Assembly (NCBI RefSeq): GCF_006438965.1 | Contig: NZ_RCZM01000004.1 | Location: 186,001-250,000, forward strand | Source: Pedococcus bigeumensis | GTDB lineage: Bacteria > Actinomycetota > Actinomycetes > Actinomycetales > Dermatophilaceae | Reading direction: 5' to 3' | Length of the DNA stretch: 64,000 bases | Part shown: positions 1-64,000 of the stretch, piece after piece | Layout of the letters: each line of letters begins with the position of its first letter | Numbering within the stretch: the first letter of the stretch is position 1 | The notes under the pieces: model-generated | What the model was told of the DNA's origin: nothing | Seen by the model: the letters and a program-made list of their open reading frames with translations, nothing else | Database searches by the model: none | Translations under genes and position numbers: made by a program

Positions 1-1
1 G

Positions 2-484
2 ACCGGCGTCGTGATGGACATCGGGTGCGGTCTGGGTGGTCCTGACCTCGCACTGGCCCGCGCTGTGCCCGGGCTGTCGTTCGTGCTGCTCGACAAGGAC
101 GAGTTCGACGATCGGCCGCACTACGGGTTCGAGGCTGAGGCATCGGCCTACAACTCGCTTGCCCAGACGGTGGAGTTCATCACCGCGAACGGCGTCGCGC
201 CGGCCCGTCTCGAAACGGTTGACATCGCCCGGCAGCCCTTCCCCGCCGAGCGTCCCGTGGACGCGGTCATCTCGATCATGAGCTGGGGCTTCCACTACCC
301 GTTGTCGACCTACCTGGACCAGGTCCATGCCGTGCTCCGCCCCGGCGGGGTCGTCGTGGTCGATGTCCGCACCGGCACCGACGCAGAGGCCGAGCTGCGT
401 GGTGCTTTCGGCGAGGACGCGGTCCGCCGCGTGGCCACACCGCACACCGCGTTTCCGCGGTTGCTCGCGACGAAGTCCGCCTAG
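2..484 (+). CDS. SAM-dependent methyltransferase, 5' end cut by the window
   Basis: The reading frame is open from the left edge, so the start is probably outside the window. What remains is a class I SAM-binding core: motif I reads DIGCGLGG close to the visible N-terminus, an acidic residue follows in LLDKDE, and a late strand reads LRPGGVVVVDVR. The neighbouring genes build surface polysaccharide, so methylation of a sugar or glycan is a reasonable guess, but the substrate cannot be read from the sequence. The gene ends about 80 bases before the convergent beta-helix gene. Confidence 0.75.
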   Translation, partial: TGVVMDIGCGLGGPDLALARAVPGLSFVLLDKDEFDDRPHYGFEAEASAYNSLAQTVEFITANGVAPARLETVDIARQPFPAERPVDAVISIMSWGFHYPLSTYLDQVHAVLRPGGVVVVDVRTGTDAEAELRGAFGEDAVRRVATPHTAFPRLLATKSA

Positions 485-567
485 GCGGCCCAACTCCAGC
501 AGTCCCGCGGTGGCATGCCCTGACAGGGTGCTGGGGCTTCTCACCGGCCACCGTCGCGGGACCCGAC

Positions 568-1995
568 TCAGCCCTTGGCTGTGCCCGGGCGGAGGTCGCT
601 CACCGCGTGACCGGGCGGGAAGCCGACCGGCGGGTCGGTGTCGATGACCAGGGTGCCACCCGAGGACGGTCGCAGGGAGATGCCGAACGTCGCGCGCGCC
701 GGCGACCCGGCGCGGACGACGAGCTTCTCGAGCCGGGTCGCGGGTGCCCAGACCTCGACCTCGGCGACGCGGGTCCCGCTCACTGAGTTGCCCACCACCG
801 TGCACCGGGTGAGTGAGGTGGCGCGAGCGGTCACGGCCACCTCGACGCCGGACCCGGCATTGTCGCTCGCTGTGCAGCCGATGAGACCGGTATCGGCCGC
901 CTTGAGCAAGTACCCCTGAGCGGCATTCCGCTCCGCGACGCAGTCGGAGATCCGCACCGGCCCCGCCGTGTCCTCCACGAGGTAGCCGGTGTGGTTGCTG
1001 CGCGACGTGCATGTGCTCATCGCGAGCGACGCTCCGCGGCCCAGGACCGTCACGCCCGGACTGGCGTTCTTCTCCATGACGCTGCGCTCGACCTCGACCT
1101 CCGCACGGCCACCCAGCCCCACCACCAGCAGTCCGGGACCGGTGTTGCCGGACAGCTCGACGTCCCTGATGGTGGCGTCGATCACGGCCTCGCCCCTGAG
1201 CGGGTTGGGTTCGACATCGATACCCGCCCCAGGGAGGGCACGGCCGTACTTGCCGGTGTTGACGTACCGCCCACCGCTGACCAGGGGTCGCACTGCGCTC
1301 ACGATGCTCAGTCCCTGGCGGCGGTTCCCGTCAGCCGTGCACTCGAGCAGGGCGACGTCCTGGACGCCGCCGCCGAGGTAGATGCCATCGCCCCAACAGC
1401 GCACCACTGCAACGTTCGACAGGACCGTGCGGTCGCCGCCCCGGCTGACGACGATGCCGTGACCCCACTCCCCGTCGCGCAGCTGGGGCCCAGCGAGGTC
1501 GCCGATGAGAGTGCCGCCCTCGATCGTCACGTCGGGGGCGCTCACGGAGATGATCGAGGCACCCGGCAGATCGCCCGGATCCAGCAGGATGGAGGCCCCT
1601 GCCTCAAGGCTCAGGCGAGTGGACGCGCGGGTGATCGGGATGGCAGAACCCTCGGGGCCCGGCGAGACCCGATAGGTGCCGGCGGGCACACGGACCTGAA
1701 GACCGGCCGCGAGGGCAGCGCGGAAGGCGTCGGTGTCATCGGTCCGGCCGTCGCCCGTTGCCCCGAACGATCGGACGTCCAGCTTCACGCTGCTCGTCTC
1801 TGGGACGCCGGCCGGTGTCGCGGTCGTAGGTGCCGTCGGTGAGGTCGTCCTGGGCTCTTCCCCACCCGGATCCACGTACCGGTAGGCGAAGGCGCCCGCC
1901 CACGCGGAGGCGACCACTGCGGCCAGCAGCTCGCGGCGCCGCACGCCCCTGCGTCCGGGGCCGAGGTCGTCGACACCGTTGCGCGAGTTGGGCAC
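568..1995 (-). CDS. Tat-type exported right-handed beta-helix (pectate-lyase-like) protein
   Basis: The 475-residue product starts at a GTG. Near the N-terminus is an arginine-rich stretch RRGVRRREL followed by a hydrophobic segment (about residues 23-38), which resembles a twin-arginine signal or signal anchor. Mature sequence opens with DVRSFGATGDGRTDDTDAF, the usual entry motif of pectate_lyase_3 parallel beta-helix proteins in which DDT-type residues begin the helix. Many short Gly/Asn/Val-rich rungs follow (for example IEGGTLIGD and ALLECTADGNRRQG). Such proteins bind, cleave or epimerise polysaccharides outside the cell. Location beside polysaccharide genes supports a role on the polymer, but catalytic residues are not identifiable by eye. 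Confidence 0.8.
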   Translation of the reverse strand: MPNSRNGVDDLGPGRRGVRRRELLAAVVASAWAGAFAYRYVDPGGEEPRTTSPTAPTTATPAGVPETSSVKLDVRSFGATGDGRTDDTDAFRAALAAGLQVRVPAGTYRVSPGPEGSAIPITRASTRLSLEAGASILLDPGDLPGASIISVSAPDVTIEGGTLIGDLAGPQLRDGEWGHGIVVSRGGDRTVLSNVAVVRCWGDGIYLGGGVQDVALLECTADGNRRQGLSIVSAVRPLVSGGRYVNTGKYGRALPGAGIDVEPNPLRGEAVIDATIRDVELSGNTGPGLLVVGLGGRAEVEVERSVMEKNASPGVTVLGRGASLAMSTCTSRSNHTGYLVEDTAGPVRISDCVAERNAAQGYLLKAADTGLIGCTASDNAGSGVEVAVTARATSLTRCTVVGNSVSGTRVAEVEVWAPATRLEKLVVRAGSPARATFGISLRPSSGGTLVIDTDPPVGFPPGHAVSDLRPGTAKG

Positions 1996-2114
1996 CGCCC
2001 CACCATAACCAGCGATGCAGGCGCCGAGGACGGGCGTCAGACCCTCGATGGCGGTCGACTACAGTGTCCGGAGTTACCGTGCCGCATCCGATACCAAATG
2101 CTGGGAATTCTTCG

Positions 2115-3041
2115 TTGAGACTCTTGATCACCGGAGGCGCCGGGTTCATCGGCTCCAACCTCGCCAGACTGGCTCTCGAGGCAGGGCACCAGGTGACCGT
2201 CATCGACGACTTGTCCACCGGCTACGAGGAGAACCTCGCCGGTGTCGACGCCCGCTTCGTGCGCGGCTCGATCCTCGATCCGGCCAGCCTGGCTGACGCT
2301 GTCTCGGACGTTGACTCCGTCGTCCACCTCGCCGCTCTCGGCAGCGTCCCGCGCAGCATCAAGGATCCGGTGGCCACCCACGCTGCCAACGCGACCGGCA
2401 CCCTCAGCGTCCTGGAGGCTGCTCGGGCTGCCGGCGTCAACCACGTCGTGGTGGCCTCGTCGTCATCCGTGTACGGCCTCAACCCCGCGCTGCCCAAGTC
2501 GGAGCGCGAGTGGGTGCGTCCGATGAGTCCGTATGCCGTGACGAAGCTCGCGACCGAGCAGTACCCGTTGGCCTACCAGCAGTCGTACGGCATGCAGACC
2601 CTGGCCTTCCGGTTCTTCAACGTCTACGGACCCCGTCAGATGGCCGGGCACGTGTATGCCGCCGTCATCCCGGTGTTCATCGACGCGCTGATGCGCGGTG
2701 CGGCCCTGCCCATCAACGGTGACGGCAGCAACTCGCGCGACTTCACCTACGTCGGGACGGTGTGCAGGGTGCTGCTCGATGCCTGCGAGCGGCAGCTCTC
2801 GCACCCGGAGCCGGTCAACCTGGCGTTTGGGACCAACACCACGTTGCTCGAGCTCGTGCGCAAGATCGAGGATGCCGCCGGCTTGAGCGCTGACGTGGTT
2901 CATCGTGACCCGCGACCGGGAGACGTCAAGCACTCCCAGGCCGACAACACGGTGCTTCGATCGCTGTTCCCCACCGTTGAACCGACCTCGCTCGAGCAGG
3001 GGCTGGCCGACACCGTTGCATGGTTCAAGGAGACCCAATGA
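2115..3041 (+). CDS. NAD-dependent nucleotide-sugar epimerase (UDP-GlcNAc/UDP-Glc 4-epimerase type)
   Basis: This is an extended short-chain dehydrogenase of 308 residues. The N-terminus gives the NAD motif TGGAGFIGSNL, then a serine-rich strand SSSSVYG and the catalytic YAVTK (YxxxK). I place the start at TTG 2115, directly before RLLITGG, because upstream codons in this frame are shadow sequence of the divergent gene. It overlaps the next gene by ATGA. Pairing with a UDP-sugar 6-dehydrogenase recalls WbpP-WbpO and TviC-TviB, which make UDP-N-acetylgalactosaminuronic acid; that assignment is inference. Length and motifs fit the WbpP/GalE family equally well. Confidence 0.88.
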   Translation: MRLLITGGAGFIGSNLARLALEAGHQVTVIDDLSTGYEENLAGVDARFVRGSILDPASLADAVSDVDSVVHLAALGSVPRSIKDPVATHAANATGTLSVLEAARAAGVNHVVVASSSSVYGLNPALPKSEREWVRPMSPYAVTKLATEQYPLAYQQSYGMQTLAFRFFNVYGPRQMAGHVYAAVIPVFIDALMRGAALPINGDGSNSRDFTYVGTVCRVLLDACERQLSHPEPVNLAFGTNTTLLELVRKIEDAAGLSADVVHRDPRPGDVKHSQADNTVLRSLFPTVEPTSLEQGLADTVAWFKETQ

Positions 3042-4303
3042 GCAGGAAACTCGTCGTTGTCGGACAGGGCTACGTCGGTCTGCCCATGGCGCTCCGCGCT
3101 GCCGAAAAGGGGTTCGCTGTCGTCGGGCTCGACACGAACGCCTCGGTGGTCGAGGCCCTCAACGCAGGCACGTCGCACATCGACGACGTGTCGGACGATG
3201 AGCTGAAGGCAGGACTGGCGGCGGGCTACGCCGCGTCGACCGACGCAGTGGAGATCGCTGATGCCGATGTCGTCGTGGTCTGTGTTCCCACCCCGTTGAG
3301 CAGCGACGGCGGACCGGACCTGGGCCCGGTCGAGGGCGCCGCGAGGGCCATCGGCGAGCACGTGCAGCGGGGCGCCCTGGTGATCCTCGAGTCCACGACC
3401 TATCCGGGCACGACGGAAGAGGTCTTCGCGCCGCTGATCCTGCGAGATGGCATGCAGGCAGGACGCGACGTGAACATCGCGTTCTCACCGGAGCGGATCG
3501 ACCCGGGCAACGAGCAGTTCGGCGTGCGCAACACGCCCAAGGTCGTCGGAGGGCTGACGTCCGCCTGCACCAAGGCCGCCAGCGAGTTCTATCGCGAGTT
3601 CATCGACACCGTGGTGGAGGCCAAGGGCGCGAAGGAGGCCGAGATGGCGAAGCTGCTCGAGAACACCTTCCGACACGTGAACATTGCCCTGGTCAACGAG
3701 ATGGTGCGCTTCTCGCACGAGCTCGACATCGACCTCTGGGACGCCATCGACTGCGCTGCGACGAAACCGTTCGGCTACATGGCCTTTCGCCCCGGTCCCG
3801 GTGTCGGGGGGCACTGCATCCCCGTCGACCCGTCATACCTGAGCCACCGCGTGAAGGCCCAGCTCGGCTACGCGTTCCGCATGGTTGAGCTGGCCGAGGA
3901 GATCAACACCGCAGCCCCCCTGTACGTCGCCAACCGCGTGTGGCAGGCCCTCAACGAGCGTCGCATCGCGGCCAACGGTGCCAAGGTCCTCTTGCTGGGG
4001 GTGACCTACAAGGCCAACATCTCGGACCGCCGGGAAAGCCCCGCAGATCCTTTGGCCAAGCGGCTGCTCGAGTGGGGCGCCGAGGTCTCCTACCACGACC
4101 CGTACGTCAGCAACTGGCACGTCGAGGGCACCGATGTCGAGCTGACGGGTGAGACCGACGTCGACGCGGCGGTCAACGGCGCCGACATCGTCGTCCTGTT
4201 GCAGGCGCACTCAGCGTTCGACCTCGACGCCTTGGCGAGCGCGGCGAAGTCCTTCCTCGACACCCGTGGTGTGGTCAAGAGCCCCGAGGTCATCCGCCTC
4301 TAG
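3038..4303 (+). CDS. UDP-N-acetylhexosamine/UDP-glucose 6-dehydrogenase
   Basis: The 421-residue enzyme starts at ATG 3038, preceded by AAGGAG and overlapping the epimerase stop by 4 bases. The NAD-binding motif is GQGYVGLP. Substrate-site signatures are ESTTYPGTTEE, FSPERIDPGN and KLLENTFRHVN, and the catalytic cysteine sits in GGHCIPVDP (Cys260). The C-terminal domain begins around LLLGVTYKANISDRRES. The family oxidises the C6 hydroxyl of a UDP-sugar to a uronate in two NAD-dependent steps. The sequence style (GHCIPVDPSYL) is closer to the WbpO/WecC/TviB N-acetylhexosamine branch than to UDP-glucose dehydrogenases. The product is probably a uronic acid donor for the local polymer. Confidence 0.9.
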   Translation: MSRKLVVVGQGYVGLPMALRAAEKGFAVVGLDTNASVVEALNAGTSHIDDVSDDELKAGLAAGYAASTDAVEIADADVVVVCVPTPLSSDGGPDLGPVEGAARAIGEHVQRGALVILESTTYPGTTEEVFAPLILRDGMQAGRDVNIAFSPERIDPGNEQFGVRNTPKVVGGLTSACTKAASEFYREFIDTVVEAKGAKEAEMAKLLENTFRHVNIALVNEMVRFSHELDIDLWDAIDCAATKPFGYMAFRPGPGVGGHCIPVDPSYLSHRVKAQLGYAFRMVELAEEINTAAPLYVANRVWQALNERRIAANGAKVLLLGVTYKANISDRRESPADPLAKRLLEWGAEVSYHDPYVSNWHVEGTDVELTGETDVDAAVNGADIVVLLQAHSAFDLDALASAAKSFLDTRGVVKSPEVIRL

Positions 4304-4340
4304 CGTCTTCTCGACGACATCGGTTTGGGGTGAGCTGCGC

Positions 4341-5435
4341 TCAGCCCTCGCGGGCGCCCACGGGTGCCGGCCTGGCATCGGGCGCCTCGGGGGCAGAGGT
4401 GGCGCCACGACGCCAGCGGGCCGGGAGGTGCTTGGCCATCATGGCCGGGCGCTCGACCGCGAACCAGCTCGCGACCGCGAACGGGGTCGTCGCGAGGATC
4501 GAAGCGACGATGAAGCCGACCAGGCCCAGATCCCTCAGCCCGGCCAGGATGAGCAGCTGCTGGACGGGGAACGCGTAGAGGTACATGCCGTAGGAGAAGT
4601 CGTGCGGCGCACCCACCCGCTGGAACACCTTGGGCGCCGCCGCGCCGGCATACAGGAGCAAGTAGGCCAAGGGCAGGGGACCGAGAGGTTCGCCGACGTG
4701 GAGCAGGCACGCGAGGAGCAGCGCCACCGCGGCAACCACGGCACCCTTACCGGTGAGGTGCACCCGGTCAGAGAGGCGGAGCAGCATCATGCCTGCCACG
4801 AAGTAGGGCACCAGGAGGGTCGCCTGGTAGATCGGCCCGGCAGCAGGCCCGACGAGGTGGACGCCGAGCGTGACGGCGGTCGCTCCGACGAAGGCAGCAA
4901 CCGACACCCAGGAGCGCCGCCACAGGATCGCGAGCCCCAGAGCCAGCCCTACCGCGATGTAGCAGAGGACCTCCCACTTGAGCGTCCACAGCGAACCGTT
5001 CCAAGAGCCGGTCAGCGGAGCACCGGCGAGCGTGCGATCGTCGATCGACGAGCCGCCGACCATGTCCGCCGAGCTGAGCACGAACGTCGTGGCGTTCGAT
5101 ACCGACCAGCCGCCACGGACCGTGCCGCCCAACCACGCCGCAACGAAAGCGGTGAACGCCAGCGCGACCCAGTAGCCGGGGAAGATTCGTAGGAACCGTC
5201 TCCACGCATAGCTGATCAGGCTGCTGTTCAGCCGGCTGTGCGAGATGAGGTACCCACTGATGGTGAAGAACCCTCCAACAGCCAGCGTGCCGAGCTTGAT
5301 GTCGCCGAGGTGGGGTTCCGGAGCCAGCCCGGAGATGGGAAAGGCGTGGGACACCATGACGAGAGTTGCCAGTAGCAGCCTGATGGCGTTCAGGCTGTTG
5401 TGGCGCAGGTCGAGGCGTTCGGCCGCGGGCGACAT
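4341..5435 (-). CDS. Membrane acyltransferase 3 family (OafA/YrhL-like)
   Basis: The 364-residue polytopic protein begins with the family hallmark LNAIRLLLATLVMVSHAF, placing the conserved arginine at residue 19 and the essential histidine at residue 30. GFFTISGYLISHSRL and about ten hydrophobic segments follow. Family members move acetyl or other acyl groups across the membrane onto sugars of lipopolysaccharide, peptidoglycan or capsule. It is transcribed divergently from the polymerase-like gene (126-base gap) and converges on the dehydrogenase gene. There is no C-terminal SGNH domain of the OafA type, so another protein may complete the transfer, or it may act alone. Substrate is unknown. 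Confidence 0.87.
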   Translation of the reverse strand: MSPAAERLDLRHNSLNAIRLLLATLVMVSHAFPISGLAPEPHLGDIKLGTLAVGGFFTISGYLISHSRLNSSLISYAWRRFLRIFPGYWVALAFTAFVAAWLGGTVRGGWSVSNATTFVLSSADMVGGSSIDDRTLAGAPLTGSWNGSLWTLKWEVLCYIAVGLALGLAILWRRSWVSVAAFVGATAVTLGVHLVGPAAGPIYQATLLVPYFVAGMMLLRLSDRVHLTGKGAVVAAVALLLACLLHVGEPLGPLPLAYLLLYAGAAAPKVFQRVGAPHDFSYGMYLYAFPVQQLLILAGLRDLGLVGFIVASILATTPFAVASWFAVERPAMMAKHLPARWRRGATSAPEAPDARPAPVGAREG

Positions 5436-5561
5436 CGGTAGTCCTTACGTTGGGGAGCCGGCCCAAGTGTAAGAGGTGTGGGCGCAGTGATCGGACGAGT
5501 CGGTCAGGGCGAATGAGGTAGTCTGCGCGGGATTCCATTCGCCAGCTGGAGAGACACAAAC

Positions 5562-6815
5562 GTGAGCCATGCCGCCCTCCAGCCGCTCCGCGGGCACGGG
5601 AACGGCGTTCAGGACGAGGGAAAGCCGGAGGCGTCTGCACCGCGATCGAGCCTGAACCTGGATGCGTTCCTGGCGGGACTCTGCTTGGCCTTGATCCCTT
5701 TCGGCGGCACGGTGGTCGAGGTCCAGGGCCGCGGGCTGATCATCCCGTACTTCGCCCTTCCCATGATTCTGTTGACGGCGAACCTGATGATGCGCGCTCT
5801 GATCCCGCATCTGCCGCAGTACCCGATGCTCCGCCGCAACATCGCGATGTCAGCCGTCCTGGTCTTCCTGCTCTTCGTCGCTCAGACCCCCCACGGCCTC
5901 GGCGGGGTGAGCGGATACGCCTTCGCCATGTTCGTCGTCGGTACCGTCGGCGGAATCTCCGTGGGCACCGTGTGGGCAGTGTCCTCGAGGCGAGTCGGCT
6001 GGGTCGACCTCGGTGCGACCTTCTGCCTCGTCGTCACCGTCGTCCAGCTCGCCACGCGCTTCGCCGCAGCGGGGAGCCCGTCCGGTTTTCACCGGGCAGC
6101 GGTGCTCTCGTGGGGCGGGTCGAACTTCATCGCCGGAGTCACGGTCGTGCTGTCCCTGACGCTGGCGTCGCGGATCCGCGAGCTGGGCTATCGCGCCGTT
6201 CTCCTGGCAGTGCCCATCGCGGGGATCGGGGTAGCCGCGCTGACCTTCTCGCGGGGAGCGCTCATCGCTGCTGCGGCCGGCCTGCTGGTCCTGATGTGGA
6301 ACGTGGGCAACACCTCTGTCGGCCGCAGCTTCCTGCGAACTGTCGGCGTGATCGCCGTTGCGGCGGCGTTCCCCATCATGCAGTTCATCATCGCGACGCG
6401 GTCGGCTGGTGGGTATGACCCGAGCCAGAACCTGAGCATCCGCTACGTCCTGTTCAAGTACGCCTGGCAGGACTTCGTGTCCTCCCCGTTGATCGGGACC
6501 GGCTGGCTGGCCCTGCGCGACGCAGGTCTCTTCACCGTCGAGGTCTCCTACGCCCACAACGTGATCCTGTCCTTCCTGCAGATTGCGGGGGCTTGCGGGG
6601 CCGTCTACATCGTGGTCCTCCTCCGCGACAGCTACCGGGGACTGCGTCGCAGCCCGCTCACGGGCGGTGCGATCGTCGCGGCGCTCGCCATCTCCATGTC
6701 GGACCCCTTCTTCGAGGGTGGCGTCGGCGCGCTGGTGGCGTGGGCCGCCATCGCCTACGCCCTCGCCCGTCCCCTTCCGGCCGATGCCGACCACCCCACG
6801 CAAGACGTCCCGTGA
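5562..6815 (+). CDS. O-antigen ligase/polymerase-like membrane protein (Wzy family)
   Basis: The 417-residue protein starts at GTG 5562, with GGAGAG eight or so bases upstream. After a soluble N-terminal stretch of about 35 residues it has about ten to twelve membrane segments. The stretch LTFSRGALIAAAAG matches the SRG motif of the Wzy_C/O-antigen ligase domain, and a periplasmic-side HN in SYAHNVILSFLQ is typical of the family. Such proteins polymerise undecaprenyl-linked repeat units or ligate the polymer to an acceptor. In a Gram-positive locus with a flippase and an initiating transferase, polymerisation is more likely. It overlaps the acetyltransferase by 4 bases (GTGA). Confidence 0.82.
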   Translation: MSHAALQPLRGHGNGVQDEGKPEASAPRSSLNLDAFLAGLCLALIPFGGTVVEVQGRGLIIPYFALPMILLTANLMMRALIPHLPQYPMLRRNIAMSAVLVFLLFVAQTPHGLGGVSGYAFAMFVVGTVGGISVGTVWAVSSRRVGWVDLGATFCLVVTVVQLATRFAAAGSPSGFHRAAVLSWGGSNFIAGVTVVLSLTLASRIRELGYRAVLLAVPIAGIGVAALTFSRGALIAAAAGLLVLMWNVGNTSVGRSFLRTVGVIAVAAAFPIMQFIIATRSAGGYDPSQNLSIRYVLFKYAWQDFVSSPLIGTGWLALRDAGLFTVEVSYAHNVILSFLQIAGACGAVYIVVLLRDSYRGLRRSPLTGGAIVAALAISMSDPFFEGGVGALVAWAAIAYALARPLPADADHPTQDVP

Positions 6816-7339
6816 GGGGCACGGCGTGGCAGAGTCGTTGGGTGCGCATCTGGGCCAGGGACGTGCTGCTCAACGGGCTGTGCGGGTCCGTGGTGCTGCC
6901 CCGAGGGCTGCGATGGCGCGCGATGCGGCTGCTCGGGCTGGACGTGGCCCGTTCGTCGATCAACGCCAGGTGCTTCTTCGGCGGGAGTGACGTCTCGATC
7001 GGCCTCGGCACCTTCATCAACTACGGCGCCTTCATCGACAACGCAGGCCCAGTGCGAATCGGTGCCCGCGTGTCGATCGGCCCGAACGTCAGCATCATCA
7101 CCGGCACCCATGCGATGGGCGACGGGGATCGTCGAGCGGGTCAGGATGTTAGCCATCCCGTGGTGATCGAGGATGGTGCCTGGATCGGGGCAGGAGCAAC
7201 GATCCTGCCCGGCGTGACAGTCGGCCGAGGTGCCCTGGTCGCCGCTGGTGCACTCGTGACGCGTGATGTGGCCGCTCACTCCCAAGTCGCAGGGGTGCCC
7301 GCTGAGCTGGTCAAGCAGTTACCACCGCTGCTGGCCTGA
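6812..7339 (+). CDS. Left-handed beta-helix (hexapeptide) O-acetyltransferase
   Basis: The start is GTG 6812, overlapping the polymerase stop; upstream in-frame codons are shadow sequence. The 175-residue product shows hexapeptide repeats (IGARVSIGPNVSI, and later VIEDGAWIGAGATI and VGRGALVAAGALV). The catalytic histidine of the maltose/galactoside/WcaF acetyltransferase family lies in ITGTHAMGD (His100), and the characteristic end AGVPAELVK is present. It should move an acetyl group from acetyl-CoA to a sugar hydroxyl, in the cytoplasm, as a trimer. The polymer locus suggests decoration of a repeat-unit sugar. The exact sugar is unknown. Confidence 0.88.
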   Translation: MRGTAWQSRWVRIWARDVLLNGLCGSVVLPRGLRWRAMRLLGLDVARSSINARCFFGGSDVSIGLGTFINYGAFIDNAGPVRIGARVSIGPNVSIITGTHAMGDGDRRAGQDVSHPVVIEDGAWIGAGATILPGVTVGRGALVAAGALVTRDVAAHSQVAGVPAELVKQLPPLLA

Positions 7340-7351
7340 GGGTTCCAGAAC

Positions 7352-8620
7352 CTAGGGGTTTGGCTCCATCGGAGGCGTCGTGAGGACCTCGGCTGGGGAC
7401 AGCTGGCGGCGTGCGACCCATGCCCTGCGTGCGAAGACAGCCTGCATCGCGACGACCAAGGTCTCTGAGACCAGGACTGCAGCCGCCGCCCCCGTCGCTC
7501 CGTCGCGGTGTGCCAACCAGAACAACATCGGCACGCCCACGACGGTGGCTGCGACGCGTGATGCGGCTACCGAACCGGTGGCCCCGAGGGGAGCCAGGAT
7601 GTGGAAGCTCAGCGATGCGCTGAGCGCGTAGGGGATGCACGCGGCCCCCGTCAGGACCGCCAACAGCAACGAGACCTGCGCCGAGGTTCCGAACAGGACA
7701 CCATCGAGCAGGGGCGCGAGGATGGCGACGAGTGCGGCTGTCAACAGCCCGATGGCGCCGTTGACAGCGAGCGCCCAGCGCATGCGATGGGCAGAGGGAC
7801 CGCCCTCTCCACGCGACTCGGACACCCATCCCTGAAGAGCACTCGTGCTGGAGGCCGGCGCCATCTGGGCCATGGAGCGGATCCGCAGGCTGCCTGCGAA
7901 GTCAGCTACCTGGGTGAGGGCGGTGCCGGAGAGCTTGCTGATCGGCACCGCCAAGCCGGTGTAGCCCGCCCCGACCACCGCCGAGCTCGCCACCACGGCG
8001 TTGTGGCGCATTCGCCGCCACGAGCCGCTGGGCATCCTGAGCCCGTCGCGATGGGGAGCGAGGATCCGCTTCGCTGACACTGCTGCACCCCAGATGGATG
8101 ACGCGAAGATCAGAGCGGGGTAGATCAGGGCGAGGTGCGAGATTGCCACCGCGGGGATCGTGAGCAGGGTGGCGACCAGCTTGGGAAGGGCCTCGTAGCT
8201 GAAGATGCCGCGTGGTTCACCCCGACCGATGTAGTACCAGTTCGAGGCGAGGCCACTGGATGCCGTGGAGACGCACATCGCCCCCGCCAGCACCCGGTGC
8301 CCGGGTGGCGAGAGCAGTACCGATGCGAGCGCGCCGACAGCAGAGATGGGGACAGCCATCACCAGCCGGGTGACAAGGCTCTCCCAGAAGACGGCGGCGG
8401 CTTGCGGCTCCGAGACGTGCGCAACCCTGCTCGGGCCGACCATCGTCCAGGCCAGGTTGACGGCTATCGCGCACGCGGCCCCCACCGCGTAGCCAATGGA
8501 CAGACCCACCCAGCCCTCGACCCCGATGAGGCGAACGACCACCGGCAGGACCAGGATCGGGGCAGCGGCAGTGAAGAGCTGCAGCGCACCGAAGCTCATG
8601 AGTCGCTTCCAGGGGAGCAT
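7352..8620 (-). CDS. Wzx-like polysaccharide flippase
   Basis: The 422-residue product has about twelve hydrophobic helices and opens with PWKRLMSFGALQLFTAAAPILVL shortened here to its core FGALQLFTAAAP, typical of MVF/MOP-superfamily oligosaccharide flippases. It is the last gene of the minus-strand operon that runs from about 15.6 kb and lies nine bases after the start of the family 2 glycosyltransferase. Members move undecaprenyl-diphosphate-linked repeat units to the outer face. The presence of a Wzy-like protein and an initiating phosphoglycosyltransferase in the same locus supports a Wzx/Wzy pathway. Sequence similarity in this family is weak, so the assignment rests on topology and context. 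Confidence 0.8.
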   Translation of the reverse strand: MLPWKRLMSFGALQLFTAAAPILVLPVVVRLIGVEGWVGLSIGYAVGAACAIAVNLAWTMVGPSRVAHVSEPQAAAVFWESLVTRLVMAVPISAVGALASVLLSPPGHRVLAGAMCVSTASSGLASNWYYIGRGEPRGIFSYEALPKLVATLLTIPAVAISHLALIYPALIFASSIWGAAVSAKRILAPHRDGLRMPSGSWRRMRHNAVVASSAVVGAGYTGLAVPISKLSGTALTQVADFAGSLRIRSMAQMAPASSTSALQGWVSESRGEGGPSAHRMRWALAVNGAIGLLTAALVAILAPLLDGVLFGTSAQVSLLLAVLTGAACIPYALSASLSFHILAPLGATGSVAASRVAATVVGVPMLFWLAHRDGATGAAAAVLVSETLVVAMQAVFARRAWVARRQLSPAEVLTTPPMEPNP

Positions 8621-8629
8621 GATCGACCC

Positions 8630-9523
8630 TCAGATGCTGTCGTAGGCCGGAAGAGCGGGTTGACGGCCGAGCCACAGGGACCTCGCACCCCGCCACGACC
8701 CGATCAGGTGCCGCCGGTTGGGTGAACCCGAGAACGGAATGATGACCAGTCGCAGGACCAGCGCCGCGGCGCACAGCCTGCGCGCTCGTCGAGGTGCCAT
8801 CCCGAGTGTCTGGAGGTAGCCGGACGCAGACCAGGCAGCCACCGGCAGGACTTCGGCGAGGTAGCGGCCGCTTGTCGATGACCGGTCGTGGCGCACGGAG
8901 GTGCCCTCGGAGAAGACGATCGAGGCGCCGGCGAGGGCAGCCCTGTGTCCGAAGTCTGCATCTTCGAACGTGTAGGGCATCCGGTCGTCGAACCCGGCCA
9001 GCTCGTCCCAGAGGCCACGACTCACCAGAGCGAAGCTGAACGGCCTGAACTGGTGGCGTGGGTCTGGCTCGCCACCAGCTCGCCGCGAGCGACGGCTGAG
9101 CCGAGCCAGCACCGGCCCGAGCAGGGACACCTCACCCAAGGTCGCCCGCACCGTGGGGATCCGTTTCGGGGACACCGGGTCCAGGTAGTGCAGGACGCGT
9201 GCCTGCCCGCTGCCCGCCAACACCGGTGCCAGGTGTTCGTGCAGGTGCTGGGCGTCGAACTCGACATCGTCGTTGACGATGGCCAACCACTCCCAGTCGA
9301 GGTGCGCCGCGCCCACGCTGACCGCGGCTCCGAAGCCGGGGTTGGCTCGCGGCGAGACGTGCGGGATGTCGGTTCCTGTCAGCGCTCGGTCGAGAGTGCT
9401 GCCGGTCACCACGACGAGGGGCTCGAAGCCGGCAACGCGCAGGTCGGCGGTCAGCTGCTCGAGGCCGGCGACAGTCCCGGACAGCGAGGGGATGACCGCA
9501 AGGGCCCGTCCTGCCGTTCTCAT
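8630..9523 (-). CDS. Family 2 glycosyltransferase
   Basis: The 297-residue product has a GT-A fold pattern. An N-terminal Rossmann-like strand leads to SPRANPGFGAAVSVG, the metal-binding acidic motif is IVNDDVEFD, and the acceptor-side acidic motif is YTFEDADFGHRA. The C-terminal part is basic and amphipathic (MAPRRARRLCAAAL). It resembles rhamnosyltransferase-type GT2 enzymes in length and motif order, and dTDP-rhamnose genes lie nearby, so transfer of rhamnose is plausible but unproven. Its start overlaps the stop of the upstream GT4 gene by 4 bases, which implies translational coupling. Confidence 0.85.
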   Translation of the reverse strand: MRTAGRALAVIPSLSGTVAGLEQLTADLRVAGFEPLVVVTGSTLDRALTGTDIPHVSPRANPGFGAAVSVGAAHLDWEWLAIVNDDVEFDAQHLHEHLAPVLAGSGQARVLHYLDPVSPKRIPTVRATLGEVSLLGPVLARLSRRSRRAGGEPDPRHQFRPFSFALVSRGLWDELAGFDDRMPYTFEDADFGHRAALAGASIVFSEGTSVRHDRSSTSGRYLAEVLPVAAWSASGYLQTLGMAPRRARRLCAAALVLRLVIIPFSGSPNRRHLIGSWRGARSLWLGRQPALPAYDSI

Positions 9524-10608
9524 GGTTTCGTACCCCCGAGGGCGGACTGGTACATCGTCTCGTGGGCCTTCGCTGTCGTCTGGATGTCGAATACTGCGCT
9601 CGCCGCGCGGGCTGCGCCGGCAAGGCGTCGTCGGAGCTCCGGGTCGTCGCGAAGCCGCGTGATGTCCCGCCTCGCCTCGTCGTCCGAGCCCGGCGTGTGC
9701 AGCAGTCCAGCCAGGCCGACGGTGTCGGTCAGCCCGTCCAGACGGGGAGCAAGGACGGGCAGGCCACAGGCCATCGCCTCCGCGGCCGCGAGCCCGAAGC
9801 CCTCGTGGCGCGAGGTCACCAACAAGGCGTCGGACTGGGCCATGAGGTCAGCGATGTCAGATCGGATCCCCAGGACGCGCACGCGGTCTTCCTCTGCGTG
9901 ATCGCGCAGGTCCTGGTCCACCTCGGCGCGCAGGGGCCCGTCCCCGACGAGGGTCAGCTGGACCCCCGAGAGCCCGCGCACCAGGCGAATCGCCCGTAGT
10001 GGGTCCTTTCGTTCGTCGAGGCTTCCCACGACAAGCAGTCGCAGCGGCCGCCCGTCGGCGCTCCGGGCGTCTGTCTCGTGTGCAGTCGATGCTGGGCGGA
10101 AGCGGGACAGGTCAATGCCGTTGTCGATGACCTGGACGGGAGTCCTGACGCCCAGGTCGGCGAGGTACTGACGGGTCACCTCACCGACGCCCTTGCTGAT
10201 GGCGACCACGCGGTCATGGCGGCGGTACGCGAACCTTTCGGGTGCGCGCAGGGCGGTACGCCCTCTCCGGCGGTTTTTGGTGCTGTGCTCGGTGTAGACG
10301 TGCACAGCCCGGTGTCGGGTCACTGCGGACCAGTACAGCGTGGGAAAGAGGTGGGCGTGCACGACGTCAGCACCGAGGACGGCGCTGCCGAGTCGGCCAC
10401 GGATGCGAGGGTCCCGCAAGGGCAACTGCAACGGGGTGACCAGGTCCCGGGCAACGGCATCCAGCCATGGAGGGCTGTCCGCCGTGCTCGCACCCAAGGT
10501 GACGATCGAGGCGTCGTGGCCGAGGTCTCGCAGCGCCGTGGTCAGGTCGACGACGAGGCGTTCGGCGCCGCCCGTGTCGAGGTTGTTGATGACATGTCGG
10601 ATCTTCAC
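9520..10608 (-). CDS. Family 4 glycosyltransferase
   Basis: I place the start at GTG 10608, which overlaps the stop of the fusion gene by 4 bases and gives a 362-residue protein beginning KIRHVINNLDTGGAERL. That N-terminal GGAERLV motif is the acceptor-side signature of many GT4 enzymes. VHAHLFPTLYW and GSLDERKDPLRAIRLV follow, and the donor-binding EX7E motif reads EGFGLAAAEAMACG. The enzyme should be a retaining, GT-B, cytoplasmic transferase that extends the lipid-linked repeat unit. Donor and linkage cannot be determined. Longer upstream codons in this frame belong to a shadow of the fusion gene. Confidence 0.88.
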   Translation of the reverse strand: MKIRHVINNLDTGGAERLVVDLTTALRDLGHDASIVTLGASTADSPPWLDAVARDLVTPLQLPLRDPRIRGRLGSAVLGADVVHAHLFPTLYWSAVTRHRAVHVYTEHSTKNRRRGRTALRAPERFAYRRHDRVVAISKGVGEVTRQYLADLGVRTPVQVIDNGIDLSRFRPASTAHETDARSADGRPLRLLVVGSLDERKDPLRAIRLVRGLSGVQLTLVGDGPLRAEVDQDLRDHAEEDRVRVLGIRSDIADLMAQSDALLVTSRHEGFGLAAAEAMACGLPVLAPRLDGLTDTVGLAGLLHTPGSDDEARRDITRLRDDPELRRRLAGAARAASAVFDIQTTAKAHETMYQSALGGTKP

Positions 10609-12815
10609 CGGTCGACTGCCTCGTGCAGGGCAGGCGTCACGCCGCGGGGCCTGGTGGCCCCCGCCTGGCAGTAGAGATCCTCGAGGGCCTCCCAGATGAC
10701 CTCTCCTGAGAACTCCTGTCGAGCACGGACCTCGGCCTGGGCGCCCATCCGGCGCCGGGCGGTGGGGTCCAGGGCCAGACGGCTCAGGGCCTGCGCCAGG
10801 GCCTCGGCGTCCCCGGTCGGCACCACGAGCCCGGTCACCCCGTCCTGGACGCTGTCGATGGCCCCGGTTGCGGTCGTGGTCACCACGGGCAGCGAGGCCG
10901 CCGCGGCCTCGAGCACGACGTTCGGGAAGCCCTCCCGATGGGTGGGGAGGGCCAGCACGTCGGCCAACGCAAGGATCTCGTAGATGTCGTCGCGCCAACC
11001 CAGGTGGATGTGGCGCTCTCCCAGCGTGGACAGGGCGGCTTCGGCCTGATCGTCCTCGACGTCCCCCTGGGTGACGAGCACCGCGGTGGACAGTTCGGGA
11101 TGCCTCATGGCCGCGCAGAGCTCGTGAACTCCCTTGTCCCGTCTCACCCGGCCGACGAAGGCGACGACGTAGGCGTCATCGGCCACGCCAAGGCTTCGTC
11201 GCTGCGCCTGGCGGTCGACGGCTGCGACACCGCGGGCGACCCGCTCGCAGTCGACGCCGTTGCTGCTGCCGCTCGCGATGACGATCGGGACGTGTCCGGC
11301 GGTGAGGCGCAGCTTGCACAGCTCATCGCTCAGGCTCGGGCTGACGGCAACCACATGGGTGGCCGACCACGACGAAATGCGTTCCATCATGGTGAGCACC
11401 TTGCGCCGCAGTCCGGACTCGGACTCCAGGCGCAGTCCGCGGACCAGGTAGATCCGCACCGGTACCCGCGTCAGCCTCCCGGCGAGCAGGGCGAGGAGGG
11501 CCGCCTTGGGCGTGCTGGCGTTGAGGACCATGGGTCGCACGCGACGCAGCAGGAGGATCCACTGCACGAGCGCGCGCAGGTCCCGTGCGACGTCGATGTC
11601 CCGCGCCGTGGCCAGCTCGACGACCTCCACACCTTCACGCTCGCGAACGGCGTCGAGGCCCCGGCCGGGTGAACACGCCAACGTGACGGCCCAGCCGCGG
11701 CCACGCAGGTACGCCAACTGGCCGCGAAGGAACGAGTAGGCCACGGAAGGCACCGTCACGGCATACACGACCGAGCTCTCGTCACGTGCCCGACGGCCCA
11801 CCTTTGCCTGCGGCGACAACCGTGGGCGAGCGGCGCCGGAGGGACGACGCACCGCCTGGCCCAGAGCCGACCATCCCTCGGGGCCGACGGGCGGCGTCCA
11901 GCCCGCGGCGGTCAGGGCGCTCGGAGCCTGGGCTTGGCCGAACCACAGCATCTCCAACCGTCGAGCGTGCGGCCCCAGGGGCGCGTACCCATGACCGGCA
12001 AACCGCACCGCGCTGATGACGGTCCGGGCCACCGCGCGCGGTAGGACGCGGATCCGACGCGCGCCGAGATAGGTCAAAAGGCTGTGCGTCGTCAGGCCCT
12101 CCCACGGATGGATCACCACGCCCACCGGGGCTTCTTCTCGGGTGAGGTAGGCCACTGCAGCTGCCACGTTGTCGAGCAGGGCCTGCGGCGTCGGGGAGTC
12201 CACAGGCTGCACCACACTGGCCAGCGGGCTGCGGGCGATGCGTGCGAGGGCGCCCGTGATGCGTCGGTCTGGCGCGTGGACACTCGGCGGACGGTAGATC
12301 ACGAGCTCGCCGGGGTTGTGAAGCGACGCCACCACCTCACCGGCGATCTTCGACTTCGAGTATGCCGAGAAGGCCAGGACTGCATCACTCTCGTCCAGCG
12401 TGGGCGCGTTGCCCTGGACCACCGCGCTGCTGACCTGGACGAACCGCGGGACGCCCGCGACTGAACACGCTTTGGCGCACATCCCGACGAGGACCGCGTT
12501 CGCGGCGAGCAGGTCGAGCGCATCGGTCGAGGACGCGTCAGGGACCCCGGCGGCGTTCACGACCGCGTCGCACCCGCTGAGCTCGGCCGCAAGGAGGGCG
12601 ACCACGTCATCGCGCGCGGCCACTTCCAAAGAGACGTCCGACGACTGCACGCTGAGCCTCGGGGCCCGGATCGGAACGGCCAGGTCGCCTTGGTCCGCAA
12701 GGGCCTTCACGACTGCTCCGCCGACGAAGCCCGAGGCGCCCAGTACGGCGACCCTGCGCGGGCTCCGCTTGCCAGCTGCCACGGCAGGTGGCATCGAGGT
12801 GTGGGGGGAGGTCAT
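10605..12815 (-). CDS. SDR (4-reductase/epimerase type) fused to family 4 glycosyltransferase
   Basis: The start is ATG 12815, about 12 bases after AAGGA and just after the stop of the WbpL-like gene. The 736-residue product has two enzymes. Residues about 15-300 are an extended SDR with VLGASGFVGGAV, QVSSAVVQG and catalytic YSKSK. From about residue 345 a GT4 enzyme begins at VVYAVTVPSVAYSFL, with GRVRRDKGVHEL and the EX7E motif EGFPNVVLEAAAA. A WbpM-like and a WbpL-like gene precede it. WbpV-type SDRs reduce the 4-keto product of WbpM to UDP-FucNAc or UDP-QuiNAc, which WbpL-type enzymes attach to undecaprenyl phosphate. I infer the SDR half does this and the GT4 half adds the second sugar. 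No stop or frameshift separates the halves. Confidence 0.85.
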   Translation of the reverse strand: MTSPHTSMPPAVAAGKRSPRRVAVLGASGFVGGAVVKALADQGDLAVPIRAPRLSVQSSDVSLEVAARDDVVALLAAELSGCDAVVNAAGVPDASSTDALDLLAANAVLVGMCAKACSVAGVPRFVQVSSAVVQGNAPTLDESDAVLAFSAYSKSKIAGEVVASLHNPGELVIYRPPSVHAPDRRITGALARIARSPLASVVQPVDSPTPQALLDNVAAAVAYLTREEAPVGVVIHPWEGLTTHSLLTYLGARRIRVLPRAVARTVISAVRFAGHGYAPLGPHARRLEMLWFGQAQAPSALTAAGWTPPVGPEGWSALGQAVRRPSGAARPRLSPQAKVGRRARDESSVVYAVTVPSVAYSFLRGQLAYLRGRGWAVTLACSPGRGLDAVREREGVEVVELATARDIDVARDLRALVQWILLLRRVRPMVLNASTPKAALLALLAGRLTRVPVRIYLVRGLRLESESGLRRKVLTMMERISSWSATHVVAVSPSLSDELCKLRLTAGHVPIVIASGSSNGVDCERVARGVAAVDRQAQRRSLGVADDAYVVAFVGRVRRDKGVHELCAAMRHPELSTAVLVTQGDVEDDQAEAALSTLGERHIHLGWRDDIYEILALADVLALPTHREGFPNVVLEAAAASLPVVTTTATGAIDSVQDGVTGLVVPTGDAEALAQALSRLALDPTARRRMGAQAEVRARQEFSGEVIWEALEDLYCQAGATRPRGVTPALHEAVDR

Positions 12816-12819
12816 GTGG

Positions 12820-13788
12820 CTAGCGAGTCCTTGTGTGGGCCGCGTGCCCGACGGCGCGGGGTGAGGTGAGGTAGACGGCACAGACCAGCACAGTAGCCGC
12901 CAGCGCGAGCCCCACCGGCAGTCGCCACCAGGCCAGCGCCACCCCCGCCGACAGTGCCGCCGTGAACGCTGCGACAGCGAGGTGGGGCAGCCCGCCGACG
13001 GAAGTGAGCTGTTGGTAGACGTGCTCGCGGTGGGCGTCCGTGAGCTTCTCCCCTCGTCGAGCCCGCCGGACGAGCGCCCAGGCAGTGTCCAGGCCGTACA
13101 GAACGAGAGGGGCGCAGACAAGGAGCGCAAGCCGGGCGTCGTGCGCCCAGGCCGTCAGCACGCCCGCGGCAACCAAACCGCCGAAGAGGTAGCTGCCGAC
13201 GTCGCCGAGGAAGAGCCGCGCTACAGGGGCGTTCCAGGGCAGGAAGCCGAGGGCAGCCCCTGCCGTGACGCCGCCCAGGACCCAGAGGGCCGGTAGACCC
13301 TCGTGCCGCCCTGCGAGGAACGCCACGACGCCCCACACGGCCATGGTGAGCGCCGTGATGCCGTTGATGCCGTCCATGAAGTTGACGACGTTGACGACCG
13401 CCGCGGTCACGACGAGGCCGAGCAGCAGGCCGGGCCAGCCAGCGACACCCGCCCCGATGACCGAACCGGCCACGCACTGACCGGCGAGGCGCGGTGCGGC
13501 GGGCAGAGTCAACCGGTCATCCGCGAAACCCAGCAGGGCCAGGGCGACACAGGCCGCGACGGACGTCCAAGGGACATCGACGTCGCCGACCGCGCCGACG
13601 ACCCACGCCACGAGCACCCCCGCGAGGCATGCCAGACCGCCACCGCGAGGTACTGGCACGGAGTGCGATGAGCGGTGGTTGGGGACGTCGAGCCACCCCA
13701 GCCGGCGCATCAGCGAGCTCACCGTGGGTGCCAGACCTCCCGTCACCAGCAGGGCAACGAAAGCGAGGATCACCGAGTCATTCGCCAC
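12820..13788 (-). CDS. WbpL/WecA-like undecaprenyl-phosphate sugar-1-phosphate transferase
   Basis: The 322-residue integral membrane protein has about ten helices. Motifs of the MraY/WecA family appear in order: PNHRSSHSVPVPRGGG, the aspartate pair GFADDRLTLP, NFMDGINGITAL and LGDVGSYLFGG. The family transfers a sugar-1-phosphate from a UDP-sugar to undecaprenyl phosphate, the committed first step of repeat-unit assembly. A second paralogue of this family lies at 61.7 kb in a housekeeping setting, so this copy is probably specific to the local polymer. It overlaps the upstream CapD-like gene by 11 bases and is 4 bases from the SDR-GT4 gene. Confidence 0.9.
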   Translation of the reverse strand: MANDSVILAFVALLVTGGLAPTVSSLMRRLGWLDVPNHRSSHSVPVPRGGGLACLAGVLVAWVVGAVGDVDVPWTSVAACVALALLGFADDRLTLPAAPRLAGQCVAGSVIGAGVAGWPGLLLGLVVTAAVVNVVNFMDGINGITALTMAVWGVVAFLAGRHEGLPALWVLGGVTAGAALGFLPWNAPVARLFLGDVGSYLFGGLVAAGVLTAWAHDARLALLVCAPLVLYGLDTAWALVRRARRGEKLTDAHREHVYQQLTSVGGLPHLAVAAFTAALSAGVALAWWRLPVGLALAATVLVCAVYLTSPRAVGHAAHTRTR

Positions 13789-15604
13789 TCAGGGCGCTGA
13801 CCGACAACGCCGCCACGGTCTCGCGACGCATCCAGTCCGCGGCCTGCTGATGGCTCGACGGACGGGCTGCCAGCACGTCGGATCTCCCGATGGAGGGCAC
13901 GTCGACGCTGGAAACCAGGAGGTGGCTGGTGGGCTTGCGGTCCTCCGACGGGGAGAAGAGCTCCTCACCCATCTTCTCGCCGGGACGTAGGCCGGTGAAG
14001 ACGATGTCGATGTCGCGACGTCGGGACATCCTGATGAGGGTCTTGGCGACCTCGACGATCTTCACCTGCTCGCCCATGTCGAGGACCATGACCTCCCCGT
14101 CGCGGCCGATGGAAGAGGCCTCCAGCACCAGCTGGCAGGCTTCCGGGATCAACATGAAGAAGCGTTCGACATCGGGGTGCGTGACCGTGATCGGGCCCCC
14201 GCGCTCGATCTGGGCCGTGAAGGCGTGCACCACTGAGCCCCGGGAACCGAGCACGTTGCCGAACCGCACCGACACGTAGCGACCGGGGAAGCGGTGGGAG
14301 AAGTCCGCGGTGATCCGCTCGGCCAGGCGCTTGCTGTAGCCGAGGACGCAGATCGGGTTGGCAGCCTTGTCCGTGGAGATGTTGACGAAGGTGCCCACCC
14401 CGACTCGGGAGGCGGCTTCGAGGACGTTCAGGGTGCCGAGGACGTTGGTCTTCCACGCCTCGAGGGGGTGCGACTCGAGCAGCGGAAGGTGTTTGAGGGC
14501 TGCCGCGTGGAACACGATGTCGGGGCGAGCCCGCTCGAAAGCCTCGCTCATCGTGTCGACATCACGAATGTCGGCCAGCACGATCTCGTCGCTGTCGAGC
14601 AGGCCGTTGCCGTGCAGGCTCAGCTGGGTCGACTGCAGCCCGGACTCGTCGCGGTCGAGCATGAACAGCTTGGCCGGACCGAACCTGGCAATCTGGCGAC
14701 ACAGCTCCGAGCCGATCGAGCCGCCGGCGCCGGTGACCAGGATGCGCTTGCCGGCGATCTGCTCGGCGATGACCGCCATGTCGAGCTCGACCGGACGCCG
14801 GCCCAACAGGTCGGCGACGTCCACGTTGCGCAGGTCGCCCGCCGTCGGTCGACCGCCGATGATGTCCTTGACCGGGGGAAGGGTGAGGACCTTGAGTCCG
14901 GCGTCCTCGCCGAGCGCGGTGAGCTCGCGGATGGTGCTGGCCTCGGCCAGCGGCAAGGCGATGACCAGGGTCTGCGCGTCGTACTTGCTCGCGATCTTGC
15001 CCATGTCGTCGCGCGACCCCCGCACCTTGACGCCTTCGATGCGCAGCCGGGCCTTGGCGCGGTCGTCATCGAGGAGCGCGACCGGCTGGTAGCCACTGCC
15101 GGCGTCGCGGATCAGGCTCCGGGTGAGGCGGCGGCCGGCCTCGCCTGCGCCGAACACGATCGCCCGCTGTTCCTCAGGGGCGTTCGCGGCCTTGCTGGTG
15201 CGCATGGTGCGGATGATGAAACGGGCTGCGAACATCCCGAGCATGGCGAAAGCCGGAGCGGTGAAGGGCACGCTACGGGGGACCGGCCCGAGGTGCAGGC
15301 CGAAGACCAGGGTCAAGAGGACCAGGGTCGTGAGCAGCACCGTGCGGCCCACGTCGTAGGTCTCCTCGAACGAGCCGCGGTCGTGCCCGACCGCGTAGGG
15401 GCCGAAGAAGGTGCCGAAGGCGAGGTGGGCGACCACGGCGCCGACGGTGAACCACACCAGTGGGAGGGCGATGGTCGGCGCCAGTTGGAGGTCGTACCTC
15501 AGCCAGGCGGCCATGAAGACGGCGACGACCCAGACGGCTGCGTCGACGAAGGCCCACATCCAGCGGTTCACGCGCTCACGGCGTACGCGACGGACGGCGG
15601 ACAT
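13778..15604 (-). CDS. WbpM/CapD-like membrane nucleotide-sugar 4,6-dehydratase
   Basis: The ATG at 15604 is preceded by GGGAGGAG, which decides the start over one ten codons upstream. The 608-residue protein has four N-terminal membrane helices (about residues 10-125), a first Rossmann domain with FGAGEAGRRL, and a catalytic SDR domain with VTGAGGSIGSELC and NISTDKAANP. In WbpM and FlaA1 relatives the residue four before the catalytic lysine is Met or Tyr. Here the stretch is VLGYSKRLAER, so that position is Leu and a Tyr sits two before Lys. The family converts UDP-GlcNAc to a UDP-4-keto-6-deoxy sugar. It is the first gene of the minus-strand operon. Confidence 0.9.
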   Translation of the reverse strand: MSAVRRVRRERVNRWMWAFVDAAVWVVAVFMAAWLRYDLQLAPTIALPLVWFTVGAVVAHLAFGTFFGPYAVGHDRGSFEETYDVGRTVLLTTLVLLTLVFGLHLGPVPRSVPFTAPAFAMLGMFAARFIIRTMRTSKAANAPEEQRAIVFGAGEAGRRLTRSLIRDAGSGYQPVALLDDDRAKARLRIEGVKVRGSRDDMGKIASKYDAQTLVIALPLAEASTIRELTALGEDAGLKVLTLPPVKDIIGGRPTAGDLRNVDVADLLGRRPVELDMAVIAEQIAGKRILVTGAGGSIGSELCRQIARFGPAKLFMLDRDESGLQSTQLSLHGNGLLDSDEIVLADIRDVDTMSEAFERARPDIVFHAAALKHLPLLESHPLEAWKTNVLGTLNVLEAASRVGVGTFVNISTDKAANPICVLGYSKRLAERITADFSHRFPGRYVSVRFGNVLGSRGSVVHAFTAQIERGGPITVTHPDVERFFMLIPEACQLVLEASSIGRDGEVMVLDMGEQVKIVEVAKTLIRMSRRRDIDIVFTGLRPGEKMGEELFSPSEDRKPTSHLLVSSVDVPSIGRSDVLAARPSSHQQAADWMRRETVAALSVSALSGE

Positions 15605-15804
15605 CCGGTCTCCTCCCGTTGCTGGCCGGCCCAAACGATCGTGAGTTTAACGCCATTTGGGTCAAACCTCTGACACCACGACCTCTCGGACACGCATGGA
15701 ATTGAGCCAATTCTGCAGGTCAGTGGCCATTCCGAGGCGGCTGGGTGTGAATTGCAACCAAACGGCGGAGCGGCGGATCGGACTTCCGCGGGTCCTCACC
15801 CCGG

Positions 15805-16404
15805 TCAGCTCAGGGACGCGTAGAACTCGCGGCAGGCGGCATACGTCGGAAGCAGGCCCTGCTCCCTTGCCTCGGCGAGGGAGGGAGCAGCCTGGTCCTT
15901 GGGGGAGAGCAGGGGCGCCTCCATCCCGTCCGGCAGCGTGAGCCCGACCTCCGGGTCGAGAGGGTGTATGCCGTGTTCCCGGCTCGGCGCGTAGGGCGCG
16001 GTCACGAGGTACATGGCCGTCGTGTTGTCCTCGAGCGCGGCGAACGCATGGCCCATCCCCTCGGGGAGGTAGACCGCGCGGCGGTCCACGGCGTCAAGCA
16101 CCACGGAGTCCCACTGGCCGAACGTGGGGGAGCCGACCCGGATGTCGATGATGTAGTCGACCAGCGAGCCGGTCAGCGCGGTGATGTACTTCGCCTGCGA
16201 GGGAGGCACGTCGGCGAAGTGGATCCCTCGCACCGTGCCACGCGACGAGACCGAGACATTGGTCTGGACGATCTGCGGACGGTGTCCGATGGCCTCTGCC
16301 AGCAGGTCGCCGCGAAAGGACTCGAGGAAGACGCCTCGGTCGTCGGGGAACAGCCGCGGGGTGATTTCGAAGGCGTCGGCGATCTTGAGCGGACGGATCT
16401 CCAC
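15805..16404 (-). CDS. rmlC: dTDP-4-dehydrorhamnose 3,5-epimerase
   Basis: The 199-residue cupin starts at GTG 16404, overlapping the rmlA stop by one base; this start gives [14 protein letters not shown], the usual RmlC N-terminus. RGVFLESFR, the catalytic-histidine motif GTVRGIHFADVPPSQAKYI, and PEGMGHAFAALED near the second active-site cluster are present. RmlC epimerises C3 and C5 of dTDP-4-keto-6-deoxyglucose in the third step of dTDP-L-rhamnose synthesis. Length matches the family. rmlA-rmlC form a minus-strand pair divergent from rmlB-rmlD, so all four pathway steps are present. Confidence 0.93.
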   Translation of the reverse strand: MEIRPLKIADAFEITPRLFPDDRGVFLESFRGDLLAEAIGHRPQIVQTNVSVSSRGTVRGIHFADVPPSQAKYITALTGSLVDYIIDIRVGSPTFGQWDSVVLDAVDRRAVYLPEGMGHAFAALEDNTTAMYLVTAPYAPSREHGIHPLDPEVGLTLPDGMEAPLLSPKDQAAPSLAEAREQGLLPTYAACREFYASLS

Positions 16405-17282
16405 TAGAGCGTTCCGCGCTTCTCTTTGAGCAGTCCCGCCATGTAGGTGCCGTAGCCACTCTTCTCCAGGGATGCGGCAAGGGCGGCGAACGCGTCGTCG
16501 CTGAGCCAGCCGTTGCGCCAGGCAACCTCCTCGACGCAGCCGATCTTGTGACCCTGGCGGGCTTCGACGACATGGACGAAATGCGCTGAGTCCATGAGGC
16601 CTTCGAACGTGCCCGTGTCGAACCACGCCGTGCCGCGCGGCAGGACGGTGACCGAGAGGTCGCCACGCTGGAGGTAGGCGTCGTTGATGCCGGTGATCTC
16701 GAGCTCGCCCCGGGGGCTCGGCTTGAGGTCGCGGGCGATCTGGACGACGTCGTTGTCGTAGAAGTACAGCCCGGGCACTGCGTAGGAGGACTTGGGCTGC
16801 TCCGGCTTCTCCTCGATGGACAGCACCTGGCCGTCCGCCGCGAACTCGACGACGCCATAGGCCGACGGCTCGGTTACGTGGTAGGCGAAGATGTGGCCAC
16901 CGCTCACCTCGGTGTTGGACCGCAGTGAGGTGCCCAGCCCGGTGCCGTAGAAGATGTTGTCGCCCAGCACGAGGCCGACCGAGTCGTCGCCGATGAAGTC
17001 GTCGCCGATGATGAACGCCTGGGCGAGCCCGTCGGGGCTGGGCTGCGCGGCATAGGTCAGCTCGATGCCCCACTTCGAGCCGTCCCCGAGGAGCCGCTGG
17101 AACTGGCCCTGGTCGTCCGGCGTGGTGATGATCAGCACCTCGCGGATGCCCGCCATCATCAGCGTCGACAGCGGGTAGTAGATCATCGGCTTGTCATAGA
17201 CCGGCATCAGCTGCTTGCTGATGCCAAGCGTGATCGGGTGCAGTCGCGTGCCGGAGCCGCCGGCCAGGATGATGCCCTTCAT
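16404..17282 (-). CDS. rmlA: Glucose-1-phosphate thymidylyltransferase
   Basis: The ATG at 17282 begins [16 protein letters not shown], the nucleotide-binding motif of RmlA; eleven in-frame codons upstream are excluded because they lie in the divergent intergenic region. The 292-residue length fits. [16 protein letters not shown], the metal-site motif [10 protein letters not shown], and the later [19 protein letters not shown] are typical. The enzyme joins glucose-1-phosphate and dTTP to form dTDP-glucose, the first step of rhamnose synthesis. The start is only 65 bases from the rmlB start on the other strand, so the two pairs probably share a divergent promoter region. Confidence 0.95.
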
Positions 17283-17317
17283 GGAGCACGACCCTACTGC
17301 GATGACGCCGGTCATGA

Positions 17318-18342
<1,025 letters not shown>

Positions 18343-18343
<1 letters not shown>

Positions 18344-19215
18344 TGACGCGCTGGTTGGTGACGGGTTCGGGCGGCATGCTCGGGCTCGACCTCCAGGTGA
18401 CCCTGGCGCTCGCCGGGGTGTCCGAGGACGACGTCACGGGACTGACCCGGGCCGACCTGGACATCACCGACGCGGACGCCGTCCGTGATGCTGTCCGCGG
18501 CCACGACGTGGTCGTCAACTGCGCGGCATACACCGCGGTTGACGACGCGGAAAGCCATGAGGGACAGGCGTTTTCGGTCAACGCGATCGGCGCTGCCAAC
18601 GTCGCCGACGCGTGCCGCACCTCCGGAGCGCGCCTCGTGCACCTCTCCACCGACTACGTCTTCGCCGGCGACGCCACGGAGCCGTATGCCGAGGACGCAC
18701 CTCTCTCTCCGCTGTCCGCCTATGGGCGGAGCAAGGCCGCGGGGGAGTGGGCGGTCCAGGCACGCTGTCCGCAGGCGTGGATCGTCCGGACGGCCTGGCT
18801 CTACGGCGCGGGTGGGCCGAACTTCGTCAAGACCATGGCGCGACTGGCCGACCGGCACGAGACCCTCGACGTGGTCGCCGACCAGACCGGTCAGCCGACC
18901 TGGACCATGGACGTCGCGCAGGCGATCCTGCGGCTCGTCGACGACGCGGCACCCTTCGGTGTGTGGCACGCGACCAACCAGGGGCAGACGACCAAGTACG
19001 GCCTGACCCAGGAGATCTTCCGCGGCCTCGGGCACGACCCCGAGCGGGTGCGGCCGACGACGAGCGACGCGTTCCCGCTTCCCGCTCCGCGGCCGGCCTA
19101 CAGCGTCCTGGGCCACGACGCCTGGCGGATGGCGCGCCTCGCTCCACTGCCGCCCTGGCAGGAGAGCCTCGCCGCCTCCCTGGCCGACGTGGTGGCGGAG
19201 TCAGCCTCGGAATGA
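18343..19215 (+). CDS. rmlD: dTDP-4-dehydrorhamnose reductase
   Basis: The start is ATG 18343 within the rmlB stop. The 290-residue SDR has VTGSGGMLGLDL, NCAAYTAVDDAES, the active-site strand HLSTDYVFAGD and YGRSKAAGE (YxxxK). Near the end, NQGQTTKYGLTQEIF and PAPRPAYSVLGH are typical RmlD sequence. It reduces the 4-keto group to give dTDP-L-rhamnose. The last codons lie inside a 26-bp sequence that is repeated exactly at 20952, beyond the HNH gene. This suggests the downstream junction was split by an insertion, although the rmlD reading frame itself is intact. Confidence 0.94.
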
Positions 19216-19224
19216 CCTGCGCAG
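19199..19224 (+). repeat. 26-bp direct repeat, left copy
   Basis: The 26 bases from 19199 to 19224 are identical to 20952-20977. This copy contains the rmlD stop codon and also, on the minus strand, the last codons and stop of the gene that now ends at 20954. It therefore carries the overlap of two convergent gene ends. Confidence 0.95.
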
Positions 19225-20951
19225 GAACCAGGTGAGCGCCGGCTGACGAGCGGTCGGGCCTGATCTCGGGCCCCGCCGGCCACAGTAGTCACAACATCGA
19301 GTCGCGTTGTGGGGCAACGGATCTGGGCCTGTGGACAAGCGGCTCGAGGTGTCGGTGGTCGGCCCTAGTGTTGGTCCATGGCGATCGCACCACACAGCAC
19401 AGGAGAGCAGCCCCTTGCGGGTCGCCCGGTGCTGGGCGGCGTGCAGTTGGGGTTGGCCGCGGTGCGCGGTTCGACCCCTGAGCGCATCTGGGCCTTGTCC
19501 GACGCCGAGGTGACCGAGTCCCTGCGAGCCATCGCCGACCTGACCACCGCCACGTCGGCGCTGATGGTGGCGGTGCTGGCCGAGGCGCGCCAGCGCAGCT
19601 TGGGTTCGGGCGAGGGCTGGGGGCCTGTCGACTGGGCGCACTCGCAGGCGCCATTGGTGCCGATGCGCATGCTGCTTGACGCCCAGATCGTCGCGGATGC
19701 GTCGGGGGAGCCGCGGCTCGAGGCGGTGCTCGACGCGGTGCGGGCAGGCCTCGGCAGCGGGCTGGCAGGCGCAGCCCGCGGGTCAGAAGGGTCCGGGTGC
19801 GACGACGCACGACGGGACGACGCGGCATCCGTGCTACCGGTGGGCAAGGCGGCCCAGCTGGTCCGCTTCCACGAGGGGGTGCGCGGGCTGGCTGACGCGG
19901 ACCAGCTCGAGGACGTCACCGGGACGCTCTTGGCCGCGGCACGTGGTGCCGACGGCTTCAGCGAGAGGGACCTCGGCGCGGCGGTGCGGCGCACCGGCGA
20001 CCTCCTGCGTCCCGACCGGTTGGTCGAGCACGACGCCGACGTGCGACGTGCGCACCAGTCGCTGGTCAAGGGCGCGGGGCCGTGCGGGCTCTCCCGCTAC
20101 ACCCTCCTGCTGGACGACGAGGCTGCGGCGATCATCGACTCAGCCATCGACGCGCTGGCCAAACCCGTTCGGACAGAAACCGGCGAGCACGATCCTCGGA
20201 CGCCTGCCGCCCGACGCGCCGACGCCTTGGTCGACCTGGTTCGGCGTGCGGTCTCGGCACCCGATGGACAGCCACGACAGCCGAAGACCACGTTGACCGT
20301 GACGGTGCCGCTGGAGGTGCTGGCCGGACGGTGTCGGGGCGCGGGCGTCCTTCCTGACGGGTCCCACCTGACCGCCGAGACAGTGCGCCGTCTGGCGTGC
20401 GACGCCCAGGTCGTCCCGGCAGTCTTGGGCAGCCACGGCGAGGTGCTCGAGCAGGGACAGGCCGTGCGGCTGTTCACCCGGCCGCAGATCCGCCACCTGT
20501 GGCTGCGCGACGGGCACTGCACGTTTCCGGGCTGCTCGAAGCCGCAGACGTGGACTGACGGACATCACCTGGTCCACTGGGTTGACGATGGCCCGACTGA
20601 CATCGACAACGCAGCCCTGCTCTGTCGGACGCACCATACGGTCGTCCACCGCGAGCGATACGGCGGCCTGGTCGTCGACGGCCCGCATGGACCGCACGTT
20701 GTCTGGGACCTCACACCCAACTCTTACGACGCCCACGTCGAACGGTTCCGCGCTGTGGGAGGTGCCAACGGAGTGCCGCCTCGACCATGACCCTGCGCCA
20801 CACCCCACCCTCGGGTGGGGGCCGAGGCATGTCCCCGCCGTCCTGTTCCGTCCGATCTGGCCGCCCTCAGCGCCACGGGTCCACGGGTGACCTGCGGGTG
20901 CGGTGCGGTGCGGTCAGCGGAGGTGAGGGGCGTGGCAGGCGCGCGCGGCGT
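19225..20951 (+). mobile_element. Candidate DUF222-HNH mobile unit between 26-bp direct repeats
   Basis: The segment lies exactly between two perfect 26-bp repeats and holds a single intact gene of the DUF222-HNH (13E12 repeat) family. Deleting it together with one repeat would leave rmlD and the nucleotidyltransferase-like gene ending tail to tail with a 15-base overlap. That fits insertion into a former convergent junction. Related REP13E12 elements in Mycobacterium tuberculosis are dispersed repeats and serve as phage attachment sites. No transposase, integrase or clear terminal inverted repeat is visible, so the mechanism is unknown. Confidence 0.6.
19378..20790 (+). CDS. DUF222 / HNH endonuclease domain protein (13E12 repeat family)
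   Basis: The 470-residue protein starts at ATG 19378. Residues about 35-330 are an Ala/Leu/Arg-rich helical region of the DUF222 type. From about residue 370, LWLRDGHCTFPGCSKP leads into an HNH nuclease: paired cysteines in CTFPGC (from Cys381), the catalytic histidines in DGHHLVHW, then DNAALLCRTHH and a final VVH. All metal and catalytic positions look intact. The family is abundant in Actinobacteria, often in several copies, and its cellular role is not established. Flanking 26-bp direct repeats suggest that it moves or is moved. Confidence 0.88.
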   Translation: MAIAPHSTGEQPLAGRPVLGGVQLGLAAVRGSTPERIWALSDAEVTESLRAIADLTTATSALMVAVLAEARQRSLGSGEGWGPVDWAHSQAPLVPMRMLLDAQIVADASGEPRLEAVLDAVRAGLGSGLAGAARGSEGSGCDDARRDDAASVLPVGKAAQLVRFHEGVRGLADADQLEDVTGTLLAAARGADGFSERDLGAAVRRTGDLLRPDRLVEHDADVRRAHQSLVKGAGPCGLSRYTLLLDDEAAAIIDSAIDALAKPVRTETGEHDPRTPAARRADALVDLVRRAVSAPDGQPRQPKTTLTVTVPLEVLAGRCRGAGVLPDGSHLTAETVRRLACDAQVVPAVLGSHGEVLEQGQAVRLFTRPQIRHLWLRDGHCTFPGCSKPQTWTDGHHLVHWVDDGPTDIDNAALLCRTHHTVVHRERYGGLVVDGPHGPHVVWDLTPNSYDAHVERFRAVGGANGVPPRP

Positions 20952-20977
20952 AGTCAGCCTCGGAATGACCTGCGCAG
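20952..20977 (+). repeat. 26-bp direct repeat, right copy
   Basis: This is identical to 19199-19224. It contains the stop and final codons of the minus-strand gene at 20954-21880 and a copy of the last four sense codons and stop of rmlD on the plus strand. The two copies start 1753 bases apart. Confidence 0.95.
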
Positions 20978-21880
20978 CTCCCGGACGACGGACATCGAAC
21001 GGGGCAGCGTGGCGATGCCGTGTCGCCACCGTCTCAGGTGCAGCACCGCCACGTCTTTGCGCGAGGCGCTGTCTACCAGGTGCGAGCTCAGGAGCTCCTC
21101 ACGACGTGGGACGGCGGCACGCATCAGCACGCCGGGACGCTCGCGCCACGTCGCACGACTGAGCTGTTCGATCCACAGTGACCCGGCAGCTTCGGCGTAG
21201 CGTTGACGCAGTTCCCAGCTGTGTAGCAGCCGCGAATCAGCCGGAGCTGGGAGGTCAGCACCGGCGCTGAGCAAGAGCGGCCGGGCGGTGTCAGCTGCGC
21301 CGGCTGCGAGGGCGAGCTCGACCAGGTCGTGCTTCTGTCCTTCGTCGAGGTGGCCCAGGGCAGTCGCCAGGTGGCCAAGATCCTGCTGGCTGGTTGCTTT
21401 GTCGGGGTCCCTCAGGGCGTGCAGTGCGACGACGAGCGCCTGGCCCGATGCCGATGGGCTGGGCACTGCGCGCCCGGCGATCTCGACGGTGGTGTGGGAC
21501 GCCCACAGTGCCTCGAACACCTCAGCCTCCGACGCGAGGAAGCCGGGGAAGGAGTAGTGCACGTCGAGGTCGCACGGCCACTCCGGGTGGATGAAGTGCG
21601 CGGAGTGCTCGAACGCCAGGTCGGCTGCGCGCCGCAACCCCGTGCCGGTGTTTCGTCGCTGCCAGCCGCAGCCTTCCAGTGCAGCGCACAGCGCGTCGAA
21701 CCCGCCCCGGTCAGCCAGCACGTCCACGTCGGTCGACGGTCGGTCCGGCCGGACTCCGAGCGCGACAGCCGTCGGGCCCTTGATGAAAAGGATCCGTGCC
21801 CCGGCGTCGTCCGCGAGCCGGGCGACGAGGGCATGGGCCAACAACACCGCCTCCTGCTGGTGGAGCGTGGTCGTCGCCAT
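20954..21880 (-). CDS. Nucleotidyltransferase-like protein (NTP_transf_5-type)
   Basis: The product of about 308 residues has a core resembling uncharacterised nucleotidyltransferases of the NTP_transf_5 kind. ILFIKGPTAVALGV is followed by a paired-aspartate motif STDVDVLAD, and a third acidic position occurs in DLDVHYSF. Those residues would bind metal and nucleotide. I choose ATG 21880; an in-frame GTG at 21904 would add eight residues. Members of this family often sit in polysaccharide loci and their substrates are unknown. Its 3' end lies in the 26-bp repeat. It is divergent from the oxidoreductase gene, with 59 bases between starts. Confidence 0.72.
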   Translation of the reverse strand: MATTTLHQQEAVLLAHALVARLADDAGARILFIKGPTAVALGVRPDRPSTDVDVLADRGGFDALCAALEGCGWQRRNTGTGLRRAADLAFEHSAHFIHPEWPCDLDVHYSFPGFLASEAEVFEALWASHTTVEIAGRAVPSPSASGQALVVALHALRDPDKATSQQDLGHLATALGHLDEGQKHDLVELALAAGAADTARPLLLSAGADLPAPADSRLLHSWELRQRYAEAAGSLWIEQLSRATWRERPGVLMRAAVPRREELLSSHLVDSASRKDVAVLHLRRWRHGIATLPRSMSVVRELRRSFRG

Positions 21881-21939
21881 GGTGCGGAGTATGACATCGG
21901 CCACGGCGAGGGCGCGCAGACTCCGGCTAGGGTCGGGCC

Positions 21940-22920
21940 ATGCTCGCTGTCTACGCCGCCCGCCAGTCCGCCGACGACCCGCTGTCCGGTCTCGAGGTCG
22001 GGGAGCGGCCCGACCCCCGGCAGCGCGAGGGGTGGACCACGGTCACCCTCAAGACCGCCGGGCTGAACCACCATGACGTCTGGTCGCTGCGGGGCGTCGG
22101 GCTGGCCGCAGACCGCTTGCCGATGATCCTCGGCTGTGACGGTGCCGGCATCGACGAGGAGGGCAACGACGTCATCATCCACGCCGTCGTGCCCAGCGAG
22201 GGATGGCGTGGCGACGAGACTCTGGACCCCCGCCGCACTCTCCTCTCAGAGCTCCACGACGGGACCTTGGCGCAGAAGGTGGCCGTCCCGACGTCGAACC
22301 TGGTCGCCAAGCCGGCGGACCTGCCGTGGACGCACGCTGCCTGCCTGTCGACGGCCTGGCTCACGGCATACCGGATGTTGTTCACCAACGCGGGGCTGAC
22401 GCCCGGCGCCACCGTGCTGGTCCAGGGAGCCGGCGGTGGTGTGTCCACCGCGCTGGTCCAGCTCGGGGCGGCGGCCGGCTACCGGATGTGGGTCACCAGC
22501 CGGGACGAGGAGAAGGGCCAGCGAGCCCTGGGTATCGGCGCGGACCAGGCCTTCGGGAGCGGAGAACGGCTCCCCGACCGGGTCGACGCGGTCATGGAGA
22601 CGGTGGGCGCTGCCACCTGGTCGCACTCGGTCAACTCGCTCAAGCCGGGTGGAACCGTCGTCATCTCCGGCGCGACCTCCGGGGATGCCCCGAGCAAGGC
22701 GGAGCTGACCAAGATCTTCTTCAAGCAGCTGCGCGTCGTCGGCTCCACCATGGGCACACGCGGTGAGCTCGAACGGCTCGCGCAGTTCGTGGTGCAGCAG
22801 GGCATCGAACCCGTCATCGACACGACGCTGCCGCTCGCGCAGGCCCGTGACGGCTTCGCGAAGATGGCGGCCGGGGACCTGTTCGGGAAGGTCGTCTTCA
22901 CCATCGACACAGATGAGTGA
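21940..22920 (+). CDS. Zinc-free medium-chain dehydrogenase/quinone oxidoreductase
   Basis: The 326-residue protein belongs to the MDR superfamily. The GroES-like half has KTAGLNHHDVWSLRG and PMILGCDGAG. The cofactor half has VLVQGAGGGVSTALVQLG, the NADPH-binding Rossmann turn, and AVMETVGAATWSHS. The cysteines of the structural zinc loop are not evident, which suggests a quinone oxidoreductase or enoyl-reductase-like member. It should reduce a small carbonyl or quinone with NADPH in the cytoplasm. There is no operon partner; the next gene starts about 80 bases downstream. Substrate is unknown. Confidence 0.87.
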   Translation: MLAVYAARQSADDPLSGLEVGERPDPRQREGWTTVTLKTAGLNHHDVWSLRGVGLAADRLPMILGCDGAGIDEEGNDVIIHAVVPSEGWRGDETLDPRRTLLSELHDGTLAQKVAVPTSNLVAKPADLPWTHAACLSTAWLTAYRMLFTNAGLTPGATVLVQGAGGGVSTALVQLGAAAGYRMWVTSRDEEKGQRALGIGADQAFGSGERLPDRVDAVMETVGAATWSHSVNSLKPGGTVVISGATSGDAPSKAELTKIFFKQLRVVGSTMGTRGELERLAQFVVQQGIEPVIDTTLPLAQARDGFAKMAAGDLFGKVVFTIDTDE

Positions 22921-22998
22921 CCTCGCCCAGGACGCATCTTCCTGAGACACACCTGAAGTCGATTTGGGATCTCCCCGCCAGGGGCGTATCAAGGGGGA

Positions 22999-23223
22999 AT
23001 GGAGAAGAAGTACCCCTCGTCGCCTGACGACGTCATCGACTCGAGGTGGACCCACAACCCCCAGGCCGTGAGCCCGAAGCCCCACGGCAACGATCGCCGC
23101 ACGCCCCCGAAGCCTGACCTCGACGCCCAGATGCGAGAGATCATCAATCCCTGGCTGGCCCATGACCGCAGCGCGGCCGACACCCTGACGGCGCTTGTCG
23201 CCCTCGCGGACGAGCACGGCTAG
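22999..23223 (+). CDS. Small hypothetical protein
   Basis: This 74-residue reading frame opens MEKKYPSSPDDVIDSRW and ends DTLTALVALADEHG. The N-terminal half is polar and proline-rich and the C-terminal third looks helical. A purine run AAGGGGGA directly precedes the ATG, which is unusually tight spacing for a ribosome site. Codon third positions are GC-rich like neighbouring genes. The stop overlaps the end of the convergent gene at 23220 by a few bases. No family is recognised and no function is proposed. Confidence 0.6.
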   Translation: MEKKYPSSPDDVIDSRWTHNPQAVSPKPHGNDRRTPPKPDLDAQMREIINPWLAHDRSAADTLTALVALADEHG

Positions 23224-23750
23224 AGGAGGGACGAGACCAGCCACACGATGCCGGCGACGGCGAGGACTGCCACGATCGCGCCGGCGAAGATGACCGCTCC
23301 CTTCTGGGTGCCGCCCATCTTCTCGGACCAGCCATCGGCCTTGGCCACGTCGCGGATCAGGTCGCGCCCGGCGGTGGCGTCGAACGAGTAGTCGACCACC
23401 TGGCCGACCTCGCCGGTCTTGAGGTCGACGCCGAACTCCTTGCGGAACGACTTCTCGTAGACCCGGCCGCGCTGGGTGGAGCCCGAGACGTTCAGGCGCG
23501 GCGACGACCCCCCGCCGCTCCACGAGAACGTGTTGCTGACGTCGGTGATGGTCATCGACTGGTCCGCCTCGTTGAGACGGACCTGGTGGGTGAACACCTT
23601 CTTGAGGCCGTGAGCCTTGAAGATCGTCAGCCACTGGGCGTCGGCGACGTCGATGGTGAGGTCGAAGCCCTTCGGGGTCTCGCGCACGGCATACGGCGTG
23701 CCCTTGGCGGCAGCACGAAGGTCGGTGATCAGCTCTGCGGACGTAACCAT
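23220..23750 (-). CDS. Hypothetical protein with a C-terminal membrane anchor
   Basis: The 176-residue protein starts at ATG 23750 with VTSAELITDLRAAAKGTPY. The body is a soluble, beta-rich looking domain (for example KGFDLTIDVADAQWLTIF and FTHQVRLNEADQSMTITD). The last 25 residues are hydrophobic (VIFAGAIVAVLAVAGIVWLV) and should form a tail anchor. I do not recognise the family. It converges on the small hypothetical gene and is divergent from the giant secreted protein, with a 218-base gap between starts. It may be a cytoplasmic-face membrane protein. Confidence 0.7.
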   Translation of the reverse strand: MVTSAELITDLRAAAKGTPYAVRETPKGFDLTIDVADAQWLTIFKAHGLKKVFTHQVRLNEADQSMTITDVSNTFSWSGGGSSPRLNVSGSTQRGRVYEKSFRKEFGVDLKTGEVGQVVDYSFDATAGRDLIRDVAKADGWSEKMGGTQKGAVIFAGAIVAVLAVAGIVWLVSSLL

Positions 23751-23863
23751 CGTGAGACCGTACCCCGGCCGCGGCCGGGGTTGTCGCACCCACCCCGACG
23801 GGCTCCGGCACACCGCGCTCGACCGGTAGCCATCCCGATGTCGTAGAGCGCTGACCTGCGCGT

Positions 23864-23879
23864 TCACCAAAAAGGGTGA
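23864..23879 (+). promoter_or_regulatory. Inverted repeat, possible operator upstream of the giant secreted protein
   Basis: TCACC, six bases (AAAAAG) and GGTGA form a perfect inverted repeat about 90 bases before the start codon at 23969. The A-run centre stands out in this GC-rich DNA. The form fits a dimeric regulator site. No regulator can be named. Confidence 0.35.
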
Positions 23880-23968
23880 TCTTCTGGGAGTTCCCTGTAC
23901 GCGCCCTGGGTGATGGGTCCACGATGCGACCAACCACCTCCGGTGTGCAGCGGGACTAGGGGAACGAC

Positions 23969-26900
23969 ATGAGAATTCGCGCGCGTGTGGGCAGTGCTCT
24001 CGTGGGGGTGGTGGCGCTCGTCGCCTCTCCCCTCGTCGGCGTTTCAGGGGCGTATGCCGCGGGGGCACCTCGAGCCGCGGCTGCGGCGGTGACGGCGGCT
24101 GGCTACCAGCCACTGTCACCGGCGCGACTGCTGGACACCCGCGCGAACGGTGCCACTGTCGATGGCGTCGGCGCCAAGGGTGGGGCCATCGTGGGGAAGA
24201 CCCCCAGGACCTTCCTGGTCCTGGGGCGTGGTGGTGTCCCCGCCAGCGGAGTGGACGCGGTCGTCCTGAACGTCACTGCGGTCAGCCCGACCGCCAGCAC
24301 GTTCCTGTCCGTGTACCCCGCAGGCCAAAGCGTGCCGAACACGTCCAACCTCAACGTCCTCGCGGGTGAGGTGTCACCCAACCTGGTAGTCGTGAAGGTG
24401 GGCACCGGGGGGTCGGTGAACGTCTACGCGGGGGCTGGCTCGGTGCACGTCCTGGCGGACGTGGCCGGCTACTTCCCGACCGGTGGCGGCTACACGGCGC
24501 TGTCCCCTGGTCGGCTGATGGACACCCGCGCCTCGGGCGCGACGGTCGACGGGCAGGGCAAGGCGACGGGAGCTCTGACGGGTGGCGTCGAGCGGTCGCT
24601 CCAGATCACCGGCCGCTACGGCATCCCGTCGACGGGCGTCGCCGCGGTGATCCTCAACGTCACCGGTGTACAGCCGACGGCCGGCACCTTCGCCACGGTC
24701 TGGCCGACGGGGGCGACCAAGCCCAGCACCTCGAACCTCAACCTCCTGAAGGGTGAGGTCAAGCCCAACCTCGTCGTTGCCAAGATCGGCACCGGCGGCA
24801 AGGTGTCCTTCGCGATCGGTACCGGGTCGATGCACATGCTGGCCGATGTGGCCGGGTGGATCCCGACGGGCAGCTCCTTCACCCCGCTGACGCCGGGTCG
24901 CCTCCTCGACACCAGGTCGAACGGCGTCACGGTCGACGGTGTCGGTGCCAAGGGTGGCGCCGTGGGTGCGGGTCTGTTCCGGGACGTCAAGGTCACCGGC
25001 CGCCACGGCATCCCTGCCACCGGTGTCAGTGCGGTCGTCCTCAACGTCACCGGCGTGGCGCCGACGGCGACCACCTTCGTGACCGCCTTCCCCTCAGGTG
25101 AGACCAAGCCGAACGCCTCCAACCTGAACCTCGTCAAGGGTGAGGTCCGTCCCAACCTGGTCATCGCCAAGGTGGGGTCCAACGGCTCGGTCCGGCTGTT
25201 CAACAATGCCGGCAGCATCAACTTCATTGCCGATGTCGCGGGCTGGTTTGCGGCAGGCGACGCCCCCCTCTCGGTGACCACGAGCAGCCTCCCCCAGGGG
25301 ACCGTCGCCAAGGCCTACGCCGCGACGACCCTGGCCGCTGCTGGCGGGACGGGTCCCTACACCTGGGCGAAGCGGGCCACTGCTGCCGTGCCGGTCGCCA
25401 CCGGCCTGACCCTGTCGTCGGCCGGCGTCGTCGGTGGGACCCCTGACCAGGACGGTCCCCGCTACCTGCCGGTGCGCGTGACCGACAGCCTGGGCGCGAC
25501 GGCCGACAAGGACATCCCGGTCACCATCGTGTTCGTGGCCACGGCCATCACGACCACCAGCCTCCCCGCCGCCACCTGCAACACCGCCTACTCGGCCCAG
25601 CTCGCCGGAACCGGCAGCTTCTTCCCTGACAGCTGGTTCCTCAAGTCTCCGTCCACCCTGCCCGCGGGCCTGACCATGACCAACACCGGCGCGATCTCGG
25701 GGACGCCGACCGCAAACACCTCCACGCCCTTCACGATCCAGCTCGTCGACGCCAAGGGCGGCGTCAAGGAGAAGGCCCTCACGATCACCGTGACCGGCTG
25801 TGTCGCCGGGCCGGTCGTCACGACGACGACCCTGGCCAACGGCACCATCGGCACGGCATACAGCCAGACCCTGGGGGCCAGCGGGGGCACCGCGCCCTAC
25901 ACGTGGACCCTCGCGAGCGGTGCGCTGCCTGCGGGACTGACGCTGACTGCCGCGACCGGCGCCATCACGGGCACGCCGACCGGTGCTGCGGGGACGACCA
26001 GCTTCACGGTGCGGGCTACCGACAACTCAGCGCCGACGAAGAAGACGGCCGACAAGCTGCTCTCCATCACGCTCGCCGCTCCGCCGCCGGTGAACATCAC
26101 CACCACGACCCTGCCGGGCGGCACGGTCGGCACGGCCTACAGCCAGACCCTCGCCGCCACGGGTGGCGTCCCGCCCTACGTGTGGGCCCTGACCCTGGGC
26201 TCCCTCCCTGCTGGCCTGTCGCTCTCGAGCGGCGGAGCCCTGACCGGTACCCCGACCACCCCCGGGACGTCCACGTTCACGGTCAAGGTGACGGCCGGCA
26301 GCACCACCGACAGCCAGCAGCTGAGCGTGGTCATCAGCCCACCACCGCTGGCGATCACGACGACCTCGCTGCCCAGCGCCCCGCGGAACTCCGCCTACGA
26401 CCAGCCGATCACGGCGACCGGAGGAGTTCCTCCCTACACCTGGACCCTCAGCGCAGGCACCCTCCCCGCGGGCCTGACCCTCACCAGCGGCGGATCCATC
26501 ACCGGGACGCCCACCACGGCCGGGACCTCGAACTTCACCGTCCAGGTCAAGGACAGCGCCGCGGCGCCGGCGACGGTCACCAAGGCGCTCAGCCTGACCG
26601 TGCTCGTGCCGCCGGTCGTCATCTCGCCGTCGACCCTCGTGGACGGCACGGTCGGGGTGGACTACAGCCAGTCGATCTTCGCCTCGGGTGGCTCGAGCGA
26701 CAACTGCACCATCACGGTGTCGGCCGGGGCCCTCCCGGCAGGGGTGACGCTGGTTGCGGACGGTGGCTTCGGTGACTACCTCCTGACCGGTGCCCCGAAC
26801 GTCGCCGGGACCTACTCGTTCACCTTGCAGGGAAACTGCGGTGGCGTGACGGGGACACGTGCCTACAGCCTGGTCATCAAGCCGGCCCCGCTGGCCATCA

Positions 26901-29900
26901 ACACCACCTCGCTCCCCTCGGTCCTGGTCGGGGACACCTACAGCGCCACCCTCTCCGCCCAGGGCGGGACGGGGCCCTACACCTGGAGCATCACCAGTGG
27001 CGCGCTGCCCGCCGGGCTGACGCTAGCCACGAACGGCCAGATCACGGGGACTGCGCCGTCGGTGTTCGGCGAGGCGACGGCGACCTTCAGGGCGACCGAC
27101 GCCACCAGTGCCACGGTGAGCAAGGCGATGACCATCTACGTCAACGAGTTCAGCGGGGTGATGTCGTTCCTCAATGGCGAGATCGGTGTGCCGTACACCT
27201 CGACACTCTCAACCTCGTTCTTCGAGGCCACTGCGCCGTACACCTTCACTGCGGTCGGCACCCTGCCGACCGGGCTCACCATTAACTCGGCCGGGACCCT
27301 GTCCGGAACGCCCACGGCCGCTGGGACCTTCACCTTCGCAACGATGGCCACGGACGGGACCGGCCTGCGTGACAAGAACGCCGTCACCGTCGTGATCCAC
27401 CCGGCGGGCGCTGCGCTCAGCGTCACGACGGCGACGCTGCCTGCCGGCCAGGTCGGCAAGTCCTACCTCACCGCGCTGGCTGCCACCGGTGGGTTCACGC
27501 CCTACCAGTGGAACGTGACGGCGGGGACGCCCCCGCCCGGACTGGCGGTCAACGACTTCGGCTGCGGTGGTGCCGGCTGCTCGTACTTCGAGGGTTTCCC
27601 GCAGGAGACGGGAACCTACTCGTTCACCCTCACGGTCACCGACGACGGCCAGGTGAAGGCCAGCAAGGCCTACACGATCACCATCACACCGGCGCCGCTC
27701 GTGATCACCACGACCAGCCTGCCCGTGGGTGCCGTCGGCGCGGCATACAGCTCCGCCCTCTACGCCGCTGGCGGCGTCTCGCCTTACACCTGGTCGCTGA
27801 CGACGGGCACGATGCCTGCGGGCACCACCCTCTCGCCGTCGGGCCTGATCACGGGAACGCCGACCGCGGCGGCCAGCACGAGCCTGAGCCTCAAGGTGAC
27901 CGACTCGGCGGCCGCGACGGCCAACGTGACGCTCAACCTGGTCGTGGGTGCGCCGGCCTCGGCGAGCACCGTGAGTGCTGGCGGCACCCACAGCTGTGCG
28001 GTCGTCGGCGGGAAGGTCCGATGCTGGGGCTCGGGCTACTCCGGAGAGCTGGGCGACGGCTTCGCCGAGGACACCGCGACGTCACCCGTCGAGGTCTCCG
28101 GACTGACGAACGCGACCCGGGTCGCAGCCGGAGGCGGGTTCACCTGTGCGGTGCTCGCGGACGGCCGCGTCGCCTGCTGGGGCGCCAACTACTCAGGCCA
28201 GCTGGGCAACGGCTCGGCAACCAGCGCTGGCGTGCCCGTGTTCACCGGGATCACCAATGCAGTCGGGGTCACCGCGGGCGACAGCCACGCGTGCGCCCTG
28301 TTGAGCACCGGTGCCGTGTCGTGCTGGGGCAGCAACGCCTCGGGCGAGGTCGGAACGGGCACGGCAACGCAGGCGGCGGTCAAGGTCCCGACGGCGGTGA
28401 CCGGCCTGACGGGCGCCACCTCGGTCAGCGCAGGTGCCAACCACACGTGCGCCGTGAGTGCGGGCACCGTGCGCTGCTGGGGCGACAACGGCAGCGGCGA
28501 GCTCGGGGACGGTACGACCAACAGCAGTGCGGTCCCTGTCACCTCGACCGTGTCGGGTGCGAGCCAGGTGACGGCCGGGAGCAGCTCCACCTGTGCCCGG
28601 CTGACGACAGGTGCCGTGTCCTGCTGGGGTGACTACCCGTTCACCTCCACGCCGACGCAGGTCGCGGGGATCAGCGGCGCGACGTCCGTGGACCTGGGCT
28701 CGTTCTACGCCTGCGCGCAGACCGGGGCAACGGTCAGCTGCTGGGGCGAGAACTACTCGGGGCAGCTCGGCAACGGCACGACCGCGTCCCCGGCCACGCC
28801 GGTCACGCCCGTCACCGTCTCCGGGATCTCGGGGACGGTCACCGGGGGACTGTCCGCGGGTGACTCCCACGTCTGCGCCATCCTGACGGGCGGCTCGGTC
28901 CGGTGCTGGGGCGACAACAACTCCGGCCAGATCGGGAACGGCCGGGACCTGGGAGCCCTGGTGCCTGTCCAGGTCTCGGGGATCACCTCCGGCGCCACGA
29001 GTGTGGCTCCCGGCTACGACCACACCTGCGCGGTGGTCTCCGCGGCCGTCAGGTGCTGGGGCGGCAACGACTTCGGCCAGCTGGGCAAGGGCACCGTCCA
29101 GGACCCGCAACCCGTGCCGGTCGCGGCAACCGTCCTCACCTCGGGAGTGGCGCAGGTGGCCAGCGGTCAAGGGTTCAGCTGTGCCCGACGGGTGGCCGGC
29201 ACGGTGGCCTGCTGGGGTGACGGGTTCAGCGGCCAGCTGGGCGACGGCGCGTTCGACCAGAGCCCGACTCCGGCCGACGTGCCCGGTGTCACCGGCGCCC
29301 AGGGCCTCTCCCTCGGGAACTACCACGCCTGTGCGCTGGTCACCGCCGGCGCCGTCACCTGCTGGGGCGACAACAACTACGGAGAGCTGGGGGACGGCAC
29401 GACCGACTCGTTCGGGACCCCGGTCGCGGTGAGTGGACTCTCGGGAGCGAGCTCGGTCGCGGCTGGTGGGTCACACACCTGCGCGGTCGTGTCGGGTGGA
29501 GTGCGCTGCTGGGGTGACAACTCCAACGGCCAGGTGAACGGGACACCGTCGAACACACCGGTCCTCACCCCCGTGACCGTGCCCGGGCTGACGGGCGTGG
29601 CCTCCGTGACGGCTGGTGGTGGCTTCACCTGCGCGGTGCTCACCGCCGGCGGGGTCAGGTGCTGGGGCCTCAACGCCAGCGGCGAGCTCGGCGCCGGCGA
29701 CACCAATGACCACACCGGTGTCGTGTCGGTGCTGAACGTCACCAACGCCACCCAGGCCTCCGCGGTCGGGAGCTCCACGTGCGCCCGGCTGAGCACCGGC
29801 GCGGCGGTCTGCTGGGGCGAAGGTAGCAACGGCCAGCTGGGCGACGGCACGGTGCAAGGACACGCCAAGGCGCGGGCGGTCTCGGGTCTGACGAACGCGG

Positions 29901-30043
29901 TCGAGGTCCAGATGGGCGGCCTGACGGCCTGCGCCAGACTGGCCACCGGGGCCATCCAGTGCTGGGGCATGGCTCAGAACGGCAACCTCGGAGACGGTTC
30001 GTCGACGCTCTACGCCACGCCACAGCGAGTGATCGGCCTCTGA
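23969..30043 (+). CDS. Giant secreted protein: N-terminal repeats, Ig-like repeats and fourteen RCC1 blades
   Basis: The 2024-residue product starts at ATG 23969 after GGGGAACG. Residues 1-30 are a Sec signal peptide ending AYA. Three repeats of exactly 129 residues follow (from 46, 175 and 304), each with RLLDTR or RLMDTR, SNLN and a final VLADVAGY-like block. About residues 431-1330 hold ten Ig-like (He_PIG-type) repeats of about 90 residues, with motifs such as GTPYTW-like turns, LPAGLTL and ITGTPT. From 1331 to the end are fourteen RCC1-type repeats of about 50 residues, each with HTCA-like and CWG motifs and mostly GQLGDG. Fourteen equals two seven-bladed propellers. No LPXTG anchor is seen. 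A binding or adhesion role outside the cell is inference. Confidence 0.9.
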   Translation: MRIRARVGSALVGVVALVASPLVGVSGAYAAGAPRAAAAAVTAAGYQPLSPARLLDTRANGATVDGVGAKGGAIVGKTPRTFLVLGRGGVPASGVDAVVLNVTAVSPTASTFLSVYPAGQSVPNTSNLNVLAGEVSPNLVVVKVGTGGSVNVYAGAGSVHVLADVAGYFPTGGGYTALSPGRLMDTRASGATVDGQGKATGALTGGVERSLQITGRYGIPSTGVAAVILNVTGVQPTAGTFATVWPTGATKPSTSNLNLLKGEVKPNLVVAKIGTGGKVSFAIGTGSMHMLADVAGWIPTGSSFTPLTPGRLLDTRSNGVTVDGVGAKGGAVGAGLFRDVKVTGRHGIPATGVSAVVLNVTGVAPTATTFVTAFPSGETKPNASNLNLVKGEVRPNLVIAKVGSNGSVRLFNNAGSINFIADVAGWFAAGDAPLSVTTSSLPQGTVAKAYAATTLAAAGGTGPYTWAKRATAAVPVATGLTLSSAGVVGGTPDQDGPRYLPVRVTDSLGATADKDIPVTIVFVATAITTTSLPAATCNTAYSAQLAGTGSFFPDSWFLKSPSTLPAGLTMTNTGAISGTPTANTSTPFTIQLVDAKGGVKEKALTITVTGCVAGPVVTTTTLANGTIGTAYSQTLGASGGTAPYTWTLASGALPAGLTLTAATGAITGTPTGAAGTTSFTVRATDNSAPTKKTADKLLSITLAAPPPVNITTTTLPGGTVGTAYSQTLAATGGVPPYVWALTLGSLPAGLSLSSGGALTGTPTTPGTSTFTVKVTAGSTTDSQQLSVVISPPPLAITTTSLPSAPRNSAYDQPITATGGVPPYTWTLSAGTLPAGLTLTSGGSITGTPTTAGTSNFTVQVKDSAAAPATVTKALSLTVLVPPVVISPSTLVDGTVGVDYSQSIFASGGSSDNCTITVSAGALPAGVTLVADGGFGDYLLTGAPNVAGTYSFTLQGNCGGVTGTRAYSLVIKPAPLAINTTSLPSVLVGDTYSATLSAQGGTGPYTWSITSGALPAGLTLATNGQITGTAPSVFGEATATFRATDATSATVSKAMTIYVNEFSGVMSFLNGEIGVPYTSTLSTSFFEATAPYTFTAVGTLPTGLTINSAGTLSGTPTAAGTFTFATMATDGTGLRDKNAVTVVIHPAGAALSVTTATLPAGQVGKSYLTALAATGGFTPYQWNVTAGTPPPGLAVNDFGCGGAGCSYFEGFPQETGTYSFTLTVTDDGQVKASKAYTITITPAPLVITTTSLPVGAVGAAYSSALYAAGGVSPYTWSLTTGTMPAGTTLSPSGLITGTPTAAASTSLSLKVTDSAAATANVTLNLVVGAPASASTVSAGGTHSCAVVGGKVRCWGSGYSGELGDGFAEDTATSPVEVSGLTNATRVAAGGGFTCAVLADGRVACWGANYSGQLGNGSATSAGVPVFTGITNAVGVTAGDSHACALLSTGAVSCWGSNASGEVGTGTATQAAVKVPTAVTGLTGATSVSAGANHTCAVSAGTVRCWGDNGSGELGDGTTNSSAVPVTSTVSGASQVTAGSSSTCARLTTGAVSCWGDYPFTSTPTQVAGISGATSVDLGSFYACAQTGATVSCWGENYSGQLGNGTTASPATPVTPVTVSGISGTVTGGLSAGDSHVCAILTGGSVRCWGDNNSGQIGNGRDLGALVPVQVSGITSGATSVAPGYDHTCAVVSAAVRCWGGNDFGQLGKGTVQDPQPVPVAATVLTSGVAQVASGQGFSCARRVAGTVACWGDGFSGQLGDGAFDQSPTPADVPGVTGAQGLSLGNYHACALVTAGAVTCWGDNNYGELGDGTTDSFGTPVAVSGLSGASSVAAGGSHTCAVVSGGVRCWGDNSNGQVNGTPSNTPVLTPVTVPGLTGVASVTAGGGFTCAVLTAGGVRCWGLNASGELGAGDTNDHTGVVSVLNVTNATQASAVGSSTCARLSTGAAVCWGEGSNGQLGDGTVQGHAKARAVSGLTNAVEVQMGGLTACARLATGAIQCWGMAQNGNLGDGSSTLYATPQRVIGL

Positions 30044-30048
30044 GGAGT

Positions 30049-30100
30049 CGGACCGCCACCCGTCGACGTTCCTCCAGGGAAGTCCACGGGTGGCGGTCCG
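30049..30100. terminator. Hairpin between convergent genes
   Basis: A perfect 15-bp inverted repeat (30049-30063 with 30086-30100, 22-base loop) lies between the stop of the giant secreted protein and the stop of the SGNH hydrolase. It has no T-run. It could terminate transcription from both sides. Confidence 0.6.
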
Positions 30101-30102
30101 CG

Positions 30103-30753
30103 TCAGCTCGGTGAGATCTGCAGCCAGTCGTACCAGCCGTTGTGCAGCACCAGCCAGGCGATGAGTCCGTAGCCCGCCTGCCCCGGGTGGTGCGCGATCC
30201 GGCTCGCCGCCAGGTCGCTCTGCCACTGCTCGTGACCGAGCAGGGGGCGGAAGCAGTCGACGAACGGCACACCCCGCCGGGCACAGACGTCGGCCTGGGC
30301 CTCGACGAGGACGTCGAGCTTGGCGTTGATCTCCTCGTCGTCGGCCGGCGGCGGGCTGACCACGAACGTGCCGATCCCCGCGCTCGCGGCGTCGTCGAGG
30401 ATGTTGGCCAGGTTGAGGCGGTGCCGGGCCAGCGTCACGCCGCTCGCCGCGTCGTTGCCGCCGACCGAGATGACCAGACGCTTCTCGGCCCGCCCGGCCC
30501 AGCGCGGCGCGCACTCGGACTTCCAGCGGGCCAGCACGTCGGCGGTCGTGTCGCCGCGGACACCGAGGTTGTAGGCGGTCACCTCGAGGTCGGCGCTATG
30601 GGTGCGACCGACCACGCGGGACACCCAGCCCTGACCCTTGGGGTCACCGACACCGGCCACGAGCGAGGCGCCGACGAAGACGATGCCCACGTCCCGGGGT
30701 CCGTCGGAGGCAACCTGGAACTCGGCGCTCGGGGTGAAGGTGGGGTCGCTCAC
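30103..30753 (-). CDS. SGNH/GDSL-family hydrolase
   Basis: The 216-residue protein starts at GTG 30753, three bases after the stop of the small gene upstream. Block I reads IVFVGASLVAGVG, with the nucleophilic serine kept and the usual Asp of GDSL replaced by Ala. Block II is NLGVRGDTT and block III is SVGGND. Block V is AHHPGQAGYG, with the catalytic histidine; the Asp normally three residues before it appears to be Ile. No signal peptide is seen, so it is probably cytoplasmic. The family removes acyl groups from sugars, lipids or peptides. The altered catalytic Asp makes activity less certain. Confidence 0.85.
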   Translation of the reverse strand: MSDPTFTPSAEFQVASDGPRDVGIVFVGASLVAGVGDPKGQGWVSRVVGRTHSADLEVTAYNLGVRGDTTADVLARWKSECAPRWAGRAEKRLVISVGGNDAASGVTLARHRLNLANILDDAASAGIGTFVVSPPPADDEEINAKLDVLVEAQADVCARRGVPFVDCFRPLLGHEQWQSDLAASRIAHHPGQAGYGLIAWLVLHNGWYDWLQISPS

Positions 30754-30756
30754 GCG

Positions 30757-30933
30757 TCAGTCCTCGTCGTCGTCGAGGCGGGCCAGCCAGGTGGCCAGTC
30801 GCTCGACAGGGGTCTCGAAATCGGGATTCAGGTCCACGAAGGTCCGCAGCTGGTCGGCCAGCCACTCGAAGGAGACTTCTTCTTCCCCTCGGCGAGCGAC
30901 CAGCTCCTCGATGCCGCGATCCGTGAAGTACAC
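30757..30933 (-). CDS. 58-residue conserved actinobacterial protein (DUF6104-like)
   Basis: The minus-strand frame from GTG 30933 to TGA 30757 encodes VYFTDRGIEELVARRGEE and continues with SFEWLADQL, TFVDLNPDFETPVERL and a final LARLDDDED. I recognise this as the short acidic protein conserved across Actinobacteria, which I believe is catalogued as DUF6104. It lies three bases before the SGNH hydrolase start, so the two are probably co-transcribed. The protein is helical-looking with many charged residues and no membrane segment. Its function is unknown. It is easily missed because it is under 60 codons. Confidence 0.85.
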   Translation of the reverse strand: MYFTDRGIEELVARRGEEEVSFEWLADQLRTFVDLNPDFETPVERLATWLARLDDDED

Positions 30934-30950
30934 GAGGCAAGGCTAACGGG

Positions 30951-30987
30951 GGTATGCCGCGTGGCTGGCTCAGCCACGCGGCATACC
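30951..30987. terminator. Perfect 17-bp hairpin built on GGTATGCC/GGCATACC
   Basis: Bases 30951-30967 and 30971-30987 are perfect inverted repeats with a 3-base loop. The outer bases are the GGTATGCCGC / GCGGCATACC motif that recurs across the window. It lies upstream of the 58-residue gene and downstream of kgd, so it may end kgd transcription or be a dispersed structural element. Confidence 0.55.
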
Positions 30988-31027
30988 GTGCGCTGTCTGA
31001 CTCGTGCTGGCGCGGCCCCAGCGCGCT

Positions 31028-31082
31028 GAGATCCCAGCTCTCGGGCTCGGCGAAGGACCTGCGGCCCGAAAGCTGGGATCTC
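31028..31082. terminator. 18-bp inverted repeat downstream of kgd
   Basis: Arms 31028-31045 and 31065-31082 match with one mismatch around a 19-base loop. The outer sequence is GAGATCCCAGCT and its complement. It begins 10 bases after the kgd stop in the direction of transcription. No T-run follows, as is common for actinobacterial terminators. Confidence 0.6.
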
Positions 31083-31091
31083 GATGCGCGT

Positions 31092-34000
31092 CTAGCGGTT
31101 GAAGGCTCCCGTGATGAGCTCGGCCTGCTGCTCGGCGTGCCGCTTGCTGGAGCCGGTGGCGGGCGAGGCCGAGGCCTTGCGCGACACGACCCGCAGCTGG
31201 CGGCTCTCGCCGAGGTCCGCGAGGGCCTGCGGCAGGTTGAGCGCCATGAACGGCCAGGCGCCCTGGTTGTTCGGCTCGTCCTGCACCCACACCACGTCGG
31301 CGTTGGGGTACTTGGCGAGCTCGGCGGCGATCTCCTTGGCCGGCAGGGGAGCCAGCTGCTCGACCCGCACGATCGCGGTGGTCGTGTCGCCGGCCTTCTC
31401 GCGGGCCGCTTCGAGGTCGTAGACGACCTTACCGCTGGCCAGCAGGACCCGGGTGACACCGGCGTTGTCGAACGAGGCGCGGTCGGGCAGCACCGGACGG
31501 AAGGTGCCCTCGGTGAAGTCGGCCGGCATGCTGCTCGCCGCCTTGAGCCGCAGCATCGACTTCGGCGTGAAGACGATGAGCGGGCGACGCGGACGGGCGT
31601 AGGCCTGACGACGCAGCAGGTGGAAGTAGCTCGCCGGCGTCGACGGGTAGGCCACCGTCATGTTGTCCTCGGCGCACATCTGCAGGAAGCGCTCGATGCG
31701 GGCGGAGGAGTGGTCCGGTCCCTGGCCCTCGTAGCCGTGGGGGAGCAGCAGCACGACGGACGAGCGCTGGCCCCATTTCTGCTCCGAGGAGCTGATGAAC
31801 TCGTCGATGATGGTCTGGGCGCCGTTGAGGAAGTCGCCGAACTGCGCCTCCCACAGGACCAGCGCGTCGGGACGCTCGACCGAGTAGCCGTACTCGAAGC
31901 CCATGGCCGCGAACTCGGACAGCAGCGAGTCGTAGACCCAGAACCGGGCCTGGCCCTCGCCGAGGTAGAGCAGCGGCGTCCATTCCTCGGCGGTGTGCTT
32001 GTCGATCAGCACCGCGTGGCGCTGGACGAACGTGCCGCGACGGCTGTCCTGGCCGGCGAGGCGCACGGGTGTGCCCTCCATCAGCAGCGACCCGAAGGCC
32101 ATCAGCTCACCGGTGGCCCAGTCGATGCCACCGTCGCGGGTCGACTGCGCGCGCTTCTCCATGGCCTGCAACAGCTTGGGGTGCACGGTGAAGCCCTGCG
32201 GGGGGTTCACGAACGCGTCGCCGATGTGTTGGAGCTGGTCGGCCGAGATCGCGGTCTGGTCCGCAGACCGGGTGGCCTGGTCGGTGGCCTGCGCGGTCGG
32301 CGGCTCGAGACCGGAGTGGCCCTCGGCGTCGGTGCCGGCCAGCGTCCGGTCGGTGGCCTCGTCGCTGCTGGCCGCGGCCTCCTTGAGGGCCGCCTTGGTC
32401 TCGACGAAGACGCGCTCGAGCTGCTGCTGGTAGTCGCGCAGCGCTCCTTCGGCGTCCTCCTGGCTGATGTCGCCTCGACCGATGAGCGACTCGGTGTAGA
32501 GCTTGCGGACCGAACGCTTGGCCTCGATGAGGTTGTACATGAGCGGCTGGGTCATCGAGGGATCGTCGCCCTCGTTGTGACCACGGCGGCGGTAGCACAC
32601 CATGTCGATGACGACGTCCTTGTTGAACTCCTGCCGGAACTCGTAGGCCAGCTCGGCCACCCGGACACAGGCCTCGGGGTCGTCGCCGTTCACGTGGAAG
32701 ATCGGCGCCTGGATCATCCGGGCGACGTCGGTGGAGTAGGTGCTCGAGCGGGAGGCGCTCGGCGAGGTCGTGAAGCCGACCTGGTTGTTGATGACGACGT
32801 GGATGGTGCCGCCGGTGCGGTAGCCACGCAGCTGCGACAGGTTGAGCGTCTCGGCGACGACGCCCTGTCCGGCGAAGGCCGCGTCGCCGTGCATCAGCAG
32901 CGGCAGCACGGTGAAGTCCTCGCCCGCGAGGTCGAGCCGGTCCTGCTTGGCGCGGGTGATGCCCTCGAGGACCGGGTTGACCGCCTCGAGGTGCGAGGGG
33001 TTGGCGGCGAGGTAGACCTTGGTCTTGCTGCCGTCCTCGGCGACGAACTCGCCCTCGGTGCCGAGGTGGTACTTCACGTCGCCGGAACCCTGCACGGACT
33101 TGGGGTCCTGCTTGCCCTCGAACTCGCGGAAGATCTGGCCGTAGGACTTGCCCGCGATGTTGGCGAGCACGTTGAGGCGCCCGCGGTGCGGCATACCGAT
33201 GCAGACCTCGTCCATCGAGTCCGCGGCGGCGCGGCACAGGATGCGGTCGAGCAGCGCGATGACCGACTCGCCGCCCTCGAGGCTGAACCGCTTCTGGCCG
33301 ACGAACTTGGTCTGCAGGAACGTCTCGAACGCCTCGGCGGCGTTGAGGCGACGCAGGATCCGCAGCTGTTCGTCAGGGCCGGGCTTGGCGTAGCCGACCT
33401 CGATCTTGGCCTGCAGCCAGCGGCGCTGCTCCGGGTCCTGGATGTGCATGTACTCGGTGCCGATGGTGCGGCAGTAGGAGTCACGCAGAATGCCGAGGAC
33501 CTTGCGCAGCCGCAGCATCGGCGCGCCGCCGAAGCCACCGGTCGCGAAGTCTCGCTCGAGGTCCCAGAGGGTCAGCCCGTGGCTGGTGACGTCGAGGTCG
33601 GGGTGGCGACGCTGGCGGTACTCGAGCGGGTCGGTGTCGGCCATCAGGTGACCGCGCACCCGGTAGGCGTGGATCAGCTCCTGGACGCGCGCGGTCTTGT
33701 TGACGTCGTCGTCGTGGTGGGTGGAGATGTCCTGCACCCAGCGCACCGGCTCGTAGGGGAGGCGCAGGCTCTCGAAGATCTCGTCGTAGAAGCCGTTCTC
33801 GCCGAGCAGCAGCTGGTGCACGATCCGTAGGAAGTCACCGGACTGGGCGCCCTGGATGATCCGGTGGTCGTAGGTGCTGGTGAGCGTGAGGATCTTGGAG
33901 ACGGCGTTGCGGTTGAGCGTCTCCTGGGCTGCGCCCTGCCACTCGGCGGGGTACTCCAGCGCCCCGACGCCGATGATCGCGCCCTGCCCGGCCATCAGCC

Positions 34001-35030
34001 GCGGGACCGAGTGGTTGGTGCCGATGGTGCCGGGGTTGGTCAGGGTCAGCGTGGTGCCCTGGAAGTCCTCGACGGTGAGCTTGTTGGCGCGCGCCTTGCG
34101 GACGACGTCCTCGTAGGCCGTCCAGAAGTGCGCGAAGTCCATCGTCTCGGTCGACTTGATGGACGGGACCAGGAGCGCGCGGGTGCCGTCCGGCTTGGCC
34201 ATGTCGATCGCGAGGCCGAGGTTGACGTGGCCCGGGATGACCAGCGCCGGCTTGCCGTTCTCCTCGGTGAAGCCGTTGTTCATCTCCGGCATGTGACCCA
34301 GCGCCTTGACGAGGGCGTAGCCGATGAGGTGGGTGAACGACACCTTGCCGCCGCGGGAGCGCTGCAGGTGGTTGTTGATGACGACGCGGTTGTCGATGAG
34401 CAGCTTGGCCGGGACCGCGCGGACACTGGTCGCGGTGGGGACCGTCAGCGACGTCTCCATGTTGGTCACCGTGCGGGCGCTGGCACCGCGCAGTGGCTTG
34501 ACCTGGTCCTGGTTGACGGCCTCTGTCGCCTTGGGAGCCTCGGGCTCACGAGGCTTGGGTGCCGACTTCGCGGCAGCGGTGTCGCCGCCGGTGCCGGCTT
34601 CCTTGTCCTCGGGCTTGGTGGCCGTCGCCTTGTCGCTCTTGGCATCGGCCTTGTCGGTCGTGCTGGCCTGCGTCTGCACGGCGGCAGGCGACGAAGCGGC
34701 CGGGGTCGCCGAGGTGGCGGGCGCAGCAGCGGCGGCCGGAGCAGCAGGAGCGGCGGCCGGGGCGGGTGCGGGGGCCGACCTGGCGGACGCTGGTGCCGGG
34801 GCCGGTGTTGAAGGGGCCGGAGCGGTGGCGGCGGTCGGGGTCGAGGTCCCGTTGGACCCGGATCCGTTCGCAGCACCACTGTCGCTGGGCTGGTAGTCCT
34901 CGAACAGGGACCACCAGGCCTTGTCCACGGAGTTCTTGTCGTTCTTGTACTGCTCATACAGCTCGTCCACGAGCCACTCGTTCGGCCCGAAGGCCGCCTG
35001 GGGGTCGTTGGTCGGGAACTGGTCGGGCAC
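31092..35030 (-). CDS. kgd: Multifunctional 2-oxoglutarate decarboxylase / 2-oxoglutarate dehydrogenase E1-E2
   Basis: The 1312-residue protein starts at GTG 35030, about ten bases after GAAAGAGG. The N-terminal segment [16 protein letters not shown] is the hallmark of actinobacterial Kgd/OdhA. A long Ala/Pro-rich linker (about residues 45-170) is followed by an E2-type acyltransferase domain without a lipoyl domain, ending near [18 protein letters not shown]. The thiamine-diphosphate E1 part includes [17 protein letters not shown] and [12 protein letters not shown]. The enzyme oxidatively decarboxylates 2-oxoglutarate in the TCA cycle and can carboligate it. In relatives a GarA/OdhI FHA protein inhibits it; no such gene is in this window. 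All E1 motifs look intact. Confidence 0.96.
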
Positions 35031-35167
35031 GGCGGATACGCCTCTTTCATAGCGTCGACAATGACGGGGCAATTACGTGCTCCCAGCCTAGCCCCGCACG
35101 CTTGGCGGCGCTGCGGCGGGGAAGAGGTTTCCGGGACCCGGGCCGCGACCGCCGCCGACCACCACCG

Positions 35168-35217
35168 GGTATGCCGCGGGGCCGGCTCCCGTGGTGGGAA
35201 CCGGCCCGCGGCATACC
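35168..35217. terminator. Long hairpin between kgd and the ABC transporter genes
   Basis: The segment folds into a stem of about 21 pairs with one bulged G, one mismatch and the loop GTGGT. The outer arms are GGTATGCCGC and GCGGCATACC, the same as the hairpin at 30951. It lies 32 bases after the ABC permease stop, so it may terminate that operon. Confidence 0.6.
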
Positions 35218-35248
35218 AGGATCGTGCCTGTCTGGTGTGGCGAACTGC

Positions 35249-36055
35249 CTAGCTGATGTCGCTGCGGACCGTGCGCCAGGAGCCGAAGCCGGCCAGCACG
35301 GCAGCGTAAGCGGCCAGCACGAGCGCACCGGCCCACCAGGAGAGCGGCTGGATGGCGTTGTCTCCCCCCTGGGTCACTCCGTTCACCATCGCTGCGCTCG
35401 CCTGGGTCGGCAGGTACGGGACGATGTGGTCGTGGCCCCAGTCCCACAGCCCGAGCAGGACGCCAGCGATCGGCTCGATGATCCACGCCACGCCCACGGA
35501 GATCAGCAGGGCCGCGACCTGGTTCGGGATGAGGATGCCGGCGCCCAGTCCGATGAGCGCCCAGAGGCCGAGGACGAGGAGGCCCAGGGCCAGCGTCCGG
35601 AAGACACCCGCTGTGGGGAAGGCCTCGAACCCGCGCGCGCTGAGCACGATGGCCCCCGCGATGATCGACCCGGCCAAGGAAATGAGCCCGTAGATGGCGC
35701 CGATCCCGAGCAGCGCGACGACCTTGGCACCCATGACCCGGGCCCGTTTCGGGGTCCCGAGGAAAGTGCTGGTGATGGTCTTGTGGCGGTACTCGCTGCC
35801 GATCTGCATGATTCCGATGACGAGGGTCAGGAGGTATCCGACCTGGAGTCCGCCCGTGTAGACGCTGTTGGCGATCTGCTCCGGGGTGCCGGTGGGAATG
35901 CCCCTGGCGGCGTCGGCGGCGCTCTGCGGCTGGGTGAACAGGAAGCCGAAGAGCACGGCGAGGCCGGCTCCGGCGACGAACATGGCGATGGCCAGTCCCC
36001 ACCACATCCGCGTGGTGAAGAACTTGCGGAACTCGGCCTTGATGGCGTTGGTCAT
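35249..36055 (-). CDS. ABC-2 type transporter permease
   Basis: The 268-residue protein starts MTNAIKAEFRKFFTTRMWW, an amphipathic N-terminal helix typical of ABC-2 permeases, and then has six hydrophobic segments (for example VGYLLTLVIGIMQIG and LALGLLVLGLWALIGLGAGIL). The motif GSEYRHKTITSTFLGTP between helices two and three is a common ABC-2 coupling region. Its start overlaps the stop of the ATPase gene by 4 bases. The pair should export a lipid, drug or polymer, but the substrate cannot be inferred. No accessory gene is attached. Confidence 0.9.
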   Translation of the reverse strand: MTNAIKAEFRKFFTTRMWWGLAIAMFVAGAGLAVLFGFLFTQPQSAADAARGIPTGTPEQIANSVYTGGLQVGYLLTLVIGIMQIGSEYRHKTITSTFLGTPKRARVMGAKVVALLGIGAIYGLISLAGSIIAGAIVLSARGFEAFPTAGVFRTLALGLLVLGLWALIGLGAGILIPNQVAALLISVGVAWIIEPIAGVLLGLWDWGHDHIVPYLPTQASAAMVNGVTQGGDNAIQPLSWWAGALVLAAYAAVLAGFGSWRTVRSDIS

Positions 36056-37080
36056 TCGTTGCCCCCTTCCTGTCCGGCGATGGCGTCTCGCTCGGTCGCG
36101 GCACCCTGTCCGGTGACGCCGGTGACGCCGGTGACGCCGGTGACGCCCTCGCCGAGGTTGCGGTTGGTGCCTTCGGTGAGCTCGAAGAAGACGTCCTCCA
36201 GGTCAGTCATCGCGCGGTGCAGCTCGTAGATCGGCAGCCCGGCGCGCAGCGCCACGTCGCCGATGAGCCGGAGGTCATTGGTGTCGACCATGATGGCGTC
36301 GCCCTCCACCGTGCTGGTCACGTCGGCGACCCGGAGGGCGCCGGCGAGGGCATCGTGGTCGGTCGTGCGGACCAGTGCGCGGGGGGCGCCGTGCAGGTCG
36401 GCCATCGCGCCCTGCTTGACCAGCCGGCCGTTGGAGATGATGACCACGTCGTCGACGGTCTGCTCGACCTCCTGCAGCATGTGGCTGGAGATGAGGATGG
36501 TCTTGCCCTGGGTGGACAGGTGACGCAGGAACCCGCGCAGCCACCGGATGCCTTCGGGGTCGAGGCCGTTGGCGGGCTCGTCGAGGATGAGCACTTGGGG
36601 GTCGCCCAGCATTGCCGCGGCGAGTCCGAGCCGCTGGCGCATACCCATCGAGTAGCCCCCGGCCCGCTTGCGCGCGGCTGCCGGGATGCCGACGAGCTCG
36701 AGCATCTCGTCCACCCGCGGGGCTCCGACGCCAGCCGTGTCCGCGAGCACGCGCAGGTGGTCACGCCCGGTGCGGCCGGGGTGGAAGTTGGTGGCCTCCA
36801 GGGCCGATCCCACGACCGACATCGGCTGGGTGATGTCGTGGTAGTCCTGGCCGCCGATGGTTGCCGCACCGCTGGAGGGGTTGACCAGGCCGAGCAGCAT
36901 GCGAAGCGTGGTCGTCTTGCCGGCGCCGTTGGGGCCGAGGAAGCCGGTGATCCGGCCGGGCTCGACGGTGAAGGACAGGTTGTCGACGGCGGTGAAGGTG
37001 CCGAACCGCTTCGTGAGGTTGCGCACCTCGATGCGGGCGCCGTCGGTCGGCCTCGTCGGTGGCGCTGTGGTCGTGGTCAT
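36052..37080 (-). CDS. ABC transporter ATP-binding protein
   Basis: The 342-residue ATPase has Walker A GPNGAGKTTTLRM, signature YSMGMRQRLGLAAAM, Walker B VLILDEPANGLDPEG and switch histidine ILISSHMLQEVEQ. The order and the C-terminal extension fit the DrrA/CcmA-type ATPases that pair with ABC-2 permeases. The C-terminus contains four tandem GVT-type triplets encoded by a 9-bp repeat (36112-36147), which looks like recent slippage in a non-conserved tail. Translation is coupled to the permease through a 4-base overlap. Drug or glycolipid export is possible; substrate is unknown. Confidence 0.93.
   Translation of the reverse strand: MTTTTAPPTRPTDGARIEVRNLTKRFGTFTAVDNLSFTVEPGRITGFLGPNGAGKTTTLRMLLGLVNPSSGAATIGGQDYHDITQPMSVVGSALEATNFHPGRTGRDHLRVLADTAGVGAPRVDEMLELVGIPAAARKRAGGYSMGMRQRLGLAAAMLGDPQVLILDEPANGLDPEGIRWLRGFLRHLSTQGKTILISSHMLQEVEQTVDDVVIISNGRLVKQGAMADLHGAPRALVRTTDHDALAGALRVADVTSTVEGDAIMVDTNDLRLIGDVALRAGLPIYELHRAMTDLEDVFFELTEGTNRNLGEGVTGVTGVTGVTGQGAATERDAIAGQEGGNE
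36112..36147 (-). repeat. Four tandem 9-bp units in the ABC ATPase tail
   Basis: GGTGACGCC is repeated four times without change. It keeps frame and encodes repeated Gly-Val-Thr in the C-terminal tail beyond the ATPase fold. Confidence 0.95.
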
Positions 37081-37268
37081 CGTTCCCCCGGGTTGAGTGA
37101 CATGGGCTCATCCTGCCAACTCCCGTAGGGGGAGGGTCAACCGGGTTGTCGGCACGTCGGGCGCGTTCGGGACTCTTCGCTGGTCAGCACGGCTCCCGGC
37201 CACGCGGCATACCTCGCAGCGGTCGGCGAGTCGGCGGGAGGCGGGCCGGACCTTAGGATGTCCGCACT

Positions 37269-38693
37269 ATGACCGAATGGTTGCTGGTCCTGACCGGCGT
37301 GGGGTTGACGATCGGCACAGCCATCTTCGTGGCCACGGAGTTCTCGCTGGTCGCGCTCGACCGGCCGACGGTGCAGAAGGCGATCGACTCGGGGGACCCG
37401 CGCGCCGAGGTGGTGCTCGGGTCACTGAAGCGCCTCTCGACCCAGCTGTCGGCGGCACAGGTCGGCATCACCCTGACCACGCTGATCCTGGGCTTCCTCG
37501 CGACGCCGTCGCTGGGCGTGCTGCTCGAGACGCCGCTGCGGGCGGTGGGACTGAGCGGGTCGACGGTGGACTCGGTCGCGGCGATCCTGGCGCTGGTCAT
37601 CGCGACGTTGTTCTCGATGGTGTTCGGTGAGCTGCTGCCGCAGTTCCTCGGAATCTCCGCGCCATTGGCGACCGCCAAGATCGTGGCGATGCCGGTGCGC
37701 GGTTTCGCCTTGGTCGCGCGACCCCTGATCTTCGTGCTCAACGGCTCCGCCAACCTGTTCCTGCGGGCGCTCGGCATCACCCCGCAGGAAGAGCTGTCCG
37801 GCGCGCGCACGCCGCAGGAGCTCGCCTCGCTGGTGCGCCGCTCCGCCCAGGCGGGCACCCTCGACGCGGGCACGGCCCGGCTGGTCACCAAGTCGCTGAA
37901 CTTCGGCGAGCAGACGGCGGCCGACGTGATGAGCCCGCGAGCCAGGGCGTCGTCGATCGAACGCACCGCCACGGCCGAGGACGTCGTCCGGCTGGCGCGG
38001 CGCACCGGTCACTCCCGTTTCCCCGTCACCGGGGAGGATTGGGACGACATCGACGGCGTGGTGCACGTCAAGCGCGCCATCGCCGTCCCCCACGAGCGGC
38101 GCGACGACGTGCCGGTGTCGGCGCTGATGGTGCCGCCGCTGCTCGTGCCCGAGACCATCCGGCTCGACCCGCTGCTGTTGATGCTGCGCGAGCACGGTCT
38201 CCAGCTCGCGATCGTCGTCGACGAGTACGGCGGGACGGCGGGCATCGTGACCCTGGAGGACGTCGTCGAGGAGATCGTCGGCGAGGTGTCCGACGAGCAC
38301 GACGTGTTCCGCACGACCGGCCGCGAGTTCACCGACGGGTCGTGGACGGTCCCCGGGCTGTGGCGGCCCGACGAGGTGCGCGAGCGCCTGGGTGCCGTGG
38401 TGCCGGACGGACCTGCCTACGAGACGACCGGCGGCTACGTGATGGCCGACCTCGGCCGGATCCCCACTGTCGGTGACACCGTCTCCATCCCCGGCTGGGA
38501 GATCACCGTGCTGGCGATGGACGGGATGCGCGCCGACCGGCTGCGCTTCGTCCCGTTGGCGAACGGTGCCGCAGCCGCCGACGGCGAGACGCCGTCGACT
38601 GGCCGGACGCCGTCGACCGGCCAGTCGACGTCGACCGGCCAGACAGATGCCGACGACCCGGGTGTGTCGGGCAACGGCGAGGCGGGCAGATGA
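37269..38693 (+). CDS. CNNM/CorC-type membrane protein with CBS domains (first of pair)
   Basis: The 474-residue protein has an N-terminal DUF21/CNNM transmembrane domain (about residues 1-200) opening EWLLVLTGVGLTIGTAIFVATEF. A CBS pair (about 215-345, with VMSPRARASSIERTA and the later VDEYGGTAGIVTLEDVVEEI) and a CorC_HlyC transporter-associated domain follow (about 360-430). The last 35 residues hold imperfect TPSTGR/TSTGQ repeats. Family members have been linked to magnesium or other cation transport and to haemolysin annotation. The stop overlaps the start of a paralogue by 4 bases, so both are probably made together, perhaps as a heterodimer. Confidence 0.92.
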   Translation: MTEWLLVLTGVGLTIGTAIFVATEFSLVALDRPTVQKAIDSGDPRAEVVLGSLKRLSTQLSAAQVGITLTTLILGFLATPSLGVLLETPLRAVGLSGSTVDSVAAILALVIATLFSMVFGELLPQFLGISAPLATAKIVAMPVRGFALVARPLIFVLNGSANLFLRALGITPQEELSGARTPQELASLVRRSAQAGTLDAGTARLVTKSLNFGEQTAADVMSPRARASSIERTATAEDVVRLARRTGHSRFPVTGEDWDDIDGVVHVKRAIAVPHERRDDVPVSALMVPPLLVPETIRLDPLLLMLREHGLQLAIVVDEYGGTAGIVTLEDVVEEIVGEVSDEHDVFRTTGREFTDGSWTVPGLWRPDEVRERLGAVVPDGPAYETTGGYVMADLGRIPTVGDTVSIPGWEITVLAMDGMRADRLRFVPLANGAAAADGETPSTGRTPSTGQSTSTGQTDADDPGVSGNGEAGR

Positions 38694-39724
38694 GCGCCGG
38701 CGCCGTCTGGGTCACCATCCTGCTGCTCCTGCTCAACGCGTTCTTCGTGGGGGCCGAGTTCGCGGCCATGGCGGCCCGCCGCTCGACCCTGGAACCGCTC
38801 GCGGCGAACGGGTCGCGTCGCGCCCAGGTCTGCCTGGACGCCCTCGAGCAGATGGGTTCGCTGCTCGCCTGTGCGCAGCTCGGGATCACGGTGTGCTCGG
38901 TGCTCCTGGGTGCGATCTCCGAGGCCGCCCTGCACCACGCCCTCGAACCCGTCGTGCACCACCTGGGTCTGCCCGACGGAGTCACCGACGGGGCGGCCCT
39001 GGCCCTCGCCCTGTTCATCGTCGTCTACCTGCACGTCGTGGTCGGCGAGATGATCCCGAAGAACCTCGCCCTCGCCGGACCGGAACGCTCGGCGCTGATC
39101 CTCGTGCCGCTCCTGCTGTTCATCACCAGGACGCTGCGCCCGATCATCTCGGTGATGGAGGCCATCGCGAAGTCACTCGTGCGCCTGTTCGGGGTGGAGC
39201 CCAAGGACGAGATCACCTCGGCGTTCACGGTCGAGGAGGTCGAGCACATCCTCGCGGAGAGCCGCCATGAGGGCCTGATCAAGGAGGGCCAGCACGGGCT
39301 GGTCGGCGCGGCCCTGGAGTTCAGCGACAAGGATGCGGTCGATGTCGCCGTGGCGCTGTCCGACCTGGTGACCCTGCCCCTGACGGCGACCCCGGACGAC
39401 GTCGAGCGACTGGTCGCCAAGCGGGGCTTCTCGCGCTACCCCTTGCTGGACCGGTCGGGGGAGCTCACTGGCTACCTCCACCTCAAGGACGTGCTCTATG
39501 CCGACGACACCGAGCGCGACATCGCCGTGCCGGTCAAGCGGGTCCGCAAGCTCGCGACGGTGCAGGCCGCCGACGAGGTCGAGGAGGTGCTGCGCACGAT
39601 GCAGCGCACCGGATCCCACCTCGCCCGGGTGGTCGATCCCGAGGGCCAGGACATCGGCGTCGTCTTCCTCGAGGATGTCATCGAGGAGCTCGTCGGCGAG
39701 GTCACCGACGCCTCCCAGCGCTGA
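38690..39724 (+). CDS. CNNM/CorC-type membrane protein with CBS domains (second of pair)
   Basis: The 344-residue paralogue of the preceding gene starts MSAGAVWVTILLLLLNAFF. The DUF21 domain covers about residues 1-185, with FVGAEFAAMAARRS and VVVGEMIPKNLALAGPER. The CBS pair follows from about 205 with ALSDLVTLPLTA and ends in VVFLEDVIEELVGEVTDA. There is no CorC_HlyC domain, so the protein is shorter than its partner. Tandem long and short members of this family are common in Actinobacteria. Cation transport or its regulation is the best guess. Confidence 0.92.
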   Translation: MSAGAVWVTILLLLLNAFFVGAEFAAMAARRSTLEPLAANGSRRAQVCLDALEQMGSLLACAQLGITVCSVLLGAISEAALHHALEPVVHHLGLPDGVTDGAALALALFIVVYLHVVVGEMIPKNLALAGPERSALILVPLLLFITRTLRPIISVMEAIAKSLVRLFGVEPKDEITSAFTVEEVEHILAESRHEGLIKEGQHGLVGAALEFSDKDAVDVAVALSDLVTLPLTATPDDVERLVAKRGFSRYPLLDRSGELTGYLHLKDVLYADDTERDIAVPVKRVRKLATVQAADEVEEVLRTMQRTGSHLARVVDPEGQDIGVVFLEDVIEELVGEVTDASQR

Positions 39725-39778
39725 GGCGACGCGCTCGCGGGCCCAGCCCCGCGGCATACGGTCGCGGTGGTCTGGAAA

Positions 39779-39853
39779 GTCTGTGCACAGACCCCGGCAC
39801 GACTGCGCAGAGACCTGCTCTCTGCGCACCAGGCTCACCGTCTGTGCACAGAT
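39779..39853. promoter_or_regulatory. Two CTGTGCACAG palindromes flanking a hairpin
   Basis: The 10-bp palindrome CTGTGCACAG occurs at 39781-39790 and 39842-39851 with matching flanks. Between them TGCGCAGAGA (39804-39813) pairs with 39819-39828. The block lies between the convergent CBS gene and tRNA-Arg. It could be a protein-binding array or a structural element; no factor can be named. Confidence 0.35.
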
Positions 39854-39880
39854 GGCGGTGCGCGGGAATGGGGCAACGAA

Positions 39881-39909
39881 AGTGGCCCAGCGCTGTGCGC
39901 CGAGCCACT
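39881..39909 (-). terminator. Intrinsic terminator of tRNA-Arg
   Basis: On the minus strand a 13-bp stem (two G-U pairs) with a 3-base loop begins 10 bases after the tRNA 3' end and is followed by TTCGTT. The position and the T-rich tail fit a rho-independent terminator. Confidence 0.8.
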
Positions 39910-39919
39910 CTCGTGTGGG

Positions 39920-39991
39920 TGCCCCCGGCAGGATTCGAACCTGCGCCACCGCCTCCGGAGGGCGGTGCTCTATCCCCTGAGCTACGGGGGC
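39920..39991 (-). tRNA. tRNA-Arg (anticodon CCG)
   Basis: The 72-base minus-strand sequence folds as a cloverleaf. The acceptor stem is GCCCCCG with CGGGGGC and discriminator A, and the D arm is GCTC...GAGC. The anticodon stem CCGCC/GGCGG holds loop CTCCGGA, giving anticodon CCG, which reads CGG. The T arm is GCAGG-TTCGAAT-CCTGC. The 3' CCA is not encoded. It lies about 480 bases from argS, the gene for its own synthetase, on the opposite strand. Confidence 0.97.
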
Positions 39992-40051
39992 GGACACATA
40001 CGCCCCCGCGAAGGAGGCGCCCGCCGAGGTTAGCAGCCTAGGGTGACCTGC

Positions 40052-40456
40052 ATGGAACCCGGGGGACTCGTCTATGTCTGCGATGACACCGAGCAGATCC
40101 GGCGCCTCATCAGGGTCAACCTCGAGCTCGAGGGCTACGACGTCCGCGAGGTCACCGACGGCGGGCAGCTGCTCGAGGAGCTGCGCGCGCGCACCGACGT
40201 GCCGGGCGTGATCACCCTCGACGCGCAGATGAGTCCGCGCGACGGCTGGTGGACGATCTCCCAGATCCGGGCCGACCCCCGCCTCGCCGACGTCCCCGTG
40301 ATCATGGTGACGGCCTCGGTCCAGCAGCACGACCGGGTCCAGGCCCAGGGGTCCGGGCTCGACGCGTTCGTGTCCAAACCGTTCGACCCGGAACACCTCA
40401 TCGAGCTGGTCCACGGCTTCATGGCCGAGGGCAGGGCGCACCAGCCCGCGCCCTAG
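40052..40456 (+). CDS. Stand-alone response regulator receiver protein
   Basis: The 134-residue protein is a single receiver domain. With ATG 40052 as start, the acidic pair is Asp11-Asp12, the phosphoacceptor is Asp57 (VITLDAQMSP), the switch residue is Thr87 and the conserved lysine is Lys109 (FVSKPFDP). An in-frame GTG at 40043 would add three residues. There is no output domain, so it must act through partner proteins, as CheY or Spo0F do. No kinase gene is adjacent. The start of argS lies 10 bases after its stop, so the two are probably co-transcribed, which is an odd pairing. Confidence 0.88.
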   Translation: MEPGGLVYVCDDTEQIRRLIRVNLELEGYDVREVTDGGQLLEELRARTDVPGVITLDAQMSPRDGWWTISQIRADPRLADVPVIMVTASVQQHDRVQAQGSGLDAFVSKPFDPEHLIELVHGFMAEGRAHQPAP

Positions 40457-40466
40457 ACTTGCCCGG

Positions 40467-42113
40467 GTGACTCCCGAAGAGCTCTCCGCAGCCATCCGCA
40501 AGGCCCTCACCGAAGCCGTCGCCGCAGGCGACCTCCGCGTGGACGTGCCCGCGGAGGTCCGCGTGGAGCGTCCGCGCAACCGCGACCACGGGGACTGGTC
40601 CACCAACATCGCCCTCCAGCTCGCCAAGGGCGCAGGTATGCCGCCACGAGACGTCGCGACCGCGCTCGCCACCCGCCTCGGCCAGGTGCCGGGCGTCAAG
40701 GCCGTCGACATCGCCGGCCCCGGCTTCCTCAACATCACCCTCGACGCGGCGTCCGCCGGCGAGCTCGCCCGGTCCATCGTCGAGGCGGGCGCGGACTACG
40801 GCCACAACGACTCCGAGGCCGGGCATGTCATCAACGTCGAGTTCATCTCGGCCAACCCGACCGGTCCACTGCACCTCGGGCACACCCGCTGGGCTGCCCT
40901 CGGCGACGCCATGTCGCGGCTGCTCAAGGCTTCCGGCGCGACCGTGACGACCGAGTACTACATCAACGACGCCGGCGCCCAGATGGACAAGTTCGCGACG
41001 TCGGTGCTGGCGCGGGCCAAGGGTGAGCCGACCCCCGAGGGTGGCTACCCCGGCGCCTACATCGACGACCTGGCTGCCCAGGTGCTGGCTGCCCGCCCCG
41101 ACCTGCTCGAGCTGCCGGAAGCCGAGGCACTGGCGGCGGCCCGGGAGGTTGCCTACCCGGCGCAGCTGAAGGACATCCAGGACACGCTGGCCGACTTCGG
41201 TGTCGCGTTCGACGTGTGGTTCTCCGAGGCCGAGCTGCACGACTCGGGCGCCGTGGAGCAGGCCGTCGAGCGCCTCCGTGGACAGGGCCACGTCTTCGAC
41301 GAGGGCGGCGCCGTGTGGCTGCGGACCACGGACTTCGGTGACGACAAGGACCGGGTCCTGGTGCGCGCCAACGGCGAGCCGACCTACTTCGCCGCCGACG
41401 CTGCCTACTACCTGTCCAAGAAGGACCGCGGCTTCGACGAGAAGATCTACCTGCTCGGCGCCGACCACCACGGCTACATCAACCGGCTCAAGGCGATCGC
41501 GGCCTGCGCCGGCGACGACAAAGCGCACAACATCGAGGTGCAGATCGGCCAGCTGGTCAACCTCGGTGGCGCCAAGCTGTCCAAGCGGGCCGGCAACATC
41601 ATCGAGCTGCGCGACCTGATCAACTGGATCGGCACCGACGCGATCCGCTACTCCCTGTCGCGCTACCCGGCGGACAGCCCGCTGTCGCTCGACGGGGAAG
41701 AGCTGCGCAAGCAGACCAACGACAACCCGGTCTTCTACGTGCAGTACGCCCACGCCCGGACGTCCAACGTCGCCAAGCTGGCGGGGGAGGACGGAGTCGA
41801 CCGCGCCGACGGGTTCGACCCGTCGCTGCTCACCGACCCTACCGAGGCGGCGTTGCTGGCCATCCTCGGCGACTTCCCGCGGGTGGTGGCCCACGCGGCG
41901 CACCTGCGCGAGCCGCACCGGGTCGCGCGCTACCTCGAGGACCTCGCCGGCCACTTCCACAAGTGGTACGACACCTGTCGGGTGCGGCCGATGACCGCGG
42001 ACGAGGAGATCACCGACCTGCACCGCACCCGGCTGTGGCTCAACGACGCCACTCGGCAGGTGCTGGCCAACGGGCTGGCCCTGCTCGGAGTCTCGGCACC
42101 CGAGCGGATGTGA
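40467..42113 (+). CDS. argS: Arginyl-tRNA synthetase
   Basis: The 548-residue class I synthetase starts at GTG 40467. An N-terminal Arg-tRNA recognition domain (about residues 1-110, with RPRNRDHGDWSTNIAL) precedes the HIGH motif NPTGPLHLGHTRW. The KMSKS-like motif is GAKLSKRAGN, with the anticodon-binding DALR domain after about residue 430 (QYAHARTSNVAKL). It charges tRNA-Arg. It is followed after 87 bases by lysA, the usual actinobacterial order argS-lysA-hom-thrC-thrB. Confidence 0.97.
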   Translation: MTPEELSAAIRKALTEAVAAGDLRVDVPAEVRVERPRNRDHGDWSTNIALQLAKGAGMPPRDVATALATRLGQVPGVKAVDIAGPGFLNITLDAASAGELARSIVEAGADYGHNDSEAGHVINVEFISANPTGPLHLGHTRWAALGDAMSRLLKASGATVTTEYYINDAGAQMDKFATSVLARAKGEPTPEGGYPGAYIDDLAAQVLAARPDLLELPEAEALAAAREVAYPAQLKDIQDTLADFGVAFDVWFSEAELHDSGAVEQAVERLRGQGHVFDEGGAVWLRTTDFGDDKDRVLVRANGEPTYFAADAAYYLSKKDRGFDEKIYLLGADHHGYINRLKAIAACAGDDKAHNIEVQIGQLVNLGGAKLSKRAGNIIELRDLINWIGTDAIRYSLSRYPADSPLSLDGEELRKQTNDNPVFYVQYAHARTSNVAKLAGEDGVDRADGFDPSLLTDPTEAALLAILGDFPRVVAHAAHLREPHRVARYLEDLAGHFHKWYDTCRVRPMTADEEITDLHRTRLWLNDATRQVLANGLALLGVSAPERM

Positions 42114-42200
42114 CCCCACCCGCGCCGACCGCGAGACAGTGATCGGGACAGCAGGCGGTAGGCGTGGGTACCACGAGGTCGGAAAGGCAGGCGGCAGCAG

Positions 42201-43637
42201 ATGCGCGCTCACGAGGCGGGAGCCCTCCACGCCCAGGGATACGGCGGGCCGCCGCACTGGCTGCCGTGGCCGACCGACGTCATGGAGCTGCTGCCGCAGC
42301 TGTGGCCGCAGACCATCGGCCGTGACGAGCACGGGCGGCTGACGGTTGGCGGGCTCGACGTGGTGAGCATCGCGCGCGAGTTCGGCACCGCGGCATACGT
42401 CATCGACGAGGAGGACTTCCGCGCCCGGGCGCGGGCCTTCCGTGACGAGTTCGCCGCCCCGTTCGCCGAGCTCGGCGGGGTCGACGTGTTCTACGCCGGC
42501 AAGGCGTTCCTGTGCGCAGAGGTGGCGCGCTGGGTGGCCGATGAAGGGCTCTGCCTCGACGTCTGCTCCGGCGGCGAGCTCGCTGTTGCGCAGCGGGCGG
42601 GCTTCCCTGCGGAGCGAATCGGCTTGCACGGCAACAACAAGTCGGTCACCGAGATCCGCCAGGCCCTCGAGTACGGCGTCGGGCGGATCGTCGTCGACTC
42701 GTTCGAGGAGATCGAGCGCATCGTGGCCGTCGCCACGGAGCTCGGTGTCCGCGCGCCCGTCATGGTCCGGGTCACCGTCGGCGTCGAGGCGCACACGCAC
42801 GAGTTCATCGCGACCGCCCACGAGGACCAGAAGTTCGGCTTCTCCTTGGCCGGTGGCAAGGCGGCGGAGGCGGTCAGCCGCATCCTGGCGCACGGGGACC
42901 GGCTCGAGCTGCTCGGACTGCACTCACACATCGGCAGCCAGATCTTCGACACCGCAGGGTTCGAGGTCTCGGCCCGACGCCTGATCGGGTTGCACGCCGA
43001 GGTGGCTCGGCTGCACGGCGTCCACATGCCCGAGCTCGACCTCGGTGGGGGCTACGGCATCGCCTACACGAGCGAGCACACCCCGATGGCCCCGCGCGAG
43101 CTGGGCGAACAGATGGCCGACCTGGTCCGCCGCGAGCTCAAGGCGGTCGGCGACGGCAGCCCCGACACCCCGGTGCCGAGGGTCTCGATCGAGCCCGGGC
43201 GGGCCATCGTGGGGCCGAGCACGTTCACGCTCTACGAGGTGGGCACCGTCAAGGACGTCGACCTGGGTGAGGGTGTGCAGCGCGCCTATGTCTCGGTCGA
43301 CGGGGGGATGAGCGACAACATCCGCACCGCCCTCTATGACGCCGACTACTCCTGCACCCTCGCGAACCGCAGCTCCGACGAGCCGCCGCGGCTGGCCCGC
43401 GTGGTGGGCAAGCACTGCGAGAGCGGCGACATCGTCGTCATGGACGAGTACCTGCCCAACGACATCAGGGCCGGCGACCTGATCGCGGTGCCCGGCACCG
43501 GCGCCTACTGCCGCAGCATGGCGAGCCAGTACAACCACACCCCCCGTCCGCCCGTGCTGGCCGTCCGGGACGGGCGGGCCAGGGTCCTGGTCCGCCGCGA
43601 GACGGTGGAGGATCTGCTGGCGCTGGACGTCGGCTGA
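42201..43637 (+). CDS. lysA: Diaminopimelate decarboxylase
   Basis: The 478-residue fold-type III PLP enzyme begins at ATG 42201. The PLP lysine is in DVFYAGKAFLC, the phosphate-binding segment is LDLGGGYGIAY, HSHIGSQIF supports the cofactor, and the substrate-side motifs are EPGRAIVGPSTFTLYE and KHCESGDIV. A 40-residue N-terminal extension is usual in actinobacterial LysA. It removes CO2 from meso-diaminopimelate to give lysine, the last step of that branch. It precedes the threonine genes, which share aspartate semialdehyde as precursor. Confidence 0.96.
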   Translation: MRAHEAGALHAQGYGGPPHWLPWPTDVMELLPQLWPQTIGRDEHGRLTVGGLDVVSIAREFGTAAYVIDEEDFRARARAFRDEFAAPFAELGGVDVFYAGKAFLCAEVARWVADEGLCLDVCSGGELAVAQRAGFPAERIGLHGNNKSVTEIRQALEYGVGRIVVDSFEEIERIVAVATELGVRAPVMVRVTVGVEAHTHEFIATAHEDQKFGFSLAGGKAAEAVSRILAHGDRLELLGLHSHIGSQIFDTAGFEVSARRLIGLHAEVARLHGVHMPELDLGGGYGIAYTSEHTPMAPRELGEQMADLVRRELKAVGDGSPDTPVPRVSIEPGRAIVGPSTFTLYEVGTVKDVDLGEGVQRAYVSVDGGMSDNIRTALYDADYSCTLANRSSDEPPRLARVVGKHCESGDIVVMDEYLPNDIRAGDLIAVPGTGAYCRSMASQYNHTPRPPVLAVRDGRARVLVRRETVEDLLALDVG

Positions 43638-43769
43638 CGAAGGATTGGCGCGGATGGACCCGGCAGGGACAAAGACGTCCGGATGACGGAACAATGAGCG
43701 TCCACACCGTGGACACGGCAGCATGGCCCGGGTCCGGCAGAAGCCCGACGAGGGCGCAAGGAGCACGCA

Positions 43770-45152
43770 GTGAGGGAAGTCAGCGTGAGTGAGAGCGAGC
43801 AGGCGACGGCCGAGCAGCCCCTGAAGGTGGCGCTCCTCGGGTGCGGCGTCGTGGGGTCGTCCGTGGCCCGGATGCTCACCCAGCACTCCGACGACCTCGC
43901 CGCGCGGGTCGGCCGACCGCTCGAGCTGATCGGCATCGCCGTGCGCCGCGCGGGCAAGGACCGGTCGGACCTGCCCGTGGACCCCGCGCTGTTCACGACC
44001 GACGCCGAGTCGATCATCACCGAGGCAGACATCGTCATCGAGGTCATCGGTGGCATCGAACCGGCCAGAACCCTCATCGAGCTGGCCATGAAGAGCGGCG
44101 CCTCCGTGGTGTCGGCCAACAAGGCGCTGCTGGCCGAGGCCGGCCCGGCGCTCTACGCCGCGGCCGCCGAGCACGGCGTCGACCTCTACTACGAGGCCGC
44201 GGTCGCCGGAGCGATCCCGATCCTGCGCCCGATCCGCGAGTCGCTCGCCGGTGACGACATCCGCAAGGTGCTGGGCATCGTCAACGGCACCACCAACTAC
44301 GTGCTCGACAAGATGGACTCCACCGGCATGGGCTTCGCCGAGGCCGTCGAGCAGGCTCAGGCGCTGGGCTACGCCGAGGCCGACCCGACCGCCGACGTCG
44401 AGGGTTTCGACGCCGCTGCCAAGGCCGCCATCCTCGCCTCTCTCGCCTTCCACACCCGCGTCTCGAGCGACCAGGTCTACCGCGAGGGCATCACCGAGGT
44501 GTCCGCCGCCGACGTGCAGGCCGCGCGCGAGATGGACTGTGTCGTCAAGCTTCTCGCGATCTGCGAGCGCACCGAGGTGGTCGGTTCCGACGGCACGCTG
44601 GCACCGGGCGTCAGTGTCCGTGTGCACCCCGCCATGATTCCTCGGTCGCACCCCCTGGGCGGCGTTCGCGACGCCTTCAACGCGGTCTTCGTCGAGGCCG
44701 AGGCCGCCGGCGAGCTGATGTTCTACGGCAAGGGCGCCGGTGGTGACCCCACCGCGAGCGCGGTCCTCGGTGACGTCGTCGCCGTGGCGCGGCACCGGGT
44801 CGGTGGCGGTCGCGGTCCCGGCGAGTCCGCCTACGCCGACCTCCCCGTCCTCGAGATGGGCCAGGCCCTCACGAGGTACCACATCAGCCTCGACGTGGCC
44901 GACCGCCCGGGTGTCCTCGCCCAGGTCGCGACCTCCTTCGCCGAGCACGGGGTGTCCATCGAGACGGTCCGCCAGCAGATCATCGCGGCGGACCCCGATG
45001 GCCCCGACGCAGAGTCCCGCGAGACCAGCGCCAACCTCATCGTCGTGACCCACACCGCTCCGGACGCCGCGCTCGCAGCCACCGTCCAGGCCCTCGCCGC
45101 GCTCGACACGGTCCGTGACGTCGTGTCCGTGATGCGGGTGGAAGGCGCCTGA
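43770..45152 (+). CDS. hom: Homoserine dehydrogenase with ACT domain
   Basis: The 460-residue enzyme starts at GTG 43770, eight bases after AAGGAG. The NAD(P) motif is [15 protein letters not shown], then SANKALLAE and the catalytic region [15 protein letters not shown] with [12 protein letters not shown]. The C-terminal ACT domain (about residues 375-450) begins [18 protein letters not shown] and is the site of threonine feedback inhibition in this family. It reduces aspartate semialdehyde to homoserine. Its stop overlaps the thrC start by one base (TGATG), and thrB follows likewise. Confidence 0.97.
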
Positions 45153-46237
45153 TGGCCAGCCTGTGGCGCGGCGTGATCCGCGAGTATGCCGACCGGTTGC
45201 CGATGCTCGAGGGTGCACCGGTGGTGACCCTCCAGGAGGGCGGGACCCCGCTCATCCCTGCCGAGCACCTGTCCGAGCTCGTCGGCGCGACTGTCTTCGT
45301 GAAGTACGAGGGCCTCAACCCGACGGCGTCGTTCAAGGACCGGGGCATGACGGCCGCGATCTCGATGGCGGCCAAGCACGGCGCCAAGGCCGTGATCTGC
45401 GCGTCGACCGGCAACACCAGCGCCAGCGCCGCGGCCTACGCCACCAAGGCCGGCATGACCTGTGCGGTGCTGGTCCCCGACGGCAAGATCGCGATGGGCA
45501 AGCTCAGCCAGGCCATCGCGCACGGCGCCACCCTCCTGCAGGTCGACGGCAACTTCGACGACTGCCTCACCCTGGCCCGCAAGCTGGCCGAGTCCTATCC
45601 CGTCGACCTGGTCAACTCGGTCAACCCGGCGCGGATCGAGGGACAGAAGACCGCCGCCTTCGAGGTGGTCGACGCCCTCGGTGACGCTCCCGACATCCAC
45701 TGCCTCCCGGTCGGCAACGCAGGCAACATCACGGCCTACTGGAAGGGCTACCGCGAGTACCACCGCGGCAGCGAAAACCCCGGCCCTGCAACGAAACTCC
45801 CGCAGATGTGGGGCTTCCAGGCGGCCGGCGCGGCTCCGATCGTCCTTGGACACCCCGTCGACGACCCGGACACGATCGCGACCGCGATCCGGATCGGCAA
45901 CCCGGCCTCGTGGAAGCAGGCCGAGGCGGCCCGCGACGAGTCCAGTGGCCGGATCGAGTCGGTCACCGACGAGCAGATCCTCATCGCCCATCGCATCCTG
46001 TCGGCCCGCGAGGGCATCTTCGTCGAGCCGGGTTCGGCGGCCTCGGTCGCCGGTCTGCTGCAGGCCGCAGAGGCCGGACACGTGCCGGCCGGTGCCACGA
46101 TCGTCTGCACCGTCACCGGGCACGGCCTCAAGGACCCGCAGTGGGCCCTGAAGAACGCCGACGGGTCCGAGGTCACCCCGACGAGGGTGCCGGTCGACGC
46201 GTTCACCGCCGCGCAGGCGCTGGGGCTGCAGGACTGA
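45152..46237 (+). CDS. thrC: Threonine synthase
   Basis: The 361-residue PLP enzyme starts at ATG 45152 in the hom stop. The PLP lysine is in [13 protein letters not shown], the serine/threonine loop is [13 protein letters not shown], and the glycine-rich phosphate loop is [15 protein letters not shown]. It converts O-phosphohomoserine to threonine. The short form without a large N-terminal domain is typical of Actinobacteria. The stop overlaps the thrB start, so hom, thrC and thrB are translationally coupled. Confidence 0.97.
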
Positions 46238-47199
46238 TGGGCGAGCTCCTCGCTGGCAGCTCCGTGCAGGTGCGGGTGCCGGCCAGCAGCGCGAACCTCG
46301 GTCCGGGCTTCGACTCGGTGGGACTGGCGCTCGGCCTCTGGGACACCTGTGTCGCGACGATCACCGACGAGCCCGGCGTGCAGATCGACGTCGAGGGGGA
46401 GGGTGCCGACGAGGTGCCGCGCGACGCGAGCCACCTGGTCGTCCGGACGATGCTGCGGGCCTGGGAGGAGCTGGGCGTCCAGCCTGCCTCGGGGCTGCAC
46501 CTGCAGTGTCGGAACGAGGTCCCGCACGGCCGTGGGCTGGGCTCCTCTGCGACCGCCATCGTCACGGGAGTCGTTGCGGCACAAGCACTTCACGACGTAT
46601 GCCGTGGTGTCACCGACCAGCCCGACCTCACCTTCACGAACGACCTCGCCGCGCAGCTCGAGGGCCATCCGGACAACTCGTCTGCCTCGGTCTATGGCGG
46701 TCTCACCCTGTCCTGGTCGGACTCGCCCGACGGCGGCACCCAGACGCTGCGCCTCCAGCCGCACCCCGAGGTGCGCGCCCTCGTCCTCGTCCCCGGTGCG
46801 CAGCTCTCGACGGCCAAGGCGCGTTCGGTCCTGCCTACGCACATCCGGCACGGCGACGCGGCCCTCAACTCGGCCCGCGCCGCACTGCTCGTCCAGGCGA
46901 TGACGAGCCACCCTGCATACCTGCTGGCGGCCACCCGCGAGTGGCTCCACCAGGAGGCGCGCCGGGAGTCGTTCGTGGCGTCGATGGCCGTCGTCGACTC
47001 CTTGCGGAGCAACGGCCACGCGGCCGTCATCTCGGGCGCCGGACCCTCGGTGCTGGTGCTCACGACTCGTGACCACTCGGCCGACATCACGGCCCACGTG
47101 GGTGACGCGTGGCGGGTCCTCGACCCGGGCGTTCCGGCGACTGGAGCGCAGGTCAGGCACCTGACGCACGGGGGCGACAATCTGCGCAGACTGGACTGA
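46237..47199 (+). CDS. thrB: Homoserine kinase
   Basis: The start is ATG 46237 within the thrC stop; it gives a 320-residue GHMP kinase. VPASSANLGPGFDSVGLAL is the substrate-side motif, and the ATP-binding GHMP motif is PHGRGLGSSATAIVTG. HAAVISGAGPSVLVL is the third conserved motif. It phosphorylates homoserine to feed ThrC. Upstream in-frame codons are shadow sequence of thrC. It is the last gene of the threonine operon; rho follows after 210 bases. Confidence 0.96.
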   Translation: MGELLAGSSVQVRVPASSANLGPGFDSVGLALGLWDTCVATITDEPGVQIDVEGEGADEVPRDASHLVVRTMLRAWEELGVQPASGLHLQCRNEVPHGRGLGSSATAIVTGVVAAQALHDVCRGVTDQPDLTFTNDLAAQLEGHPDNSSASVYGGLTLSWSDSPDGGTQTLRLQPHPEVRALVLVPGAQLSTAKARSVLPTHIRHGDAALNSARAALLVQAMTSHPAYLLAATREWLHQEARRESFVASMAVVDSLRSNGHAAVISGAGPSVLVLTTRDHSADITAHVGDAWRVLDPGVPATGAQVRHLTHGGDNLRRLD

Positions 47200-47409
47200 C
47201 GCGAGCACGAACGGTGTTACATTGGGGACGCACTCGCAGCCGATGCCTCCTCTTGCGCATCCAGCAGCGAAATGCACCCACCACATGTCGGCGGCCTTCG
47301 TGCTGCCACGCCTCCCTGTGCTGCATGTGGCTCCATTGGTCAGCGCTGCTGACCCAAGCACCGGTCCGGAATCTGATCCCCGGCCGCAAACGAGGGGGAA
47401 GGATCCTTC
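47200..47409 (+). promoter_or_regulatory. Leader region of rho
   Basis: The 210 bases between thrB and rho contain TTACATT at 47216, a plausible -10 region, and GGGGGAAGG just before the rho GTG. An open frame of 63 codons from TTG 47222 ends inside the rho start (GTGA). About one third of its codons end in A or T, unlike genes here. I therefore read the stretch as an untranslated leader, though coupling from a leader peptide is possible. Confidence 0.45.
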
Positions 47410-49722
47410 GTGACAGACACCACCACTCTCGACACTGCGGGTTCGCAGGACGAGAAGCCGCGCCGCTCAGGCGCACTGAGCACCATGAAGGTCGCCGAGC
47501 TCCAGGGCCTGGCCGCCAGCATGGGCATCACCGGCACCGCCAAGATGCGCAAGGGTGACCTCGTCACCGCCATCAAGGACCGCCAGTCCGGAGCAGGAGC
47601 GCCGGCCCGCCGGACCGCCCCGCCGCAGGAGCGTCCGGCCCAGGCCCAGGCCGAGACGCCGGCCGCGGAGCAGCCGCAGAGCCGCACCCAGTCGGCCGAC
47701 CGCAGTGACGACCGCGCAGACGACCGTGCCGCGCAGAGCGACCGCAGCAACGACCGCACCGCGCAGCGCCGCGAGACCACGGGCGACGACCAGCAGGCCG
47801 AGCGCCCCGAGCGCGGCGACCGCCAGCAGGGGGATCGTCCGAGTCGCAACCGTGCGGACCGGGCAGCCCGCCTGCAGGCCCAGCGCCAGAACCGCGACGG
47901 CCAGGATGGCGACGCCATCCAGGACCCCGACCAACAGGACCGTGGTCAGGACCGTGGTCAGGACCGTGAGCCCCAGGGGCGCCGCACCCAGGGGCGCGGC
48001 ACCCAGGGGCGCGACGACCGTCAGCAGGGTGACCGGCAGAGCCGGGACGACCGGCAGGACGACCGCCAGAACCGCGACGACCGCGAGGACCAGGCGCAGG
48101 GTGAGCGACGTGACCGGCAGCAGGCCGAGCGTCAGCAGGGCGCCCGGCTGAACCGCGACGAGCGTCAGGGGCGGGACGACCGCCAGGACGACCGCCAGCA
48201 CCGCGACGACCGCCAGGACGACTGTGACGAGCGGAATGACCGGGGCGGCCGGCAGGGCAACGCGCAGGGCAACGCAGCCGGCCAGGGCCAGCAGGGCGGC
48301 CAGCGCGGCCAGGGCACCCAGGGCCAAGGTGCTCAGGGCAACCAGGGCCAGGGCCAGGGCCAGGGCCAGGGCCAGGGCCAGGGCCAGGGCCAGGGCCAGG
48401 GCCAGGGCCAGGGTGGTCAGCAGGACCAGCAGGGTTACGACGACGACGGTGACGGCCGGGGCGGACGTCGCCGCAACCGCAACCGCAACCGCAACCGGGA
48501 CAAGCGCGGCCAGCGCGGCGACTACGGCAGCGACTACGAGAACGAGCCGATGGTCGAGGAGGACGACGTCCTGGTGCCCGTCGCCGGCATCCTCGACGTC
48601 CTGGACAACTACGCGTTCGTTCGGACGTCCGGCTACCTCCCGGGACCGGGCGACGTCTACGTACCGCTCGGCATGGTCAAGAAGAACGGCATGCGCAAGG
48701 GCGACGCCGTCACGGGTGCCGTGAAGGCCCAGCGCGACGACTCACAGCAGAACCAGCGCCAGAAGTTCAACGCGCTGGTCCGCCTCGACACCGTCAACGG
48801 GATGACGCCGGACGACGCCCGCAAGCGCGTCGAGTTCGGCAAGCTGACCCCGCTCTACCCGCAGCAGCGGCTGCGCCTCGAGACCGAGCCGGGCATCCTC
48901 ACCACCCGGGTCATCGACCTCGTCGCCCCGATCGGCAAGGGTCAGCGTGGTCTGATCGTCGCCCCGGCCAAGGCCGGCAAGACGATGGTCATGCAGGCCA
49001 TCGCCAACGCGATCACGACGAACAACCCCGAGTGCCACCTCATGGTCGTCCTCGTGGACGAGCGTCCCGAAGAGGTCACCGACATGCAGCGGGCGGTGAA
49101 GGGGGAGGTCATCTCCTCGACCTTCGACCGACCGGCAGAGGACCACACGACGGTCGCCGAGCTCGCGATCGAGCGGGCCAAGCGGCTCGTCGAGATGGGC
49201 CACGACGTGGTGGTGCTGCTCGACTCCATCACCAAGCTGGGCCGCGCCTACAACCTCGCCGCACCGGCGAGCGGGCGCATCCTGTCCGGTGGTGTCGACT
49301 CCGCGGCGCTCTACCCGCCGAAGAAGTTCTTCGGCGCCGCGCGCAACATCGAGAACGGTGGCTCGCTGACCATCCTCGCGACGGCGCTGGTGGAGACCGG
49401 CTCGCGCATGGACGAGGTCATCTTCGAGGAGTTCAAGGGCACCGGGAACATGGAGCTCAAGCTCGACCGGGGACTGGCCAACCGCCGCATCTTCCCCGCC
49501 GTCGACATCAACAACTCGGGCACCCGCAAGGAGGAGATCCTCCTGTCGGGCGACGAGCTGAAGATCATGTGGAAGCTGCGCCGCGTCCTCGCCGCGCTCG
49601 ACCAGCAGCAGGGCATCGAGCTGTTGATCGACCGGATCAAGAAGACCAAGAGCAACATCGAGTTCCTCATGCAGGTCCAGCAGAACTCCTCGATCCGTCT
49701 CGACGACGAGGACAAGGACTGA
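47410..49722 (+). CDS. rho: Transcription termination factor Rho with a large low-complexity insertion
   Basis: The 770-residue protein starts at GTG 47410. A short Rho_N helix domain (MKVAELQGLAASMGI, about residues 25-58) is followed by about 315 residues rich in Arg, Asp, Gln and Gly, ending near 375. The RNA-binding cold-shock fold starts DDVLVPVAGILDVLDNYAF. The ATPase core has Walker A APAKAGKTMVMQ, Walker B VVLLDSITKLGRAYN and the Q/R loop GGVDSAALYPPKKFF. Escherichia coli Rho has 419 residues; high-GC Gram-positives such as Micrococcus carry comparable insertions that aid termination on structured RNA. The insertion includes a hexanucleotide array at 48342-48413. Confidence 0.97.
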   Translation: MTDTTTLDTAGSQDEKPRRSGALSTMKVAELQGLAASMGITGTAKMRKGDLVTAIKDRQSGAGAPARRTAPPQERPAQAQAETPAAEQPQSRTQSADRSDDRADDRAAQSDRSNDRTAQRRETTGDDQQAERPERGDRQQGDRPSRNRADRAARLQAQRQNRDGQDGDAIQDPDQQDRGQDRGQDREPQGRRTQGRGTQGRDDRQQGDRQSRDDRQDDRQNRDDREDQAQGERRDRQQAERQQGARLNRDERQGRDDRQDDRQHRDDRQDDCDERNDRGGRQGNAQGNAAGQGQQGGQRGQGTQGQGAQGNQGQGQGQGQGQGQGQGQGQGQGQGGQQDQQGYDDDGDGRGGRRRNRNRNRNRDKRGQRGDYGSDYENEPMVEEDDVLVPVAGILDVLDNYAFVRTSGYLPGPGDVYVPLGMVKKNGMRKGDAVTGAVKAQRDDSQQNQRQKFNALVRLDTVNGMTPDDARKRVEFGKLTPLYPQQRLRLETEPGILTTRVIDLVAPIGKGQRGLIVAPAKAGKTMVMQAIANAITTNNPECHLMVVLVDERPEEVTDMQRAVKGEVISSTFDRPAEDHTTVAELAIERAKRLVEMGHDVVVLLDSITKLGRAYNLAAPASGRILSGGVDSAALYPPKKFFGAARNIENGGSLTILATALVETGSRMDEVIFEEFKGTGNMELKLDRGLANRRIFPAVDINNSGTRKEEILLSGDELKIMWKLRRVLAALDQQQGIELLIDRIKKTKSNIEFLMQVQQNSSIRLDDEDKD
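48342..48413 (+). repeat. Twelve perfect CCAGGG hexanucleotide units inside rho
   Basis: Twelve uninterrupted 6-bp units (72 bases) encode an alternating Gln-Gly tract in the Rho insertion. A change in unit number would keep the frame. Confidence 0.95.
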
Positions 49723-49758
49723 CCGCACCACCGGCGCAACAGCCAGCCGGGGACCGAT

Positions 49759-49792
49759 CCGGGGACCGACACCAGGTGGTGTCGGTCCCCGG
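49759..49792. terminator. 34-bp near-perfect palindrome downstream of rho
   Basis: Arms 49759-49774 and 49777-49792 are perfectly complementary (16 bp) around GG. It lies 37 bases after the rho stop. No T-run follows. It probably ends the rho transcript before the receiver-HEAT-GT2-kinase cassette. Confidence 0.7.
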
Positions 49793-49852
49793 TTGCGTGC
49801 TGGACGCCTTACATTGGTACAGGTAGGACCAAGTGGATGACGATCGAGGAGA

Positions 49853-50242
49853 ATGGCAGTGACCGCGGTGGATGGAATCCGAGTGCTCGTCGCCGACGAT
49901 GATCCGGATATTCGCGACCTCGTCGAGTTCAAACTCACCCAAGCGGGGTATGCCGTGCAGGCGGTCGGGGACGGGCTCAGCGCCTGGGAGGCATTCCAGG
50001 AACAGGCGCCGTCACTGGTCATCCTCGACGTGATGATGCCCGGTCTGTCCGGCATCGACGTGCTGCGCAAGATCCGCGAGAGCGGGGCCGCCACGGTGCC
50101 GGTCCTGCTGCTCAGTGCGAAGTCCCGCGACAGCGACGTCGACACCGGGTTCGCGGTCGGAGCCGACGACTACGTCATCAAGCCGTTCAGTCCGCGAGAG
50201 CTGCTCCACCGGGTCAACGGAATCCTGGCGCGCGTCCGGTGA
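49853..50242 (+). CDS. Stand-alone response regulator receiver protein of the cassette
   Basis: The 129-residue protein starts at ATG 49853 after GAGGAG. It is one receiver domain: the acidic cluster is Asp15-Asp17 (VADDDPD), the phosphoacceptor Asp59 (VILDVMMPG), the switch Ser88 and the conserved Lys110 (YVIKPFSP). It ends within fifteen residues after the lysine, so there is no DNA-binding or enzyme output. Its stop overlaps the HEAT-repeat gene start by 4 bases, and a histidine kinase closes the cassette. I infer it takes phosphate from that kinase and acts by protein contact, perhaps on the HEAT protein or the glycosyltransferase. Confidence 0.92.
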   Translation: MAVTAVDGIRVLVADDDPDIRDLVEFKLTQAGYAVQAVGDGLSAWEAFQEQAPSLVILDVMMPGLSGIDVLRKIRESGAATVPVLLLSAKSRDSDVDTGFAVGADDYVIKPFSPRELLHRVNGILARVR

Positions 50243-51291
50243 CCGGACGCGACCTGCTCTGGGCATCCTCGGCGCTGGTCCTGCTGGCCTGTCTCGCGCT
50301 GGTGCTCCTCATCGTCCTCACCAAGGTCACGCGCACGGTGCGCGAGCGACGGACCGCGGAGCTCGTCGCGCCCCACCGGCCGCACCTGCTTGCCGTCGCC
50401 TCCGGCGAGGACGAGGGCGGGACGCACCGCGACGCCCTGATCGAGGTGGACGGCCCGGCTCGCGACGCGGTCGATGTCGTGGTCGTCGACCTGCTGGGCA
50501 AGGTGCGTGGTGCGCCGGCCGAGGAGCTCGCCTCCGTGCTGCTGGCCCATGGCGCGGTCGACCGGGCGCCCCACGACCTGCGCGACCGCAGCACCCTGAA
50601 GCGGGCTCGGGCGGCACACATCCTGGGGCTGTGCCACGTGGGCGCAGCCCTTCCACTGCTCGTGCAGGCGCTCGGCGACCCCGCTCCCGAGGTGCGCGTC
50701 GCCGCCACGCGCGCCCTCGGCCGGATCGGCGAGCCGACCGCCTCGGCTGCCCTGCTCGCCGCGGTGGGTGCCGACCGGGTGGTCCCCGCAGGGCCGGCCG
50801 CTGACGCCCTCGAGGGGATGGGCGTGGGCATCTCCGGCTCGCTGCGCGACGCGCTCTCGGCGAGCAGCCCCACGACGCGCACGGTCGCGGCATACCTCAG
50901 CGGTGAGGGCAGCTTCTCGCGGTCGCTGGACGCGCTGCGGGTCGCGCTCGCCTGCGACGACGACCCCACGGTCCGCGAGGCGGCAGCGGTCGCGCTCGGC
51001 CGGATGGGCCGCGCCGCGGACGTGGTCGCGCTCCTGCGGGAGACCGGGGCCGACCGTCCGCGCGCACTGCGTCGGGCCTGTGCGGCTGCCCTCGGCGAGC
51101 TCGGCGAACCCTCGGCCGTGGTGGGCCTCACGGCGCTGCTCGGGGACCCCGACCCGCGGCTCGCCGAGATCGCGGCCACCTCGCTGCTGCTGCTCGGGCC
51201 GGCCGGGCGCAGCGCGCTCGACTCTGCCGCGTCCAACCCGTCGGTCGAGACGGCGCGCGCCCTGGCGCGGTTGCAGGCGGGCGCGGCGTGA
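50239..51291 (+). CDS. Membrane-anchored HEAT-repeat protein
   Basis: The 350-residue protein starts at GTG 50239. Residues about 7-28 are a membrane helix (WASSALVLLACLALVLLIVL) followed by basic residues, so the rest is cytoplasmic. From about residue 115 helical repeats of about 31 residues are evident: RAAHILGLCHVGAALPLLV, PEVRVAATRALGRIGEP, VREAAAVALGRMGRAADVV and RACAAALGELGEPSAVVG. These are HEAT/PBS-type repeats, normally a protein-docking scaffold. Overlaps of 4 bases with both neighbours indicate coupled translation. A scaffold between the receiver and the glycosyltransferase is the natural inference. Confidence 0.88.
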   Translation: MTGRDLLWASSALVLLACLALVLLIVLTKVTRTVRERRTAELVAPHRPHLLAVASGEDEGGTHRDALIEVDGPARDAVDVVVVDLLGKVRGAPAEELASVLLAHGAVDRAPHDLRDRSTLKRARAAHILGLCHVGAALPLLVQALGDPAPEVRVAATRALGRIGEPTASAALLAAVGADRVVPAGPAADALEGMGVGISGSLRDALSASSPTTRTVAAYLSGEGSFSRSLDALRVALACDDDPTVREAAAVALGRMGRAADVVALLRETGADRPRALRRACAAALGELGEPSAVVGLTALLGDPDPRLAEIAATSLLLLGPAGRSALDSAASNPSVETARALARLQAGAA

Positions 51292-52736
51292 GCTGGGACG
51301 GGTTCGTCGACGGGCTGAGGACCGGCGTGGTCTGGCTGATGGACATCACGTCGGTGCCGATCCTCGTCTACTTCGCCGTCATCAACCTGTCCTACCTCCT
51401 GCTCATCGTGCTGGCCAGCATCGACTTCCGGGCCCAGCACCGTCGCCGTGAGGCGGTCGTCGAGACCTTCGGCGGCGCGCTGTCTCCCGGGGTCTCGCTC
51501 CTCGTGCCGGCCTACAACGAGGAGATGGGCATCGTCACGTCGGTGCAGGCCCTGCTCTCGCTGCGCTACCCACGGCACGAGGTGGTCGTCGTGGACGACG
51601 GCAGCTCGGACGGGACCTTCGAGCGGCTGCGTGCGGCGTTCGACCTGGTGCCGATCCCGCGGCAGATCCCGCAGGACGTGCCCGTCCGGGCCCGGATCGT
51701 CGACGTGCACGTGCCGCGGGACGGCCGGACCCGGCTCGTCCTGGTGCGCAAGGAGAACTCGGGGCGGTCCGAGGCGATCAACGTCGCGCTCAACGCCGCC
51801 ACCGAGCCGCTCGTCGCCATGATCGACGCCGACTCCATCCTCGAACCCGACGCGCTGCTCCGGGTGACCCAGCCCTTCGCCGACGACCCCATCCGGATGG
51901 TGGCCGCCGGGGGCGCCATCCGGCCGGTCAACGGCAGTCGGGTCGTGTCCGGGCGGATCGTCAAGGTCCAGATGCCGAAGCCCTGGCTGGCCCGGATCCA
52001 GGTGGTCGAGTACCTCCGTGCCTTCCTGCTCGGCCGCACCGGGTGGTCGCGGTTCGGGGCGCTGATCCTGATCAGCGGTGCGTTCGGCCTGTTCCGGCGC
52101 GATGTCGTCGTCGAGGCTGGCGGACTCGACCCCGACAGCATCGGCGAGGACTTCGAGCTCGTGCTGCGCATCCACCGCAAGCTGCATGACGAGAAGCGCG
52201 ACTACCGCGTGGGGTTCGTCCCTGAACCGGTCCTGTGGACCGAGGTCCCCTCGACCCTGGGGGTGCTGCGCAACCAGCGGCGACGCTGGCACCGCGGGCT
52301 GTGGGAGACGTTGTGGGCCTACCGCGGGATGGTGCTGCGCCCGCGCTACGGCAAGGTCGGGATGATCGCGCTGCCCTACTACTGGGTCTTCGAGCTGTTC
52401 GCCCCGCTCCTGGAGTTCTTCGGCATCATCATCGTCCCGCTGGCTCTGGTCCTCGACGTGGTCAACATCCCCTACGCGATCCTGTTCCTCTCCCTGGCTT
52501 ACGGGCTGGCGATCCTGGTGACGCTGTCGGCGATGGCGGCCGAGGAGTGGTCCTTCCACCGTCACGAGCGCTGGCGCGACCTGGGGCTGACGCTGGTGGC
52601 CTCGGTGCTGGAGAACATCGGGTACCGCCAGCTCACGGTGTGGTGGCGGCTCGAGGGCTGGTGGGCCAGCCTGCGGCGCAAGAAGCAGGTGTGGGGCGTG
52701 ATGACCCGCACCGGATTCGGCGAGGCGGGCGAGTGA
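51288..52736 (+). CDS. Processive family 2 membrane glycosyltransferase
   Basis: The 482-residue protein has an N-terminal membrane helix (about residues 22-45), a cytoplasmic GT-A domain and three or four C-terminal helices. The motifs are those of processive enzymes such as cellulose, hyaluronan and PNAG synthases: VPAYNEE, VVVVDDGSSDGT, the DxD-type MIDADSIL, the catalytic acidic GEDFELVLR and the QxxRW-type NQRRRWHRG. It should polymerise a sugar on the inner face and may extrude the chain. No PilZ domain, deacetylase or secretion partner is present nearby. Control by the receiver, HEAT protein and kinase of the same operon is inference. Confidence 0.92.
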   Translation: MSWDGFVDGLRTGVVWLMDITSVPILVYFAVINLSYLLLIVLASIDFRAQHRRREAVVETFGGALSPGVSLLVPAYNEEMGIVTSVQALLSLRYPRHEVVVVDDGSSDGTFERLRAAFDLVPIPRQIPQDVPVRARIVDVHVPRDGRTRLVLVRKENSGRSEAINVALNAATEPLVAMIDADSILEPDALLRVTQPFADDPIRMVAAGGAIRPVNGSRVVSGRIVKVQMPKPWLARIQVVEYLRAFLLGRTGWSRFGALILISGAFGLFRRDVVVEAGGLDPDSIGEDFELVLRIHRKLHDEKRDYRVGFVPEPVLWTEVPSTLGVLRNQRRRWHRGLWETLWAYRGMVLRPRYGKVGMIALPYYWVFELFAPLLEFFGIIIVPLALVLDVVNIPYAILFLSLAYGLAILVTLSAMAAEEWSFHRHERWRDLGLTLVASVLENIGYRQLTVWWRLEGWWASLRRKKQVWGVMTRTGFGEAGE

Positions 52737-54802
52737 CCCAGCTCGCGAGCCGTTCGGTCTCCGGCCAGCTCAAGGTCCTCGGGATCTCCCTGGTGCTGTT
52801 GTTCCCCGTCGTGGGCGCCGCGTCGGTCTGGAACATCGCCAGCCAGAGCCGGGACATCCAGTCGCTCACGCTGGCCTACGGCCCCGCCTTCGACGCCAAC
52901 AACGCCGTCCTCATCGACATGACCGAGGCCAACGCCGGCTGGAGCCAGCTCATGGGCGGCTCCGCGCCGCTGACCCGCTACCGCCTGAAGCGTGACCAGG
53001 TCGCGGGCGACCTTGCGAACGTCCAGCACGCCTTCGACTCACCCTCGCTGGCGGACGAGGACCGCGCCCGGTATGCCGCGCTGCTCGCCACCCAGCGCAC
53101 CGCCGTCGACGGGTGGTTCAGATCCGCGGAGGCAGCCGAGGACGGCACCACCGGCACCCTGTCGCAGCGCAGTGTCCTCGAGGCGGACGCGATGGACCGG
53201 TTCCGGCTCTTCCGCGACAGCAACCGCGGCCTGTCCGAGGCGATCCGGCTCGAGCGTGACGCGGCACGGGAAGGGGCGCGCGACGCCGTCCAGTGGATCG
53301 TGGTCATCGCGGCCGGCACCATGCTCCTGGCGATGGCCATCGTGCTCGGTGGGTGGCGACTGCTCGCGCGGTCGGTCAGCGGTCCGCTGGAGCGGTTGCG
53401 GTCGGTCGTCGAGCGCCAGCGCGACGGTGACCGCGACGCGCAGGCCGACATCGACAGCGGGGCCGCGGAGGTTCGCGGGCTGGCGGCCGACTTCAACGGC
53501 TTGACCCGGTCCAACCAGGTGCTCCAGGAGCAGCAGTCGGTCGTCCTGCGCGCGCACCAGCTGGCCCTGGACGTGGCTCGCGTGGTGCACGGCGCACCGG
53601 AGATCGACACCGCACTGAGCACCGTGTGCGCAATGCTCGGGGAGGGCCTGTCGGTCGACCGGATCATGCTCTACACCCACGACGAGTCGGGGGTGATCGA
53701 CCAGCGGACCCAGTGGCACCGTCACGACCTGCCGGACCTCCCCGCACTTCCGCCGTCCCTGGCGAGCGAGGTGAGGGTCGTGGGCGACGAGCTCCGTCGC
53801 CAGGCCACGGTGTTCGTCCTGTCCGACTTCCTCCACGCCGAGGTCCAGACCCAGGCCCGGGCCGCACGCTTCTACCGGGCCACCGGGGCGAAGTCGCTCC
53901 TCATGGTGCCCGTGGGCATCGGCGAGCAGGGCCTGGGCGTGCTGTCGCTGATGACGATCGAGACACCGAGGCGGTGGCGCCGCTACGAGATCCAGGCTGT
54001 CCAGCAGTGTGCCGGCTACGTCGCCCAGTCCATCGTCGACCTCCGGCTGAGGGAGATGCGGGAGGCGCAGGTCGAGCAGCTCACCGCCCTCGACCGGCAG
54101 AAGACCGACTTCATGGCCACTATCTCGCACGAGCTGCGCACGCCGCTGACCTCGATCAACGGCTACCTCGAGCTCCTCGAGGACGGTGACTACGGCGACC
54201 TCTCGGACCCGCAGCGCAGTGCGCTCGACATCATCGGACGCAACGCCAACCGCCTGCGCGGCCTCATCGAGGACCTCCTCGTCCTGAACAAGATCGAGGC
54301 CACCGGGCTGCAGTCAACCACCGAGGACGTCGCTGTCGACGAGCTCGTGGCGGGCGTCGCCGACCTGCTGCGCCCGGTGGCCGATGCCGCGGGCGTCACG
54401 CTGGTCATCGAGCCGATCGACCCCGAGCTCGTGATCCGCGTCGACCGCGGGCAGCTGGAGCGCAGCCTCATCAACCTCGGCTCGAACGCGGTCAAGTTCA
54501 CCCGACCGGGCGGACAGGCCACCATCGGCGCGACGGAGGTCGACGGCCGCGCGGTCATCACGGTGACCGACACCGGCATCGGCATCCCGGCGGGGGACCT
54601 GCCGCAGCTGTTCGGCCGGTTCTTCCGGGCCTCGAACGCCACGGCCGCCGCAATCCCCGGCACCGGGCTGGGCCTGGCGATCGTGCGCGCGATCGTCGAG
54701 GGCCACGGCGGCGAGCTGCAGGTCGACTCGGTCGAGGGCCGGGGCACCGTCATGCGGGTGGACCTACCCGTCGGGAATGGCGTGACCCCCGCTGCCGTTT
54801 AG
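52733..54802 (+). CDS. Membrane sensor histidine kinase (extracytoplasmic sensor, HAMP, GAF)
   Basis: The start is GTG 52733, overlapping the glycosyltransferase stop by 4 bases. The 689-residue kinase has a membrane helix near residues 14-34, an extracytoplasmic helical sensor to about 185, a second helix (IVVIAAGTMLLAMAIVLGG), a HAMP-like linker and a GAF domain (about 275-440). The HisKA motif has His466 in ATISHELRTPLTS. The ATPase domain has LINLGSNAVKF, VTDTGIGIP and GTGLGLAIV. All kinase boxes are intact. It should phosphorylate a receiver, most simply the product of the first gene of the cassette. The ligand is unknown. Confidence 0.95.
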   Translation: MTQLASRSVSGQLKVLGISLVLLFPVVGAASVWNIASQSRDIQSLTLAYGPAFDANNAVLIDMTEANAGWSQLMGGSAPLTRYRLKRDQVAGDLANVQHAFDSPSLADEDRARYAALLATQRTAVDGWFRSAEAAEDGTTGTLSQRSVLEADAMDRFRLFRDSNRGLSEAIRLERDAAREGARDAVQWIVVIAAGTMLLAMAIVLGGWRLLARSVSGPLERLRSVVERQRDGDRDAQADIDSGAAEVRGLAADFNGLTRSNQVLQEQQSVVLRAHQLALDVARVVHGAPEIDTALSTVCAMLGEGLSVDRIMLYTHDESGVIDQRTQWHRHDLPDLPALPPSLASEVRVVGDELRRQATVFVLSDFLHAEVQTQARAARFYRATGAKSLLMVPVGIGEQGLGVLSLMTIETPRRWRRYEIQAVQQCAGYVAQSIVDLRLREMREAQVEQLTALDRQKTDFMATISHELRTPLTSINGYLELLEDGDYGDLSDPQRSALDIIGRNANRLRGLIEDLLVLNKIEATGLQSTTEDVAVDELVAGVADLLRPVADAAGVTLVIEPIDPELVIRVDRGQLERSLINLGSNAVKFTRPGGQATIGATEVDGRAVITVTDTGIGIPAGDLPQLFGRFFRASNATAAAIPGTGLGLAIVRAIVEGHGGELQVDSVEGRGTVMRVDLPVGNGVTPAAV

Positions 54803-54913
54803 GAGATGTGCGCCGCTTTCTGGCACACTTGACTGCTGACCGGTTCACGGCATGGACCACGTCCAGGGCAGCCCGCCCAGCCGACCCGGTCACATTGACT
54901 CAAGGAGCACGTT

Positions 54914-55138
54914 TTGCGCAAGGACATCCACCCCGAGTACGTCGAGACCACGGTCAGCTGCACCTGTGGGTCCACGTTCACGACTCGCAGCACTGCGACC
55001 TCCGGCCAGATCCGCGCCGAGGTGTGCTCGCAGTGCCACCCGTTCTACACCGGCAAGCAGAAGATCCTCGACACCGGTGGCCGCGTGGCCCGGTTCGAGG
55101 CCCGCTACGGCAAGAAGGCCGCTGCCGAGAGCAAGTAG
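54914..55138 (+). CDS. rpmE: Ribosomal protein bL31
   Basis: The 74-residue protein starts at TTG 54914, seven or so bases after AAGGAG. It begins [18 protein letters not shown] and keeps the zinc-binding cysteines (CTC, then VCSQCHPF), so this is the zinc-containing C+ form of L31. [17 protein letters not shown] is the conserved core. In species with a second, cysteine-free paralogue this form is made when zinc is plentiful. It precedes prfA, as in many Actinobacteria, with a strong terminator between. Confidence 0.97.
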
Positions 55139-55146
55139 CTTTCCCG

Positions 55147-55194
55147 ATGCGCCGGTCCTGACCCCTCTGGGTCGGGGCCGGCGCATTGCTTTTC
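55147..55194 (+). terminator. Intrinsic terminator after rpmE
   Basis: An 18-bp stem (55147-55164 with 55169-55186, two G-U pairs) with loop CTCT is followed by TGCTTTTC. It begins 8 bases after the rpmE stop and is the clearest rho-independent terminator in the window. Confidence 0.92.
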
Positions 55195-55250
55195 CCACGT
55201 TGCCTGCCCAGCTCACCCTGCACCACCATCGCACGACCTCAGGAGCCCCC

Positions 55251-56336
55251 ATGTTGGAGTCCGCAGCAGCCCTGGTCCAGGAGCATGCCGACCTCGAGAA
55301 GCGGCTGGCCGATCCTGAGGTGTTCGGCGACCAGAACCTGGTCCGCAAGCTCAACAAGAGGTATGCCGCGCTGGCACCGACCGTCGCGGCATACCACTCG
55401 TGGCACGCGGCCACCGATGACCTGGCGGCCGCCCGCGAGCTCGCCACCGAGGACGCCGGCTTCGCGGCCGAGGTGCCCAGCCTCGAGGCGCGTCTTGCCG
55501 AGACGGAGGACACCCTGCGGCGGCTGCTCATCCCGCGCGACCCCGACGACGACCGCGACGTCATCCTCGAGGTCAAGGCCGGTGAGGGCGGTGAGGAGTC
55601 GGCCCTGTTCGCCGGCGACCTGCTGCGGATGTACCTGCGCTTCGCCGAGCGGCGCGGCTGGAGGACCGAGCTCATCGACGCGACCGAGTCCGACCTGGGC
55701 GGCTACAAGGACGTCCAGGTGGCCGTGAAGGCCAAGGGCACACCGGCGCTCGGGGAGGGGCCGTGGGCGCGGCTCAAGTACGAGGGGGGTGTGCACCGTG
55801 TCCAGCGGGTGCCCGTGACCGAGAGCCAGGGGCGGATCCACACGTCGGCGGCCGGGGTGCTGGTGATGCCGGAGGCCGAGGAGGTCGAGGTCACCATCGA
55901 CCCCAACGACCTCAAGATCGACGTCTACCGCTCGTCCGGTCCCGGTGGCCAGTCGGTCAACACGACCGACTCCGCCGTGCGGATCACCCACCTGCCGACC
56001 GGGGTCGTGGTGTCCTGCCAGAACGAGAAGAGCCAGCTCCAGAACAAGGAGTCGGCCATGCGGGTGCTGCGCGCCCGGCTGCACGCGGTGGCCAAGGAAG
56101 CCGCCGACGCCGAGGCGAGCGCGGCCCGACGCAGCCAGATCCGCACGGTCGACCGCTCTGAGCGGATCCGCACCTACAACTTCCCGGAGAACCGTCTCTC
56201 CGACCACCGCACCGGCTTCAAGTCCTACAACCTCGACGCCGTGCTCGACGGTGACCTCGAGGCGGTCGTGCAGTCCGCGGTCGACGCCGACGAGGCGGCG
56301 CAGATGGCAGCCGTCGCCGAGGGCGCGGGTCAGTGA
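55251..56336 (+). CDS. prfA: Peptide chain release factor 1
   Basis: The 361-residue factor starts at ATG 55251 after AGGAG. The RF1-specific stop-codon motif PxT appears as [16 protein letters not shown], and the catalytic GGQ is in [16 protein letters not shown]. The sequence [10 protein letters not shown] follows. It releases peptides at UAA and UAG. Its stop overlaps the prmC start by 4 bases; PrmC methylates the GGQ glutamine of RF1, so the coupling makes functional sense. Upstream in-frame codons belong to the rpmE region and are not used. Confidence 0.98.
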
Positions 56337-57331
56337 CCGAGGCCGTCGGCGATGACCTGCGCGCGGCGGTCCGGGCGGCCACCCAGCGGCTGGCCGAAGC
56401 CGGTGTCCCCTCTCCGGAGGCCGACGCGGTGGCGCTCGCGGCCCACCTGATGCGGGTCTCCGTCGGGGACGCGCGCAAGGCGATGGTGCTCGGGGGTGTG
56501 GCCCCCGCGGCATACGAGTCACTGGTCGACGAACGTGCCGCTCGCGTGCCGTTGCAACACCTGACCGGACGCGCGGGGTTCCGCAGGCTCGAGCTGAGCG
56601 TCGGACCGGGTGTCTTCGTGCCCCGGCCGGAGACCGAGTTCGTGGCCGGACTGGCCATCGCCGCGGCCCTCGCGCTGGAAGCCCCGGTCGTCGTCGACCT
56701 GTGCACCGGTTCGGGTGCGATCGCCCTTGCCGTCGCCGACGAGGTGCCGGCCGCGACCGTGTATGCCGTGGAGCTGGGTCGCGAGGCGCACGCCTGGGCC
56801 GAGCGCAACGTCGCCGACACCGGGCTCGCCGTGGACCTGCGGCTGGGCGACGCGACGGACGCCTTTCCGGAGCTGGAGGGTGTGGTCGATGTCGTGGTGG
56901 CCAACCCGCCGTACATCCCGGTGGGCATGGTGCCGCTCGACCCCGAGGTGCGCGACCACGACCCCGAGCTGGCGCTCTTCGGCGGCAGCGAGGACGGGCT
57001 GGCGATCCCGGTGGCGGTGGCCGCTCGGGCGGCGGTCCTGCTGCGGCCCGGTGGTCTGCTCGTCATGGAGCACGCCGACAGCCAAGGGGTCACCCTGCCG
57101 AGTGCACTGCGCCGCACCGGCGAGTGGGCCGAGGTGGCCGACCACGACGACCTGACCGGCCGACCCCGCGCGACGACCGCGCGGCGCCCCTCACGAGAGC
57201 TTGTAGAACCGCCAGAAGCCGAAGTCCTCGATCGGCAGCACCTCGAACCCGGTGAACCCGGCCTCCTCGGCGTAGCGCTGCAGCGTCGAGGGCCGCATCA
57301 CGGTGCCGGTGCCGACGCTGTCGGCACCTGA
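56333..57331 (+). CDS. prmC: Release factor glutamine methyltransferase with an antisense run-on tail
   Basis: The protein has an N-terminal helical domain (about residues 1-75) and a SAM-binding domain with [16 protein letters not shown] and the hallmark VVANPPYIP that binds the target glutamine. Homologues usually end soon after a segment like [16 protein letters not shown], at about residue 285. Here no stop occurs and the frame continues for about 45 residues, antisense to the convergent methyltransferase gene (141-base overlap). I read this as loss of the native stop when the neighbouring DNA arrived. The catalytic domain is complete, so the enzyme is probably active. It starts at GTG 56333 overlapping prfA. 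Confidence 0.93.
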
Positions 57332-58270
57332 CATGCCGTCGGGCAGGCAGACCAACAGGCTGAAGCCGTACATGACCCGCTCGAGGTCGTCGCCGTCGGG
57401 AGCGAACTCCTCGGCCACTGCCTCGTCCATGACCACCATGAACCCGCCGGGAGCCAGTGAGCGTCGGGCGGCCGCCAGCACCTCGACCGGTCTGGGCATG
57501 TCGTGCACGCACTCGAACGCGAAGGCCACGTCGAACCCACCCTCGGGCATCGCGGCGGCGTCGCCCGCGGTGAACGAAACCCGGTCGGACACGCCTTCCT
57601 GACGGGCGTTCGTGGTGGCCATCGTCACCGACGGAGCATCGATGTCGAAGCCTCGGACCGTGGCGCCGGGATAAGCCTTGGCGAGGGCGATGCTCGACCA
57701 GCCGGCCCCGCTCCCGACGTCGGCGACCGTCGCGCCGGGCGCAGACAGCACGTCGTGCACGGACGGCACACGGGCGAGGGCGCCCGCGAGCTGCCGCTCG
57801 TACCACGGTCGGTTGCCGTCGGCCTGGGACTCGCGCGCCTCCGTGCCGAGCTGGTCCCAGCTGACCCCGCCGCCGGTGCGGTAGGCCTCGAGAAGGCCGG
57901 CGAGCTGCGGACCGACGGCGGCGAACATGCGGGCGAGGGGCGCGAGGTAGCTGAGGCTGGTCTCGTCGGTCATCACCTCGGCGGTGGCCGGAGGGATCGA
58001 ATAGCGCCTCGCGTCGGGGTCCTCGTCGGGATGGGCGAGGGCGAGCAGCCCGGTGACGGCCTGCTGCTCCAGCCACTCGCGGGCGTAGCGGGGATGGGTG
58101 GCCGTGCGCTCGGCGAGCTGGATAGGGGTCGCCGGGCCGTCGGACACCAGGCTGCGGTACCACCCGAGACGGTCGCCAAGGAAGACCGACAGGATGTCGA
58201 CGGTGCCCAGCAGGGCGCCGAAGATCCGTTCGGCCAGCTCGTCTGTCGTTGGTGAAGTGGTCACGGGCAT
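57191..58270 (-). CDS. Class I SAM methyltransferase with N-terminal winged-helix domain
   Basis: The start is ATG 58270, giving 359 residues. The first 90 residues look like a dimerisation/winged-helix domain (IFGALLGTVDILSVFLGDR, then TPIQLAERTATHPRYAREW), as in Rv2258c-type proteins. The SAM motif I is VADVGSGAGWSSIALAK, with an acidic GFDIDAPSV, and FECVHDMPRPVEVL and LAPGGFMVVMDE follow. The substrate is unknown; small-molecule O- or N-methylation is possible. It lies where Sua5 would normally follow prmC, and its 3' end overlaps the prmC tail, so it is probably part of an inserted segment. Confidence 0.87.
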   Translation of the reverse strand: MPVTTSPTTDELAERIFGALLGTVDILSVFLGDRLGWYRSLVSDGPATPIQLAERTATHPRYAREWLEQQAVTGLLALAHPDEDPDARRYSIPPATAEVMTDETSLSYLAPLARMFAAVGPQLAGLLEAYRTGGGVSWDQLGTEARESQADGNRPWYERQLAGALARVPSVHDVLSAPGATVADVGSGAGWSSIALAKAYPGATVRGFDIDAPSVTMATTNARQEGVSDRVSFTAGDAAAMPEGGFDVAFAFECVHDMPRPVEVLAAARRSLAPGGFMVVMDEAVAEEFAPDGDDLERVMYGFSLLVCLPDGMSGADSVGTGTVMRPSTLQRYAEEAGFTGFEVLPIEDFGFWRFYKLS

Positions 58271-58359
58271 CCCGCCATGGTCCCGCCGCCGGGGTGGCGA
58301 TGCCATCGAGCACCTGGCGTAGTGCGACCAGGGCCGGCACAGCGTCGGAGGAGGTCGCG

Positions 58360-58923
58360 TCAGCCGATCAGCTGGCTCGCGACGGCGCAGAAGTCCGAGC
58401 CGGCCAGAGGGAACTTGCCATGGACCGCGACGCTTGCCTCCTCGGTGTCCGTGACGGGGTCGTAGGTGAAGGTCCACGTCGTGAGCCCGGTGTCCCTGCT
58501 GATGATCCCGGACCCGTCGAACAGGTTGTTGCGGTTCCCGGGCTCCTTGAGCACGCTGACGACTGTCCCGTCACGCATCACCTTGGCCGGCAGGAGGTGC
58601 TCGGACCAGTGACCACTGATGCCGAACCAGTCGCCGGACGTGGCATTGGTGAAGATTGAGGTGATGTCGAGCCGTTGCAGGATGAGCTCGTCTCCTGACC
58701 GTGGGTCCTCCCGGAGCAAGACGCTCCCGCGACCGGTGTCGTGCCAGTTGATCGGGAAGCCGCAGATGTCTGCGTCGAAGGACCCCGACTCGTCGATCGT
58801 GAAGGACGAGTGCTCGAACGGGGCGTTGGCCTGGGCGATCCCCGCTGATCCGGTCGTGAGCGCGGCAGCGGCGGCGATGGCAGTGACGGTCCTCAGGGGG
58901 CGGTGGGCGCTGGTCATGGTCAA
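58360..58923 (-). CDS. Secreted hypothetical protein
   Basis: The 187-residue protein has a Sec signal peptide (about residues 1-33, basic then LRTVTAIAAAAALTTGSAG, cleavage after AQA). The mature part is beta-rich and contains two cysteines (ADICGFPINW near its start and DFCAVASQL at the end) that could form a disulphide. FTYDPVTDTEEASVAVHG lies near the C-terminus. No family is recognised. A second ATG two codons downstream is possible. It is divergent from the MarR gene, with 93 bases between starts, so MarR may control it. Confidence 0.8.
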   Translation of the reverse strand: MTMTSAHRPLRTVTAIAAAAALTTGSAGIAQANAPFEHSSFTIDESGSFDADICGFPINWHDTGRGSVLLREDPRSGDELILQRLDITSIFTNATSGDWFGISGHWSEHLLPAKVMRDGTVVSVLKEPGNRNNLFDGSGIISRDTGLTTWTFTYDPVTDTEEASVAVHGKFPLAGSDFCAVASQLIG

Positions 58924-59016
58924 ACGCTAGGACCGGGCGAACTGCCTCGGATCCGGGGAAACGCGTAGACCCGGGTTGGCGCCTCCGCCTCACCCGAGCG
59001 CGGACACGATGGAACG

Positions 59017-59514
59017 GTGCCTGCTCGCGCCCTTGCTCGTGGTCCGCTTCTGCTCGTCTACGCCCTCTCGCGGCAGAGTGGTCAGCTGCTCACGACCTGC
59101 TTCGAGGATGCGCCACTCACCCCCGATCACTTCGCGGTCTACAGCGCCCTGCGTCTGGTTGCCCCGGCGACTCCGTCCAGCCTTGCCTCGACGCTGGGCA
59201 TGAGGCAGTCCACGCTCTCGGGCTACCTTCGCCGGATGGAGCAGCGCCGCCACGTGGTGCGTCGACCCCACCCGCACGACGGCAGGTCGGCGCTGATCGC
59301 GCTGACGACGTCAGGGATCGCGGTGACCGAGGCCTGCTTCCCGCACTTCCAGGAGGCAATCAACCCGTTGCTCGACCGACTCGGCGACGACGGCCCCGAC
59401 ATCCTCGCCGCCATGGAACGGCTGAGCGCGGCCATGGACGAGGTGATCGCGGCCGTCGGCCGGGAGCGGGCGGTCGGGGACGCCGCGATCGGGGACGCCG
59501 CGGTCGGGGAGTGA
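59017..59514 (+). CDS. MarR-family transcriptional regulator
   Basis: The 165-residue protein starts at GTG 59017. The winged helix-turn-helix is evident: LTPDHFAVYSALRLV, then the recognition region PSSLASTLGMRQSTLSGYL and the wing HVVRRPHPHDGRSALIALT. Helices for dimerisation flank it. MarR proteins usually repress an adjacent divergent gene and are relieved by a small ligand; the secreted-protein gene and the methyltransferase beyond it are the likely targets. The C-terminal tail is an imperfect repeat (AVGDAAIGDAAVGE) with no structural counterpart in the family. Confidence 0.88.
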   Translation: MPARALARGPLLLVYALSRQSGQLLTTCFEDAPLTPDHFAVYSALRLVAPATPSSLASTLGMRQSTLSGYLRRMEQRRHVVRRPHPHDGRSALIALTTSGIAVTEACFPHFQEAINPLLDRLGDDGPDILAAMERLSAAMDEVIAAVGRERAVGDAAIGDAAVGE

Positions 59515-59568
59515 GGGCGAACGTGGGCGGTGTGTCCGAGGCGGTATGCCGGTCCTAGGCTGAGCGGC

Positions 59569-60372
59569 ATGAGTCCGGTCTATGACTGCAGCACCGAGGA
59601 AGGCCGTGTCGAGGGTGTGGCCAAGGCTGTCGAAGCCGTCCGCGCCGGGGAGATCGTGGTCCTCCCGACCGACACGGTCTACGGCGTCGGCGCCGACGCG
59701 TTCTCCGCCGAGGCCGTGGCGTCGCTGCTTGCTGCCAAGGGGCGGGGTCGCGAGATGCCTCCTCCGGTCCTGGTGCCCAGCGTGCGCACTGTCGACGGGT
59801 TGGCCACGGACGTGCCTGCGTGGGCCCGCGACCTGATCCGGGAGTTCTGGCCCGGTCCGCTGACACTGGTCTTCAAGGCGCAGTCGTCCCTGATGTGGGA
59901 CCTCGGCGAGACCAACGGGACGGTCGCCCTGCGGATGCCCAAGGACGACATCGCCCTCGCCGTACTGAGCGACGTGGGGCCGATGGCGGTGACGAGCGCC
60001 AACCTGACCGGTCAGCCGGCGGCCACGACGGTCACCGCGGCTGCCTCCCAGCTGGGCGCGGCCGTCAGCGTCTACCTCGACGGCGGTCCGACCACGAGCA
60101 CCGAGGTGTCGACGATCCTGGACTGCACCGGCGAGGAGTACGTCCTGCTCAGGGCAGGCGCCATCACCGCTGAACAGATCCAGGCCGTGCTCGACACCGA
60201 GGAGGAGGTGTCGGAGCCCCCGGAAGAAGCCACGGACGAGGCGTCCGACACCCCCGAGCACCCGCAGGAGGAGGCGTCCGACACCCCCGAGCACCCGCAG
60301 GACGAGGCAATAGAGTTGCCTGCGGATCCCACCGCCGAGAGCCCCCTCCCAGGAGACACCCATGAGCGCTGA
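59569..60372 (+). CDS. tsaC: Threonylcarbamoyl-AMP synthase (Sua5/YrdC/YwlC) with acidic tail
   Basis: ATG 59569 gives a 267-residue protein beginning SPVYDCSTEEGRVEG. The YrdC fold has VLPTDTVYGVGADAF, KGRGREMPPPVLV and ALRMPKDDIAL, with the nucleotide-site segment MAVTSANLTGQPAATT. It makes threonylcarbamoyl-AMP from threonine, bicarbonate and ATP for the t6A37 modification of tRNA. The core ends near residue 210. The last 55 residues are acidic, with two tandem copies of an 11-residue unit EASDTPEHPQE/D. The stop lies 11 bases inside glyA, so the acidic tail includes the glyA ribosome site. Confidence 0.94.
   Translation: MSPVYDCSTEEGRVEGVAKAVEAVRAGEIVVLPTDTVYGVGADAFSAEAVASLLAAKGRGREMPPPVLVPSVRTVDGLATDVPAWARDLIREFWPGPLTLVFKAQSSLMWDLGETNGTVALRMPKDDIALAVLSDVGPMAVTSANLTGQPAATTVTAAASQLGAAVSVYLDGGPTTSTEVSTILDCTGEEYVLLRAGAITAEQIQAVLDTEEEVSEPPEEATDEASDTPEHPQEEASDTPEHPQDEAIELPADPTAESPLPGDTHER
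60238..60303 (+). repeat. Tandem 33-bp duplication in the Sua5-like gene
   Basis: Two adjacent 33-bp units (60238-60270 and 60271-60303) differ only in the final base and encode the acidic 11-residue repeat. Confidence 0.95.
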
Positions 60373-61642
60373 CACCTTCTACGGCTCCGACTTCGGTGCC
60401 CTGGAGTCGTTCGATCCCGAGATCGCGGGGGTGCTCGTCTCCGAGCTCGACCGCATCCGTGGCGGGCTCCAGCTGATCGCCTCGGAGAACATGTCGAGCC
60501 CCGAGGTTCTCACGGCACTCGGCTCCACGCTCTCCAACAAGTACGCCGAGGGCTACCCGGGTCGCCGCTACTACGGCGGCTGCTCCGAGGTCGACAAGGC
60601 CGAGCTGCTCGCCATCGAGCGGTGCAAGACGCTGTTCGACGCCGACCACGCCAACGTCCAGGCGCACTCTGGGGCCAGCGCCAACATGGCGGTCTACGGC
60701 GCGTTCATGCAGCCCGGCGACACCATCCTCGCGATGGCCCTACCCATGGGCGGCCACCTCACCCACGGCACCAAGGTGTCCTTCTCCGGCAAGTGGTTCA
60801 ACGCCGTCCACTACGGGGTGGACAAGCAGACCGAGGACATCGACTACGCCGAGGTCGAGCGCCTCGCCAAGGAGCACCGGCCCAAGGTGATCCTCGCCGG
60901 GGGCTCGGCGATCCCGCGGCTCATCGACTTCGAGTTCTTCCGCAGGCTGGCCGACGAGATCGGCGCGATCTTCTGGGTCGACGCCGCCCACTTCATCGGT
61001 CTCGTCGCCGGCAAGGCGATCCCCAGCCCGGTGCCGCACGCCGACGTCGTCACCTTCACCACCCACAAGGTGCTGCGCGGACCGCGCTCGGGTGCGCTCG
61101 TCTGCAAGGAGGAGCACGCCGCGAAGCTCGACAAGGCGATCTTCCCGATGATGCAGGGCGGCCCGCAGATGCACACGATCGCTGCCAAGGCGGTCAACTT
61201 CAAGGAGTGCGCGACTCCCGAGTACGCGGCCTACGCCAAGCAGGTCATCGCGAACGCCTCGGTCCTGGCGACCTCGTTGGGGGAGAAGGGGATCCGCCCC
61301 ACCACCGGAGGCACCGACACCCACCTGAGCCTCCACGACCTGCAGGGGATCGGCGTGACCGGCGCCGACGCCGAGGGGCGGGCCGACGCGGCCGGGATCG
61401 TCCTGAACAAGAACGCCATCCCGTTCGACCCGCAGAAGCCCAGCATCGCCAGCGGCATCCGGGTCGGCACGCCCTGCGTGACCACCCAGGGCATGGGCAC
61501 CGACGAGATGCGCGAGATCGCGGCGCTCATCGCCAAGGCCGTCACCGAGGGCGACGCCGACCCCGACCACCCGGTCTCCAAGGAGGTCCGCGCAGGTGTC
61601 ACGGACCTCGTCACCCGTTTCCCGGCATACCCTCGAGGCTGA
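60362..61642 (+). CDS. glyA: Serine hydroxymethyltransferase
   Basis: The 426-residue PLP enzyme starts at ATG 60362, preceded by GGAGA inside the end of the Sua5-like gene. Typical motifs are LQLIASENMSSPEVL, YAEGYPGRRYYGGC, FWVDAAHFIGLVA and the PLP lysine in TTHKVLRGPRSG. It interconverts serine and glycine with tetrahydrofolate and supplies one-carbon units. In most SHMTs the active-site segment reads DxAHxAGL; here it is DAAHFIGLVA, a known variant. It is followed after 36 bases by the WecA-like gene. Confidence 0.96.
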   Translation: MSADTFYGSDFGALESFDPEIAGVLVSELDRIRGGLQLIASENMSSPEVLTALGSTLSNKYAEGYPGRRYYGGCSEVDKAELLAIERCKTLFDADHANVQAHSGASANMAVYGAFMQPGDTILAMALPMGGHLTHGTKVSFSGKWFNAVHYGVDKQTEDIDYAEVERLAKEHRPKVILAGGSAIPRLIDFEFFRRLADEIGAIFWVDAAHFIGLVAGKAIPSPVPHADVVTFTTHKVLRGPRSGALVCKEEHAAKLDKAIFPMMQGGPQMHTIAAKAVNFKECATPEYAAYAKQVIANASVLATSLGEKGIRPTTGGTDTHLSLHDLQGIGVTGADAEGRADAAGIVLNKNAIPFDPQKPSIASGIRVGTPCVTTQGMGTDEMREIAALIAKAVTEGDADPDHPVSKEVRAGVTDLVTRFPAYPRG

Positions 61643-61678
61643 GTCCCACCCACCCGAGATCTGGGAGACACGCTCTAG

Positions 61679-62794
61679 GTGCGCGAGTACCTCCTCGTCC
61701 TGATGGTCGCCGCGGTGATCACGTATGCCGCCACGCCGCTGATGCGCGCCGTCGCGGTGCGGACCGGTGCCTTCACGCCGGTCCGTGACCGGGACGTCCA
61801 CTCGACACCGATCCCGCGGCTCGGGGGAGTGGCGATCTACCTGGGCTTCGCGGCGTCGATGGTCGCGGCGAGCCATCTGCCGTTCCTCGGTCAGGTCTTC
61901 CGGCTGGGACCGGAGCTGCGAGGCGTGCTGGTGGGGGCGGGCATCGTCTGCCTGATCGGCGCGATCGACGACATCCGCGAGATGGACTGGCTGACCAAGA
62001 TGGGCGGCCAGATGATCGCCGCCGGGATCATGGCCTTCAGCGGGGTGCTCCTCTACCAGCTGCCGATCGGCGGGGTCACCGTGCTCCCGCAGCCGATCAC
62101 GGTCGGGCTCACGGTCTTTGCCGTGGTCCTGTTCACCAACGCGGTCAACTTCATCGACGGGCTCGACGGGCTGGCGGCGGGTGTGGTCGTCATCGCCGGG
62201 GCCGCGTTCTTCATCTACAGCTACGGCATCTCCCGCACCTACGACCCTCCGAACGTGTTCTCGTCGGCCACCCTCATCTCGGCCGCGCTGATCGGCTGCT
62301 GCGTGGGCTTCCTGCCGCACAACTACCACCCGGCTCGGCTGTTCATGGGTGACTCCGGCGCCTTGTTGCTCGGGCTGCTGCTCGCCGCGGCCACAATCTC
62401 CACCACCGGCAACGTGACCCCGAACCAGGTGAGCACCAACCCGGTCGCAGCCACCCTGCTCCCGCTCGTGGTGCCGGCCGCCATCATCCTGCTGCCCCTG
62501 GTCGACATCCTGCTGGCGGTGGTGCGGCGCACCGCCCGCGGAGAACGGCCCTGGCACCCGGACAAGCAGCACCTGCACCACCGGATGCTCCAGCTCGGTC
62601 ACGGTCACCGCCGCGCCGTCGTGCTGCTCTGGCTCTGGGCGGCCGTGGCTGCCCTGGGCTCGGTCAGCTTCATCTTCATCGACGACGCCCGGGTCGCCGG
62701 GGGTGGAGTGCTGGTCGCCGTGGTCGTCACCGGCGTGCTGACGATCTGGCTGCCCCGCTGGTCGGTCCCCGGCCACCGGCCCAAGGTGCCCTGA
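61679..62794 (+). CDS. wecA: WecA/TagO-like undecaprenyl-phosphate GlcNAc-1-phosphate transferase
   Basis: The 371-residue membrane protein starts at GTG 61679 and has about eleven helices. Motifs in order are RDVHSTPIPRLGGVA, the aspartate pair IGAIDDIREMD, NFIDGLDGLAAG, the catalytic FMGDSGALLLG and the histidine cluster KQHLHHRML that marks the WecA/TagO branch. It should transfer GlcNAc-1-phosphate from UDP-GlcNAc to decaprenyl or undecaprenyl phosphate and start wall-polymer linkage units. Position before the atp operon is conserved in Actinobacteria, so this is the housekeeping copy. The WbpL-like paralogue lies at 12.8 kb. Confidence 0.94.
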   Translation: MREYLLVLMVAAVITYAATPLMRAVAVRTGAFTPVRDRDVHSTPIPRLGGVAIYLGFAASMVAASHLPFLGQVFRLGPELRGVLVGAGIVCLIGAIDDIREMDWLTKMGGQMIAAGIMAFSGVLLYQLPIGGVTVLPQPITVGLTVFAVVLFTNAVNFIDGLDGLAAGVVVIAGAAFFIYSYGISRTYDPPNVFSSATLISAALIGCCVGFLPHNYHPARLFMGDSGALLLGLLLAAATISTTGNVTPNQVSTNPVAATLLPLVVPAAIILLPLVDILLAVVRRTARGERPWHPDKQHLHHRMLQLGHGHRRAVVLLWLWAAVAALGSVSFIFIDDARVAGGGVLVAVVVTGVLTIWLPRWSVPGHRPKVP

Positions 62795-62803
62795 CCGCGC
62801 GCC

Positions 62804-63427
62804 TCAGCCGCGCGGCATACCCAGTCGTTGCTCGAGGCCGTCGCGCACCGCCGGCCACTCGTCCGCGAGCACGCTGAACACAACCGAGTCACGGAAGCTG
62901 CCGTCGGCCCGTTTGGTGTGCCGCCGCAGCACGCCCTCACGAGTGGCGCCGAGCTTGGCGATCGCGGCCTGGGAGCGCAGGTTAACCGCGTCGGTCTGGA
63001 TCTTGACCCGACCGAACCCGCAGTCGAACGCGTGCCCGAGCATCAGCAGCTTGCACTCGGGGTTGACCTGGGTGCCCCACCAGCGCGAGCCGTACATCGT
63101 CCAGCCGAGGTGGATCCGCTCGTTCTCGAGGTCGACGTCCCCGAGCGAGGAGGTGCCGACGACGGTGCCTTCCTCACCGAGGCCGCCCTCGCCAGTCAGC
63201 CGGACCGTGTATGCCGTGCGCCCGGCACCGCGCGCCGCGATGTTCTCCGCGGTGTTGGCCCTCGTGACCGACAGGTCCGCGGGCGGCGGTCGCATGATGA
63301 AGCCCTGGCGGTAGACGTCCGGGTCGGTGTAGACCGCGTGCAGTCCCGCGGCGTCGTCGGGCTGCATCACGTCGAGGCGGACGAACCGGCCGACCAGGGG
63401 GTCGCCTGTCGGGGCAGTGGCTGGCAT
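62804..63427 (-). CDS. GNAT-family N-acetyltransferase
   Basis: The 207-residue protein has an N-terminal RFVRLDVMQPDDAAGLHAV, the strand TVVGTSSLGDVDLENERIHLGW and the acetyl-CoA-side region CKLLMLGHAFDCGFGRVKIQ with NLRSQAAIAKLGATREGVL. This pattern matches RimJ/RimL-type GNAT enzymes (Acetyltransf_3). It would acetylate an amino group on a protein N-terminus or small molecule. It converges on the WecA-like gene with 9 bases between stops and is divergent from atpI. The substrate is unknown. Confidence 0.88.
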   Translation of the reverse strand: MPATAPTGDPLVGRFVRLDVMQPDDAAGLHAVYTDPDVYRQGFIMRPPPADLSVTRANTAENIAARGAGRTAYTVRLTGEGGLGEEGTVVGTSSLGDVDLENERIHLGWTMYGSRWWGTQVNPECKLLMLGHAFDCGFGRVKIQTDAVNLRSQAAIAKLGATREGVLRRHTKRADGSFRDSVVFSVLADEWPAVRDGLEQRLGMPRG

Positions 63428-63536
63428 GTCGGCAGGCTACCTGTGCCCGATTTTCCCGGTTTCCCGGCGGAGTTCCTGCGGCCGCGGCCTGGCCATGGTC
63501 GTGCTGTTCGCCGCCCGGGCTGGCGGCCCTCACGAC

Positions 63537-63558
63537 GCTTGTGATACCTTTCACAAGC
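63537..63558 (+). promoter_or_regulatory. CRP/GlxR-like operator upstream of atpI
   Basis: GCTTGTGA, six bases (TACCTT) and TCACAAGC form a perfect inverted repeat. Its core TGTGA-N6-TCACA is the consensus of CRP-family regulators, including actinobacterial GlxR. It lies 70-91 bases before the atpI start and 110-131 bases before the divergent GNAT start, so it could control either. Confidence 0.6.
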
Positions 63559-63627
63559 ACCCCAAGGAGGGCGCAGACCACCGTTCGCCAGGCACCGCAG
63601 CCCCGACGAATCAGGCAGGCCAGACCG

Positions 63628-64000
63628 ATGAGCGCAACCCCGCACACCGACCGCGACCCGTTCGCGGTGATGCTGCGCGGAGCCTTCCTGCCGACGCTGG
63701 CAGTGGGCCCGGTTGCCGTGGTCGTGGCCGCTGAGATGGGCGGGGGCAAGGCCGCCCTCGGCGCGGCCCTGGGCTTCGCGATCGCGATCACCTTCTTCGC
63801 GCTCGGGCTGTTCGTGATGCGCAAGCTGGGTGGTGCCTCGGATCCGTTCCGCTTCCTCGCCAGTGCCTTGGCCGTCTTCATGGGCCAGATGATCTTCCTG
63901 CTGGTGGTCATCATCGCCCTGCAGAGCGCGACCTGGCTGGACGGCACCGCCTTCGGGATCACGGTCCTGGCCGTCGCCGTCGTGTGGCAGGTGTTCCAGG
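63628..64000 (+). CDS. atpI: AtpI-like ATP synthase accessory protein, cut by the window end
   Basis: The frame opens at ATG 63628 (SATPHTDRDPFAVMLRGAF) and runs past the right edge, so only the first 124 residues are seen. Four hydrophobic helices are visible, including LPTLAVGPVAVVVAAEMGG and FMGQMIFLLVVIIALQS, with KAALGAALGFAIAITFFALG between. Size, topology and position after a wecA-like gene match the small AtpI protein that opens actinobacterial atp operons and assists c-ring assembly or magnesium supply. The motif evidence alone is weak and the call depends on context. A CRP-like site precedes it. Confidence 0.75.
   Translation, partial: MSATPHTDRDPFAVMLRGAFLPTLAVGPVAVVVAAEMGGGKAALGAALGFAIAITFFALGLFVMRKLGGASDPFRFLASALAVFMGQMIFLLVVIIALQSATWLDGTAFGITVLAVAVVWQVFQ

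Follow-up and report, generated by a model that had tools for sequence, protein, structure and literature searches.

Genes and repeats at the locus

The window, which denotes the whole 64-kb stretch of DNA analysed, carries a DUF222-HNH nuclease gene between the convergent genes rmlD and NTP_transf_5, with one copy of a direct repeat at each border. The features of the locus are as follows.

18343..19215, plus strand: rmlD (dTDP-4-dehydrorhamnose reductase; Pfam RmlD_sub_bind, 327.4 bits), with its stop codon inside the left repeat
19199..19224, no strand: left repeat copy, 26 bases, or 31 with one mismatch from 19194
19225..20951, plus strand: inserted segment of 1727 bases (153 bases upstream, the DUF222 gene and 161 bases downstream)
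19330..19338, minus strand: TTGTCCACA, a DnaA-box-like nonamer inside the insert, 40-48 bases upstream of the DUF222 start codon
19378..20790, plus strand: intact DUF222-HNH nuclease gene, 470 aa (Pfam DUF222, 81.9 bits; HNH, 26.6 bits)
20530..20652, plus strand: HNH domain, residues 385-425, with the C..PGC, HH, N and C..HH positions all present
20952..20977, no strand: right repeat copy, 26 bases, or 31 with one mismatch from 20947
20954..21904, minus strand: NTP_transf_5 (uncharacterised nucleotidyltransferase; Pfam, 42.5 bits), convergent to rmlD, with its stop codon inside the right repeat

A comparison of the two borders reveals that positions 19199-19224 and 20952-20977 agree at all 26 bases, as direct copies with a start-to-start distance of 1753 bases. 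Extension in the 5' direction retains agreement at 30 of 31 bases with a single mismatch (19194-19224 versus 20947-20977). The identical 26-bp repeat that an earlier note had described around the DUF222-HNH gene is therefore exact, and a search of the whole genome (4,223,823 bases, up to 3 mismatches) finds it at these two places only; 100 shuffles of the window yield no match to it. Each copy contains the stop codons of both flanking genes, as the earlier note had claimed and as the ORF ends at 19215 (plus) and 20954 (minus) bear out. When 26 + 1727 bases are removed, the NTP_transf_5 stop moves to 19201 and, by the ORF coordinates, rmlD and NTP_transf_5 share 15 bases at their tails, which is the value previously given.

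The inserted protein comprises a Pfam DUF222 domain at residues 168-378 and an HNH domain at residues 385-425, both above the cut-off. The dN/dS ratio between this gene and its counterpart in a genome of the same genus (G010) is approximately 0.19, and the gene, with its HNH motif intact, is under purifying selection. The DUF222-HNH gene is the sole gene of the insert, and no transposase or integrase domain is detected there by Pfam. The inverted-repeat search reveals no pair linking the two ends of the insert, which means that no terminal inverted repeats are found. Comparisons of the insert with defence families (PADLOC, E up to 1) and with NCBIfam (threshold 0.01) give no match, and the PHROG search gives a single weak HNH match (E 0.0074). 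A scan for promoter and terminator consensus sequences returns nothing. A GC-only hairpin, CCCCACCC-TC-GGGTGGGG, can be read from the sequence at 20803-20820, just 3' of the DUF222 stop codon, and inspection by eye indicates that many DUF222 genes of the subfamily are followed on the 3' side by a similar GC stem and then a GGCATG-like sequence.

Empty and filled junctions in the genus

Ten other genomes of the same genus were used for comparison. The rmlD orthologues are 74-87% identical in nine of them, in which the junction was mapped, and G006 is without a close one. In the window, a zinc-binding dehydrogenase gene comes next after NTP_transf_5. In G002, G008 and G009, rmlD, NTP_transf_5 and the dehydrogenase gene are in place without a DUF222 gene, so that three of the ten genomes are empty at this site. 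G010 holds a DUF222 gene at the same rmlD/NTP_transf_5 junction, in the same gene order as the window. The NTP_transf_5 counterparts in these four genomes are located at the same place and are 52-55% identical. A methyltransferase-like gene (identified by eye) occupies this place instead in G003 and G007, and rmlD is directly followed by the dehydrogenase gene in G001, G004 and G005.

The empty junction of G008 exhibits an overlap of the rmlD and NTP_transf_5 tails of 15 bases, which is the ancestral-type arrangement reconstructed for the window, and the stop codons in the empty junctions of G002 and G009 are 5 and 8 bases apart. Because the overlap in G008 is also 15 bases, and because the NTP_transf_5 C-termini are similar in length (VRELRRSFRG in the window, LRKVRRSADG in G008), the 26 bases are probably derived from the tails of the host genes and would represent host junction sequence rather than a part of the element, a reading based on one matching relative. 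The earlier note had proposed that the unit entered a convergent gene junction without damage to either reading frame, and had suggested that relatives be examined for an empty site; this proposal is supported, as three such junctions exist, one with the same 15-base overlap. The HNH gene is not carried by all relatives, and the 26 bp are not a dispersed repeat.

The possibility that the repeat is an assembly artefact bears on a structure seen in a single genome. However, the copies are just 26 bases long, the genome has no second, near-identical copy of the insert that could force a false join (the best paralogue in it is 65% identical), and G010 displays the same gene order, which makes this explanation exceedingly improbable.

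Alleles with and without the DUF222 gene thus occur at one site in relatives, as is expected of a homing endonuclease gene. In G010, the longest piece common to the two sides of the DUF222 gene is 10 bases near the junctions and 14 bases within 700 bases, the latter being equal to the control maximum. Within the insert of the window, no remnants of donor flanks are recognised.

Age and descent of the insertion

In the genus tree built from rmlD and the dehydrogenase gene, the genome of the window groups with G002 (support 97/95), the junction of which is empty, and this nearest relative counts in favour of a recent insertion. G010 is placed elsewhere in the same tree, with G004 (support 95/95). 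In the DUF222 tree, the gene of the window is sister to that of G010 (SH-aLRT 100), which at 74% identity is the closest relative found. Between the window and G010, dS is 1.03 for DUF222 and 1.07 for NTP_transf_5, whereas rmlD and the dehydrogenase gene have values of 0.68 and 0.66, respectively. The tree path between the two is 0.49 for DUF222 versus approximately 0.39, obtained by summation, for rmlD plus the dehydrogenase gene. A divergence of this size could also have built up by plain descent of the two DUF222 genes from the common ancestor, in which case the insertion would be old; the dS values are compatible with descent, transfer and two insertions alike.

Because the repeat is perfect, the insertion is suggested to be recent. 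The sister copy at the same junction in G010 counts against this. If the insertion were instead old, shared with G010 by descent and subsequently lost from G002, G008 and G009, the repeat would be either a preserved ancient duplication or two copies homogenised afterwards, for instance by gene conversion. Such a history would account for the sister relationship of two DUF222 genes at one site, it is compatible with their divergence, and clear orthology between species is seen at some other DUF222 loci (L087/L092 and L063/L095/L097). However, G010 retains no repeat, perfect identity over 26 bases outside the shared coding constraint is hard to maintain over a dS near 1, and the 15-base overlap in G008 equals the reconstructed one. 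We consider an old insertion quite unlikely.

With respect to the neighbouring gene, the dS of NTP_transf_5 against the sister genome G002 is 1.31, compared with 0.64 for rmlD, and five genomes of the genus lack the gene here. Because of this excess and these absences, the NTP_transf_5 gene may also have been exchanged.

The DUF222-HNH family and its flanks

There are 14 DUF222 matches in the genome of the window, 3-19 per genome and 105 in total in the 11 genomes of the genus, so DUF222-HNH genes rank among the most multiplied genes of this genus. The best paralogue of the inserted gene in its own genome is 65% identical. The outer parts of the insert, the repeat itself aside, have no match longer than 33 bases elsewhere in the 11 genomes. 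No donor copy is found in the sampled genomes, and the incoming unit most likely came from outside these by horizontal transfer. A plasmid search with the locus returned, among the best 10 of 38 records, rmlD-like or dehydrogenase-like pieces only.

The best young paralogue pairs, L061/L062 and L082/L089 from the genus and L295/L296 from another genus, have in common the gene, roughly 130-140 bases upstream and 30-50 bases downstream, and at 8 loci from young pairs the edges are free of direct repeats longer than 8 bases. The dispersed unit, as judged from these pairs, is hardly larger than the gene, and its dispersal leaves no regular footprint. The likeness to dispersed REP13E12-type genes drawn in the earlier note holds in this respect, as the paralogues are numerous and share little beyond the gene. 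Some DUF222 loci are plainly orthologous across species, including those named above. Additionally, the DUF222 copy of L059 in the genome of the window, which lies at the first base of contig C13 and is cut by the contig end, is 98% identical to that of L056; this is a recent duplication that breaks the assembly.

In an ungapped test of 250 bases upstream against 260 bases downstream, 118 of 127 distinct DUF222 loci, those with 300 bases on either side, were scored. The window gives a score of 28, followed by 15, 14, 13 and lower values, whereas 1172 random pairings of DUF222 left and right flanks do not exceed 16. A family-wide target duplication is ruled out by this result, with one locus of 118 (the window) above the random pairings, and the other 117 loci display neither a shared repeat nor a fixed duplication length. 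Exact flank repeats within 700 bases of 61 genus rows, the window aside, are at most 14 bases long, equal to those of 70 control ORFs; these rows represent 60 distinct genes, the weaker matches among the 105 being left out. The longest flank repeat is 15 bases among 88 further family loci (79 of them flanked by 500 bases or more on either side, with some duplicates) and 12 bases in the genome_contigs set, in which 33 of 47 loci have a DUF222 ORF and 28 are fully flanked. The 15-base repeat of L330 (G049) was considered as a second case and discounted, as a score of at least 15 is reached by 5 of the 1172 random pairings. This repeat is located at 2289-2303 and 4338-4352, or -102 and +100 relative to the DUF222 gene; G050 and G027 have empty sites, and a 10-base part of it is found once in the empty site of G050.

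Because only the window exceeds the random pairings among the 118 loci, there is no family rule and no shared recombination core. Target duplication is not a regular product of DUF222 dispersal, young copies included. These results do not support recombination at a core site, which would leave a common core at other copies and is one of the two routes favoured by the earlier note; the note had also suggested testing each DUF222-HNH gene for direct repeats of its own target, and these are not found outside the window. An integration through a 26-base core common to the element and the chromosome, resembling phage attachment, would be in keeping with the length and perfection of the repeat. However, DUF222-HNH is the only gene of the unit and no integrase is present, the core is absent from the rest of the genome (at 3 mismatches) and from the other DUF222 loci, and the 26 bases are accounted for as host gene tails. 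Such site-specific recombination is very improbable.

A second site of recurrent occupation

The flanks of the genus loci were compared, and 19-kb regions of all 11 genomes were mapped (L240-L250). An MMPL gene lies upstream of an aldo-keto reductase gene in six genomes, and a DUF222 gene is located between the two in four of them (G002, G005, G008 and G010), either alone or with other genes; none is present at this site in the genome of the window or in G009. These four DUF222 genes belong to different subfamilies. As they are 43-58% identical to one another and branch at separate places in the tree, they do not represent simple orthologues. A fifth DUF222 gene is located directly upstream of the reductase in G006, without the MMPL gene. 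The interval also takes other genes and may be a general hotspot. In the genome of the window (C12, approximately 13.1-16.0 kb), a DUF222 gene that is 81% identical to that of G005 lies upstream of the MMPL gene.

The recurrence bears on HNH-driven homing, the second route favoured by the earlier note. In a homing-like transfer, a DUF222-HNH lineage specific to the rmlD/NTP_transf_5 junction would cut empty alleles and be copied into them from the filled allele of a species resembling G010, and the duplication would arise incidentally when repair is one-sided or error-prone. Homing in its ordinary form does not duplicate the target, no sequence from donor flanks is recognised within the insert, and the G010 copy is without the repeat; on the other hand, sister DUF222 genes fill the same junction in two separated lineages with empty relatives between them, the HNH domain is intact, and the MMPL/reductase site is occupied in four of the six genomes with both flanks, although that interval admits other genes too. 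The homing proposal gains some support from the position of the closest DUF222 relative, but the copy in G010 lacks the repeat, and we consider homing rather unlikely as an explanation of the insertion. The observation of the earlier note is confirmed, and its interpretation is partly supported.

A DnaA-box-like nonamer upstream of DUF222 genes

The nonamer TTRTCCACA, which we take to be the DnaA-box consensus, occurs once in the 64-kb window, within the insert, with 0.13 occurrences expected. Of 123 distinct DUF222 genes with sufficient flanking sequence, 27 have it in the 200 bases upstream (the genes are related, so that the 27 are not independent), versus 8 of 735 other ORFs of the genus loci, which were called mechanically and include some that are not genes. 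Permuted nonamers give a mean of 0.12 hits and a maximum of 23, which equals the count of the motif itself and presumably comes from the permutation that restores it. As far as these related genes allow, DUF222 genes thus show an upstream enrichment of TTGTCCACA boxes. No paper linking the HNH endonuclease, 13E12 and DnaA was found in a limited search of the open literature.

Proposed capture at a staggered break

Our preferred explanation, to which we give moderate confidence, is that a DUF222-HNH unit of approximately 1.7 kb recently entered the tail-to-tail overlap of rmlD and NTP_transf_5 through capture at a break, duplicating 26 (perhaps 31) bases. The absence of a repeat beyond random pairings from each of the other 117 DUF222 loci scored counts against it, as does the sister copy in G010. 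Break capture is proposed because the insert has no transposase, integrase, inverted termini or near copy and because a Ku gene is present in the genome. The unit would have arrived by horizontal transfer from outside the sampled genomes, and a staggered double-strand break would have opened the overlapping tails. The DUF222 DNA would then have been captured in the break, and gap filling followed by end joining would have sealed it with a one-off, long target duplication of 26 bases, originally perhaps 31. As both stop codons fall within the duplicated bases, rmlD and NTP_transf_5 keep their native tails. Both nicks may be the work of the HNH protein, a plausible candidate for the cutter. With the closest relative occupying this junction in G010, a homing-like preference for the site is also conceivable.

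A broader generalisation, which we consider rather unlikely as it stands, is that each DUF222-HNH gene acts by itself as a mobile element of actinobacterial chromosomes that returns to particular sites. The HNH nuclease would nick the two strands far apart at intergenic sites that it favours, such as gene tails and terminator regions, and a unit with a DnaA-box-like promoter box would be copied into the break. The long duplications present at first would soon be lost, and unrelated DUF222 genes would hence reoccupy the same junctions in different species.

Comparison with known systems

The short, gene-sized insert and its target duplication resemble those of insertion sequences and DNA transposons. 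The usual target duplications of DNA transposons are shorter than 26-31 bases, and the insert further differs from these elements in the absence of terminal inverted repeats, of a transposase domain and of a fixed duplication length.

Free-standing HNH homing endonucleases of the phage T4-like kind home by homologous repair, without target duplication. The DUF222-HNH genes are similar to such homing genes in that they are intergenic, lack a transposase of their own, are patchy in relatives and recur at one site. In contrast, a target duplication is present in the window, and any cleavage specificity of the inserted protein is putative.

Ku-dependent end-joining capture at double-strand breaks gives a one-off target duplication of variable length, and the window agrees with it in its one-off duplication and in the Ku encoded in the genome. 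The recurrence of DUF222 genes at the same sites differs from plain break capture, which alone leaves it unexplained.

In gene content, the insert resembles the REP13E12 (13E12) family of Mycobacterium, a member of the DUF222-HNH family, which has the same pair of DUF222 and HNH domains, is multicopy and dispersed, and has a unit of about gene size. Published work describes 87 gene conversion events between copies of REP13E12 (PMC13061034) and the repetitiveness of these copies (PMC10589994), and the portions of the REP13E12 and DUF222 literature covered by a limited search of open papers describe no insertion mechanism or target duplication. Unlike REP13E12 as described, the inserted copy is bordered by perfect direct repeats of probable host origin where two gene tails overlap, and no attachment-site role, prophage or integrase is seen between the two repeats. 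The locus therefore offers a clean insertion footprint, so far one-off and without a family rule, for a known kind of dispersed gene, and the filled site together with its empty relatives provides an exact target for a cleavage assay.
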